Shown here in pieces: positions 1-46,900 of a DNA stretch of 46,900 bases. The stretch is from positions 1 to 46,900 of the forward strand of contig DUNX01000061.1 in assembly GCA_012839115.1 (NCBI GenBank). The letters run 5' to 3'. Position 1 is the first letter of the stretch; every line of letters begins with the position of its first letter. Origin of the DNA: Bacillota bacterium (lineage in GTDB: Bacteria > Bacillota > UBA4882 > UBA10575). The notes beneath the pieces are model-generated. The model worked only from the letters and a program-made list of their open reading frames with translations. It searched no databases and was not told the origin of the DNA. A program made the translations under genes and the position numbers.

Positions 1-168
1 AAGCAGGACTAGGCGCGAGGGAGGACGGAGCGCAGATAATACTTGGGTATATCGAGCACCGCCCGGACCGAGCAACGACGTCATGCGCAACTGATCACGC
101 CGCGTCTGCCGGCAATCCGGCAAAATACCATCAGCCTTTCTCCCATACCACTCGTTACCCATTGCTCT
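1..168. other. Left-edge noncoding stretch
   Basis: This stretch lies beyond the stop codon of the leftward permease gene. I see no gene in it. A short inverted repeat, TGCCGG-CAAT-CCGGCA, sits near 107-122 but has no T-run on either side, so it is not a convincing terminator. The ATP-binding partner of the permease, if there is one, would lie further left, outside the window. Confidence 0.4.
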
Positions 169-1407
169 TTACTCTTCCCGCAAAGCCTCCACCGGTGTTA
201 ATGCCGCCGCCCGCCGTGCCGGGAAGACCGCCACCGCCAGGCTGAAAAGAACGATGGCGGCAAAAGAGACGGCCAGGACCGGGAGGCTAAAGGCAAAATA
301 AAGCCGGGGCCCGCCAAAAACAAACTCCATCGCCTCCACCGGGGCCGGCACGCCAACCTTGCTCAACCAAAAAACAACCACTCCTCCGGTAAAAACGCCT
401 AGCCCGGCGGCGATCCCGCTTAGAACCCCTGTCTCCAGGAGAATAAGCCCCAACACCTCACGTTTTTTCGTTCCTATTGCCAGCAAAGTCCCGATCTCCT
501 TCGTCCGTTCCAGCAAAGAGATGAGGAGGGCATTGGCGATCCCGGCTGCGATGACCAGTAGAGTCACACCCAACCCGATCCCGGGCAAAAATTTCGCAGC
601 CATGATGATGCCGCTAAAGATCCCGGCCACTTCGCGCCAGGGATCAACCCGCAGCAACCACCCTTCGCCTGCTGTTAATGACCGGTAGGCCTCGGTAACC
701 GCCTTTTCCTTCACCCCCGGCGCCAGGGAAACCGCAAGAAAAGACGAGCTGTCCTCTGAAAGGTAGAGCAGGTCCCGGGCGGCGGCAATATCCATATAGG
801 CAAAATAATCAATGAAAACGGAGATTCCTTCCGCTTTCACCAACCCTTCGACCACCAGGTTGATGCCGTTCAGGTACTCATCGGGGGTCTGGGTCAGCAA
901 CAACAGCTCGTCACCGGGTTTTACCCCCAGGGTGCGGGCGGTGCTTTCACCCAGGAGCAGCCCGTCCGGACGGGTGAGATAACTCCCGCCGGTCACCTTT
1001 AATCCGGGAAAGACCAGGGGGTCCGTTGCCGGATCAATAGCCGCTACCGCCACCCCGGTCTCCGTCTCCTCCCCGGCCAGGATCCCCCAGAAAGTCAGGC
1101 GCGGGGTTACCTCTGCCGTAGCCGGATGTTTATGTAAAAGCTCCTGCAACTGGCCGGTGGCGGTGAGAAAATTCCCGTCGGTTTCCAAATACATAACCTC
1201 AATCTTCTTCTCGGAATACGGCCGGATCTGCAGATGACCGGTAAAGCCTCGCACTGCGCCGTTGGTTAAAGCCCGTTCAACACTCTGTGCATAGGAAAAA
1301 ACCAGGACCATATTGAAGACCCCGAGGAAAATCATTATTCCTGTGAGAAAATTCCTTCGCTTCTGCCGCCGCAGATTGGCAACGGCCGTTCCCAGCAAGA
1401 AACGCAT
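169..1407 (-). CDS. FtsX/MacB-family ABC transporter permease
   Basis: This is a 412-residue membrane protein with the layout of LolC/E- or MacB-type permeases. One transmembrane helix lies near residues 18-40, a large extracytoplasmic domain spans about 45-265, and three C-terminal helices lie near 275-300, 325-350 and 375-400. The C-terminus, with PARRAAALTPVEALR, is the usual FtsX-family ending. Such permeases work with an ABC ATPase to move lipoproteins, peptides or other envelope substrates, or to transmit force across the membrane. The ATG is preceded by AAGGAAG at good spacing. The gene follows the DUF3108-like gene by 26 bases and probably shares its promoter. No ATPase is visible in the window. 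The substrate cannot be told from sequence; lipoprotein handling is one option because the locus also carries outer-membrane-type proteins. Confidence 0.85.
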   Translation of the reverse strand: MRFLLGTAVANLRRQKRRNFLTGIMIFLGVFNMVLVFSYAQSVERALTNGAVRGFTGHLQIRPYSEKKIEVMYLETDGNFLTATGQLQELLHKHPATAEVTPRLTFWGILAGEETETGVAVAAIDPATDPLVFPGLKVTGGSYLTRPDGLLLGESTARTLGVKPGDELLLLTQTPDEYLNGINLVVEGLVKAEGISVFIDYFAYMDIAAARDLLYLSEDSSSFLAVSLAPGVKEKAVTEAYRSLTAGEGWLLRVDPWREVAGIFSGIIMAAKFLPGIGLGVTLLVIAAGIANALLISLLERTKEIGTLLAIGTKKREVLGLILLETGVLSGIAAGLGVFTGGVVVFWLSKVGVPAPVEAMEFVFGGPRLYFAFSLPVLAVSFAAIVLFSLAVAVFPARRAAALTPVEALREE

Positions 1408-1433
1408 TAGAAGTCACTTCCTTATCCCTCCGG

Positions 1434-2180
1434 TCAAGGCCGGGGTAAAGCCTCCCAGCCGCCGGTCGCCACCAACTCTGTTATCCCGCGTTCTTTCTTT
1501 TCTTCATAACGCACGAGAAAATGGGGTTCCTGCGCTGTATACCAGAAATAATACCTATAGCCGCGGGCAAAGACGCCGGCAAATCCCCCGACGCCCATCT
1601 CCAATTTGTAACAGTCGTACACACCGGCTGGAACCGTCACCTGCTCCCTGCCGGTTTCCTGCACGTACATGTTGAAGGTGCCGAGGGGACTCCCCCGGGC
1701 GCCGTCCATGACCACCTGGAAATCCACCTTTTCCCCTTGGCCAAAAGGAAAGGTGCGAAAGACCAGAGCCAGGGTACTAAGGTCATAATAATTCTCACCG
1801 CTGAGGTTGACGGTTTTTTCCTTCTCCGGGAAGGTGAAGTGGACTTTGCCGTCTATGTATTCAGCCTCTTTCGTTTTTTTCCCGTTCTTCCCGTAATCCT
1901 GGATCAGGAGCGGGCGTCCGCCCGGAAAAGAGATGACCCCCACCGACCGGGCGCCGTCCTCCCACTCGACATTTACGATATAAGCATCAATACCCTTATA
2001 TTCCCCTTTTTTCAAGGCCTCGACAAATAAAGAACTCTCCCCCCCGGTTCCCGGGTGTGACCGGTAAAGCAAAGTGGTTTCCGCCGGGAGGGTTTGACGA
2101 AAACCAACGCCGGCAGCGGCAACGGCCGGCAGCAACAACAAGAGAAACAAACCGGCAAGGCGAAGTTTTTTATCCACCAA
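1434..2180 (-). CDS. Exported DUF3108-like protein
   Basis: This 248-residue protein has an N-terminal signal peptide: basic KKLR, a Leu-rich core, then AVAAAG as a likely cleavage region. The rest is beta-rich and resembles DUF3108 or outer-membrane lipoprotein-sorting-like folds, with a VTVPAGVYDCYKLE segment of the kind seen in DUF3108 (VPAGxFxxxK). No lipobox Cys follows the signal. An ATG at 2189 abuts the AAAGGAG ribosome-binding site with no spacer, so I chose the in-frame TTG at 2180, nine bases from that site; a GTG at 2177 is the next choice. It is the first gene of a unit with the FtsX-type permease. A beta-rich exported protein beside such a permease often means shared envelope function. 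The exact role is unknown. Confidence 0.65.
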   Translation of the reverse strand: MVDKKLRLAGLFLLLLLPAVAAAGVGFRQTLPAETTLLYRSHPGTGGESSLFVEALKKGEYKGIDAYIVNVEWEDGARSVGVISFPGGRPLLIQDYGKNGKKTKEAEYIDGKVHFTFPEKEKTVNLSGENYYDLSTLALVFRTFPFGQGEKVDFQVVMDGARGSPLGTFNMYVQETGREQVTVPAGVYDCYKLEMGVGGFAGVFARGYRYYFWYTAQEPHFLVRYEEKKERGITELVATGGWEALPRP

Positions 2181-2299
2181 AGAGACCATCTCCTTTGCCC
2201 GCGCGTTACGCGTATTCTATACTTTTATCCCTTGACACAGTTCCAAAACGGAATAAAAAAACTCCTGGAGATATTTATTATTTTCTCTCCCCAATATTA

Positions 2300-2319
2300 T
2301 TGATTGACTATTTAATCAA
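2300..2319. promoter_or_regulatory. Inverted repeat just past the promoter start site (operator candidate)
   Basis: TTGATT (2300-2305) and AATCAA (2314-2319) form a perfect 6-bp inverted repeat around an 8-base centre. It falls roughly at +5 to +24 of the predicted transcript. A perfect promoter followed at once by a palindrome fits a repressor-controlled gene. No regulator gene is adjacent. Confidence 0.35.
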
Positions 2320-2330
2320 CGATATAGTAT

Positions 2331-2359
2331 ATTATATTTCCCCTTCCATCATCTGTCAA
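2331..2359 (-). promoter_or_regulatory. Consensus sigma-A promoter for the DUF3108/permease unit
   Basis: On the minus strand TTGACA (2359-2354) is followed by a 17-base spacer and TATAAT (2336-2331), matching all twelve consensus positions. Transcription would start near 2324 and give a leader of about 140 bases before the TTG start at 2180. It is the only perfect match noticed in the window. Confidence 0.8.
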
Positions 2360-2464
2360 GATCTTTTTTTATTTTTGTAGTTATTCTATGATCATGTCAT
2401 GTTGAACCTATTCTGGTAAAATGTCAGTTCTTAAACTTAATGCAAGCCGATGCTGGATGAAAAA

Positions 2465-3565
2465 CTAGAGATTATACCGGAAAAGGACCACATCCCCGTC
2501 TGCAATGGGGTAATCCCGCCCCTCGATCCGGATGAGGCCTTTTTCGCGGGCGGCCGCATAAGAACTGTAAGCCAGCAATTCTTCCACCCCGATTATTTCC
2601 GCTTTGATAAACCCACGGGCAAAATCGGTATGAACCTTCCCGGCGGCTTCCACTGCCTTGGTCCCTTTCTTCACTGACCAAGCCCGCAGTTCCTCAGGCT
2701 CCTGCCGGGTTAGGTCAACCGTGAAGAAGCTGAGCAAATCCAGGAGTTTGTAACCGGCTTTAATCAGTTTCTCTACGCCCCGTTCCGCCAGGCCCATCTC
2801 CTGGAGAAAATAAGCGTGCTCTTCCGGATCCATGCCGGTTAATTCCGTCTCCAGGCCGGCGCAGACGGGAATAACCTCCGCCCCTTCTTTTGCGGCATAA
2901 GCCTGTACCCCGGCAAAGAGCGGCCCGCCAGCCGGGTTCTCTTCTCCGGTATTGGCCACATAGAGTACGGGTTTGGCGGAAAGCAGAAATAGCCCCCGGA
3001 CAATTTCTGCTTCGTCCTCCCGGAGCGAAAGTGCCCGGGCGGGCGTACCCTGTTCCAAGGAGGCCTTGACCTTCTCGTAGACCTCCAGTTCAAACCGGTA
3101 TTTGCGGTCACCGGTCTTCAAGAGCCGGCTGGTCTTCTCAATTCTCTTTTCAACGGTTTCCAAATCGGCCAAGAGCAATTCCAGGTTGACGACTTCGATG
3201 TCGGCCACCGGGTCCGGCCGGGCATGGACATGGGCAACCCGGTCATCCACAAAACACCGGACCACGTGGAGAACCGCATCCACCTCCCGGATATGGGCCA
3301 AAAACCGGTTGCCCAAACCCTCGCCCTGGCTGGCGCCTTTCACAAGGCCGGCGATGTCGACGACTTCGACCACCGCAGGGGTGACCTTTTTCGGATTAGA
3401 GAAAGCCGCCAGGCGCTCAAGGCGCAGGTCTGGAAGAACGGCGATCCCGGTATTCGGCTCTACCGTGCAGAAAGGATAATTGGCACAGTCAGCCCCGGCG
3501 TTGGTCAGGGCGTTAAAGAGTGTACTCTTCCCCACATTGGGCAGACCGACAATTCCCAGCTTCAT
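2465..3565 (-). CDS. ychF: Ribosome-binding ATPase YchF (Obg family)
   Basis: This 366-residue P-loop protein has the YchF signature. G1 is GLPNVGKSTLFNALT near residues 7-21, then PFCTVEPNTG, then the G3 region DIAGLVKGASQGEGLGNRF. The fourth motif is NTGEEN rather than NKxD, which explains why YchF proteins prefer ATP over GTP. A TGS domain closes the protein, ending in DGDVVLFRYN. YchF binds ribosomes and is linked to translation quality and stress responses. The ATG is preceded by GAGGTG. The length is normal for the family. It is probably a single gene, with about 107 bases separating it from yhaN upstream. Confidence 0.97.
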   Translation of the reverse strand: MKLGIVGLPNVGKSTLFNALTNAGADCANYPFCTVEPNTGIAVLPDLRLERLAAFSNPKKVTPAVVEVVDIAGLVKGASQGEGLGNRFLAHIREVDAVLHVVRCFVDDRVAHVHARPDPVADIEVVNLELLLADLETVEKRIEKTSRLLKTGDRKYRFELEVYEKVKASLEQGTPARALSLREDEAEIVRGLFLLSAKPVLYVANTGEENPAGGPLFAGVQAYAAKEGAEVIPVCAGLETELTGMDPEEHAYFLQEMGLAERGVEKLIKAGYKLLDLLSFFTVDLTRQEPEELRAWSVKKGTKAVEAAGKVHTDFARGFIKAEIIGVEELLAYSSYAAAREKGLIRIEGRDYPIADGDVVLFRYNL

Positions 3566-3672
3566 GCTTCTTCACCTCTTCCCCTACAGGCGGAGTTGTT
3601 GGGTTTTTTCCTGCCCATCAACAAGAGGCTAAGTTTGGCGCGCACTTGCCCGGATGGGTGTCAACAACCCTG

Positions 3673-6564
3673 TCACTCCCGCAGATATTTGACTAAATCA
3701 CCTGCCTCGACCGGGCTGAATTTTCCTTCTTCAAGCCGCCAGTACTGGCCCGGGGAAATCGCCGCCTGCACCGCTTCGACCAGGTGCGGATGGCAGGTAA
3801 GAACAAAGATTTGGTGGGTCCCGGCCAATTCTTTCAAGAGCTCTACTGACCGTTCCAGATGGCGGCGGTCGAAATTAACCAGCGAATCATCGAGGATCAC
3901 CGGGAGAGGGACCTGTATCTCCTTGATCCTGCTCAAACGGACGGCCAGAAAGAGCTGCTCCTGGGTGGCCCGGCTCAAGACGGCCGTGGTTTCCGCCAGG
4001 TTCCCGTTGTCCATAACGGCTTTAAAGTCCACCTTTCTCAGGTCATCGCCAGGCAATACCTGCTGGTAGCGGCCGGCGGTCAAACGGGTGAAGATCTTTC
4101 CAGCCTCTTTCAGCAGGGTGTCCCGGGCCCGCTCCAGGAAGTTCTCCCGCATCTTTGCGAGGAAAAACGCGGCTGCGCTGTAAACCGCATACTTCTCCGC
4201 CAGGGGCCGCATCCCCGCTCTGGCCTGATCAATCTGCTGCTGGGCCTTTTCCAGCCGTTCGGTGGTGGCCAGGGTTTCCAGTTCGGCCTGGAGTTTTCTC
4301 TCTTCCTCTTTCAGTTCTTCCCAACGTTTTTCCAACTCTACCGCGACAGCTTGCGCCCGTTTATATTCCCTCTCCAATTCCTGGAGAGAGGTGTATTCTT
4401 GTGCCAAACGGGTGAAAGCGGCAAAAAGTTCATCATCGCCATCGCCGGCATCGGCGCCAGTATTGTCACTGGCATCGTCACCGGTGATCGCCGTTCCGGC
4501 CGGTTCCTGCCAGGCCTTCCGGGCCCGGTCGGTCCTTAAGGACTGTAAAATCTGCTTTTTTATCAATTCATGCTCGTTCCGGTACCCGGCCAACTCTTCA
4601 TATCTTTCTCCCTGCCGGCGGAATTCTGCGAGGGCTTCCGGGATCTGCAAGTCCCCGGCCTCTGCATAGGCGCCCCATGCCAGCAGCGGGCGGAGTTCGT
4701 CCTCAATCCCCTTTATTTTTCTTTCGCCCGCCGCCAGTTTCTCCGCAAGTTCCAGCAGGTACAGGCTCTGCTCCAGTCCGGCAAAAAGCTCATCATCACC
4801 GGTAAAAGCGGGAAATACCGGGGCAAGCCGGGAAGCAAGGGCGCGCAACTCTTCCAGTTCTGTTTCGACTTGGCGATGGGTTTCCGCCAAGCGTTCTCCG
4901 GTCGCCCGCCACTTGCCGATAGCCTTTTTTAACTCCTGAACCCTCCGGAAATAGTCGCTGATAACCCCCGGAGGGGCCTCTTCCGGCAAACCCAGGAGTT
5001 GCCGGTATTTATTAACCTCCGTTGCCAGTGGCAAAAGCTCTTTCTTTAACGCCGCTTTTTTTTCTTCCATTGCCAGATGCCGTTTTCTCTCCTCCAGCAA
5101 CTGCCTGGAGTAGAGTTCCTCTTCCTTACGGCGGAAAAGGTCTTTCAGCATGAGAAAGGTCATCAAAACGAGCCCGGTGGCAATGACGCCGATCCCCAAT
5201 AACCGGTGGAAAAGGCTCAACCCGGTTCCCAACAGGATAAAAAGTATGGTCAGGGCCAAATTACGGTTTAAGGCCGCCAGCCCGCCCGCAGGCGCCCCCT
5301 TCCTTCCCCCGGCCAATTCGGTCAAGCGAGTGATGACGCCTTTCTGTCCGGCAATGTCTCTTTCACAGTTCTCCAACTCCTGCTGTGCTTTGCGGTAGGC
5401 TTCGAGCCGCCAATTCAGTTCAGCCTCTTCCAGGCTGTCGGTTCTGAGCGCCAAAATCCGTTCGAAATCTCCCTGCCAGGCTTCATTTACCTGGTTCATC
5501 TCGCCTCTAAGCTCTCTTTCTTCCTCTTCCCATTCGCCTTGCTGTTCCCGGTAAACCCGGATCTTCTCCCGCAAACCGGAGAGGTGGAGGCCCAAGCGGC
5601 GCAATTCTTCCTTCTCCCGCAGCAGTACTTCGCCGGCCGCAGCCGGGTCCCCGTTGGAAATTGCCTGTTCAAACCGGTCGCGGTTTTCCCCGTATTCGGT
5701 AAGGGCTTCTTCATAACGTTCCCGCAACCGCTCGACTTTTTGCAAACGTTCTGCGGGAAAACTGTTGAGAAGGAGATCCGCTTCCGCGCCGGCCAGGTGT
5801 AACCCCAGCTGGGAAAAGCGCTGGTAACCTTCGTAATTACTCTTCAACAGGTCCAGCCGGTCGATCTTTCTCTTGAGAACAGCCAGTTCTTTACTACAGT
5901 CCCCAATCTTCTCTGTGCATTCCCGTTTTTCTTCTTTCTTCCGCTGGTACTCGTCGACCTGCTTTAACGCGCGGTCCCGCTCTTCCATCCCGCCCCGGAT
6001 GGCCTGGAAATACTCTTTAAAACGTTGGACGCCGGGTTTCCCGTATTTACCGCCGATCTCCGCCGCCTGTTTCCTGTATTCATCTTCCAATTGCGGCAAA
6101 CGGGCGATCTCGGCAAAACCGGCCCCCAGGAGTACCGCCTGTAACCTTTCTTCTTCGCTCCGGGCGGTCTCCCCCGGTAACCGCTGCAGTTCGTCAAGGC
6201 TCACGGTGAATACTTGGTGGTAAGTAAAGGGGTCAAGATCGCCGTAAATCTGCTGCATGCTAAGGGGTCTTGAACGGTCGCCACTGAGATAAGAGACCAC
6301 CGGTTCACTACTTCCCTGCAAGCGAAAATGGCAGTCCTCGCCGGTCTCTAAAGTCATTTCCCCTTCTACTTCGTGTTTCTCCCGCGCCGGCGGCAGCGAG
6401 GCGCTGCGGGGAAAACCAAAGCCAAGGTAGCGCAGGATCTGCAGGAAGGTGCTTTTGCCCGCCCGGTTCCGGCCGCCAATCAGGATCAGGCCCGGCGCCA
6501 GCGGTCCCAGTTCCTGGTGGGAAAAGATGCCGAAATCCTTAATATAGAGGCGTTTGAGCTTCAC
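3673..6564 (-). CDS. yhaN: YhaN-like AAA/SMC-type ATPase
   Basis: This is a 963-residue SbcC/Rad50-like ATPase of the YhaN type. The Walker A motif GGRNRAGKST lies near residue 30. Long coiled coils flank a central hydrophobic hairpin of two likely membrane helices (near residues 440-475), which is typical of YhaN and absent from SbcC. An ABC-type signature (LSRATQEQLFLAVRL) and Walker B (ILDDSLVNFD) lie near the C-terminus. It pairs with the YhaO nuclease just upstream. The start is taken as the GTG at 6564, because GGGGGAG lies five bases before it and it overlaps the yhaO stop codon as GTGA. An in-frame ATG fifteen bases upstream lacks a site. The pair probably acts in DNA end processing or repair at the membrane; that role is inferred from the family. 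Confidence 0.88.
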   Translation of the reverse strand: MKLKRLYIKDFGIFSHQELGPLAPGLILIGGRNRAGKSTFLQILRYLGFGFPRSASLPPAREKHEVEGEMTLETGEDCHFRLQGSSEPVVSYLSGDRSRPLSMQQIYGDLDPFTYHQVFTVSLDELQRLPGETARSEEERLQAVLLGAGFAEIARLPQLEDEYRKQAAEIGGKYGKPGVQRFKEYFQAIRGGMEERDRALKQVDEYQRKKEEKRECTEKIGDCSKELAVLKRKIDRLDLLKSNYEGYQRFSQLGLHLAGAEADLLLNSFPAERLQKVERLRERYEEALTEYGENRDRFEQAISNGDPAAAGEVLLREKEELRRLGLHLSGLREKIRVYREQQGEWEEEERELRGEMNQVNEAWQGDFERILALRTDSLEEAELNWRLEAYRKAQQELENCERDIAGQKGVITRLTELAGGRKGAPAGGLAALNRNLALTILFILLGTGLSLFHRLLGIGVIATGLVLMTFLMLKDLFRRKEEELYSRQLLEERKRHLAMEEKKAALKKELLPLATEVNKYRQLLGLPEEAPPGVISDYFRRVQELKKAIGKWRATGERLAETHRQVETELEELRALASRLAPVFPAFTGDDELFAGLEQSLYLLELAEKLAAGERKIKGIEDELRPLLAWGAYAEAGDLQIPEALAEFRRQGERYEELAGYRNEHELIKKQILQSLRTDRARKAWQEPAGTAITGDDASDNTGADAGDGDDELFAAFTRLAQEYTSLQELEREYKRAQAVAVELEKRWEELKEEERKLQAELETLATTERLEKAQQQIDQARAGMRPLAEKYAVYSAAAFFLAKMRENFLERARDTLLKEAGKIFTRLTAGRYQQVLPGDDLRKVDFKAVMDNGNLAETTAVLSRATQEQLFLAVRLSRIKEIQVPLPVILDDSLVNFDRRHLERSVELLKELAGTHQIFVLTCHPHLVEAVQAAISPGQYWRLEEGKFSPVEAGDLVKYLRE

Positions 6565-7904
6565 TGTTTCTCCCCCCATGCCACCAGTCTTTCTAGAATC
6601 AACTCCCGGGCGCGGTCAATAATCGCCGCCAAAGTCTCTTCATCCAAGGAAAAACGGTCTTCCGCCAGGTTTTCGTGGTCGGGCGCCGGGTCCCAAATCC
6701 GCCCCAGGTTCGCGAGGAGTTCCTCGCGGTGGGCCGGGTCCTGGAAGTAAGCGGCGACTTCGGCCAATTCGCGAAAAACCGGGTTTTTCGCTAGTAATTC
6801 GTCAATCCGCGGCAACGGCCGGGCGGTCCGGATTACCACCGCATCCGTCCAGAGAAACGGCTCCCGGCCTTCCAGCTTCCGGCGGAGGGCTGCGACCAGT
6901 TCCGCAGCGGCCTCCTCTTCCTGGCCCGCCCAGAGGTTATGCAACTCGCCGCGGCCGGTAATAACCCACTGGAGAATGTAGCCGTCCGGTTGCCAGGCCC
7001 CGGTAGCCGCCGGCAAGCCCTCCGGGATTTCCAGCGGGGTTGCCGCAAGCTCGCCGGCCTTTTCCACCAGCCGGTTCTCAAGATCCGTCAAATTTTTCAG
7101 GTCCGGGTTGCCGGTAAGCGAAAATTCCACCCGCTGCCAAACCACCGGGGCAACAGGGAGATAGGAAAAATCCGCCGGTTCCCCGGGCGCCATCTCCACC
7201 AACAGGCAGCCGCCCGGTCCCGTCTCCCCAAAATCACGGCCCTGGGGGATCCCCGGATAGGCCACGGCAGGCACGTCCCGGCTCAACACCCGGCACCGGT
7301 GGATATGGCCCAGCGCCCAATAGTGAAAATCATCCCTGGAGGTGAGTTCCGGCAAGCTGCAAGGTACATAATTGGTGTTTCCCGGTTCCAATTGGGTATG
7401 AAGGAGCGCAATATTACAAACTTCCTGATCGGGAACGGTATATGCTTCGTGCATCTTCCGGGATTCGGAACGGCTGCGGTAGGATTGCCCAACAACCCGG
7501 GCGACCAGTTTTCCCTTCCTGTCCTTTACCTCCCGGCATTCCGCCTCGTCGGCACTGAAGACCCGGACATTGCCGGGGAGGTCAAAAAACTCGCCCTCTT
7601 CCCGCCGGGGGTCGTGGTTACCGGCAATAATAAAGACCGGAATCCCCTCTTCATCCAATTCCCGGCATTTTTCCGCCAAAAACCGGGCCGCCCGGATCGA
7701 GCGGGCCTCCCGCTCGTAGAGGTCCCCGGCTAAAAGTAAAAAATCCACCCGGTTGGCCACCGCCGCTGCACAAATCCGGGAAAACGCGGTCATTGTCGCC
7801 TTCCCGGCCAGTTCCTCCAGGCTGGCCGGGAGCTTCTCCCCTGTATGTAACAGGCTGCCCAGATGGGGATCGGCAGCATGTAGAAAACGGATCCTTCTTG
7901 CCAT
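6561..7904 (-). CDS. yhaO: YhaO/SbcD-like DNA repair exonuclease
   Basis: This 447-residue metallophosphoesterase carries the nuclease motifs in order: AADPHLGS (Asp12 and His14), AGDLYE, AGNHD, a central HTQLE histidine, and LGHIH. These bind two metal ions in Mre11/SbcD nucleases. The C-terminal half is the YhaO-type capping region, where it contacts the ATPase. The GDLYE motif has Glu where many homologues have Asp. Its stop codon overlaps the yhaN start by four bases, so the two are translationally coupled and likely form a complex. The ATG is preceded by GGGGAGG. A plausible promoter lies upstream at 7942-7970. Confidence 0.9.
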   Translation of the reverse strand: MARRIRFLHAADPHLGSLLHTGEKLPASLEELAGKATMTAFSRICAAAVANRVDFLLLAGDLYEREARSIRAARFLAEKCRELDEEGIPVFIIAGNHDPRREEGEFFDLPGNVRVFSADEAECREVKDRKGKLVARVVGQSYRSRSESRKMHEAYTVPDQEVCNIALLHTQLEPGNTNYVPCSLPELTSRDDFHYWALGHIHRCRVLSRDVPAVAYPGIPQGRDFGETGPGGCLLVEMAPGEPADFSYLPVAPVVWQRVEFSLTGNPDLKNLTDLENRLVEKAGELAATPLEIPEGLPAATGAWQPDGYILQWVITGRGELHNLWAGQEEEAAAELVAALRRKLEGREPFLWTDAVVIRTARPLPRIDELLAKNPVFRELAEVAAYFQDPAHREELLANLGRIWDPAPDHENLAEDRFSLDEETLAAIIDRARELILERLVAWGEKQ

Positions 7905-7941
7905 CTCTTGTTTCCTCCCCGGCGAAATCAGGCGTTTTGTT

Positions 7942-7970
7942 TATATAAATAATTAGTCTTTTCCCTGCAA
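7942..7970 (-). promoter_or_regulatory. Probable promoter of yhaO-yhaN
   Basis: On the minus strand TTGCAG (7970-7965), a 17-base spacer and TATATA (7947-7942) fit a sigma-A promoter with two mismatches in each box. It would give a leader of about 30 bases before the yhaO ATG. Confidence 0.4.
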
Positions 7971-8254
7971 ATACCTGCCGGCAATCTTTTAATTTATAGC
8001 TGGATTGAGGTATTTTTTTGAGCCGCGCCTTCCCACGTGGCGCGCCGTCCGGATGCCTTTAAAGCCGCAACTCCCGTCCAGATGCTTTGTTCCATATTTG
8101 CCCCCCGGGTTTTCCGGCGCCTTTCCCCCGCGCCGGCCAGGCAACTAATTTGTATGAACACAAATGCGCCGCATACGCGTGATCTGCCGGAAACCGCTTT
8201 TTTCAAGGAGAAAAAAACGGCAGATAGCGATAGCAAAGAAAACCCTTCATGCCC
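7971..8254. other. Intergenic region between yhaO and the DUF819 gene
   Basis: Together with the flanking promoters this divergent gap covers about 420 bases. A GC-rich inverted repeat (CGCGCC/GGCGCG) lies near 8024-8043. Open frames on both strands exist here, but none has a ribosome-binding site or a recognisable product. Nothing else stands out. Confidence 0.3.
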
Positions 8255-8283
8255 TTGCCAGAAGAGAGCATTTGATATAAAAT
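8255..8283 (+). promoter_or_regulatory. Probable promoter of the DUF819 gene
   Basis: TTGCCA (8255-8260), a 17-base spacer and TAAAAT (8278-8283) form a reasonable sigma-A promoter. The start site would fall near 8290, giving a short leader. Confidence 0.45.
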
Positions 8284-8324
8284 AAAATGTGACAAAAAGA
8301 CCGTAGTTATGCGGCGCTCTAGCA

Positions 8325-9497
8325 GTGGCGCCGGGTGGCTGCCAGGAAAAGAGTGATATCTTGCAACAAATCATACAGGTTATTTTTTTCCTCGTTGCTC
8401 CTTATTTGATTTTGAAGTTGACCAAGGTCTCAAAGAAAACCAGTTTGCTCAGTCCCATTCTCCTGTGTTATCTTACTGGCATTATCATTGGTAATCTCTC
8501 GTTTATCCCCATAGACAAAGATTTGGCCATGACCCTTTGTGAACTGGCCGTCCCTTTGGCCATTCCCCTGATCCTTTACTCCACCGACCTCAAGAAATGG
8601 GTTCAACTGGCAAAGAAGACCAGCATCTCGTTTCTTCTGGTTGTAATAAGTGCTATTACCAGTGCCGTCCTGGCTGCAATTATCTTTTCTCCATACACGG
8701 AAGAATTTTGGCAATTATCCGGGATGCTGGTGGGGGTTTATACCGGCGGTACCCCCAATTTAATGGCGGTCGGGGTGGGCCTTAAAGTCTCCGAGGAAAC
8801 CCTGGTACTGATTAATACCGCCGATGTCGTTACCGGCGGGCTGTATTTTCTCTTTCTCATCTCCGTGGCAAGGTGGCTTTGGGGTAAAATTCTTCCGCCA
8901 TTTAAGAAGGAAGAAGGGGCTGTACAAGCCGAGGCCCAGGCCGCAGCCGCCGGAGAAAACCCGGCGCCGGTGCGCTTCTTTGGTTTGGCAGGCCTCTTCC
9001 TCCTCTCCGTGGCCATCGTGGGGATCAGCGCCGGTATTTCGCTCCTAATTACAGGAAAACTCGAAATCAGCATTCTCATGTTGATCATTACCACCCTGGG
9101 GATTGCTGCCTCCTTCAATAAAAAAATTCGAAGCACCCCGGGAACTTATGAGACCGGCCATTATCTGATCCTTGTCTTTTCGCTGGCCATTGGGGTAAAT
9201 GCCGATATCGCGAAGTTATTCTCCTCCAGTTCGGTGGTGTTTCTCTATACCGTCTTTACCTTGGTCGTGGCAGTGCTTCTTCACGTACTGCTGGCCAAGG
9301 TGTTCCAGATTGATACGGATACCACGATCATCACCTCGACAGCGGGTATTTTTGGACCCGCATTTATCGTTCCGGTTGCGGAAGGGATAAAAAACCGCGA
9401 AGTAATAGTATCCGGTCTGACCTGCGGCCTTGCCGGATACGCCATCGGTAATTACCTGGGGTTCGCCGTTGCCTGGCTATTACGGGCTTTGCTATAG
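8325..9497 (+). CDS. DUF819 family (YjcL-like) integral membrane protein
   Basis: This protein of up to 390 residues has about ten hydrophobic helices and reads as a DUF819 (YjcL-like) membrane protein, a family related to sodium-dependent and auxin-efflux-type carriers. The TGGTPNLMAVGVGL motif near residue 140 and GIFGPAFIVPVAEG near the C-terminus are typical, both being discontinuous-helix-like Gly/Pro-rich segments. A charged loop rich in Ala and Glu lies near residue 200. The frame opens at a GTG (8325). A TTG at 8361 after AGGAAAAGAG would give 378 residues and is equally possible. Substrate unknown. A YghO-like gene follows 154 bases later on the same strand. Confidence 0.85.
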   Translation: MAPGGCQEKSDILQQIIQVIFFLVAPYLILKLTKVSKKTSLLSPILLCYLTGIIIGNLSFIPIDKDLAMTLCELAVPLAIPLILYSTDLKKWVQLAKKTSISFLLVVISAITSAVLAAIIFSPYTEEFWQLSGMLVGVYTGGTPNLMAVGVGLKVSEETLVLINTADVVTGGLYFLFLISVARWLWGKILPPFKKEEGAVQAEAQAAAAGENPAPVRFFGLAGLFLLSVAIVGISAGISLLITGKLEISILMLIITTLGIAASFNKKIRSTPGTYETGHYLILVFSLAIGVNADIAKLFSSSSVVFLYTVFTLVVAVLLHVLLAKVFQIDTDTTIITSTAGIFGPAFIVPVAEGIKNREVIVSGLTCGLAGYAIGNYLGFAVAWLLRALL

Positions 9498-9564
9498 GGT
9501 TTTAAGGACAATAAAAAAACACTCCCCGCCGCTGGACCCGGCCACAGCCTGGCGCAGGCGGGCA

Positions 9565-9599
9565 AGTGCGCGCAAATATACACAATCGTGTCGCGCACT
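9565..9599. repeat. 8-bp inverted repeat between the DUF819 and YghO-like genes
   Basis: AGTGCGCG (9565-9572) and CGCGCACT (9592-9599) are perfect inverted arms around 19 bases. No T-run follows on either strand, so a regulatory site or mRNA stem-loop is more likely than an intrinsic terminator. It lies 53 bases before the next start codon. Confidence 0.45.
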
Positions 9600-9651
9600 A
9601 ACAGGAAGAACCGGCTGGCGTGGAAAAATTTTTTACAACACTGGAGGGAAA

Positions 9652-10785
9652 ATGATACACGTACAAGAGATCGAAAGAAAAAAGAAGGCTTTGAAGGAGT
9701 TTGTTGACTTCCCATGGGAGATTTACCGGAACGACCCTTATTGGGTTCCCCCGCTCCGCGGGCAATTGACCCGGACCCTGCTGGGAGAGAATAACCCCCT
9801 TTTGGCCAACGGGCCTCACACCTTCTTCCTTGCCTATGAAGAAAGCGGAAGCGGCAGAAAAATTGCCGGCCGGGTTATGGTCGGGATTAACGAGAAGCTC
9901 AACCGGGAAAAAAAGAAAAACGAGGGTTACATCAGCCTCTTTGAATCCGTTAACAATAAAGAGGCGGCCTTCGCCCTGTTTCAGGCTGCGGCCGGCTGGT
10001 TGAAGAAAAGGGGTATCTCCGTAATGGTCGGCCCGGTTTCACCGACAAATGGCGATGACAGCAGGGGGGTCCTGATCAAAGGCTTTGACGGCCCGCCGGT
10101 CTTGATGAACTCCTATAATCCCCCTTACTACCAGGAATTTTTCCATGAGTTCGGTTTCGAAAAACAAATGGACCTTTTCGCCTATCACCTGGAGGGGGCG
10201 GAGATGGATGTCGAAAGATACGGCCGGGTGGTGGCCTACGCCATGAAAAGGTATAATTTCCGGATCGACCGCTTTGACCGGAAAAACCTTCCCCGGGAAG
10301 CGGAAGATATCAAAAAAATCCTTGACCTGGCAATGCCGGCAACCTGGGAGCACCTGACTCCGCCCGCCCTTGAGGAGATCTTTAAAGAGATGCGGGCCCT
10401 CATCCGTTTCATGGACGAAGACCTGGTTTACATCGCCCGTAGCGGTGATGAACCCATCGGTTTTGTAGTCGCTTTGCCCGACTATAACCAGGTGCTGCAG
10501 AAGCTGAACGGGCGCTTGTTTCCTTTCGGTTTTGCCAAATTCCTCTGGTACCGGAAGAAGATTACCGGCATCCGGATTTTTATGCAGTTTGTAGTCCCCA
10601 AATTCCGCAACAAAGCGGTGAACAGCGCGATTTATCACCAACTAATGCTTGAAGCCGCCAGAAAAGGCTATACCTCCGGGGAAGGGTCGACCATTGCCGA
10701 GATGAACAAAGAATCCATTCGCAATGTTGAGCGCGTTGGTGGCCAACTCTACCGCATATACCGGATTTACCGCAAAGACCTTTAG
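9652..10785 (+). CDS. YghO-like GNAT-fold protein
   Basis: This 377-residue protein matches the pattern of YghO-like N-acetyltransferase-fold proteins. The N-terminus has a WEIYRNDPYWVPPL segment (YxxDPxWVPPL), followed by GRVMVGINE. A central VGPVSPTNGDDSRGVL stretch resembles the family's conserved GP(x)nD segment. A C-terminal GNAT-like region holds IYHQLMLEAARKGYTSGEGSTIAEMN. I start it at the ATG at 9652 because GGAGGGAA lies just before it; the open frame runs further upstream without such a site. The acceptor substrate is unknown; the family has been loosely linked to lipid or amino-acid acylation. An intrinsic terminator follows at 10910-10941. Confidence 0.8.
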   Translation: MIHVQEIERKKKALKEFVDFPWEIYRNDPYWVPPLRGQLTRTLLGENNPLLANGPHTFFLAYEESGSGRKIAGRVMVGINEKLNREKKKNEGYISLFESVNNKEAAFALFQAAAGWLKKRGISVMVGPVSPTNGDDSRGVLIKGFDGPPVLMNSYNPPYYQEFFHEFGFEKQMDLFAYHLEGAEMDVERYGRVVAYAMKRYNFRIDRFDRKNLPREAEDIKKILDLAMPATWEHLTPPALEEIFKEMRALIRFMDEDLVYIARSGDEPIGFVVALPDYNQVLQKLNGRLFPFGFAKFLWYRKKITGIRIFMQFVVPKFRNKAVNSAIYHQLMLEAARKGYTSGEGSTIAEMNKESIRNVERVGGQLYRIYRIYRKDL

Positions 10786-10909
10786 AAACCCCGTAGCTTC
10801 CTCCGGCGCGCGCTACGATGAACCGGGTTGTTCTTCGGTAACAATCGGGCTGCCGGCGCCCTCCGGCACGAGCGCGCGGGATAAACCGGGATGCCCCGTT
10901 TCAATCCCC

Positions 10910-10941
10910 CGCCATCCCCGCCACAGGGATGGCGTTTTTTT
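10910..10941 (+). terminator. Intrinsic terminator after the YghO-like gene
   Basis: A perfect 9-bp stem, CGCCATCCC (10910-10918) with GGGATGGCG (10926-10934), has a 7-base loop and is followed by seven T residues. It closes the rightward DUF819/YghO unit. Confidence 0.9.
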
Positions 10942-10974
10942 ATTCTTCTCTCCCCTAATACCAGAAGTTATCAA

Positions 10975-11003
10975 TTGACTTCCCGAATAAATACTAATAG
11001 AAT
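10975..11003 (+). promoter_or_regulatory. Promoter of the TPR-SpoIID gene
   Basis: TTGACT (10975-10980), a 17-base spacer and TAGAAT (10998-11003) give one mismatch per box. The transcript would start near 11010, about 57 bases before the ATG. Confidence 0.65.
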
Positions 11004-11066
11004 AAAATTATCACAGATCTAGGATTTTAATAGGGGTTTTCCATATTTTTCTGGAGGAGTCTTCTT

Positions 11067-13151
11067 ATGAGATTGGCAAAGAAAAAAACTGTTTTTTTCG
11101 GCTTCTTCTTTTTTTTCCTGATTCTTCTCTTCTTCCCGGGAATCAGGGAGCCAAGGTTGACCGGTGAAGCGAAGGAACCGGCAACGGATGAAATCGCCGC
11201 TGCCGTTACCCTCTATTACCAGGGAGAGCTGGAGGCCGCCATTGCCGAGTACAACCGGCTCCTGGACCGCTACCCCTCCTCTGCGGAGATCCGTATGGAT
11301 CTTATCCGGTTGCTCAGGGAAAACGGAGAAATGCCTGAAGCTTTAAAACACCTGGCCATCCTGGTTGAAGAGTACCCGGAAGAAGCCGCTTACCGGCTGG
11401 AGCTTGCCATCACTTCCTACCTGGCTGGCAAACCCGGATTGGCTCTGGAAAACACCTGCTTATTGCCGGAAACCGCCGAAACCTGTTACTGGCAGGGTCT
11501 CATCTTTAAAGACCTGGAACAAGAGACAGCCGCCATCGAAAGCCTGGAAAAATCCTTGGCTTTACAATCCTATCAGCCCAATACCCATTATCTCCTGGGT
11601 GAACTTTATTTTACCCGCGGCAACTATGGAAAAGCCCGGGACCATTTTCTAAAGGCATTGAAGCAGGAACCGAATATGACCGCTGTTTTTTACCCGTTGG
11701 CCGCTGTTTATTCTGAGTTGGCAGAGTACGGGTCCGCCTATAACCTGCTGCGGCGAGCGGAGACAAGCCTCCCCTGGAACCAGGTGATCAAAAAAGAACG
11801 CGAAGACTTTGAAGCCGCCCACCCGCAACTGGTGGAGAAAGACCGCAGGGAAGAACGACAACGCCTGGATACCACGGTTCTTCCGCAAGTCCAGCCTGCC
11901 GCCGGCCGGGAGGGGAACCCGGAGGTCCGGATCGGGCTGGCCGAAAAGATCCAGGAAGTCTATGTAAAAACCGGGGCCGAGTTTTACCTCTCGGAATCGG
12001 GCGCGCGCAAGCGCAGTAAGAACAGTGGTCCCCCCCAGACGGTTTTGGTTTTCCGCCGGGTCTCCGGTGGCATTGAGGTAAGAAAGGCCGCAGACGGGTC
12101 GCTGTTCTATAAAAGCAAATCCAACCGCCCCCTGGTGCTTTCCTACGAAAACCCCGGGGCTACGACCGCCCTTTTCAACCTCAACTTCGGTGAGGGTTAC
12201 TACTGGGCCGGCCGGGAAGACCGGATGTACCGCGGGCAAATGGAGTTCTTGCCCCGCCCGGACGGGCTGACCGTTGTCAACCGGCTGAATATTGAAGAGT
12301 ACCTGTACTCGGTGGTCCCGGCGGAGATGCCCTGTACCTGGCCGCCTGCTGCCCTGGAAGCCCAGGCTGTAGCCGCCCGGACCTATACCATTACCAATCT
12401 GGGCCGTTATGAGAGCCGCGGTTTCGACTTGTTGTCCTCGGTCCTCTCCGCCTATTATCCGGGGATCAGGAGCGAGGACGCCTCTACCCGGGCGGCAGTG
12501 GATGCCACCCGCGGGCTAATCCTTACTTATAACGACCGGCCGGTTACCGCTGTTTACTCGGCGAACTCCGCGGGATTTACCGAGAGCAGCCGGGAAGTTT
12601 GGAATTTTGACCATTCTTACCTGCGGCCCGTTCCGGATAAGGAACTCCCGCCGGAAATCTCCGCCTACATGACCCCTGAAGTCTTGGCCAGGTGGCTCAA
12701 GGAACGGCCTCTGACCAACAGCTCCAACCCGGCCTATTCGGCCCGGGCCGCCTATCGCTGGCAATTATGGGTCCCCCGCCGGGAACTGGAAGAACGCCTG
12801 GCCCGCGCAGGCGCAAAAGAAATCGGAGAAATCATCTCCCTTACTACTGCCGGGCGTGGTCCCAGCGGCCGGGTGAAAGAGGTCCGGATCCGGGGGACCG
12901 CAGGCGAACACCGCATCATTGGCGATGTAATCCGTTCCCGCCTGGGAGGATTGCGCAGCAACCTCTTTGTTGTCGAGCCGAAGCTGGGCCCGGACGGCCT
13001 TCCGGAATTTTTCATCTTCACCGGCGGCGGTTGGGGACACGGGGTCGGTATGTGCCAAAGCGGCGCCGCGGGTATGGCCGCCGCCGGATATTCATGCCGG
13101 GAGATCCTTGACCATTACTACCCCGGGACAGATCTTACCAAAAGATACTAA
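11067..13151 (+). CDS. Exported TPR and SpoIID/LytB domain protein
   Basis: This 694-residue protein has an N-terminal hydrophobic signal or anchor (residues 8-26, very Phe-rich). A run of tetratricopeptide-type helices covers about residues 38-260, followed by a SpoIID/LytB domain covering about 400-690. The SpoIID domain shows VVPAEMPCTWPPAALEAQAV with the catalytic-type Glu, the ARTYT segment, and the closing GWGHGVGMCQSGAAGMA motif. SpoIID enzymes are lytic transglycosylases that cut glycan strands lacking stem peptides; in Bacillus this serves engulfment. Here the TPR part suggests a scaffold in the cell wall. GGAGGAG precedes the ATG by eight bases. It has its own promoter and is probably transcribed alone. 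It could act in sporulation or in general wall remodelling. Confidence 0.88.
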   Translation: MRLAKKKTVFFGFFFFFLILLFFPGIREPRLTGEAKEPATDEIAAAVTLYYQGELEAAIAEYNRLLDRYPSSAEIRMDLIRLLRENGEMPEALKHLAILVEEYPEEAAYRLELAITSYLAGKPGLALENTCLLPETAETCYWQGLIFKDLEQETAAIESLEKSLALQSYQPNTHYLLGELYFTRGNYGKARDHFLKALKQEPNMTAVFYPLAAVYSELAEYGSAYNLLRRAETSLPWNQVIKKEREDFEAAHPQLVEKDRREERQRLDTTVLPQVQPAAGREGNPEVRIGLAEKIQEVYVKTGAEFYLSESGARKRSKNSGPPQTVLVFRRVSGGIEVRKAADGSLFYKSKSNRPLVLSYENPGATTALFNLNFGEGYYWAGREDRMYRGQMEFLPRPDGLTVVNRLNIEEYLYSVVPAEMPCTWPPAALEAQAVAARTYTITNLGRYESRGFDLLSSVLSAYYPGIRSEDASTRAAVDATRGLILTYNDRPVTAVYSANSAGFTESSREVWNFDHSYLRPVPDKELPPEISAYMTPEVLARWLKERPLTNSSNPAYSARAAYRWQLWVPRRELEERLARAGAKEIGEIISLTTAGRGPSGRVKEVRIRGTAGEHRIIGDVIRSRLGGLRSNLFVVEPKLGPDGLPEFFIFTGGGWGHGVGMCQSGAAGMAAAGYSCREILDHYYPGTDLTKRY

Positions 13152-13225
13152 AAGACGCCTTTTCACCCCCCGAACCCCGAAGCCAACTGGCCAGAGTCGC
13201 GATAATGCCGTGTGGCCTTACAGTG

Positions 13226-13786
13226 TCAAACCGGGGCTTTTGCCGCCCGGCAGAGGTTGACGATGCATTTTGACCCCAAGGCCAACCCGGCGCCGAGTCC
13301 GAAGAAGAAAAACCGCCAGGAGGCATGAACCCAGCCCAACAGGAATGGCGAGAGGGAGCAAGCCACCAGGACGCTGCGGTTGTACTCCCTAATTAGCAAA
13401 AAAGCCGCCCCCCAAAGGCCAAGCAATACCGGGACAACCCACCACTTGCCGGCGAAGAGCATCCCCCCGATAAAAGTGGCCAACCCTCCCCCGCCATGGA
13501 ACCCTAGCCACACCGGCCAGTTATGCCCAACGATCGCCATAAGCAATGCGGGCAACTCCCACCCGTTGCCGGTTGTACTGCCAATCAGGACTGCGAAAAG
13601 ACCCTTGCTCCCATCGGCCAGAGCCGTTAAAATTCCAGGCAGCCATCCGGCTTCTTTGATGACGTTGGTTGTCCCCACATTTTGGGAGCCGATCTTCCTT
13701 ATATCGAATTTCTTGGCAAGCCAGGCAAAAATATAGGCAAAGGGAACAGAACCTACCAAATATGCTTTGAGCATTAAGAAAAACAT
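13226..13786 (-). CDS. Divergent PlsY-type glycerol-3-phosphate acyltransferase
   Basis: This 186-residue membrane protein has about five helices and the order of PlsY motifs. Motif 1 reads GSQNVGTTNV (usual GSGNxGATN). Motif 2 reads GHNWPVWLGFHGGGGLAT (usual GHxFPVxxxFKGGKGVAT). A weaker third motif near REYNRSVLVAC follows. PlsY moves an acyl group from acyl-phosphate to glycerol-3-phosphate, the first step of phospholipid synthesis. The Lys of GGKG is Gly here and the first motif also differs, so this may be a paralogue with altered substrate or activity. I start it at the ATG at 13786, after GGTGGTGAGGTG; the frame opens 46 codons upstream but without support. It converges with the SpoIID gene. 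Confidence 0.75.
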   Translation of the reverse strand: MFFLMLKAYLVGSVPFAYIFAWLAKKFDIRKIGSQNVGTTNVIKEAGWLPGILTALADGSKGLFAVLIGSTTGNGWELPALLMAIVGHNWPVWLGFHGGGGLATFIGGMLFAGKWWVVPVLLGLWGAAFLLIREYNRSVLVACSLSPFLLGWVHASWRFFFFGLGAGLALGSKCIVNLCRAAKAPV

Positions 13787-13915
13787 CACCTCACCACCCT
13801 TCGCAATGTGAATGGAAAAACACCCTTGCGATAAAATCCGGTAATGGTCTGTTTTTTCTGCAGCTTTTGGCGTATATCCACGTTCCAAAATAAGTATGGG
13901 GTTAGGAGAAATATG

Positions 13916-13944
13916 ATATGGCATATGTTAAAATATATGGCATA
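13916..13944. repeat. Two direct copies of ATATGGCATA upstream of the TM2-like gene
   Basis: The 10-mer occurs at 13916-13925 and 13935-13944, nineteen bases apart start to start. It lies just upstream of the probable promoter at 13955-13963. Two equally oriented sites next to a promoter may be a regulator binding region. Confidence 0.4.
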
Positions 13945-13954
13945 ATTTATTGTA

Positions 13955-13963
13955 TGGTACAAT
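13955..13963 (+). promoter_or_regulatory. Extended -10 promoter of the TM2-like gene
   Basis: TGGTACAAT (13955-13963) is a TGn-extended -10 element. No good -35 box lies 16-18 bases upstream; the ATATGGCATA repeat takes that place, which would fit activator-dependent transcription. Confidence 0.4.
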
Positions 13964-13998
13964 TTTTTTCAGGAAAAAATTAGAAAGGAGTGCATTAA

Positions 13999-14544
13999 GT
14001 GGCTGAAGCCCGTAAAAAAAACCCCGTGATCGGAGGGATCCTTTCCGCTCTTTTCCCCGGCATCGGCCAACTCTATAATGAAGACTACGGAAAAGCCGTT
14101 GTTTTGATAGCCATGGCAATCACCGCCAACAGCGCCCTGGTTTATTCCCTGCTCACCACCGTGCCCATGTTTCTCTCCGGCAAGTCGGTAAACTTCCAGT
14201 CACTCCAACCCGGACCCGTTACCGCGCTGGTCAGCAACGCTTTAATCTTGATTGCCCTCTGGTTTTACGGGATCATCGATGCGATTACTTGTGCGCAGCG
14301 CCTGTCCACCAGGACCGGCGGTGTTCCCCCGGAGGCGGTGGCAGGCAAACAGAGCGCGGGGGTAAAAGCCCTCGGCGCAGTTCTGGCGGTCACCGGGGTT
14401 ATTATTCTCCTTGTTCAATTTGGGATCGGCTGGGGCTACCTCTTGCGCTACGGGGGGCCGGGACTTTTGGTTCTTTCCGGCGTTTATCTGCTGTTACAAG
14501 GCACAGGGGTTTTGAAGAGATTCCGCCCGCGAAAAAAGGGGTAA
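13999..14544 (+). CDS. Small TM2-like polytopic membrane protein
   Basis: This 181-residue protein has four likely transmembrane helices. The N-terminal segment, ILSALFPGIGQLYNEDYGKA, resembles the start of TM2/DUF5683-type domains, in which a Pro-Gly-x-Gly-Gln-x-Tyr turn links two helices. The rest is hydrophobic, with a short charged C-terminus (RFRPRKKG). The start is a GTG eight bases after AAAGGAG. The gene stands alone between divergent plsY-like and convergent mutS2. The function is unknown. Confidence 0.75.
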   Translation: MAEARKKNPVIGGILSALFPGIGQLYNEDYGKAVVLIAMAITANSALVYSLLTTVPMFLSGKSVNFQSLQPGPVTALVSNALILIALWFYGIIDAITCAQRLSTRTGGVPPEAVAGKQSAGVKALGAVLAVTGVIILLVQFGIGWGYLLRYGGPGLLVLSGVYLLLQGTGVLKRFRPRKKG

Positions 14545-14576
14545 ATATCATCCGGAGAACAACGCGCCGTTTTGCC

Positions 14577-16949
14577 TCATTTCTTCAGTTCCACCACGGT
14601 TACGCCAAGCCCGCCTTCGCCAATCCCGCCCAGGCGGTAACTTTTTACCTGCGGGTGCCCGCTGAGAAGCCGGGTGACCGCGCCACGCAGGGCCCCCGTT
14701 CCTTTGCCGTGAATCAGGACGGCGGAAGGAAGGCCCGCCAGGAATGCCTCGTCCAAATATTTATCGACCGCTTCCAACGCTTCTTCAACTTTCATCCCCC
14801 GGAGGTCAAGCCGGGGTGAGATGGTCTTGCTCTTATTGACCGCCGCCCGCCCAATACCTCCCCTTTCCCGCCGGTCCCGCTGTTCCGGACCCCGGGAAAC
14901 CTCCGCCAGTCCGGCGCAGGGTACCCAGACCCGGAGACCGCCTTCCACCTGCACCTGCGCCTGGCCGCTTTTTACTTCCAAAACGACCCCTTCCTGATCA
15001 AGATGGGAAAGGCGCACGGTCTTCCCGGGCAAAATTTCCCCGGAGGGTCCCCCCTCCGCAAAAAGCCCTGTTTCTTCCGGTATTTCTGCCAGCCGCTCCG
15101 CCAGTTGCCGGCGGGCCTCGTTGACCACATCGCTCTTTTCCTCAGGAGCGGCCTCGCGCAGGCGACGCAGGAGGTTCTCCATCTCCCGCCGGGTTTCCCG
15201 GATCATCTCCCGTGCTTCTTCCCGGGCTTCCCGTAGGAGACTGTCCCGTCCCTTCTCCAAACGGGCAAGTTTCTCTGTATACTCTTGCTCTTTTTTCTCC
15301 AAGGCCAAGCGGAACCGGGTGGCTTTCTCCCGCTCCGTCTCCAGTTCCCTCTTTTCTCCTGCGATCTGTCCAACTAACTCCTCCAGGCGCCGGGTGCCGG
15401 GAGCCACCAACCTTTCCGCCTGGTCGATGATGGTTTTGTCCAGCCCCAGGCGGGAAGCGACAACAAAGGCGTTGCTCTGACCGGCAACCCCGGTCAGCAG
15501 ACGGTAAGTAGGTTGCAAGGTCTGGGGGTCAAAATCCACCGAGGCATTCTCCACCCCCGGTGTGTTGTAGGCAAAAATCTTCAGATCACTGTAGTGGGTG
15601 GTGGCCACGGTCCTTACCCCGCGGTCGTGCAGGGTCTTAAGGATCGCTGTGGCCAGCGCCGCGCCCTCGGCCGGATCCGTGCCGGCGCCCAATTCGTCCA
15701 GAAGCACCAAGTTGTTTTGGTCTTGCGCCGCTTCCATAATGGGGACGATATTGCTCATATGCGAGGAAAAAGTGCTCAAATTTTGCTCGATACTCTGTTC
15801 GTCGCCAATATCACTGTAAATACCGGTGAAAACCGGCATTTCCGACCCGGAACGGGCCGGGATGTGCAGACCGGCCTGGGTCATCAAGGCCAGGAGCCCG
15901 GTGGTCTTCAGGCTGACGGTCTTCCCTCCGGTATTGGGCCCGGTGATGACCAGAACGTGAAAATCCCCGCCCAATTCAAGGTCGATCGGGACTACTTCCC
16001 CTTCCAGCAATGGATGGCGCGCTCGCAAGAGACGGATAAACCCCTTGGTATTCAGCACCGGTTCGGTTCCCCGGATGCTCAAGCTGTAACGGCCTTTGGC
16101 AAAAGCCAGATCCAGGCGGGCTAAAATTTCCTGGTTCGCCAGGATCCCGGCGGCCGCTTCCCCGACCCGTTGGCTGAGTTCCGCAAGGATCCTTTCGATC
16201 TCCTCTTTGGTCTCTGCTTCCACCCGGCGCAGCTTATTATTGAGTTCCACCACAGCCATGGGTTCAATAAAAAGCGTGGCGCCGCTGGCGGACTGGTCGT
16301 GGACAATACCGGGAAAAAACTGCCGGAATTCCTGTTTGACCGGGAGGACATACCGGCCGTTCCTGATGGTGACCAATGTTTCTTGGAGGTATTTCTGGGC
16401 CTCTCCCGACCGGGTAAGGGCATCGAGCCGCTCTCGGATGTTGTTCTGAAGCGTCCGGGCTTGCCGGCGCAGGCTGCGCAAGGTGGGGCTGGCTTCGTCC
16501 CGGACCTCGCCGTCGGGACCAATGGCTCGGTCCAAAGCCTTTTCCAACTGGGGGAAGGCTGTCAACCCCGCCGCCAGGGCGGAAAGGACCGGCGCCTTTT
16601 CCTTTGCTTCATCCGCCAGAACACCCCGGAGCAGCCTGGCGGCACGGAGAGTGGAGCCGGTAGCCAAAAGTTCTTCTGGGGATAGCACCTTTCCTCTCCG
16701 GGCTCCTTCTGCCGCCGCCCGGATATCAAAGATCCCGTCCAGCGGGATCCGGCTGGTCTGCCATAATTCCCTGGCTTCAGTGGTTTCTTTTTGCGCCCGC
16801 GCCACTTCTTCCGGGACTGTTGAGGGCCATAGGGAAAGGGCCAGCTCTTCACCGGGTTCAGAAGCGGTAAAGCCCGCGAGGAGCTTGCGGATCTTGTCAA
16901 ACTCTAGAATCCGGCCGGATTTTTCCTGCAGATTCTCAATTTTGCCCAT
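14577..16949 (-). CDS. mutS2: Endonuclease MutS2
   Basis: This 790-residue MutS-family ATPase lacks the mismatch-recognition domain and has the MutS2 order. A core/clamp region comes first, then the ATPase with Walker [12 protein letters not shown] near residue 335 and Walker [14 protein letters not shown] near 410, followed by ST-motif HYSDLK. A long coiled coil comes next. A C-terminal Smr nuclease domain has [11 protein letters not shown] and the HGKGTGALR motif. MutS2 limits recombination, and in Bacillus it also acts on collided ribosomes. The ATG at 16949 overlaps the end of lon by 14 bases; a GTG at 16961 is possible, and neither has a clear ribosome-binding site, so translation is probably coupled to lon. 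Confidence 0.95.
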
Positions 16950-19317
16950 GCGCCAAACCACCGCTTTGTGCTACGGTCACCGGGCGCACCAATGCTTCCC
17001 GGAGTACCTCATCCATAGTTTCCACAGGAACAAAAAGAATTTTCCTGGCAATATTGGCGGGGATATCTTCCATGTCACGGGTATTTTCCTTCGGTAAAAT
17101 CACCTTCTTAATCCCCGCCCTGTGGGCGGCCAGGATCTTTTCCTTGAGACCGCCGATGGGCAACACCCTGCCTCTAAGGGTGATCTCACCGGTCATGGCC
17201 ACATCGCTCCGGACCGGGATATTGGTCAAAGCGGAAACAACCGCCACCGCCATGGTGATCCCGGCCGATGGTCCGTCCTTGGGGATCGCGCCCTCGGGGA
17301 CATGGATGTGGAGGTCGTTCTTTTTATGAAAATCCTCGGCAATCCCCAGGGGCCGGGAACGCAGGTAGGTCACGGCCGCCTGCGCCGATTCCTGCATAAC
17401 CTCGCCTAATTTGCCGGTGAGGATCAACTCGCCCTTCCCTTTAACCACCGAGACTTCGATGTGGAGCAGGTCCCCGCCCGCCTCTGTCCAGGCCAGGCCG
17501 GTGGCTACCCCCACCCGGTCTTTCTCTTCTACGGTTCCATGACGGTACCTGGGAACCCCCAGGTACTTATGGAGATTTTGCCTGGTGATCCGGACCGGCG
17601 GTTTTTCGCCGCTTACCAGGCGCCGCGCCACCTTCCGGGCAATGGCAGCCAATTCGCGTTCGAGGTTGCGGACCCCGGCTTCGCGCGTGTAGGACCTGAT
17701 AATCTCCTGCAACAACCCGTTGGAGAGGATGAAATCCCCTGCCTTCAAACCGTGCTCTTTTATTTGCTTCGGCAAGAGGTGTCTCTTGGCGATCTCCACC
17801 TTTTCCTCTTCCGTGTACCCTGAAAGATGGAGGACCTCCATCCGGTCCATAAGCGGCGGCGGGATATTATGGGCGGTATTGGCTGTTGTAATAAAAAGTA
17901 CGTGGGAAAGGTCGAAGGTTACTTCCAGGTAATGATCGCCGAAATTACAGTTCTGCTCAGGGTCCAGTACCTCCAAGAGAGCGGAAGAAGGGTCTCCCCG
18001 GAAATCCACGCTCATCTTGTCGATCTCATCCAGCAGAACCACGGGGTTTCTGGAACCGGCCTGGCGCATGATTTGAATAATCTTCCCGGGCATAGCCCCG
18101 ATATAAGTGCGGCGGTGTCCGCGAATTTCCGCCTCGTCCCGGACCCCGCCAAGAGAAAAGCGGACAAATTTCCGGTTAAGCGCCCTGGCGACCGAACGGG
18201 CCAGTGAGGTTTTACCCACCCCCGGCGGGCCGATCAGGCAGATGATCGGTCCCTTCAGGCTCTTCGTCAGCCGGCAAACGGCCAGGTATTCAAGGATCCG
18301 CTCTTTTACCTTCTCCAGGCCGTAATGGTCCTCGTCAAGAATCTTCTGGGCTGCGTCCAGGTCCAAATGGTCTTCGGTATGGCAATCCCAGGGCAACGCC
18401 AGCAGCCAGTCGAGGTAATTCCGGACCACCACCGCCTCGGCAGCCATCGGCGGCATCTTCTCCAGGCGTTTTACTTCCCGGAGGGCCTTTTCCTTTACCT
18501 CCTCCGGTAAATTCTGTTCTTTTATTTTCCGCTGGTATTCGTCGATCTCGGCCAGGCGGTCGTCTTGATCGCCCAGCTCTTTTTGGATGGCTTTGATCTG
18601 CTCGCGCAGGTAATACTCTTTTTGCGACTTTTCCATCTGTTTTCTTACCCGGAGCTGAATCTTCCGTTCTACCTCCAGAACTTCCAACTCCCGGATGATT
18701 ATGGCGCAAAGTTTCTCCAGGCGCGCTCCGGGGGAAATGGCTTCGAGGATCTTCTGTTTATCCTCGATCTTAAGGTTAAGGTGGGCGGCGATAATATCAG
18801 CCAGCCGCCCGGGTTCCTTAATATTGCGTACGGATGAGAGTACTTCCAAGGGGATGTTTTTCCCCTTTTTCACGTACTCTTCGAAATGGAACAATGCGGT
18901 TCGCATCAAAGCCTCATCATCCGGGCTTTTTTCCCGCATTTCCTCGATTTTCCCGGCCAAAACCCGGTAATAGGGTTCAGTCTGGATGTATTTTATTATT
19001 TCAACCCGGCAAAGCCCTTCCACCAATACCCGGAGGGTCCCGTCGGGTAATTTCAGGAGTTGCTTCACCTCTGCCATGGTCCCATAGGGATAAATATCAC
19101 CGGTCAAAGGATTATCAATCCCGGCCTGGTACTGGGCGGCCAGGACGATCATCTTATCCTTTACCATCGCTTCTTCCAGGGCATTAACCGACTTATCCCT
19201 GCCCACGTCAAGGGGTACCACCATCGAAGGGAAAACGACTACTCCCCGCAGGGGAAGCAACGGCAACTGCATATGGGATCTTCTTTTCGCCGATTTTACA
19301 TTGACAGCAGTTGACAC
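16936..19317 (-). CDS. lon: ATP-dependent protease La (Lon)
   Basis: This 793-residue Lon has the standard order: an N-terminal substrate-recognition LON domain ([19 protein letters not shown]), a coiled-coil linker, an AAA+ module, and a protease domain. The AAA+ module has Walker [10 protein letters not shown] and Walker [11 protein letters not shown]. The protease domain has the catalytic Ser in KDGPSAGI and Lys in [11 protein letters not shown]. Lon degrades misfolded and regulatory proteins in the cytoplasm. The start is the GTG at 19317, six bases past GGAGGTGA; an earlier in-frame GTG lies inside that site and is unlikely. Two tandem 10-bp duplications lie upstream, which may matter for regulation. 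It overlaps mutS2. Confidence 0.96.
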
Positions 19318-19353
19318 CGGCTTCACCTCCGTTACATGCCGGATACATTCTGT

Positions 19354-19373
19354 TACTCACAAGTACTCACAAG
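19354..19373. repeat. Tandem 10-bp duplication upstream of lon (TACTCACAAG x2)
   Basis: TACTCACAAG occurs twice with no gap, 37 bases before the lon GTG. Ten bases is one DNA turn, so a protein could contact both copies on the same face. Confidence 0.6.
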
Positions 19374-19410
19374 AAATTCGCAATCAGCCGGGAGATTCCT
19401 TCTGTTATAA

Positions 19411-19430
19411 TCTGGAGCGTTCTGGAGCGT
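19411..19430. repeat. Second tandem 10-bp duplication upstream of lon (TCTGGAGCGT x2)
   Basis: TCTGGAGCGT occurs twice with no gap, between lon and the end of pncB. Its sequence is unrelated to the other 10-bp pair 38 bases away. Confidence 0.6.
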
Positions 19431-19442
19431 CTCCTTCCCGCC

Positions 19443-20909
19443 TTACCGCCGGCCAAAAAAACCGGCCTCCGTTAAAAGTTCCCGTTTAACAGCAGCGGCT
19501 CCGGGTGACAACAACACGCTATAGGTTTGCGGGTAACGTAACCGCCGGTACTCGCCGGGAAGCGCGGCCATATTGGCAAGGGCCCGCTCCCGGATGGCCT
19601 CCAGGTTCTCCGGTGCGGCCAAGATCTTCCCCTTCTCCACCAGCTTTTGGAGGAGGGGTCTCCCGGGTCCGGCAGTAAAATTCACCTCTTTGAAGAGGTT
19701 TTCCCGGTCAAAACCCCGGACTTTCTCTCTTTGGATCTCTTCTCCTTCTAAATACAGCAAATCAGCAAAGGGCGCGCCGGAAGGGAGATAATAGCGGACC
19801 ACCTGTTTACGCCCGGGATCGGTGATCTTGCTGATATTACCGGAGATTTTTATCTTCGGTTCCCACCCCTGCCCGCTCTGGACGGCAACGATCTTAAAAA
19901 CACCGCCCAAGGCCGGGTGGTCCCGTGCTGTAATCAGATGTGTCCCCACGCCCCAGGAATTTACCTTTGCTTTCTGGCGTTTCAAATCGGCGATCAAATC
20001 TTCTTCCAGTTCGTTGGAGGCGACGATCACCGGGTCGGCAAACCCCGCCTCCAGGAAAAGGCGCCACGCTTCCTTCGAAAGCTTGGCGAGGTCCCCGGAG
20101 TCAAGCCGGATCGCCCCCCGCAGCGGCAGCCCTTTCTCCCGGAACTCCTGAAAAACCTTTACGGCATTGGGAATACCACTGGTTAACGGGTCATAGGTAT
20201 CCACCAATAAGATGGGGTTATCCGGGAAGATCTCTATATAAGCCCGGAAAGCCTCCACTTCACTGTCAAAACTCATTACCCAGCTGTGGGCATGGGTGCC
20301 CTTGACCGGGATCCCATAGATCCGCGCGGCCAAAGCGTTGGAGGTTCCCACACAACCGCCGATATATGCCGCCCGGCTGCCGGTTACCCCGCCGTCCGGG
20401 CCCTGTGCCCGACGCAGGCCGAACTCGATCACTGGATCCCCTTCTGCGGCATAACAGATCCGTGCAGCCTTGGTCGCCACCAGAGTCGGGTAGTTTAAGG
20501 CGTTGAGCAAGAAAGCCTCCAGGAGCTGGGTGGAAGCCAACGGCCCTTCCACACGGACCAACGGCTCATAGGGAAAGACCACCGTGCCTTCGGGCGCCGC
20601 CCAGAGATCGACCTCCAGGCGAAAAGAGCGCAGATAGGCCAGGAATTCATCGGGAAAACCCACTTGCCGGAGATAACGTAAATCCTCATCAGTAAAGGAA
20701 AAATTACTGATAAAGGTCAGTACCTGATCTAAACCGGCAAACAGGGCAAAACCATTATGCGGCGGCAGCTCCCGGAAGAAATATTCAAAACAGGCCTGCC
20801 GTTTTTCATAGCCTTTTTTCCAGAACCCGTACAACATCGTCAGCTCATAAAAATCGGTGAGCAGGGCCATATCTTTCCTTTGCAGCCAGTTGACTGTTGC
20901 CTCCGTCAT
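19443..20909 (-). CDS. pncB: Nicotinate phosphoribosyltransferase
   Basis: This 488-residue enzyme makes nicotinate mononucleotide from nicotinate and PRPP in NAD salvage. The N-terminal LLTDFYELTM segment, the FEYFFRELPPHNGFALFAG region, the active-site GTHAHSWVMSFDSE (catalytic-type His) and the DSGDLAKLSKE phosphate-site segment are all present. The length fits the longer bacterial family. Its ATG overlaps the stop of pncA by four bases (ATGA), so the two are translationally coupled and their products perform consecutive steps: nicotinamide to nicotinate, then to the mononucleotide. Confidence 0.95.
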   Translation of the reverse strand: MTEATVNWLQRKDMALLTDFYELTMLYGFWKKGYEKRQACFEYFFRELPPHNGFALFAGLDQVLTFISNFSFTDEDLRYLRQVGFPDEFLAYLRSFRLEVDLWAAPEGTVVFPYEPLVRVEGPLASTQLLEAFLLNALNYPTLVATKAARICYAAEGDPVIEFGLRRAQGPDGGVTGSRAAYIGGCVGTSNALAARIYGIPVKGTHAHSWVMSFDSEVEAFRAYIEIFPDNPILLVDTYDPLTSGIPNAVKVFQEFREKGLPLRGAIRLDSGDLAKLSKEAWRLFLEAGFADPVIVASNELEEDLIADLKRQKAKVNSWGVGTHLITARDHPALGGVFKIVAVQSGQGWEPKIKISGNISKITDPGRKQVVRYYLPSGAPFADLLYLEGEEIQREKVRGFDRENLFKEVNFTAGPGRPLLQKLVEKGKILAAPENLEAIRERALANMAALPGEYRRLRYPQTYSVLLSPGAAAVKRELLTEAGFFGRR

Positions 20910-21481
20910 TCTGCACTACTCCCTATCTCGTCATCGGTGACAATCTCCACTCCGGCCGCGCGCAACTCGTTCAAGGCCTTTTCCACCGTCCCGGGGGGAG
21001 AGTCCACGCCCCGGCAGGCATTGGCCACCACGAACGTGCGGAAACCCGCTTTCAAAGCATCCAGGGCCGTGGCTTTCACACAGTAGTCGGTGGCCAGACC
21101 GGTTATATAGACCGTATCCACTTGCCGCGCTTGCAACTTCTCCGCCAGCCCCGTATCTTGAAAACCGCTATAGGCTTCCACCTCCGGGTCTGTGCCTTTA
21201 TCAACAATGATCGCGTCCGGGCGTACCAGCAAATCCCGGTGGAAATCCGCCCCCGGCGTCCCGGCCACACAATGCGGGGGCCAGGATTTATCGGTGAATT
21301 GCGGGTTTTCGGCAAAGCTCACATGGTTTTCCGGATGCCGGTCCCGCGTATAAACCACTACGGCGAAGGAATTTATTAATCTGTTGATTACCGGAATAAT
21401 CTCGTCGCCACCGGCCACCCCCAACGCGCCGCCGGGGCAAAAATCATTCTGGAGATCAACAACAATCAGGGCTTTTGCCAT
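20906..21481 (-). CDS. pncA: Nicotinamidase
   Basis: This 191-residue isochorismatase-fold hydrolase deamidates nicotinamide to nicotinate. The Asp-Lys-Cys triad is visible as Asp9 (VVDLQNDF), Lys95 (IVDKGTDP) and Cys134 (ATDYCVKAT). Metal ligands fit Asp47 and His49 (TRDRHPENH) with His70 (WPPHC). GGAGGG precedes the ATG. It leads a two-gene unit with pncB. Upstream lies a 390-base region with a TATAAT box at 21538-21533 (minus strand) but no good -35 box, plus a direct repeat that may bind a regulator. Confidence 0.95.
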   Translation of the reverse strand: MAKALIVVDLQNDFCPGGALGVAGGDEIIPVINRLINSFAVVVYTRDRHPENHVSFAENPQFTDKSWPPHCVAGTPGADFHRDLLVRPDAIIVDKGTDPEVEAYSGFQDTGLAEKLQARQVDTVYITGLATDYCVKATALDALKAGFRTFVVANACRGVDSPPGTVEKALNELRAAGVEIVTDDEIGSSAE

Positions 21482-21551
21482 CGAACAATCCCTCCCGCCT
21501 AACTAAGTATGGAAAACAATCAACCTTTGCTTATTATATATTCGTGATAAT

Positions 21552-21604
21552 AAGGGATTACCCTTCAGAAAGGATTATGTTTAGAAGGGATTACCTCCAG
21601 AAAG
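21552..21604. repeat. Two-copy imperfect direct repeat upstream of pncA
   Basis: AAGGGATTACC occurs at 21552-21562 and 21585-21595, each followed by CAGAAAG (21566-21572 and 21598-21604). The copies are 33 bases apart, about three DNA turns. They sit just upstream of the TATAAT box of pncA, where a -35 box would be expected. Confidence 0.5.
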
Positions 21605-21871
21605 AATATCTCCGTAAAAAAATCTTCAGAAGGGAGGCACTTAATTTCCTTCTTTACCTGCCCGCGCAATCCTCCCTGTTTACCTTTTTCTGTACCTGTG
21701 CAACAATAATTTTACAAACCGGGAATCCGCCGTTTTCCCGCGTCTCCCAATGCTTTGACGGTAGGAAAATCTTTCTTTACCGCTTTTTAATGAATTTGTA
21801 AGGAGGCGCCAGGCCTCCGGTGAACAATATATAATTATGAAAGGAGCGCCGGAAGCAAAGGAGGGATGGGG
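21605..21871. other. Rest of the pncA/SLOG divergent intergenic region
   Basis: A perfect 6-bp hairpin (GGAGGC-GCCAG-GCCTCC) lies at 21802-21818, and TATAAT (21830-21835) may serve as the -10 box of the rightward gene, without a clear -35. A 75-codon open frame from 21577 is AT-rich and spans the direct repeat; I do not support it as a gene. Confidence 0.35.
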
Positions 21872-22375
21872 ATGAGAAAGCTGATTGTTGGTGTCATGGG
21901 AGGCGGAGAAGGCGCATCCGAAGATGTTTGCCGCCTCGCATATGAACTGGGAAGATTGATTGCCCAAGAAGGCTGGGTTCTATTGAACGGGGGTCGTGGA
22001 GTCGGGGTTATGGACGCCTCCGCCAAAGGGGCCCGGGAGTGCGGGGGGTTGACCCTTGGGGTTCTTCCGGACCGCAACGCCGCCGACGCTTCACCGTACA
22101 TCGACATACCCGTCTTGACAGGCTTTGGCGATGGCCGGAACTATATAAACATCCTCACCAGCAATGTGGTGGTGGCTTTACCGGGACGGACGGGAACCAT
22201 CTCCGAAATCGCTTTGGCTTTAAAAAACGGCAGGAGCGTGATCCTCCTCGATTTTGACCTGGGTGAGCTCTTTTCCGAATACCGCAAGGCCGGCCTGATG
22301 ATCTCTGTTAGAAAACCCGAAGAAGCGATCGCGGAGATCAAAAAGATCTTGGCTGACACCACCCAATTTTTCTAG
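21872..22375 (+). CDS. TIGR00725/SLOG-family protein
   Basis: This 167-residue Rossmann-like protein resembles LOG/TIGR00725 proteins of the SLOG superfamily, which bind nucleotides and include cytokinin-activating phosphoribohydrolases. It has MGGGEGASED near the N-terminus, NGGRGVGVMDASAKGA near residue 40, and PGRTGTISEIALAL near residue 112. The last differs from the PGGxGTxxE motif of true LOG enzymes by Arg for Gly. I start at the second ATG (21872): AAGGAGGG lies six bases before it, whereas the first ATG (21866) touches that site. A terminator follows. It is divergent from the NAD salvage genes, so a nucleotide-related role is possible but unproven. Confidence 0.8.
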   Translation: MRKLIVGVMGGGEGASEDVCRLAYELGRLIAQEGWVLLNGGRGVGVMDASAKGARECGGLTLGVLPDRNAADASPYIDIPVLTGFGDGRNYINILTSNVVVALPGRTGTISEIALALKNGRSVILLDFDLGELFSEYRKAGLMISVRKPEEAIAEIKKILADTTQFF

Positions 22376-22407
22376 GACTTCCCCCGGGCGAGCTCTCCCG
22401 GGAAAAG

Positions 22408-22437
22408 AAAAAACCGGAAAATCTCCGGTTTTTTTTT
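22408..22437 (+). terminator. Intrinsic terminator after the SLOG gene
   Basis: AAACCGGA (22411-22418) pairs with TCCGGTTT (22424-22431) around AAATC, followed by a run of T to 22437. A second stem, CCCGGG...CCCGGG, lies just before it at about 22383-22402. Confidence 0.9.
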
Positions 22438-22494
22438 GCATGGATATATATTTGTATTATGCACGCTGCGCACCAATGCGACGACGGTACTAAT

Positions 22495-22520
22495 AGTATG
22501 CCCCCATTTTGGGGGCTACT
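22495..22520. repeat. Hairpin overlapping the hsp20 stop codon
   Basis: GCCCCCA/TGGGGGC (22500-22506 and 22510-22516) form a perfect stem with a 3-base loop, extended by AGTA/TACT outside one unpaired T. It includes the hsp20 stop codon. No T-run follows on the minus strand, so it is at best a weak terminator or an mRNA-stabilising stem. Confidence 0.5.
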
Positions 22521-22914
22521 GTATCTCAATCCGCCGTCCCCGCGGAATGGCCGGTTCAACCTTGGGAAGACGTACTTCCAATACGCCGTCGTTAAAAGTG
22601 GCTTTTACGGCCTCGGCCCGGACCGGGGCCTGCAGGGGAATCCGGCGGACAAAGGAACCCCTTCGCCGTTCCCTCCGGTAAAACCGCTCGCCTTCCGCAG
22701 TTTTTTCCTCTTGGATCTCTCCCTGCAGTGTCAGGGAGTTTTCATCCACCGTCAATTCAATATCCTTCGGCTTCATCCCGGGGAGGTTGGCCCGGACAAT
22801 GAATTCCCCGGCGCTTTCGGCCAAATCCACCGACGGTTGCCAAAAACCCCGCGCAAAGAACCTGGGCAGCGGGAATAACTCGTCAAAACCTCCCCAGGGT
22901 TGTAATTCATCCAT
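22516..22914 (-). CDS. Hsp20/alpha-crystallin small heat shock protein
   Basis: This 132-residue holdase binds unfolding proteins and forms oligomers. An N-terminal aromatic arm (about residues 1-35) precedes the alpha-crystallin domain, which starts at WQPSVDLAE. It has the VRANLPGMKPKDIELTV strand pair and the conserved GVLEVRLPK motif. The C-terminal tail has a PAIPRGRRIEI segment in the place of the IxI motif. I start at the ATG at 22914, nine bases after GGAGGTG; a TTG 18 bases upstream lies in front of that site. A short hairpin (22943-22958) lies in the leader. Confidence 0.9.
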   Translation of the reverse strand: MDELQPWGGFDELFPLPRFFARGFWQPSVDLAESAGEFIVRANLPGMKPKDIELTVDENSLTLQGEIQEEKTAEGERFYRRERRRGSFVRRIPLQAPVRAEAVKATFNDGVLEVRLPKVEPAIPRGRRIEIQ

Positions 22915-22942
22915 CCCCTCGCTCACCTCCAAAGCTATTTTT

Positions 22943-22958
22943 ACCGGCGGTAGCCGGT
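22943..22958 (-). promoter_or_regulatory. Hairpin in the hsp20 leader
   Basis: ACCGGC and GCCGGT form a perfect 6-bp stem with a 4-base loop about 13 bases ahead of the GGAGGTG site of hsp20. It does not itself cover the ribosome-binding site, so a thermosensor role would need a larger fold. Confidence 0.3.
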
Positions 22959-23229
22959 TTTATCCCCACCTTCCGGCCTGCCCCGGCCGGGAAAAGGTAA
23001 AAGATCCGCGCCGGCCGATCAGCGACCTGTCCCCAGCCGGTAAAAACCCGCCCAGCCAATAAAAGCCCACCCTCCCCGAAAACTTTCTGGGTTTTTTTCC
23101 AAAAGAAAGGGGATGATAAGAACAGCCAAACAACGCCTGTTCTGTTGTGTATATTCTCTGATCCTTGGAGCCATATTATAAAGGTAATTACGGAAACAGG
23201 TCAGATTTTGATTGGAAGGGGGAGTGGCA

Positions 23230-24294
23230 TTGAGCCCGGAAAAACCGGCAAAAATGCCCAAAGAGCAGCCTTTTTCTGCAGAAAAAGAACACGATAAAGT
23301 GTTGACAATAACCCGGGAAGAATTAATGGGGAAATTCCATAGTGAAGAGGAGACCAAACGTTATTTTTCCCAAAAGGCCTTGGTATCGCCTACGGCAACG
23401 CCGACCCCGCCTGACCCTTCCACGCCACTGTCTGCCGTTATGGAGACAAAAACCATTACCAGGCAGGAACGGCTGGAAGAAAGCGGTTTCGAGCTCCCCC
23501 CCTCCTACAATGAAACCGCCGTTGTTTTGTTGGTCCGGGATCCTTACTGGATCTATGCTTACTGGGACTTCCGGGAGGAACTCAAAGCTGAACTCAGCCG
23601 GACCTTTGCGGGGTGGGAGAAAGTCCCCTTGACACTCCGGGTCTACAACCTTTCCCGGCGTCAACCCGGAACCGGCGAACCCGAATTCTTTGATATCTCC
23701 ATCAATCATTTGGCCAACAATTGGTATATTAACGTCGGCGAACCGGACAAGGAATACCAGGTTGATCTGGGTTATTATACTCTGGACGGAAAATTTCACA
23801 CCCTTGCCCGGTCCAACAAAGTCACCACCCCGCGCGACAGTGTGTCCCCGGTGATCGATGAAGAGTGGATGATTGTCGAAGAAAAATTCCGCCGTCTTTA
23901 CCGTTTAGCCAGCGGCGCCGGTTGGGGTGAAAGTTCTGTTGAACTCGTTGAGTCCCTTATTAAACGGCTGGAACGGGAAGCCGGCTCCGGTGTGGTCAGC
24001 AGTATTTCCAGCCCGGTAGGGGTCCGGCCCAGGGAACGCCGTTTCTGGCTGGTCCTCGATGCGGAGCTGATCGTCTACGGGGCGACGGAACCCGATGCTT
24101 CCCTTACCTTACAAGGACGCCCGGTTAATCTCCGTCCCGACGGTACCTTCACGGTACGGATGGCCTTGCCCGACGGGACACAGACTATTCCGGTAACGGC
24201 CGTCTCCCGGGATGGCGGGGAGACGATTACCATTACCACTCAGGTCACCCGGGAAACCGGCCAGCAAATCCGGGGAGAGGTACACCCTTCATGA
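23230..24294 (+). CDS. DUF4912 domain protein
   Basis: This 354-residue protein has a DUF4912 domain at about residues 85-220. Its hallmark is PPSYNETAVVLLVRDPYWIYAYW, in which a DPxWxxxYWD segment precedes a beta-sandwich. The C-terminal 90 residues form a second beta-rich region (LDAELIVYGATEPDASLTLQGRPV), similar to Ig-like repeats. No signal peptide is visible. The start is the TTG at 23230, five bases after GGGGGAG; a TTG 18 bases upstream lies ahead of that site. DUF4912 genes commonly sit beside GH57 enzymes, as here, suggesting a role in glycogen or other alpha-glucan handling; the molecular function is unknown. Confidence 0.85.
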   Translation: MSPEKPAKMPKEQPFSAEKEHDKVLTITREELMGKFHSEEETKRYFSQKALVSPTATPTPPDPSTPLSAVMETKTITRQERLEESGFELPPSYNETAVVLLVRDPYWIYAYWDFREELKAELSRTFAGWEKVPLTLRVYNLSRRQPGTGEPEFFDISINHLANNWYINVGEPDKEYQVDLGYYTLDGKFHTLARSNKVTTPRDSVSPVIDEEWMIVEEKFRRLYRLASGAGWGESSVELVESLIKRLEREAGSGVVSSISSPVGVRPRERRFWLVLDAELIVYGATEPDASLTLQGRPVNLRPDGTFTVRMALPDGTQTIPVTAVSRDGGETITITTQVTRETGQQIRGEVHPS

Positions 24295-24329
24295 TCCGGT
24301 AGAAGCGAGCGAATAAAGGGGGTTTTTTT

Positions 24330-25964
24330 ATGGAAAAAGGTTATCTGGCTCTGGTGCTCCATGCCCATCTTCCATATATCCGCCACCCGGAGCACGAAAG
24401 GTTTTTGGAAGAAGACTGGCTCTACGAAGCGATCACCGAAACCTACATCCCTCTGCTCAGGGTCTTTGAAAAACTGGCGGAGGATGGCGTCAAATACCGG
24501 ATTACCGTCAGCCTTACCCCGACGCTGGCGGCGATGTTCTCTGATCCCTTATTGCAAGACCGCTATCTCCGGCATATTGAAAGACTAATCGAACTGGCAG
24601 AAAAGGAAGTGGCCCGCACCAGTTGGTTGCCGGAATTTCATGAGTTGGCCCGGATGTACCTGGAGATGTTTACTTATTCCCGTTGGTATTTCCTGGAGAA
24701 GTGCCAAAAAAACCTGATTCACCCCTTCCGTAAACTGCAGGAGGAGGGCTTTTTAGAGATTATCACCTGTGGCGCCACCCATGGCTACCTGCCGCTTATG
24801 CTCCACCGGGAAGGAGTCCGTGCCCAGGTCCATTACGCCACGGAGTATCATACCCGTCTCTTCGGCCGCCCGCCCCGCGGCATCTGGCTGCCGGAGTGCG
24901 GGTATAACCCCGGGGACGACGAGATCCTCCGGGATTACGGGTTAAGGTTCTTTTTCACCGATGCCCACGGCGTTCTCCATGCCTCACCCCGGCCGAAATA
25001 CGGGGTTTTTGCCCCGGTCTTCTGCCCCTCGGGGGTTGCCGCCTTCGGCCGGGATCTGGAATCGTCAAAACAGGTCTGGAGCGCCCGGGAAGGGTACCCC
25101 GGGGATTATGATTACCGGGAGTTTTACCGGGACATCGGGTTTGATCTGGAGTACGATTATATCCGCCCGTACATCCACCCCAGTGGGATCCGGATTAATA
25201 CGGGGATTAAGTATTACCGGGTTACCGGTCCCACCCACGACAAACACCCATATATTCCGGCCCACGCCCGGGAAAAAGCCGCGATCCACGCGGGGAACTT
25301 CATGTTCAACCGGACAAAACAAATCGAATACCTCGCCTCGATCCTGGACCGCCGCCCCATTGTGGTTTCCCCCTACGATGCGGAGCTCTTTGGCCATTGG
25401 TGGTTTGAGGGACCGCAGTGGCTGGATTTTTTGATCCGGAAGATCTATTATGACCAGAAGGAGATCAAACTGATTACCCCCGGTGATTATCTGGAGATTT
25501 ACCCAAAGAACCAGGTCAGCCTCCCTTCCCTCTCTAGTTGGGGGTATAAAGGTTTCAACGAGGTCTGGCTGGAAGGGAGCAATGACTGGATCTACCGGCA
25601 CCTTCACCAGATCACCCGCCGCATGACCGAGCTCGCCCGGAGTTTCCCTGAAGCCTCCGGAAATCTCCGCCGGGCGTTGAACCAGGCGGCACGGGAAGTC
25701 CTGCTGGCGCAGAGCAGCGACTGGGCGTTTATTATGAAAACCGGAACCATGGTGCAATACGCCGTGAAGCGGACGAAAGACCATATCGGACGATTTTTGC
25801 GCCTCTATGACGAAATCATCTCCGGAAACATCAATGAAGAGTTCCTGCGTAACCTGGAAGAGAAGGATAACCTCTTCCCCGATCTGGATTACCGGGTTTA
25901 CGCCTCAGCCGGCGGGTTCGCGCGCGCGAGCCGTCCCGTGGAGGCCATAGCCCTGGCGCAATAA
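24330..25964 (+). CDS. GH57 1,4-alpha-glucan branching enzyme
   Basis: This 544-residue protein is a GH57 glucan branching enzyme by its ordered motifs. HAHLPYIRHPE comes at the N-terminus. The nucleophile region is WLPECGYNPG (Glu near residue 190). The acid region is SPYDAELFGHWWFEG (Asp near residue 350). A C-terminal helical domain has a SSDWAFIMKTGTM stretch typical of the branching-enzyme subgroup. Such enzymes cut alpha-1,4 glucan and re-attach the piece as an alpha-1,6 branch. It follows the DUF4912 gene by 35 bases and precedes the penicillin-binding protein by one base, so the three probably form one transcript. The length fits the family. Confidence 0.92.
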   Translation: MEKGYLALVLHAHLPYIRHPEHERFLEEDWLYEAITETYIPLLRVFEKLAEDGVKYRITVSLTPTLAAMFSDPLLQDRYLRHIERLIELAEKEVARTSWLPEFHELARMYLEMFTYSRWYFLEKCQKNLIHPFRKLQEEGFLEIITCGATHGYLPLMLHREGVRAQVHYATEYHTRLFGRPPRGIWLPECGYNPGDDEILRDYGLRFFFTDAHGVLHASPRPKYGVFAPVFCPSGVAAFGRDLESSKQVWSAREGYPGDYDYREFYRDIGFDLEYDYIRPYIHPSGIRINTGIKYYRVTGPTHDKHPYIPAHAREKAAIHAGNFMFNRTKQIEYLASILDRRPIVVSPYDAELFGHWWFEGPQWLDFLIRKIYYDQKEIKLITPGDYLEIYPKNQVSLPSLSSWGYKGFNEVWLEGSNDWIYRHLHQITRRMTELARSFPEASGNLRRALNQAAREVLLAQSSDWAFIMKTGTMVQYAVKRTKDHIGRFLRLYDEIISGNINEEFLRNLEEKDNLFPDLDYRVYASAGGFARASRPVEAIALAQ

Positions 25965-25965
25965 G

Positions 25966-28071
25966 ATGATGAGAAACAGGATCAGGATTTTCTGCTGGCG
26001 GCTTTTTTTTCTCCTTGCCGGAGCGCTCCTGGTCTTTCTCTGCCTGCCGCCGGGCGCTCCCAAGCAACCCCTTACCACCCGGGTCTTAAGTGACCAGGGC
26101 GAGGTGATCGCCGCCCTCTACAAGGAGCACCGGGAGCCGGCGGTTCTCCAGGAGATCCCGGATTTTCTCTGCCGGGCGGTACTGGCTGTTGAAGACCACC
26201 GTTTTTATGAACACAGTGGTTTTAGCCCAGTTAGCTTTTTCCGTGCCGTCTATCATAATCTCTTTATCCGCCGGGGGCTGCAGGGAGGCAGCACCATCAC
26301 CCAACAATTGGCAAAGACCGGTTATCTCTATGCCAAAAGATCCATGGTGCGCAAGGCGAAAGAGGTTATTTATGCCTTCCGCCTGGAACTACACTACACT
26401 AAAGAGCAGATCCTGGAGATGTACCTCAACCAGATCTATTTTGGTCACGGCGCCTACGGGGTGAAGACCGCCGCCCAAACCTATTTTGGCCGGGAACTGG
26501 CAGAACTGAACCGGGCGGAAATGGCCCTCCTGGCCGGACTCCCCAAAGGACCGGCCCTCTACTCTCCTTATCTCCACCGGCAAGCCGCAGAGGACAGGAT
26601 AAAAGTGGTTCTCCAGCGGATGGAAACCGCCGGGTACCTGACGACCGGGGAAAAGGTAGAGATCCTCAAGGAAGGCCTCCGCCTTCCCGGTCTGGCGCGC
26701 CAACCCAGGCAAGCCCGGTATTTTCTCGACTTTGCCTTGGAGGAAACCGCCCGGATCCTCCGGGTCGACCGGGACCGGCTCAGCACCATGGGCTTGACCA
26801 TTGAAACCACCCTTTCCCGCCGGTGCCAGCAGGCGGCGGAAAAAGCCCTAAAAAACGGCTTGGCTCCTTACCAAAAGGCCGGTCAGCCGCAGGGCGCCTT
26901 GATCGCGGTTAACCCCAGGACCGGGGCGATCAAGGCCTTGACCGGGGGAACTTCTTATACCCAAACCTCCTTTAACCGGGCAATCCATGCCCGGCGCCAG
27001 CCGGGCTCAGCCTTTAAGCCCTTTGTTTATCTGGCGGCCCTGGAGGCCGGTTACACCCTGGCTTCCAACATGCCTTGCCAGCCGTCCACCTGGGAAAGCC
27101 CCACCGGGATCTACGAGCCGGTAGACTACGGCGCCGAACCGTACCACCACCGGGAACTGAGTCTCAGAGAAGCGCTGGCCGTATCCTGCAATATCACTGC
27201 GGTCTCGCTTCACCATGAACTGAAGATGACGCCTGTGATCACCATGGCCCGCCGGCTTGGGATCTCTTCCCCCCTGCCTTCCCACATCTCACTGGCTTTA
27301 GGCACGGCGGAAATCACCCCGCTGGAGTTACTCACCGCCTATCTTCCCCTGGCCAACGGCGGGCGGGCGGTTACACCCTGGGCGGTAAAGGCCGTATACG
27401 ACCGGTCCGGAAGACTCCTCTGGCAACGCCGGTCCTATTCACGGCAGGTACTCGACCCGCGCCTGGCCTTTCTTCTCACCTCAGCCCTGCAAGACACTTT
27501 AAAGCCCGGCGGGACCGCTGCCGGAGCCGGTAGGAAACTGCAACACCCGGCAGCCGGCAAAACCGGCACCACCCAAGAAAACCGGGACGCCTGGTTCGCC
27601 GGTTACACCCCCCAACTGGCGGCTGTTGTCTATATCGGCCATGACCGTAACCATCCCCTGCCGGGAGGCGGTGGGAAACTGGCGGCCCCGGTCTGGGTGG
27701 ATTTTATCAACACGGCATTGGCTGGAGAAACCAGCTCCAGGTTCCCGGTCCCCCCGGGAATCGTCGCCCGCCCAATCTGCCGGGAAACCGGGTTTTTAGC
27801 CACTCCGGCTTGTCCACAAAAAAAAGAGTACTTTCGGGTCGGGCATGACCCGGTACTCTACTGTTCCAAACACCGTTATCTCAAACTTCAGATTTGCCGT
27901 GCCAGCGGACTACTCCTGGGACCGTACTGCCGGGAGGCGGAAGAAAAGGAATTCCGGTGGGGAGAACAACCGCGCAGCCAGTGTGAAAAATGCCGGCCTC
28001 CCCGTACCCTTTGGGAACTCCTTTTTAAAAACGGTCATCCACAATCTGATCCGCCGGTCCCGGCAGAATAA
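25966..28071 (+). CDS. Class A penicillin-binding protein (transglycosylase/transpeptidase)
   Basis: This 701-residue bifunctional cell wall enzyme has a short cytoplasmic part, one membrane helix (residues 9-28), a GT51 glycosyltransferase domain and a transpeptidase domain. The GT51 domain shows AVEDHRFYEHSG with the catalytic Glu and GGSTITQQLAK. The transpeptidase shows SAFK in GSAFKPF, SCN, and KTGTT. The tail after residue 600 carries Cys-rich repeats (ICRETG..., YCSKH, ICRASG..., QCEKC) seen in clostridial-type PBPs. It follows the GH57 gene by one base. Its last 47 bases overlap the end of the convergent pilQ gene, so the PBP C-terminus and the PilQ C-terminus share DNA. Confidence 0.93.
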   Translation: MMRNRIRIFCWRLFFLLAGALLVFLCLPPGAPKQPLTTRVLSDQGEVIAALYKEHREPAVLQEIPDFLCRAVLAVEDHRFYEHSGFSPVSFFRAVYHNLFIRRGLQGGSTITQQLAKTGYLYAKRSMVRKAKEVIYAFRLELHYTKEQILEMYLNQIYFGHGAYGVKTAAQTYFGRELAELNRAEMALLAGLPKGPALYSPYLHRQAAEDRIKVVLQRMETAGYLTTGEKVEILKEGLRLPGLARQPRQARYFLDFALEETARILRVDRDRLSTMGLTIETTLSRRCQQAAEKALKNGLAPYQKAGQPQGALIAVNPRTGAIKALTGGTSYTQTSFNRAIHARRQPGSAFKPFVYLAALEAGYTLASNMPCQPSTWESPTGIYEPVDYGAEPYHHRELSLREALAVSCNITAVSLHHELKMTPVITMARRLGISSPLPSHISLALGTAEITPLELLTAYLPLANGGRAVTPWAVKAVYDRSGRLLWQRRSYSRQVLDPRLAFLLTSALQDTLKPGGTAAGAGRKLQHPAAGKTGTTQENRDAWFAGYTPQLAAVVYIGHDRNHPLPGGGGKLAAPVWVDFINTALAGETSSRFPVPPGIVARPICRETGFLATPACPQKKEYFRVGHDPVLYCSKHRYLKLQICRASGLLLGPYCREAEEKEFRWGEQPRSQCEKCRPPRTLWELLFKNGHPQSDPPVPAE

Positions 28072-29980
28072 TCATCCGCCCGGTTTTTAAGACGGTAACA
28101 TCGGTGATGCCGTTAATCTCCATCAGCAATTCTACGGTGGTCCCGTAGCGTTTCGCCAGGCGCCATATGGTTTCCCCTGCTTTCAACGGGTAAAGATGGG
28201 ATTCGGGAATGGGCAAAACCAGTTCCTGCCCGGGGTAGAGTATATCCGCGCCTTTATTTTCCGCCAGGATACTCCCGGGAGTAATCCCGTATTTTCTCCC
28301 GATCGCCGACAGTGTATCGCCGGCCTGAACTTGATAAGAAAGGGTTAAACCCTTTGCCGGTCCGGCCACTGTTTCGATTGTTTCTTGCTCTTCCACTGCT
28401 TTCACCGGGGGCAGACCACGGACCTGTTCGTCATAATACCTTCCGCCCAGTTCTTGCCAGGCTGTTTCTTCCGGTTCGCCCACTGTTTCCGGGACTTCTT
28501 GGGTTTCGGCGACTTCCTGGGTCTCAGTAACTTCCCGGATTTCAATTATTTCCAGGGTCTCGATGACTTCCCGGGTTTCGGTTTCTTCCCGGGGATCAGG
28601 AGTTTCCTTCCCCTCCGGATGGACATCCTCCGGGTGGACAATAACCAGTTCGATGGGGGCGGCTTCTCTCGTACCGACGTCCGGCCAAACCACCTCCAGA
28701 TCCACTTCTTTTACTGCCGGTTCTTTCCCGGCCCCCGGCCGGAGCCCCTCCTCTTCCTCGCGGACAACATAGGGGGTGAGGAAGATACAGATCTCCGTGT
28801 CTTCCCACGGTTCCTTAGATTGCTTTTGAAAAAGCCGTCCAAAGAAAGGCAACCGGGAAGCGAAAGGAACGGACGTTATCGTCTCTGTATCCTGCTGCAT
28901 GTTAAGGCCGGAAAGGACAAAGGTCTGCCCTTCCCGGAGACGAACCACGGAACTGGCTTCCCTCGTCCGTACCACCGGTACCTCCATACCGGTGGCGCCT
29001 ATCCGCCAGCCGACAATATTACTCACCTCAGCCCTGACCTTTACGGTTATGGTCCTTTCGTCATTGATCTGGGGCTCGACAGTCAAAAGCGTTCCGGCCT
29101 CAATATATGTGACCTCGTCTTCAATCATCCCATCCTTGATTGTGCTGGTAATAACCGGTAACCGGTCGCCAATAAAGATCTTTCCTTCTTGCCCGTCCGT
29201 GGTGGAGATATTGGGGTTGGCCAGCACACGGGCGACTCCGTTTTCTTCCATCGCGGACAGGGCTTGAGTGGTAAGCAAGTTAAAACGCAGGCTTCCATCA
29301 ATGGAGAAATGTGGAAAATCCCAGGTAACTCCTAAGTCCTTGGAAGCGGTCAGGCTGATCTCCTCCACCCGCGCTTCAATGCTGATCTGTGGCATACGGC
29401 GGTCAAGCCGGGCAATAATCTCTTCGACATTCTGGTGCTCCAAAGCATTGGCATTAATCGTAAGTTGGTTTGTACGTACGTCCAACCCGATCCGATCCTG
29501 CGGAATGACAACACCAAGGGCGGTAACGATCTCCCTGGAAACTGCATAACTTAGCGGGTAAACCCTGGTCTCCTTTGTTTCCCAGTCGGTGAAGGTCTTT
29601 TCCGTGCCGATAATAATCGTCCGGCGCGGAACAATCCACCGGTAGGAGTAACCGTAAGTCCGGGCAAGCAACTCAATGGCTTCGCCGATCTTCAAGCCGT
29701 GTTTCAGGTTGATGGTCACCAGTCCCTGAACATCCTTATCCAACAAGACATTAAGATCGCCCAGTTCGGCCAAGCTCCGGAAGACATCTCTGATATCCGC
29801 TTCAAAGATGTCAAACTGGGAAAGCAACTGCGTGTCAATTTCCGCTTCCACCCTCACCGGCTGGGCCGATAAGGACAGAAAAACGAAAGCCAACGCTGCT
29901 AGGGCCAAAGCCTTTATTTTCCCTCTCTTTTCTTTGGCTAAAGCCATCTGGTAAGGAGATCGTCCTTTCCCACAAGTCAT
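28025..29980 (-). CDS. pilQ: Type IV pilus secretin PilQ with C-terminal LysM domains
   Basis: This 651-residue secretin is predicted to form the outer-membrane pore for pili. After a signal peptide (about 20-47) come an STN/N0-type domain (50-105), a secretin N1-type domain, and the secretin domain. That domain includes VPVVRTREASSVVRLREGQ and ends near ICIFLTPYVV (about residue 410). Unusual is what follows: an acidic Glu/Thr-rich linker (about 440-515) built from hexapeptide repeats, then two LysM modules (about 547-592 and 595-640). LysM domains bind peptidoglycan. Typical PilQ proteins instead carry AMIN domains at the N-terminus, and none is visible here. The start ATG at 29980 overlaps the pilP stop (TAATG) after GGAGGCG. 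It is the last gene of the pilus operon and overlaps the convergent PBP gene. Confidence 0.88.
   Translation of the reverse strand: MTCGKGRSPYQMALAKEKRGKIKALALAALAFVFLSLSAQPVRVEAEIDTQLLSQFDIFEADIRDVFRSLAELGDLNVLLDKDVQGLVTINLKHGLKIGEAIELLARTYGYSYRWIVPRRTIIIGTEKTFTDWETKETRVYPLSYAVSREIVTALGVVIPQDRIGLDVRTNQLTINANALEHQNVEEIIARLDRRMPQISIEARVEEISLTASKDLGVTWDFPHFSIDGSLRFNLLTTQALSAMEENGVARVLANPNISTTDGQEGKIFIGDRLPVITSTIKDGMIEDEVTYIEAGTLLTVEPQINDERTITVKVRAEVSNIVGWRIGATGMEVPVVRTREASSVVRLREGQTFVLSGLNMQQDTETITSVPFASRLPFFGRLFQKQSKEPWEDTEICIFLTPYVVREEEEGLRPGAGKEPAVKEVDLEVVWPDVGTREAAPIELVIVHPEDVHPEGKETPDPREETETREVIETLEIIEIREVTETQEVAETQEVPETVGEPEETAWQELGGRYYDEQVRGLPPVKAVEEQETIETVAGPAKGLTLSYQVQAGDTLSAIGRKYGITPGSILAENKGADILYPGQELVLPIPESHLYPLKAGETIWRLAKRYGTTVELLMEINGITDVTVLKTGRMIILPGPADQIVDDRF
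28494..28601. repeat. Degenerate 18-bp repeats in the PilQ linker
   Basis: Six in-frame units of 18 bases (28494-28511 to 28584-28601) encode hexapeptides of the form REV-x-ET (for example EVTETQ, EVAETQ, EVPETV). Units differ at several bases, so they look older than the Sat repeats. Confidence 0.65.
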
Positions 29981-30591
29981 TATTTCGCCTCCTCTATCCG
30001 GCGCAATCGTAATTGCCCGCCGGGCGCCTTTAAGACCACTACGTCCTGGCGAATCTCCACCAACCGGTAATCTGTCCCGGGCAAGGTTTCTCCCAACTGT
30101 AAGATATAAGATTTATCATTGTGCCTGATAATTACCACCTGTTCCTCGGCGGTGGCGATTGTTCCCGTCCAAACCGGTTGCAGATGGACAACGGGTTTGC
30201 CGGGTTCTCCCTGGTCACCCGGGGTAGGGAGCCCCCCGGGCGCCGGCGACGATAATACTTCTCTTACAGCCGCGGCAACCTGCCCGGATGTGGCCGTCTT
30301 CTCTGCAGCTGCCGCCAGTTTTCTTCTCACATTTGCCGGCGGAAGGAAGGGATCCCGCGCCGGTTTGGCTGTGATCTCTTTTTTGTCTTCTGTCTTTTCT
30401 TCCTCAGGCAACGGCGGCGCCACCCTGGGAACCCGCCTCTCATATGCAGATTGCCGGGACGCCGGCCCGGTCGACTGCTCTTTTGTTAAAAAATCAAAAG
30501 CTACAAAGCCCAAGGCCAGTACCAGAAGAATTAATAAAACCGGGCTCGGGCCTTTTTTTGGTTTCTGTGCCGTTTTCTCCTCTCCGGCCAT
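29980..30591 (-). CDS. pilP: PilP-like pilus assembly protein
   Basis: This 203-residue protein has one N-terminal membrane helix (about residues 17-36), a Pro/Glu/Lys-rich linker, and a C-terminal beta domain (VWTGTIATAEEQVVII and RLVEIRQDVVVLKAP). That layout fits PilP, which links the PilN/PilO inner-membrane complex to the secretin. The ARDPFLPP segment resembles the DPF/RDPF motif common before the HR domain of PilP. It is not an obvious lipoprotein, unlike PilP of Proteobacteria. The start is the ATG at 30591, after GAGGGGTG; an earlier in-frame TTG inside pilO lacks support. It sits four bases after pilO and overlaps pilQ by one base. Confidence 0.7.
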   Translation of the reverse strand: MAGEEKTAQKPKKGPSPVLLILLVLALGFVAFDFLTKEQSTGPASRQSAYERRVPRVAPPLPEEEKTEDKKEITAKPARDPFLPPANVRRKLAAAAEKTATSGQVAAAVREVLSSPAPGGLPTPGDQGEPGKPVVHLQPVWTGTIATAEEQVVIIRHNDKSYILQLGETLPGTDYRLVEIRQDVVVLKAPGGQLRLRRIEEAK

Positions 30592-30595
30592 ATCG

Positions 30596-31162
30596 TCACC
30601 CCTCGGTCCTGACAATCAGGTCTAATTGGAGGTCAATATTAAGATTATATGTCCCGGGATCGTTCTGCTCGCTTACGGCCCAGGCGGTTATTTCGGCAAC
30701 CTTCATTAACCGGCCTGCCCCGTCCAGCAGAGTTAAAAAGCGATCTACTTGCTGGTACCGGCCACTGCAGGAGATCTTCCAAGAGTAGATCTGGTATGCA
30801 GGCATCCCTTCTACCGGCTGGGGTTCTTCTGTCATCTCGCAAGAGTGGATCTTGATCCCGGCGGACTTCGCCAATTGCTCGATACTGACAACCACCCGTT
30901 CCTGTTCTTCCCGGGTGGGAGTAAATCTGCGCAAGCTCTTTGCCCGTTCGTAATATCTGTTATACTCCTTTTTCAAGCGGGGCAAATCTTCCTCAACCCG
31001 TCTCCGGACCATCTCAAATTCGGATTCCCTCTCTCTGACGATAGAAGCGTATTCCTGACTACGGCCAAGATAATTAAACCCCGCGACCAGCGCCCCGCCA
31101 GTTGCCACAAGATAGATAAGCCCGCCTACAATCAGCCGGAATAAATTGCTCTCTCTTCTCAT
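30596..31162 (-). CDS. pilO: PilO-like pilus assembly protein
   Basis: This 188-residue protein has a short cytoplasmic N-terminus, one membrane helix (about residues 10-30), a coiled-coil region (about 35-80), and an alpha/beta C-terminal domain with KIHSCEMTEEP and YQQVDRFLTLLDGAGRLMKVAEI. This is the PilO layout; PilO dimerises with PilN in the periplasm. Its start codon overlaps the pilN stop by four bases (ATGA). The position between pilN and pilP supports the call, since sequence identity in this family is low. Confidence 0.8.
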   Translation of the reverse strand: MRRESNLFRLIVGGLIYLVATGGALVAGFNYLGRSQEYASIVRERESEFEMVRRRVEEDLPRLKKEYNRYYERAKSLRRFTPTREEQERVVVSIEQLAKSAGIKIHSCEMTEEPQPVEGMPAYQIYSWKISCSGRYQQVDRFLTLLDGAGRLMKVAEITAWAVSEQNDPGTYNLNIDLQLDLIVRTEG

Positions 31163-31704
31163 TGCCGGTCCCTCCCGGCCTTTATTTCTACTTCAAATTG
31201 GTAGAGGGTTATCTCGTTTCTCGTAATCTCCTGTACTTCTTTTAAGAACGAAGACTGAAAAAATGCCACACCATTGATGTTCTCCAGCAGCCGGCCCATG
31301 GCCCGGAAATTCAGCGAGTTTCCCTTGATGGTCAGACTGTCTTCGGGTGTAATCTCTACTTCTGTCAGCCAGATCTCCTGGGGTACGGTTGCGGCCAGGC
31401 TCCAAAAAAACTGTTGGTGCGGAGGGTAAAGACCGCCAATCTTCTCCACTTCCCTTTCCCACTGGCGGACCTTCTCAATGAAGGCCTCAATCCCTTCAAG
31501 CTCCGCCATGGCCGGGTCGTAAACAGCGATCTGCCCTTCAAGCGTAGCAATACGCTCGGCCAAACTATTACAGGTCAGGTAATTCCAGCCCAAAAAAACC
31601 AACGACGCCAGGAGGAAAATAATTGCGCCGGTAAGCAGGAATACGCGCCTGAGTTCGACCAGTGGCCGCGGGCGGTATTCTAACGGTAGAAGGTTAATCC
31701 TCAC
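31159..31704 (-). CDS. pilN: PilN-like pilus assembly protein
   Basis: This 181-residue protein starts with RINLLPLEYRP, matching the INLLP motif that inserts into PilM. One membrane helix (about 24-43), a coiled coil (about 50-90) and a periplasmic domain with PQEIWLTEVEITPEDSLTIKG follow. The start is a GTG eight bases after GGGAGGTG, overlapping pilM by 11 bases. PilN bridges cytoplasmic PilM and periplasmic PilO. Confidence 0.9.
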   Translation of the reverse strand: MRINLLPLEYRPRPLVELRRVFLLTGAIIFLLASLVFLGWNYLTCNSLAERIATLEGQIAVYDPAMAELEGIEAFIEKVRQWEREVEKIGGLYPPHQQFFWSLAATVPQEIWLTEVEITPEDSLTIKGNSLNFRAMGRLLENINGVAFFQSSFLKEVQEITRNEITLYQFEVEIKAGRDRQ

Positions 31705-32758
31705 TTTCAGTCACCTCCCGCATGGCCAGCCCAAGCGCAACAGTGTAAACCGGAGATTGTTCTTGAAATCTCTCAAAAAGCGCTTGCGGGCAACGGAGAC
31801 GTTCGTCGAAAACTCCAAGATCTACTTTTGTCTCCAGTTCCTTGGCTAAAAAGGCGGGGAAGTTTCTTATCAGGGCACTGCCGCCGGAAAGAATCAGTCT
31901 GGAGATGTTTTCTTCTTTATGCTGTAATTGGTAATAATCAAAAGAGCGGCGCAGTTCTAGCGCGAGGTCCTTTAACCCCTCCCTGATTCCCATATTGACC
32001 TGGTACTCCCTGCTCTCCGGAGAAAATTGCCCCGGTTCGCCAAGGGCGTCGCCAATGGTCTCTTTAGCCGTTTCCGCCCCGTCCCTTTCCAACCCTGTAT
32101 ACTTGGCCACCAGTTCGGTCAGGCGGTTTCCTCCTACCGGAAGAATCCTGGTAAAATAAGGAGTGCCGGCCTTGGCGATGACCAGATCGCTACTGCCGGC
32201 GCCAATATCCAACATGGCCACACTCTCCGCTGGTCGGCTGTATTCGATCCCTAATCCCCTCATCATGGCAAAAGGCTGAATATCTATGGCCACGGGCTGC
32301 AGCCCTGTTTCCCACAGGACATCCAGGTGGCTGTGGATGATATCATTATGGGCACAGACCAGGAGGACTTCCATCTCGCTTTCATCCTGGTCCCTGCCGA
32401 TGATCTCAAAATCAAGCGTTACTTCGTCCACAGGATAAGGGATGTAACGTTCGGCTTCCCAGCGGATGGCGTTTGCTACTTCCTCATCATCCATTAAGGG
32501 CATCTTTAGGTGACGCACCACCACAGCCTGCCCGGCAATGGCCACCACCACTCTTTTTTGCTTAATCCTGCTAGCCCGCAAAACCTCCCTGACCGCGGTG
32601 ACCACCGCCTTCCGGTCGGCCACCACACCGGCGTCTAAGGCCCCTTCGTCCAAAGACACGGCGGCAAACCTGTTTACCTGAAAGGTTTTGTCTCCCGATA
32701 CCCGGACCGCCTTTACTCCCCCGGTCCCGATATCAAGGCCCACACCCACTTTGGCCAT
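31694..32758 (-). CDS. pilM: Type IV pilus actin-like ATPase PilM
   Basis: This 354-residue protein belongs to the actin-like ATPase superfamily. It has GLDIGTGGVKAV as the phosphate-1 motif, RWEAERYIPYPVDEVTLDF typical of PilM, VAMLDIGAGSSDLVI as phosphate-2, and LSGGSALIRN as the adenosine motif. PilM forms a cytoplasmic ring that binds the N-terminus of PilN and helps organise the motors. GAGGAG precedes the ATG. It leads the pilM-N-O-P-Q group, which has three overlapping junctions and one 4-base gap; the group follows the PilX-like gene by 34 bases. Confidence 0.93.
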   Translation of the reverse strand: MAKVGVGLDIGTGGVKAVRVSGDKTFQVNRFAAVSLDEGALDAGVVADRKAVVTAVREVLRASRIKQKRVVVAIAGQAVVVRHLKMPLMDDEEVANAIRWEAERYIPYPVDEVTLDFEIIGRDQDESEMEVLLVCAHNDIIHSHLDVLWETGLQPVAIDIQPFAMMRGLGIEYSRPAESVAMLDIGAGSSDLVIAKAGTPYFTRILPVGGNRLTELVAKYTGLERDGAETAKETIGDALGEPGQFSPESREYQVNMGIREGLKDLALELRRSFDYYQLQHKEENISRLILSGGSALIRNFPAFLAKELETKVDLGVFDERLRCPQALFERFQEQSPVYTVALGLAMREVTESED

Positions 32759-32792
32759 GATTACTCCTCGCTTTTCATAGACTGTCTACGGT

Positions 32793-33980
32793 TTAAAACT
32801 CCGTGGGATCGATTTCCTGCCAACTGACAACGGCAAAAATACCCTGATTTGGCCCTTTGTTGTTACTACCGCCATCTTGACCGCCAATGATAACCCCCGG
32901 GATATCAACGTTCATAGGAGCGACATGAATTTCAAATTCTTGGTTTACGTGCACTCCTTCTTTTGCCCGCAGGCGACCGACAAAACCACCCACGGCAGAA
33001 TTTAAACGAATATTCCTTCCTGAATAGAGGAAAGCCTGCGCCGTATCATTACCTGCGGCGTGCATTCCGCCGTTTATATGCAGATCACCCCCGGCAATCA
33101 GATTAAGGCTGGCATCTGGATGATTCAAAACCGCCTGTGCACTGCCGTTAAAATGAAGATTTCCTGTTGCGATGATTGTCAAGCTCTGGAACTTTCCTGA
33201 AAGAGTCACGCTTTTGTTAATATTTAAATCCCCATCGACAAAGATCATTTTGTTTTCGTATGCCGAGGGTAGTCCGTCGTTCCAGTTTTGGGGGCCCTGA
33301 AGGTAAATGAAGCCCATATCCTCTATTTCTTTTTTCTTAAAGGACTTTTCAAAAAATTCCACCTCAATTTCCTGCGGCTTTGGCGGGTTTGTCATTTTAT
33401 TAACGGTCCACCGGGGTTTTATGTTTTGGTCCTCCACTACTCCTCCGGGCCCTGTACCTACATAAATTGTTCCACTGCGGTTATAATTATCGTTAAGAAC
33501 AAGCCTTTTTTCGGCATAATAGTAATTATTGTGAATCGGGCATTTTATATCCAATTCGCCCTCCGTCGCCACCACCCACTCGTCATCAAAAGGTGGCGAT
33601 GGTAGATTTACCTCCACCTCTTCCCGCACCACCCGGGTGATATCCCCGAAACGGCCCCGGCTAGTAATCTGCAGGCGGTTGTTGGAAAGCAACTGCGTCT
33701 TCACGCTGAATTCACCGCCGCCAAATTGGTCTGTGAGCTGTTCTGTCGAAAAATTACTAAGATCTTTACCGTCCATAATATGAGCCCGCGCCTGCTGACA
33801 GACGGTTTCCAAGCCGCTCTCCGCCAGATCCAAAGCCCTGGTAGATCTCTCCTGAGCTATAGCCGACGATATACTATTCTGTTTTGTTTGCGCCAAAGAA
33901 ATAACGAGGGCGGAACCTACTGCCAAAACTAAAATAGCCAGGAGGATCGTGGAGCCTTTTTCCCTTCGCCAAATCTCCAT
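32793..33980 (-). CDS. PilX-like pilus-associated protein
   Basis: This 395-residue protein has a class-III-like N-terminus (REKGSTILLAILVLAVGSALVISLAQ), as in PilX, with Gly-Ser in place of the GF-TLIE prepilin signal. A helical neck (SAIAQERSTRALDLAESGLETV) follows. The C-terminal half has beta-rich, bactofilin-like stretches (SLTIIATGNLHFNGSA and LNLIAGGDLHINGG), suggesting a repetitive beta structure. Such proteins are accessory minor pilins. I start at the ATG at 33980, after GGAGGGGAAGA; an in-frame ATG at 34064 lies inside the preceding gene and lacks a site. Confidence 0.78.
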   Translation of the reverse strand: MEIWRREKGSTILLAILVLAVGSALVISLAQTKQNSISSAIAQERSTRALDLAESGLETVCQQARAHIMDGKDLSNFSTEQLTDQFGGGEFSVKTQLLSNNRLQITSRGRFGDITRVVREEVEVNLPSPPFDDEWVVATEGELDIKCPIHNNYYYAEKRLVLNDNYNRSGTIYVGTGPGGVVEDQNIKPRWTVNKMTNPPKPQEIEVEFFEKSFKKKEIEDMGFIYLQGPQNWNDGLPSAYENKMIFVDGDLNINKSVTLSGKFQSLTIIATGNLHFNGSAQAVLNHPDASLNLIAGGDLHINGGMHAAGNDTAQAFLYSGRNIRLNSAVGGFVGRLRAKEGVHVNQEFEIHVAPMNVDIPGVIIGGQDGGSNNKGPNQGIFAVVSWQEIDPTEF

Positions 33981-34032
33981 TTTCTTCCCCTCCTTCTTTC
34001 CTTTTAAAGAGTTCGCCCCAACACCTATAACC

Positions 34033-34542
34033 TTACTCAAACCAACCGCCGCCAACGTCTTCACTCCGGTACATCCGTGGCCGGATAGTCAAAGACTCCC
34101 CTTTAAGTTCTAAAACGATCTGGGAAAAACGGGCAGGATCATTCTGATTGCTGACACTATACGCAATTTCCCAATCGCCAACCCGGATGTTATCGATCAT
34201 GGGCACCCACGATCCTGCTGATCCCACTCGTCTTTCTAGCCGGTTATTGCTGGAATTGCGTCTATAACTGATTTGTTGATTGTTCTCATCCCTAAAGACC
34301 AATTGGTCTGTTGTGGAGTTTTTATTAAATCCCTTGGCGGAACGAAGCTCCCGGGCCATGAAGTTCAGAGCCGTCCAGACCTCCTCTTTCCCTTCCTCCT
34401 CATCCCGCAGATCCCGGTAAAAACGGGGCAGACCCGCCAGCATCCCGGTGACCGCCAAAACCAATACTGCAAGGAGGGTAAGGGCAATTAAAAGTTCGAC
34501 CAGGGTGAAACCATGCTCGTTTTTTCTCATGAATTTATTCAT
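34033..34542 (-). CDS. Minor prepilin (PilW/GspJ-like)
   Basis: This 169-residue protein has a prepilin signal (KNEHG/FTLVELLIALTLLAVLVL), to be cut after Gly and methylated at Phe. The mature Glu5 is present. The rest is a globular pseudopilin-like domain with an acidic DEEEGKEEV segment. The start at 34542 follows GGAGGTGAAATC; an earlier ATG overlaps that site. It is one of three minor pilins in a row and lies between the PilV-like and PilX-like genes, as in other minor pilin clusters. It may help begin pilus assembly. Confidence 0.85.
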   Translation of the reverse strand: MNKFMRKNEHGFTLVELLIALTLLAVLVLAVTGMLAGLPRFYRDLRDEEEGKEEVWTALNFMARELRSAKGFNKNSTTDQLVFRDENNQQISYRRNSSNNRLERRVGSAGSWVPMIDNIRVGDWEIAYSVSNQNDPARFSQIVLELKGESLTIRPRMYRSEDVGGGWFE

Positions 34543-34576
34543 GATTTCACCTCCCCCGCAGTACACAGCCGTCTAA

Positions 34577-35023
34577 TCAACGCGGACCTACCCGGATGAT
34601 CCGAACCACGGATATGTCTTTACGGCTTGTATGGGTTACGGTAATAGTAACCTCTTTGAGATATACAGTATCGCCGGTTTGCGCATTGACAACATTCCCC
34701 GCGCTGTTGATAGTTAAATCTGCTACCGTCCAGGTGATGTTGTACCCCAAATGTACATCGGTGGTATCGGCAATACTCGCAAAATCCCCCCGGGCCGCCA
34801 TATCTTTCAAGACTTCCACCTCGGAGGTGGCCACCCGTGAGGCACGATTCAAGAGCCTGGCTGTTTCGTAATCCCTCCCGGTAAACTGGAGGGCGCTGCT
34901 GAAGACCAGACCAATTACGGCCAGAAGCACCAGGCCGATCAAAACTTCGACCAGGGTAAATCCGCTCTCCGGCAGCCCAACAATCTTTCGCTTTATCATT
35001 TGCTTAAGCAAATGCTTCTTCAC
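34577..35023 (-). CDS. Minor prepilin (PilV/GspI-like)
   Basis: This 148-residue protein has a long leader (about 20 residues) and the prepilin site ESG/FTLVEVLIGLVLLAVIGLV, with Glu5 kept. The globular part shows repeated Thr/Val-rich strands. The start is taken as GTG at 35023, seven bases after AGGAGG; a TTG three bases earlier is possible. The order GspH-, PilV-, PilW- and PilX-like matches a minor pilin tip cluster. Confidence 0.85.
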   Translation of the reverse strand: MKKHLLKQMIKRKIVGLPESGFTLVEVLIGLVLLAVIGLVFSSALQFTGRDYETARLLNRASRVATSEVEVLKDMAARGDFASIADTTDVHLGYNITWTVADLTINSAGNVVNAQTGDTVYLKEVTITVTHTSRKDISVVRIIRVGPR

Positions 35024-35045
35024 CAAATCGCCTCCTGCGCGCAGA

Positions 35046-35513
35046 TCAACGGATCATCCCGGTGGCGGCATAAACAGTGAATACCCGAGTTCTCCCGGAC
35101 CCGCCGGTAATCGTCACATTTCCCCCCACCGGATTACCGCTCCCGTTATGGGGCAGGCCTTGGCTGTTGAAGTAGATTTGTTTCGCACCGCCAAAGGTTA
35201 TCGTCCAGCCGGCGTTACTTTCCGGATAGTTCCTGTTACGAAGCTGCCGTCCTGTCGCCACCACGGTAATGGTATAATCAACCCCGCTCGTAAAACTCAC
35301 TCTTATATCGGTATTCAGGTCCATCGCGCTCTTGCGGGCAAACCTGAGATCATTCAAAAGTTGGTCGGAAATAGTATCAAACCGCATTGCCCGGTAGGTA
35401 TCGGCAACACGCGGTGCGGCAATCATCCCCGCCAAGGCGATAATAGCCAAAACAAACATCAATTCCACCAGCGTAAAGCCGGCGGTTGCGTTTTCTTTTT
35501 CTTTTTTCCACAT
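35046..35513 (-). CDS. Minor prepilin (GspH/FimT-like)
   Basis: This 155-residue protein has the prepilin site TAG/FTLVELMFVLAIIALAGMIAA and a GspH/FimT-like body (DQLLNDLRFARKSAMDLNTDIRV, a segment typical of that family). The start follows GAGGAGAA. It lies just downstream of a structured gap and a probable internal promoter, which separate it from the major pilin gene. Confidence 0.87.
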   Translation of the reverse strand: MWKKEKENATAGFTLVELMFVLAIIALAGMIAAPRVADTYRAMRFDTISDQLLNDLRFARKSAMDLNTDIRVSFTSGVDYTITVVATGRQLRNRNYPESNAGWTITFGGAKQIYFNSQGLPHNGSGNPVGGNVTITGGSGRTRVFTVYAATGMIR

Positions 35514-35589
35514 TTTTTCTCCTCAGGCACAGGTCGCGCCGGAAAATCCTTTGTTTTCTACAGGCAAGCTAAACCCTGCCCGCTTGTGT

Positions 35590-35629
35590 TTGGGAATTGG
35601 GGGGTGGTTGCACCCCCCTTGACTCCCAA
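35590..35629 (-). ncRNA. Structured leader between major and minor pilin genes
   Basis: A perfect 8-bp stem, GGGGGGTG (35599-35606) with CACCCCCC (35611-35618), sits inside a second 6-bp stem, TTGGGA (35590-35595) with TCCCAA (35624-35629). No T-run follows, so it is not a plain terminator. It lies in the transcript about 76 bases before the GspH-like gene. It may protect the pilin mRNA or lower downstream expression. I recognised no known riboswitch class. Confidence 0.5.
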
Positions 35630-35661
35630 TTTACCTCGTAAGCACCAAATAAAAAGAGCTG

Positions 35662-35670
35662 AGTATAGCA
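35662..35670 (-). promoter_or_regulatory. Possible internal extended -10 promoter for the minor pilin genes
   Basis: On the minus strand TGC-TATACT (35670-35662) is a TGn-extended -10 with one mismatch. No -35 box at the right spacing is visible. It would produce a transcript starting near 35655 that includes the hairpin. Confidence 0.35.
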
Positions 35671-35690
35671 ATGATACAATGGTGCAACGC

Positions 35691-36080
35691 TTAGTGGTCG
35701 CTACAGGTTACCGAATGATTTGAATTCACTGTATAAGTTCCTTTACCAGGACATTCAGGCGCACTTTTCAATAGCTGGATGCTTTGGCCCCGGGTAGTAA
35801 ATGTAGTGGAGAGAGCAGTCGCCCAATCTGATGTTGATGAAAAGCCAGAAGGATCATCCATTGTACCAGTTCCGTCATCCAAGGCCCAGTAATACAGATA
35901 CTGTTCAATCGCTGTCTCCATGGACTGCCGCGCAGCCCGGCAGGCTGAAGCCTGAGCGTCATCCCGCATGTCGATGAAACGCGGTACTGCCACCGCAGCC
36001 AGAATCCCAAGGATCAACATGACAATCAAGAGTTCAATCAGGGTAAACCCTTTTTCCTCTCTGAAAAGTCTTTTTAACAT
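35691..36080 (-). CDS. pilA: Major-pilin-like type IV prepilin
   Basis: This 129-residue prepilin has the clearest signal in the cluster: REEKG/FTLIELLIVMLILGILAAVAVPRF, with Glu5. A helical stalk (DDAQASACRAARQSMETAIEQYLYYW) and a small beta region with Cys in ECPG and near the C-terminus (TCSDH) follow. GGAGGTG precedes the ATG. It is the likely main subunit because of its compact size and its place right after pilC, but expression data would be needed. Three Cys residues are visible; two could form a disulfide. Confidence 0.88.
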   Translation of the reverse strand: MLKRLFREEKGFTLIELLIVMLILGILAAVAVPRFIDMRDDAQASACRAARQSMETAIEQYLYYWALDDGTGTMDDPSGFSSTSDWATALSTTFTTRGQSIQLLKSAPECPGKGTYTVNSNHSVTCSDH

Positions 36081-36143
36081 TCTGTTTCACCTCCTTTCAA
36101 CGGTCTATGCCGTTTATTTTATTTAAAGTGTACTCATCTAAAT

Positions 36144-37376
36144 CTAAAGCGCCGCTCCGCTGCTGAGTTGCATCATGGGCATAACCACCGAGATGACGAT
36201 GACGCCAACAGCCAAACCCATAAGGATGATGACCGCCGGCTCGATCATAGCTGTCAGGCCTTCCACTGCATAGCCCGCTTCTTTCTCATAGAAGTCGGCG
36301 ATCTCATTGAGCATGGTCGAAAGTTCTCCGGTCTCCTCGCCCACAGCAATCATCTGCGTGACCATTGCCGGGTATACCCCGGTATCGGCCAGGGGACCGG
36401 CCAGCCCGCTGCCTTTTGTCAGATTTACGCGGGCTTTTGCTACAGAAGAAGCGATTACGCCGTTGGCCACCGCCCGTTCAACAATCTCCAAGCTGGTAGT
36501 GATGAGGATCCCGCTGTCGAGGAGGGTGGCCAGGAGACGGGAGAACCGGGCGACCACTGTCTTTTGGACCACCGGCCCGATAATCTTCATCCTGTAAAGC
36601 AGCCGGTCAATGGCCATTTTCCCCTGGGGGGTTTTCCGGTAAAAATTGAAGCCAACACCTGCCGCTACCGCAAGAAACAGAAACAGGTACCAATAAGCGC
36701 TCAGGAAATTGCTGATGGCAATGAGTACTTTGGTCGGGCCTGGGAGTTCGACCCCTGCTTCTGTAAACATCTCAACAAAAACCGGCATGATCAAAACCAT
36801 AACCAAAACCACGGCGATCACCGCCACCACGGCAATAACCACCGGGTAGGCAAGGGCGCCAATAATTTTCTTCCGTAGCATGAATTCACGTTCAAAATAT
36901 TCTGCCAAACGTTCCAGGACCGTTTCCAATTGCCCGCCGGTTTCCCCGGCCTCCACCATGTGGATGTAAATGGAAGGAAAGACCTTAGGAAAGCGTTCCA
37001 AGGCCTGGTGGAGAGGGTTACCGCTTTCCACATCCCGCCGGATGCCAGTGATCACCTCAGCGAGCAACGGGTTTTCCGCCTGCTCTTCCATAATCTTTAA
37101 ACAGGCGCTGAGGTTGACCCCTGCCCTGATTAAGACAGCAAACTGGCGGGTAAAAAGCAGGAGGTCTCTAAGGGCGATCCGTCTTACCCTCCCGCCGGCT
37201 CCTTTTCTTTCCGACTGCGCCCTGCTTTCACCTGCCGGTCGCAGGGAACTGATGAATAATCCCTGATCCCTAAGTTTAGCAGCGGCTTCACGGATCCCGG
37301 CCGCTTCGATCTCTCCCCTGCTGATCGCCCCGTTCCTATCTCTTACCTGGTAAACAAAGGATGGCACCTTCTCCAC
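36144..37376 (-). CDS. pilC: Type IV pilus inner-membrane platform PilC (GspF family)
   Basis: This 410-residue GspF-family protein has two T2SS-F domains (about 70-195 and 270-395) and three membrane helices, including AYPVVIAVVAVIAVVLVMVL. Each half has the family motif: VEAGETGGQLETVLERLA and IAVGEETGELSTMLNEIA. PilC binds the motor ATPases and incorporates pilin. The start is a GTG after AGGAGAGG. The second domain ends near the C-terminus with PAVIILMGLAVGVIVI, as usual. Confidence 0.95.
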   Translation of the reverse strand: MEKVPSFVYQVRDRNGAISRGEIEAAGIREAAAKLRDQGLFISSLRPAGESRAQSERKGAGGRVRRIALRDLLLFTRQFAVLIRAGVNLSACLKIMEEQAENPLLAEVITGIRRDVESGNPLHQALERFPKVFPSIYIHMVEAGETGGQLETVLERLAEYFEREFMLRKKIIGALAYPVVIAVVAVIAVVLVMVLIMPVFVEMFTEAGVELPGPTKVLIAISNFLSAYWYLFLFLAVAAGVGFNFYRKTPQGKMAIDRLLYRMKIIGPVVQKTVVARFSRLLATLLDSGILITTSLEIVERAVANGVIASSVAKARVNLTKGSGLAGPLADTGVYPAMVTQMIAVGEETGELSTMLNEIADFYEKEAGYAVEGLTAMIEPAVIILMGLAVGVIVISVVMPMMQLSSGAAL

Positions 37377-37396
37377 CCCCTCTCCTGCAAAACCGG

Positions 37397-38455
37397 TTAA
37401 AACTCAACCATACGCTTAAATTCTTCCGGATCGGAGGCCCGCAGGAGCGCCTCCTGGATCGTAATCTTCCGTTGCCGGTAAAGGTCCCGGAGAGAACTGT
37501 CCATGGTCTGCATCCCCAATTTCCCGCCGGTCTGCATCACCGTGGGCAGCTGGTAGGTCTTGCCCTCCCGGATAATATTCCGTACCGCGCTGGTGGCCAC
37601 CAAAACCTCACAGGCCAATACCCGGCCCGGTATGTCGGCTCTGGGTAACAGTTGCTGCGAGACAATCCCCTGCAGGGTCAGGGAAAGCTGGATCCGGATC
37701 TGCGCCTGCTGGTGGGGGGGGAAGACATCAATAATCCGGTCGACGGTTTGTGTGGCGTCGTTCGTATGTAAAGTGGCAAAGACAAGGTGACCGGTTTCCG
37801 CCGCTGTCAAGGCCGTCTGGATCGTCTCGAAATCCCGCATCTCTCCCACCAGGATGACGTCGGGGTCCTCCCGGAGCGCCGCCCGGAGGGCCCCGGGAAA
37901 GGATGCCGTATCCGTGCCGATCTCCCGCTGGTTGACGAGGCTCCTCCCATGGTGATGGAGATACTCGATGGGATCCTCCAAGGTGATAATATGGCAACTC
38001 CTGTTGGTATTGATAATATCAATCAACGACGCCAAGGTGGTACTCTTCCCGCTCCCGGTAGGTCCGGTAATCAGCACCATCCCCCTGTTTTTCTCGGTAA
38101 AATCCCTGACTACCTCCGGCAAGCCCAGCCGCTCAAAGGAGGGAATTTCATGGGGGATCAACCGCATAACCGCGGAAACCGTGCTCCGCTGGTTAAAAAC
38201 ATTCACCCGGAACCGCCCCAAACCCGGCAATCCGTAAGAAAAATCCACCTGGCCGTTGCGGTCCAGTTCCGCCTTTCTCTCAGCGGTAAGCGCCGGTTCC
38301 AGGAGGTTTGGGATCGTCTCCTTTGTTAATACCGGCTGGCCTTCAATGAAGGTCAACTCCCCGTTGATCCTGAGAACCGGTGGCCGCCCGGTTGTCAGGT
38401 GTAAGTCGGAAGCTCCTTTTTCCACAGCTATGCGCAGCAGATCGGCAAGCTCCAA
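37397..38455 (-). CDS. pilT: Type IV pilus retraction ATPase PilT
   Basis: This 352-residue hexameric ATPase drives pilus disassembly and twitching. It starts with ELADLLRIAVEKGASDLHL, the family's first helix. Walker A is GPTGSGKSTTLASL, the Asp box is IITLEDPIEY, Walker B is DVILVGEMRD, and the His box is GHLVFATLHTNDA. The PilT-type AIRNLIRE-like helix is seen as AVRNIIREGKTYQL. The start is a TTG at 38455, seven bases after GAGGAGGGG; an open frame upstream overlaps pilB without support. It follows pilB by 16 bases. Confidence 0.95.
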   Translation of the reverse strand: MELADLLRIAVEKGASDLHLTTGRPPVLRINGELTFIEGQPVLTKETIPNLLEPALTAERKAELDRNGQVDFSYGLPGLGRFRVNVFNQRSTVSAVMRLIPHEIPSFERLGLPEVVRDFTEKNRGMVLITGPTGSGKSTTLASLIDIINTNRSCHIITLEDPIEYLHHHGRSLVNQREIGTDTASFPGALRAALREDPDVILVGEMRDFETIQTALTAAETGHLVFATLHTNDATQTVDRIIDVFPPHQQAQIRIQLSLTLQGIVSQQLLPRADIPGRVLACEVLVATSAVRNIIREGKTYQLPTVMQTGGKLGMQTMDSSLRDLYRQRKITIQEALLRASDPEEFKRMVEF

Positions 38456-38471
38456 AACTGGTCCCCTCCTC

Positions 38472-40172
38472 TTACATGCTGTATGATGCCCTGACAACCT
38501 CTTCCAAGGTTGTCTTGCCCTGTAACGCCTTTAAGAGCCCGTCTTGGAAAAGGGTTTTCATCCCCGCTTTGACAGCCTCCTCTTTTATGGCGCCGGCAGG
38601 GACATCCCTGCTAATCAAGGTCCTTAGTTGCGGGTCTAATAAAAGAACTTCATGGATGGCAAGACGGCCGGTGTATCCCGTCCCGTTACACTGACGGCAA
38701 CCCTTCCCCCGGTAAAAGATTAATTGTTCCTCCGGATGATCCGGGAGGTTCTCCCGAACGCTCCGGTAAAAAGTATTCACCTGCTCCAGGGGGTACGGTT
38801 CTTTGCACCCGTCGCAAACCCCCCTGACCAACCGTTGGGCTACGACCCCAATGACGGTTGAGGCGACCAAAAAAGGTTCGATTTCCATATCAATCAGCCG
38901 TGTAATACTACTCGGCGCATCATTCGTATGCAAGGTGGAAAGTACCAGGTGCCCGGTGAGGGCGGCCTGTGTAGCGATGCGGGCGGTTTCGTTATCACGG
39001 ATCTCCCCGACCATGATGATATCCGGGTCTTGCCGCAAGAAAGAACGGAGGGCGGCGGCAAAGGTCAGCCCGGCCTTTTGGTTTACTTGTACCTGGTTGA
39101 CCCCGTGAATCTGGTACTCTACCGGGTCTTCAACGGTCATAATATTGACCTCGGGCGAGTTCAACTCATTTAAAACCGCACTTAAAGTTGTGGATTTACC
39201 ACTACCGGTCGGTCCGGTGACCAAAATAATTCCGTGGGGTTGCCGGTAAACACTCCTGAATTTTTCCAGGGTCTCCGGTAAAAAACCGAGCCTCTCCATT
39301 TTCGTGAGAACACCGCTCTTAAAAAGGATCCGCATAACGATCTTTTCCCCATGAACGGTGGGGATAGAAGAAACACGGATGTCCACCGGGATCCCTTCCA
39401 CCCGGAGTTGGATCCGCCCGTCCTGCGGCAGCCTTTTTTCGGCGATATTCATCCCGGAGATAATCTTCACCCGGGAAATAATGGCCGCCTGCGTGTTTTT
39501 TGGTGAAGTCATCACCCGGCGGAGCACCCCGTCCACCCGGTAGCGGACGGCCAGTTCCTTTTCGGAAGGCTCCAGATGAATGTCGCTGGCCCGTTCTTTT
39601 ACCGCCTGGCTGATAATGAGGTTCACCAGGCGGACAATGGGCGCGTCCTCCACCAATTCTTCGGCTTCCGGCTCTTCTTCTTTTTTTTCCTCTTCAAACT
39701 CAATATCCAGGTCTTTGAAGACCTCCGCCACAGTACCTTCGATCCCGTAATATTTGCTTAACGCCCGTTCCAAGTCTTCCTCAGTCACAATCACCGGTTG
39801 GATCTCCATATTCAACAACAGGCGGAGGTTGTCCAAGGCCACCACATCAGTGGGGTCAATCATCCCCAGGACCAAGCGGTTTCCGTTTTGTTCCACCGGG
39901 AAGACCTTGTATTTTTTCGCTATGTGTTCCGGAACTGCCACCAGGACCTCCGGGGGGATCTCTCTTTTCGCCAGGACCACATGGGGGATGCCCAACTGGA
40001 ATTCCAGGGCTTCAATAAGGTTTTGTTCGGTTATATGTCCTTTGCTAACCAAAATCCGGCCTAACCGTTCCCCGGTCCGGTTTTGTTCTTGTAAGGCTTC
40101 CTGAAGTGTTTCTGCGGTGATATATCCTGTTGCCACCAACAGGTCGCCCAGTCTTTTTTTTACCAATGCCAC
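38472..40172 (-). CDS. pilB: Type IV pilus extension ATPase PilB (GspE family)
   Basis: This 566-residue ATPase powers pilus assembly. It has an N-terminal MshEN-type (GspE N-terminal) domain with RLGDLLVATGYITAETL and RLGRILVSKGHITEQNL repeats, an N2 linker, and the ATPase core with Walker A GPTGSGKSTTLSAV, LEDPVEY-type TVEDPVEY and the LHTNDAPSS His box. A four-Cys zinc motif (CDGCKEP and CRQCNGTG) is present. MshEN domains bind cyclic di-GMP in some relatives, so regulation by that messenger is possible. The start is a GTG eight bases after GGAGG. It is the first gene of the main pilus operon. Confidence 0.95.
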   Translation of the reverse strand: MALVKKRLGDLLVATGYITAETLQEALQEQNRTGERLGRILVSKGHITEQNLIEALEFQLGIPHVVLAKREIPPEVLVAVPEHIAKKYKVFPVEQNGNRLVLGMIDPTDVVALDNLRLLLNMEIQPVIVTEEDLERALSKYYGIEGTVAEVFKDLDIEFEEEKKEEEPEAEELVEDAPIVRLVNLIISQAVKERASDIHLEPSEKELAVRYRVDGVLRRVMTSPKNTQAAIISRVKIISGMNIAEKRLPQDGRIQLRVEGIPVDIRVSSIPTVHGEKIVMRILFKSGVLTKMERLGFLPETLEKFRSVYRQPHGIILVTGPTGSGKSTTLSAVLNELNSPEVNIMTVEDPVEYQIHGVNQVQVNQKAGLTFAAALRSFLRQDPDIIMVGEIRDNETARIATQAALTGHLVLSTLHTNDAPSSITRLIDMEIEPFLVASTVIGVVAQRLVRGVCDGCKEPYPLEQVNTFYRSVRENLPDHPEEQLIFYRGKGCRQCNGTGYTGRLAIHEVLLLDPQLRTLISRDVPAGAIKEEAVKAGMKTLFQDGLLKALQGKTTLEEVVRASYSM

Positions 40173-40208
40173 CGATAGACCTCCTGGATGATATTCTCCC
40201 GCACATAA

Positions 40209-40237
40209 ATACTACCACATAATTGCATAAATGTCTA
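40209..40237 (-). promoter_or_regulatory. Probable promoter of the pilus operon
   Basis: On the minus strand TAGACA (40237-40232), a 17-base spacer and TAGTAT (40214-40209) form a sigma-A-like promoter with one mismatch in the -35 and one in the -10. It would start the pilB transcript about 30 bases before the GTG. Confidence 0.55.
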
Positions 40238-40327
40238 TGTTATGAATCATATCAATCTCCGTGGCAAGGGTGGTTTCGCGCGTACACGAGCCGATAGTTC
40301 TGTGTGCCAATTTGTTCCTCAACGGTT

Positions 40328-42490
40328 TTATTTTTCCCACCGGACCTCCAGGCTTAACTCCCGCAGGTGGGAATCGGTCAAGGGGATGTAGGTATTTTTA
40401 TAAGCAGCGTAGACCCCTCTGGCTAACATAACTTCAACATAATTGGCGCATATGGTATTGGCGTCTGGAAGAGCACTGAATTTTGAAAACTGGTAGCAGC
40501 GGTAGTCAAATCCGGCGGAAACAGCCGGAACCGGTCCTAGCCGCAGTAAGTTAAGTTCCAGTTTGCCGGTGAGGATCGGGAAATAGATATCTTTCCTGTT
40601 TCCATTCTCAAATGAAAGGTCGAGGGAGAGGATTTTCCCTGCCGTAACCCCAAAACCTACATAGTAACCGGTTTCTGGTGTATAAACCGGGTCATCAAGC
40701 AAGGCCAGGGGTCTCCCTGGGAAACTGGGGTCACCAAGAAAGGCCAAGGCCCATAAGGTACTGAGCGTATTCATATCATAATCGCCACCGAAGTAGTTGG
40801 GGTGAAATCCTTTCCCCAGGTAACGGCCGGCTATCCGGTAACGGAAAGCGCCTGCCTTTCCCAGCACGCCGCTTTCCATCCCCCACCCGTAACGGGAAGA
40901 TTTCAGAGCAGCCGCTTCCATATAGGGCTGGAAGGCCTCTGTGACGAAAAAGCCGGCATCAATGGCCAGGCCTTGGCTGGCAAATCCCGGTAGTAAGGAC
41001 CGCAAATCCTTAATTATACTGTTATCAACAACATAGGTAAGACCCAACTGCAGGTTAAGGCGGTCAGAATTGAAAGTCTCCTCGATCCGGCCGGCATACA
41101 ACGAAGCGCTGTCGAAATCCCAAGGGTTAATGCTCCTGATATTCCAGGGGGCCAGCACCTCAACCCACAGGCCCTCGCCGATGTTTAGCCCGAAGTGGGT
41201 TCTTCTTGTGAATTTGCTGGTATAATCCCCAAGAAGCAAGCCGTATCCATAGGTCAATCCTTCTTCTATGAAATCGTAATTGAGGGAACAAACCTCATTT
41301 TCAAACCTCAACCAGTCCAGAAGGGGGCCGGTTCCCTGTCTGCCATTTATGCTCTCACCAAACTTAACTCTACCGGTGGTTTGAGCAAAGCTGAAAGGCA
41401 ACACAAGCCCGAAACTATAGTCTGAGCCGAAGACGTTATAAAACTGGGGTTTCAGCGACATTGTAGTTTGGGAGACGCCCTCCAGTCCCCTCACGGTCAT
41501 ACTCCCGCCCATCTGGTAGGCGGAACCAGAAAAGGTCTGCATTGCGGTGGATTTTTTACCCAAAAAACCCTCGCCCCGCAAAATATCCTCGCGCATTTCT
41601 GCGGTTAGACGGTGGGAAGAATAGCTTGGGATCCCGCCCCCTGTTGGCAGCAGCGCTTTTTGCCCCTGGACAACCGGGAAGAGAAGGCCGCTCTCCCCAT
41701 CCTCCATCAGCAATTCTCCTTGATAGGTAATGGCCTCTGTCCCCTTACTGGAGACGGCGACCTCGAAAGCTCTGCCATAAGCATAGAGTTCTGCGCCAGG
41801 GGTACGAATCTGGAAAAGACTGCTTCCTTCTGTAAAAACCTGGGAGGCAACAAAGAGTTGCCCGGAAACCAAATTAAGCCGGACCTCCTTACCGGTTGTC
41901 GTAATCCCTCGTTTTACGGAAACAAGGCGCAAAACCGTACCGGGCTGTACGATTATCTGCGAACCGTCAAACAACTCCAGGTTTAGCCAGGAATCGGCGG
42001 CGGCGGTCACTGTAACGCCGGCGACCAGTTTTTCTCCGGAACGCAATAACCGGGCGCCGGGTTGAATCTCTGCCTTGCCAATGACTTGGGTGACCAGAAC
42101 CGACTCGTCCTTCCGGGTGGGCGGTTCCGGCTCAATAATATAGAAAACAATAGCCTCCAGTACCTTTCCGGTTTCCGGATCAATAATCCGGATCTCCGCC
42201 AAACCGGGCGTGGCCGGAGTGATATAGACAAAGTGGCCGATCCCGTCTTTAATACGCAGCCCGGAGGTTAAAACTGCCGGATCCTTCAATCCCCCCTTGG
42301 TTACTTCGATCGTCACTGTCTTCTCTCCGGTCAGCGGCTTATTTTCCTCATCCACCAACCGGAGATTCACCGGCACTTCGGTCCTGGGCGGCATCTCCCT
42401 CATTTCGGCCGCTCCAGCCGGACCCGCTATGCCAGTAATAAAGAGCAATATCAGAAAAAACCCGCAAGTAAAAAGAGCAGTTTTTTTCAT
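40328..42490 (-). CDS. Exported FecR-domain and predicted outer-membrane beta-barrel protein
   Basis: This 720-residue protein has a clear signal peptide (basic KK, hydrophobic core, AGAAE). It continues with a beta-sandwich of Ig-like type (about 38-130; VPVNLRLVDEENKPLTGEKTV), then a FecR-like domain (about 140-260) with the GDGSQIIVQPGT-like motif (LFDGSQIIVQPGTVLRL). The last ~390 residues alternate short polar turns with amphipathic strands (for example FGLVLPFSF, YGYGLLLGDYTSKF, YYVGFGVTAG) and look like a porin-type barrel, ending in SLEVRWEK. This order (sandwich, FecR, barrel) suggests an outer-membrane protein. It lies directly upstream of pilB, with 155 bases between. Family membership was not recognised beyond FecR. 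Confidence 0.7.
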   Translation of the reverse strand: MKKTALFTCGFFLILLFITGIAGPAGAAEMREMPPRTEVPVNLRLVDEENKPLTGEKTVTIEVTKGGLKDPAVLTSGLRIKDGIGHFVYITPATPGLAEIRIIDPETGKVLEAIVFYIIEPEPPTRKDESVLVTQVIGKAEIQPGARLLRSGEKLVAGVTVTAAADSWLNLELFDGSQIIVQPGTVLRLVSVKRGITTTGKEVRLNLVSGQLFVASQVFTEGSSLFQIRTPGAELYAYGRAFEVAVSSKGTEAITYQGELLMEDGESGLLFPVVQGQKALLPTGGGIPSYSSHRLTAEMREDILRGEGFLGKKSTAMQTFSGSAYQMGGSMTVRGLEGVSQTTMSLKPQFYNVFGSDYSFGLVLPFSFAQTTGRVKFGESINGRQGTGPLLDWLRFENEVCSLNYDFIEEGLTYGYGLLLGDYTSKFTRRTHFGLNIGEGLWVEVLAPWNIRSINPWDFDSASLYAGRIEETFNSDRLNLQLGLTYVVDNSIIKDLRSLLPGFASQGLAIDAGFFVTEAFQPYMEAAALKSSRYGWGMESGVLGKAGAFRYRIAGRYLGKGFHPNYFGGDYDMNTLSTLWALAFLGDPSFPGRPLALLDDPVYTPETGYYVGFGVTAGKILSLDLSFENGNRKDIYFPILTGKLELNLLRLGPVPAVSAGFDYRCYQFSKFSALPDANTICANYVEVMLARGVYAAYKNTYIPLTDSHLRELSLEVRWEK

Positions 42491-42630
42491 CTATGTATAA
42501 GCCCCCCTATTTTTTTCATCTCCCGTATGACTCTTAATTACTTGTTTCATTTCAATATCAATATTTGACATTAAAGCAAGTTTTCCTTTTTTTTCAGCAA
42601 AGATTATTTTATTAATTTAGAATATTTCTT
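42491..42630. other. Leader region of the FecR/beta-barrel gene
   Basis: The AT-rich stretch holds an imperfect palindrome near 42551-42567 (TCAATATCAATATTTGA) and possible weak promoter boxes, but no confident -35/-10 pair. The ATG at 42490 follows a run of six G residues at a spacing of about 12. Confidence 0.3.
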
Positions 42631-42657
42631 AAAAAAAACCGGGTCAAAAGACCCGGT
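42631..42657 (-). terminator. Strong leftward intrinsic terminator
   Basis: On the minus strand ACCGGGTC (42657-42650) and GACCCGGT (42645-42638) form a perfect 8-bp stem with a TTTT loop, followed by seven T residues. It ends the predicted small RNA and/or transcripts from the Spy-like gene. Confidence 0.9.
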
Positions 42658-42665
42658 ACGGGAAG

Positions 42666-42751
42666 CAGTCGTCCACGCGCGTACGTGGTTTATGGATGCA
42701 GAGCGGCCAGCGCTAATACGGTCTCTCCCGCAAAGACAGTCGTCCACGCGC
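42666..42751. repeat. 15-bp direct repeat CAGTCGTCCACGCGC
   Basis: Exact copies lie at 42666-42680 and 42737-42751, 71 bases apart start to start, both inside the candidate small RNA. Confidence 0.8.
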
Positions 42752-42762
42752 TTGGATGCGCA

Positions 42763-42794
42763 CGCGTTTGGATGCGCGTACGCATCCAAACGCG
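42763..42794. repeat. 32-bp palindrome with 14-bp arms
   Basis: CGCGTTTGGATGCG (42763-42776) and CGCATCCAAACGCG (42781-42794) are perfect inverted arms around CGTA. A further TTGGATGCG copy lies at 42752-42760, so the 9-mer is present three times. Confidence 0.85.
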
Positions 42795-42805
42795 ATTAAT
42801 CCTAG

Positions 42806-42834
42806 GTTATACTAAATACACGCGTATCGATCAA
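42806..42834 (-). promoter_or_regulatory. Probable promoter of the candidate small RNA
   Basis: On the minus strand TTGATC (42834-42829), a 17-base spacer and TATAAC (42811-42806) form a sigma-A-like promoter with two mismatches in the -35 and one in the -10. Its -35 overlaps the stop codon of the Spy-like gene, and it would start RNA near 42799. Confidence 0.5.
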
Positions 42835-43310
42835 CGCCGCCCCTTTCTCTGCAGCCAAATCCTGCCTTCGGCCGACTCCAGCCTTGCCAATTGTTCGGGA
42901 GTAAGCACCTTTTTGGTCTCTTCCCATGTTGCCAAAGCCATAGCCCGCAGCTCAATTTTGAGCGGCGTCATTTCAATTAATTTCTGGTTTATTGCGGCTT
43001 CATCCGGTTTTTCTTCCGCCCAAAGCCGCCGCAGTTCCAGCCTGAGCCGTTGCAAGTTCTGGCGCAAAGGCAGGCTGTTACGGTAAAATTCCTGGTGGAC
43101 AGCAAGAATTTGCCCTTCCTGTTCTGGTGTGAGGTCTAAACCGCTCCGGTGTAAGTACCGGAGGCACCTTTCTCCCCCGTCTTCACCTTTTACCCCTCTG
43201 CCAATGTGCGCGCGTGCGACCCCGCCGCCCCAACCGGCCGCCATTACACCGGTAGATGCCAGGAGAAAGATAATCATTCCAACGCCAACAATAGCCCTTC
43301 TTAGCCGCAT
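42831..43310 (-). CDS. Spy/CpxP-like periplasmic protein
   Basis: This 159-residue exported protein has a signal peptide (RRAIVGVGMIIFLLASTGVMAAG) and a mostly helical body with two LTxxQ-type motifs (LTPEQEGQI near residue 60 and LTPEQLARL near residue 136). This pattern marks Spy/CpxP and related metal-sensor or chaperone proteins of the periplasm. The spacing and length fit the family, though sequence similarity in it is low. GGAGG precedes the ATG. It has a probable promoter upstream. The presence of such a protein supports a periplasm bounded by an outer membrane, though related proteins can occur in single-membrane bacteria. Confidence 0.8.
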   Translation of the reverse strand: MRLRRAIVGVGMIIFLLASTGVMAAGWGGGVARAHIGRGVKGEDGGERCLRYLHRSGLDLTPEQEGQILAVHQEFYRNSLPLRQNLQRLRLELRRLWAEEKPDEAAINQKLIEMTPLKIELRAMALATWEETKKVLTPEQLARLESAEGRIWLQRKGRR

Positions 43311-43398
43311 ATTCCCATCCTCCTTATTAGCTTTTTTCCGTTCTTTTAAAGGCCCGGTTTCCGTTTCCCGCCTCTGGCCTTAATTGTAACAGGAAAAT

Positions 43399-43427
43399 AT
43401 GATAAAGCCGTGGAGGAAAGATGACAA
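43399..43427 (-). promoter_or_regulatory. Probable promoter of the Spy-like gene
   Basis: On the minus strand TTGTCA (43427-43422), a 17-base spacer and TATCAT (43404-43399) form a sigma-A-like promoter with one mismatch in each box. Confidence 0.5.
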
Positions 43428-43468
43428 TTCTGTGGCACCGGCCGGCAAAGGGATTCGATCCTCTTTCC

Positions 43469-44863
43469 TTATAACTGGTTAATTTCCTGCCAAAGATCCG
43501 GGGCTATTCTTTGCACAGCCAATTCCAGTTCTTCATCGCCCATTACCGTATTCCGCCCGGCGGCATACTGTTCATCTATCCATTCCTTTAGCGGAAGCAG
43601 GCGCGGGTCCTTTTTATCAATCGCCCGGTTGCCCTTAAGGTTGAAATACTGATTAATCCAAAAAGTCAAACCGGCAAGCCCCGAGTATTCGTTAACCGCC
43701 ACCACCACCGGACGGTTCAGGAGTTTTTCCGTGTCAAAGATATTATAGATCTCCTCATCTTTCAACAGCCCGTCGGCATGAATCCCCGCCCTGGTAAAAT
43801 TGAAATCCCTGCCGACCAGCGGCGTCATGGGAGGAATCTTATAACCGATTTCGTGCCGGTAATAATCGGCGATCTCTGTGATCACCTGGGGATTCATCCC
43901 GTCCATAGTTCCCCGCAAGCCGGCATATTCGAAGACCATAGCCTCCAACGGGCAGTTCCCGGTCCGTTCACCAATCCCCAGCAAAGTACAGTTTACCGCG
44001 GCACACCCATAAAGCCAGGCCGTCCCGGCGTTAACCACCGCCCGGTAAAAATCATTATGCCCGTGCCATTCCAACCGTTCGCTGGGGAAGCCGGCATGGT
44101 GCCAGAGACCGTAAATTATCCCTGGAACACTGCGGGGCAAAGCGACGCCAGGGTAACTCACCCCAAAACCCATAGTATCGCAAGCCCTGATCTTTATCGG
44201 CACCCCGCTCTCCTCCGAAAGCTTGTTCAGTTCAATGGCAAACGGCACCACAAAACCATAAAAATCGGCGCGGGTGATATCCTCCAAGTGGACGCGGGGA
44301 ACAATGCCAATCTCCAAGGCTGCCTTGATAATGGAAAGGAATTGCTCCATCGCTTGTTTTCTCGTCATTTTCAACTTCTTGAAGATATGATAATCGGAGC
44401 AACTGGCCAAAATACCGGTTTCTTTGAGTCCCATCTCTTTGACCAATTGAAAATCCTCTTTAACCGCCCGGATCCAACTGGTGATCTCCGGATATTTATA
44501 ACCCAAGGCCAGGCAACGCTCAACCGCTTCTTTATCTTTCTTGTTATAGAGGAAAAACTCGGTCTGGCGGATGATCCCTTTGGGCCCGCCCAGTTTATGC
44601 AGGAGCTTATATATATGGACGATCTGTTCCACCGTATAAGGTTCCCTGGCCTGTTGCCCGTCGCGAAAAGTGCTGTCCGTGATCCAGACCTCAGCCGGCG
44701 GGCGCATCGGCACATGCCTGTGGTTGAACGGGATCTTGGGTGCTTCTTCATAACTATACAAGTGTCTGTATAAATTGGGGTCAGCGACATCCTGAAGACG
44801 GTACTCATAAACGCGTTGTTCCAGCGTGTTACTGCGCTGATCAAACTTTAATTGCTTTTCCAT
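43469..44863 (-). CDS. Re-citrate synthase-like protein (isopropylmalate/homocitrate synthase family)
   Basis: This 464-residue TIM-barrel enzyme of the HMGL/DRE-TIM family shows the DSTFRDGQQ motif (near residue 61) with the metal-binding Asp, the HGHND metal pair, and the NCTLLGIGERTGNCPLEA segment (GERxGN). The long N-terminal extension and the GGPKGIIRQTEFFLY segment resemble Re-citrate synthases of anaerobes, which condense acetyl-CoA and oxaloacetate with Re-face stereochemistry. A homocitrate-type acceptor is the main alternative. I start at the ATG at 44863, after GGAGGTATAACC. It has its own promoter at 44907-44934. This enzyme would feed glutamate synthesis where the usual citrate synthase is absent. 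Confidence 0.78.
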   Translation of the reverse strand: MEKQLKFDQRSNTLEQRVYEYRLQDVADPNLYRHLYSYEEAPKIPFNHRHVPMRPPAEVWITDSTFRDGQQAREPYTVEQIVHIYKLLHKLGGPKGIIRQTEFFLYNKKDKEAVERCLALGYKYPEITSWIRAVKEDFQLVKEMGLKETGILASCSDYHIFKKLKMTRKQAMEQFLSIIKAALEIGIVPRVHLEDITRADFYGFVVPFAIELNKLSEESGVPIKIRACDTMGFGVSYPGVALPRSVPGIIYGLWHHAGFPSERLEWHGHNDFYRAVVNAGTAWLYGCAAVNCTLLGIGERTGNCPLEAMVFEYAGLRGTMDGMNPQVITEIADYYRHEIGYKIPPMTPLVGRDFNFTRAGIHADGLLKDEEIYNIFDTEKLLNRPVVVAVNEYSGLAGLTFWINQYFNLKGNRAIDKKDPRLLPLKEWIDEQYAAGRNTVMGDEELELAVQRIAPDLWQEINQL

Positions 44864-44906
44864 GGTTATACCTCCAAATCTTAAGAGAGTGCTTCTTCTG
44901 ATGCAT

Positions 44907-44934
44907 ATTATATATTTATTCAACTATTATTCAA
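44907..44934 (-). promoter_or_regulatory. Promoter of the Re-citrate synthase-like gene
   Basis: On the minus strand TTGAAT (44934-44929), a 16-base spacer and TATAAT (44912-44907) form a good promoter with two -35 mismatches and a perfect -10. A 10-bp-arm hairpin lies directly upstream. Confidence 0.65.
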
Positions 44935-44937
44935 CAC

Positions 44938-44962
44938 CGCCCGGAAAACTCCTTTCCGGGCG
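44938..44962. repeat. Perfect 10-bp inverted repeat between sat and the citrate-synthase gene
   Basis: CGCCCGGAAA (44938-44947) and TTTCCGGGCG (44953-44962) pair around ACTCC. No T-run follows on either strand. It lies 3 bases upstream of the next promoter's -35 box, so it may be an operator or a weak terminator of the sat transcript. Confidence 0.7.
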
Positions 44963-45042
44963 TTAACAGAAAGTATTAATAAATAAAGAACTTATGACTG
45001 CCCTTCCCCTTCCCGTCCGGGAAACACCCGGCCGGGGAGCGC

Positions 45043-46344
45043 TCATGCGCGGTCTTGACCGGTCACGTTTTGGTCTCCCACACTGCTTTTCTGGTGTGTT
45101 TGCGCATCCTGGCGTTTTTGTGCATCCTGGCCTATTTTTGTATCCTGGCCTATTTGCGCATCCTGGCGTTTTTGTGCATCCTGGCCTATTTGCGCATCTG
45201 TCAGGATGTGCAAATAATAATCCCGGAGGATCTCCGCCACTTCCGGTCTGGTGAATTCAGCCGGGAGCATCTCCCCTTTTTCCAACAATTCGCGGATACG
45301 GGTGCCGCTCAAAGAAAGGCGGAGGTTTTGCGGGTGGGGACAGGTGCGGGCTGTTGCCGTCTGGCCGCATCTCCGGCAATAAAAGGCATTATCAAACCTG
45401 AGAATAGTTATTCCCAGTTCGTCTCCGAATTGCTCGCAAAAATCCTGGGCCTCGTCGGGGCGGTAATACTCGCCGGCGCCGGCATGGTCCCGGCCGATAA
45501 TCATATGGGTGCACCCGTAATTCTTTCGTACCAGGGCGTGAAAAACCGCTTCCCGTGGGCCGGCGTAACGCATAGCCGCGGGGAATACCCCCAGCAAGAC
45601 CCGGTCCCGGGGGTAATAATTCTCCAGTAAAACCCGGTAACAACTGAGCCGGATCTCCGGCGGCAGGTCGTCTTCTTTGGTCACACCCACCAACGGGTGG
45701 AGAAAGAGGCCGTCCACCATCTCCATGGCGGTTTTCTGCAGGTATTCGTGGGCCCGGTGGATAGGGTTACGGGTCTGAAACCCCACCACCTTTTTCCAGC
45801 CAAATTCCTTAAAGGCTTTTCTTGTCTCCGCAGGTTCCCATGGCAAGGACCAGTAGTTTTCCGGCCGGCGCAGGACCAAAACCTTCCCCCCGGCCAGGTA
45901 CTCCTCCTCCTTAAACAGGCCGGCCACCCCCGGGTGCCGCTGATCCGCGGTTCCGTAGACCAGCCGCGCTTCTTCCCTCAGGTTTCTCTTGTATATTTTG
46001 GTGAGAAAAAGACAGCCCAAGAGTTCCCCGATTTTACTGTGTAAAGCAACCGGCCCGTAACGGGGAAGTTCCCGTATTTTTTCAGGAGCCACCGCCAATG
46101 TTATGGGGAGTGTCCAGACCCTGCCGTCTGCCAGACGGCACCTGGCCAATACCGAAAGGTAATCGTCCTGGTCCATAAAGCCGCGCAACGGGGTATACGC
46201 CCCGCTGGCCAGAAGTTTCAAATCCGCTTCTTCCCGTTCATTAAGAACCACCCCGGGTAAGGCGGAAACCTCTTCCTGAAAAAGGCGGGCGGTCCTTTCA
46301 TCCATCCATCGGTTTACCAACTCTTCCGGAAAAAGCCGGAACAT
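45043..46344 (-). CDS. sat: Sulfate adenylyltransferase with a repeat-encoded tail
   Basis: This 433-residue ATP sulfurylase makes adenosine 5'-phosphosulfate from sulfate and ATP. It has an N-terminal PUA-like domain, QTRNPIHRAHE (residues 190-200) and GRDHAG (284-289) in the catalytic domain, and a Cys cluster (FYCRRCGQTATARTC, with Cys at 323, 326 and 335), likely a zinc site as in thermophilic relatives. The normal protein ends near residue 382. The last 50 residues form a Gln/Asp-rich tail of hexapeptides (DAQIGQ, DAQKRQ), encoded by 18-bp tandem repeats. GGAGGAG precedes the ATG. No other sulfate genes are in the window; a leader with an intrinsic terminator lies upstream. Confidence 0.92.
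   Translation of the reverse strand: MFRLFPEELVNRWMDERTARLFQEEVSALPGVVLNEREEADLKLLASGAYTPLRGFMDQDDYLSVLARCRLADGRVWTLPITLAVAPEKIRELPRYGPVALHSKIGELLGCLFLTKIYKRNLREEARLVYGTADQRHPGVAGLFKEEEYLAGGKVLVLRRPENYWSLPWEPAETRKAFKEFGWKKVVGFQTRNPIHRAHEYLQKTAMEMVDGLFLHPLVGVTKEDDLPPEIRLSCYRVLLENYYPRDRVLLGVFPAAMRYAGPREAVFHALVRKNYGCTHMIIGRDHAGAGEYYRPDEAQDFCEQFGDELGITILRFDNAFYCRRCGQTATARTCPHPQNLRLSLSGTRIRELLEKGEMLPAEFTRPEVAEILRDYYLHILTDAQIGQDAQKRQDAQIGQDTKIGQDAQKRQDAQTHQKSSVGDQNVTGQDRA
45096..45203. repeat. 18-bp minisatellite at the 3' end of sat
   Basis: Six in-frame units of 18 bases lie at 45096-45113, 45114-45131, 45132-45149, 45150-45167, 45168-45185 and 45186-45203. Units 2 and 5 are identical; units 1, 4 and 6 share most bases. 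Recent expansion or contraction is likely. Confidence 0.9.
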
Positions 46345-46410
46345 CTCTTCTCCTCCTTTCGGAATGACACCGGCTTTTAAAACCTATGCCCCGGAACCGG
46401 GAAAAAGCAC

Positions 46411-46435
46411 AAAAAAAGAGGGGCTATGCCCCTCT
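46411..46435 (-). terminator. Intrinsic terminator in the sat leader
   Basis: On the minus strand AGAGGGG (46435-46429) and CCCCTCT (46423-46417) form a perfect 7-bp stem with a 5-base loop, followed by six T residues (seven including the last arm base). It lies about 66 bases upstream of the sat ATG, with no obvious promoter in between, so it is either the end of the upstream gene's transcript or an attenuator of sat. Confidence 0.88.
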
Positions 46436-46594
46436 GCCTGTACCCACAGGTACACACCTGCGGGTATAGATCCGTGGCTATGTGCCCGCAGGCATCTATC
46501 TCACACCTGCCTGAGCTGTGGCGTTTTCATGTCTCATATCTGGCGGTCATGTTGCCGGTTCCACCGTACGCTCCACCTGCGCGCGCGACACCGC
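46436..46594 (-). ncRNA. Hairpin-rich leader upstream of the sat terminator
   Basis: This 159-base stretch holds TGTACC/GGTACA (arms around CACA, near 46440-46455) and CCTGCGGG (46457-46464) with CCCGCAGG (46485-46492), the latter extended by ATAG/CTAT pairing. They stack ahead of the terminator. This could be a regulatory leader of sat, a small RNA, or the 3' end of the preceding gene. No known riboswitch class was recognised. Confidence 0.4.
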
Positions 46595-46882
46595 TTATAC
46601 CCGGCGTTGCCAGGGAAGGGTCCGGAAATCCGGCCTTTTGAGAACATGAGCCAAAACCAGGGCGGAAAGAAAAGTCTCCGGTTTCTTCCATCCTTCTCCC
46701 GGCAGCGGTTCTTCTTCCCGGCTCCTCTCTACCGGGAAAGGCTTATCCCTAGTAGCCCCCGGATCATCCCGCTGCGTTCCCCAAACTTCGTCAGAATCAC
46801 CGGCCCCTCCCGGGCCGGCTGTTGTCTCTTCTTCCCAAAAAGCCGGCATGAGATATTCATCGTCAAGACTCATCGCCTCCAT
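46595..46882 (-). CDS. Small hypothetical protein, possibly 5'-incomplete
   Basis: This 95-residue open frame is rich in Glu, Asp, Pro and Gly in its first 60 residues. It ends with a more hydrophobic, basic segment (ETFLSALVLAHVLKRPDF and LPWQRRV). No domain was recognised. The ATG at 46882 lacks a clear ribosome-binding site, and the ATG at 46873 has GGAGG too close; the frame stays open to the window edge, so the true start may lie outside. A gene here is supported by its orientation toward a downstream terminator and by the conserved-looking C-terminus only. Confidence 0.45.
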   Translation of the reverse strand: MEAMSLDDEYLMPAFWEEETTAGPGGAGDSDEVWGTQRDDPGATRDKPFPVERSREEEPLPGEGWKKPETFLSALVLAHVLKRPDFRTLPWQRRV

Positions 46883-46900
46883 TGGGCGCTTGACAGTGGG

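Follow-up and report, generated by a model that had tools for sequence, protein, structure and literature searches.

A type IVa pilus secretin with a C-terminal tandem LysM tail in a diderm Bacillota bacterium, and its relatives at the aro locus

The window analyzed here is a stretch of 46,900 nucleotides from a Bacillota bacterium (contig DUNX01000061.1, assembly GCA_012839115.1). On its minus strand, an open frame running from position 29980 down to 28025 encodes a secretin of 651 amino acids with the domain order signal peptide, N0, Secretin_N, Secretin, a linker of about 134 residues and two LysM domains. The plus strand of the same interval is closed, with no open frame, and the strand of the original prediction was corrected. 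The gene is the last of an operon with the order pilB, pilT, pilC, four pilin genes, a PilX-like gene, pilM, pilN, pilO and a pilP-like gene (Table 1), which is a complete type IVa pilus operon. The pilus context proposed for the secretin was thus borne out by the genes lying directly upstream. In the classmates G020, G021 and G016, the pilus operon is likewise closed by a LysM-secretin.

Table 1. Features of the secretin gene and of the pilus operon, in positions of the window.
Feature	Position	Strand	Basis
LysM-tailed type IVa pilus secretin (PilQ role), 651 aa	28025..29980	-	profile searches
Sec signal peptide region, residues ~1-45, without lipobox cysteine	29846..29980	-	sequence reading; helix 9-35 in low-confidence model
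N0 domain, residues 60-106	29663..29803	-	PF21305 E 0.0011, under curated cut-off; aligns with PilQ of 3jc8
Secretin_N domain, residues 138-198	29387..29569	-	PF03958 E 7.8e-8
Secretin pore domain, residues 243-407, presumed lip motif VPFASRLPFFGRLF intact	28760..29254	-	PF00263 E 3.1e-38
Acidic unstructured linker, residues 411-544 (~134)	28349..28750	-	composition; low-confidence model
Hexapeptide repeat ETQEVx, 18-bp period, 6.1 copies	28485..28593	-	repeat search
LysM 1, residues 545-590	28211..28348	-	PF01476, two stretches; aligned to tandem LysM 4uz2
LysM 2, residues 597-640	28061..28192	-	PF01476; most conserved part of family
pilP / T2SSC-like	29980..30615	-	PF11356 6.8e-5, TIGR03021 0.0036, both weak; position
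pilO	30596..31162	-	PF04350 3.5e-8
pilN	31159..31704	-	PF05137 1.7e-11
pilM	31694..32758	-	PF11104 6.4e-55, TIGR01175 6.8e-68
PilX-like protein of pilus operon	32793..34064	-	weak DUF7305
Four pilin-like genes (34033-34566, 34577-35026, 35046-35513, 35691-36080)	34033..36080	-	GFTLxE prepilin motifs, read from sequence
pilC	36144..37376	-	sequence reading; homologues in same operon order elsewhere
pilT	37397..38497	-	TIGR01420 496.7 bits, over cut-off
pilB	38472..40172	-	sequence reading; weaker TIGR01420 match under cut-off

In Pfam searches, the Secretin family (PF00263) matched the window protein with 131.4 bits against a cut-off of 27.5, and Secretin_N was also over its curated cut-off. 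The match to the GspD-like N0 domain was weak (19.2 bits, cut-off 27); N0 was also recognised by alignment to residues 483–661 of 3jc8. LysM (PF01476) reached 80.5 bits against a cut-off of 20.9 (E 8.5e-23) in two stretches, the best covering residues 600–640. The NCBIfam models for PilQ (TIGR02515, 155.9 bits, cut-off 284.35) and GspD (TIGR02517, 168.2 bits, cut-off 351.35) both remained under their cut-offs and are ill-suited to the lineage of this secretin. The PilQ role was therefore assigned from the pilus operon and from the alignment to PilQ structures.

The closest solved relatives of the pore were PilQ structures (3jc8 with 102 bits, 6ve2 and 9x0w), and that of the tail was the tandem-LysM cell-wall endopeptidase 4uz2, with the fungal LysM effector 4b8v also among the tail matches. 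Prediction of the pore together with its linker, recommended at the outset, was performed with AlphaFold2 from six sequences. It gave a mean pLDDT of 39.4, and only LysM1 reached 75–81; the rest of the model was too poor to describe the geometry of the pore or the tail.

No AMIN domain was found in the window protein at E ≤ 1 in the Pfam profile search. The AMIN profile works on this genome, where it matched a 650-aa frame on contig C131, and the window protein has no space for such a domain, since the signal peptide (residues ~1–45) directly precedes N0. Among 26 aligned members, none carried AMIN and 25 carried LysM; the single member without LysM is a secretin in a different filament locus (G007). 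An AMIN domain hidden from the eye was thereby ruled out, and the proposed pilus secretin with two C-terminal LysM domains and no AMIN was confirmed by the profile search, the operon and the same order in relatives. The accompanying view that pilus secretins usually carry AMIN was overstated, as 27 of 197 surveyed proteobacterial T4aP secretins have none (PMC7545093).

The linker, originally estimated at about 75 residues, spans about 134 (411–544) and is acidic in the window protein, with 27% D/E and 9% K/R. The hexapeptide repeat described for it is real (73% matches) and lies inside the linker, but it is short, being limited to residues ~463–499. Linkers of relatives contained 10–26% D/E and shared 11–18% identity with that of the window (group means). 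Neither the sequence nor the repeat is conserved in this fast-evolving segment; what is conserved is that a linker, of 50–141 residues, is there.

In the class, 22 of 29 genomes encode secretin and LysM within a single frame. Four others (G012, G013, G019 and G028) show secretin or LysM parts interrupted where contigs end or bases are masked, and no secretin-LysM was found in the remaining three (G018, G026 and G027). The same domain order in relatives lacking AMIN, which had been named as support, was thus recovered.

The genome survey covered the phylum Bacillota, with other phyla sampled through plasmids only. Outside the class, 398 genomes were searched for Secretin and 107 gave a match; the phylum loci examined supplied 89 secretin frames, a few of them from the class itself. 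With a home-made LysM profile, LysM tails were detected in seven secretins outside the class (L080, L081, L082, L084, L086, L090 and L124), spread over five other families of the phylum, and L080, L081 and L124 adjoin aroC. Pfam LysM was present in 6 of 72 further phylum secretins, and AMIN was not among the 25 commonest families of these 72. The plasmid survey beyond Bacillota gave matches in 685 records, and in no case was 80% of the query covered. The domain order, initially regarded as new-looking, is therefore not unique; for LysM on PilQ itself, no description was found in the open-access literature, although a report in a subscription journal could have escaped.

In the secretin-domain tree of 115 rows, the LysM label needs six changes, at least three of which are forced by well-supported branches. 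LysM tails therefore arose or disappeared on several occasions, with at least three gains or losses required, and a single origin of the tail was ruled out. Replacement of AMIN by LysM in this lineage was not supported either: neither the LysM-secretins examined nor any other secretin read from the phylum showed AMIN, so LysM did not obviously replace it.

The genome itself encodes Omp85 proteins, and Omp85 was found in 29 of 29 genomes of the class. An outer membrane is therefore expected, in which the secretin would have a membrane to sit. In a sample of relatives, the pore-domain matches listed came from classmates and from phylum members that possess Omp85. The host is a diderm member of the Bacillota.

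The genome encodes five secretins, and two besides the window copy carry two C-terminal LysM domains. One lies on contig C119 between aroE and comFB-aroC-aroK-aroB-aroQ, the other on contig C58. The pilus operon of the phylum members G059 and G029 has as its last gene a secretin that lacks LysM, and aroC or aroB follows directly. G016, which belongs to the same taxonomic order as the window's genome, has an intact pilus operon closed by a LysM-secretin, with comFB and aroC next in line. The window's family has no pilus genes at the aro locus, where the genes run aroE, LysM-secretin, comFB, aroC. Among the 13 family members from other genera than that of the window, PilT over cut-off was absent in all 13 and PilM in 12, G015 giving one weak partial match. 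The aro-locus LysM-secretin was retained in all 13, in G012 and G013 as contig-end pieces.

In a separate, careful tree, the window's family contributes a group of aro-locus copies (98/98) that falls within the pilus-type clade, adjacent to the pilus copy of the window (85/81). Those of family f5 instead join the C58 type in a clade of their own (100/99). These separate clades point to retention without adjacent pilus genes at least twice, or to sorting of an old duplication; the exact order of events at the aro locus is uncertain owing to long branches.

Values of dN/dS were determined by the Nei–Gojobori method with our own script. In pilus copies, they were 0.11–0.17 for the secretin domain and 0.14–0.23 for LysM2 with the C-terminal end, while LysM1 was weakly conserved (35% within the group, dN/dS 0.37–0.57). 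For copies standing without pilus genes (orphans), three pairs from family f1 yielded 0.11–0.18 for the secretin domain, 0.04–0.09 for LysM2 and 0.19–0.20 for the whole protein, with LysM1 as strict as LysM2 in two of the three pairs. The own-genus orphan yielded 0.52, 0.05 and 0.39, respectively, and the adjoining aroC 0.15. Selection therefore acts on the orphans, and most strictly on LysM2, which LysM1 equals in the two f1 pairs. Family f1 orphans resemble the window copy more in LysM2 (66% identity) than in the secretin domain (28%); among themselves, the values were 82% and 45%.

The motif VPxxxxLPxxGxLF near the end of the secretin domain, which we take to be the amphipathic helical loop that contacts the outer membrane (the lip), is intact in most pilus copies, including the window copy, and deleted in 10 of 11 family f1 orphans. 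The amphipathic helical loop touching the outer membrane is described as the most highly conserved secretin region (PMC6532946).

The window protein is probably the outer-membrane PilQ of a diderm Bacillota type IVa pilus, held to the peptidoglycan by its periplasmic C-terminal LysM domains. Behind this stand direct observations of the domain order, the pilus operon, conservation in relatives, purifying selection and outer-membrane marker genes. The subunits would form the usual ring pore in the outer membrane, and from its periplasmic side each would extend the flexible acidic linker of ~134 residues to the two LysM domains. Judging by homology to 4uz2, both may bind peptidoglycan, and a ring of 12–15 subunits would carry about 24–30 of them, which could fix or position the pore in the wall. 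Elsewhere this task falls to AMIN domains at the N-terminus and to TsaP, a LysM protein in its own right; for secretins of T4aP and T2SS, attachment to the wall through AMIN, SPOR or LysM in trans is established (PMC10653833, PMC9239104). The weak conservation of LysM1 among pilus copies and the fast evolution of the linker speak against this reading.

The position of the tail bears on the earlier suggestion that LysM binds glycans at the outer surface. A tail acting as an adhesin on the outside of the pore, binding glycans or peptidoglycan fragments beyond the cell, would suit the long linker and the ability of LysM to bind chitin-type glycans, as illustrated by the 4b8v match. In solved secretins, however, the segment after the secretin domain, with the S-domain and the pilotin site, is periplasmic (PMC6532946, PMC9239104), the membrane is crossed by the lip only, and LysM is kept in copies without the lip motif, which are unlikely to reach the surface; we regard such an adhesin as very unlikely. 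The tail might instead mainly set the time or the septal site of assembly, much as AMIN does for Myxococcus PilQ, and be dispensable after ring assembly. In M. xanthus, AMIN domains help to recruit PilQ to the septum and the poles before it multimerises (PMC10653833), but a tail of this kind and a static anchor both use peptidoglycan binding and the present data fit either; we consider the assembly role rather unlikely. That the secretin-LysM fusion is an assembly artefact or a fused neighbouring gene, a concern raised with the original prediction, can practically be dismissed: although the G001 contig breaks inside the linker, relatives show the one-frame order in the 22 class genomes counted above and at seven loci outside the class, and both halves are under purifying selection.

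The paralogues of the window protein are best read as pilus-independent envelope proteins. It is quite possible, though short of probable, that LysM-tailed secretin genes were kept at least twice after loss or departure of the adjoining pilus operon at aroE-comFB-aroC and are now pilus-independent, wall-bound envelope proteins in diderm Bacillota; in the family members without PilM and PilT, most of these secretins also lack the lip motif. Decaying relics of a lost pilus operon, proposed for the aro-locus and third LysM-secretins alike, would agree with the missing pilus genes, with a secretin in the place held by the pilus operon in G016 and G059, and with the degenerate pore domain (18–70 Pfam bits in scanned copies against 131 in the window). 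Decay is nevertheless improbable, as frames are intact in all complete copies examined and the whole-protein and LysM2 dN/dS values of the f1 and own-genus orphans speak against it. If kept as envelope proteins, the orphans would be secreted, with the wall-binding end most important and membrane contact doubtful, and are candidates for either a connector between outer membrane and wall or a periplasmic ring bound to the wall; they would then represent a new class of such secretin-derived structures. ComFB (PF10719) is the constant neighbour of the aro-locus secretin. This family is reported as cyclic-dinucleotide receptors in work cited by PMC13249358, so second-messenger regulation is possible.

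The window protein bears on how envelope-spanning machines are fastened to the wall and on how diderm Bacillota hold their outer membrane. With its predicted LysM anchor at the C-terminus, it shows that either end of the pore can carry such a module, which has been gained or lost repeatedly. G016, with a pilus operon and LysM-secretin by aroC, and family f1, with the secretin alone, provide a natural series for studying the role of a secretin in the absence of its machine. The diverged copy kept in relatives without a pilus suggests that such pores may have a second envelope job.

PilQ without AMIN was already known, as was LysM wall binding in trans (TsaP), so the window protein represents a variation on known machinery. 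Like PilQ of V. cholerae (6w6m), P. aeruginosa (6ve2) and M. xanthus (3jc8), it combines N0, Secretin_N and Secretin, is the last of pilMNOPQ and is probably wall-associated; unlike them, it has no AMIN, and its C-terminus bears a tandem LysM borne by a long linker. In Negativicutes and Halanaerobiales, PilQ is likewise a diderm Bacillota secretin in a pilus locus; the term LysM does not occur in its description (PMC5007114). TsaP of M. xanthus, which stabilises PilQ, resembles the window tail in the LysM-mediated hold of a T4aP secretin on peptidoglycan, but is a separate secreted protein, whereas here LysM lies within the secretin itself. In LspD, the Legionella T2SS secretin, a peptidoglycan-binding module is also fused to the secretin; in contrast to the window protein, it is a SPOR domain placed N-terminally before N0 (PMC9239104). 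These known anchors lie N-terminally or are supplied by a separate protein, and the putative one of the window protein lies C-terminally.

The C-terminal end of the LysM-secretins was conserved within the class: the final residue was Y or F in 22 of 25 sequences (last columns of the secretin alignment A1), and this residue was preceded by a conserved stretch of about 10 residues past LysM2, e.g. NDxY. The window secretin gene converges with a gene for a class A penicillin-binding protein, and its stop overlaps the 3' end of that gene by 47 bases (window:28025-28071); the same convergent overlap was observed in relatives G001 (L041) and G002 (L040).

Features in the window and on other contigs of its genome (G000)
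Feature	Position	Remarks
Penicillin-binding protein (class A)	25966-28071	plus strand; convergent to window secretin
FecR-domain protein, 720 aa	window:40328-42490	upstream of pilB
Third LysM-secretin locus	L049:325-6809 (C58)	
Second filament system	L051:10971-16509 (C9)	

By eye, the remainder of the FecR-domain protein looks like an outer-membrane beta-barrel. The third LysM-secretin was preceded by two unknown secreted proteins and a 1052-aa surface-like protein, itself ending in two LysM and carrying CarboxypepD_reg and SdrD_B-like matches; when G000, G001 and G002 were compared, the same gene set was found in G002 (L055) and not in G001. In the second filament system the secretin was 869 aa long and lacked LysM, and its gene was oriented divergently from genes resembling pilB and pilC. 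Secretins of similar length were found in several class members.

At all six aro-locus LysM-secretin loci considered (L048:6525-9740 on contig C119 of G000, L056, L061, L059, L060 and L063), comFB directly followed the secretin gene. ComFB belongs to a family reported to act as cyclic-dinucleotide receptors (cited in PMC13249358).
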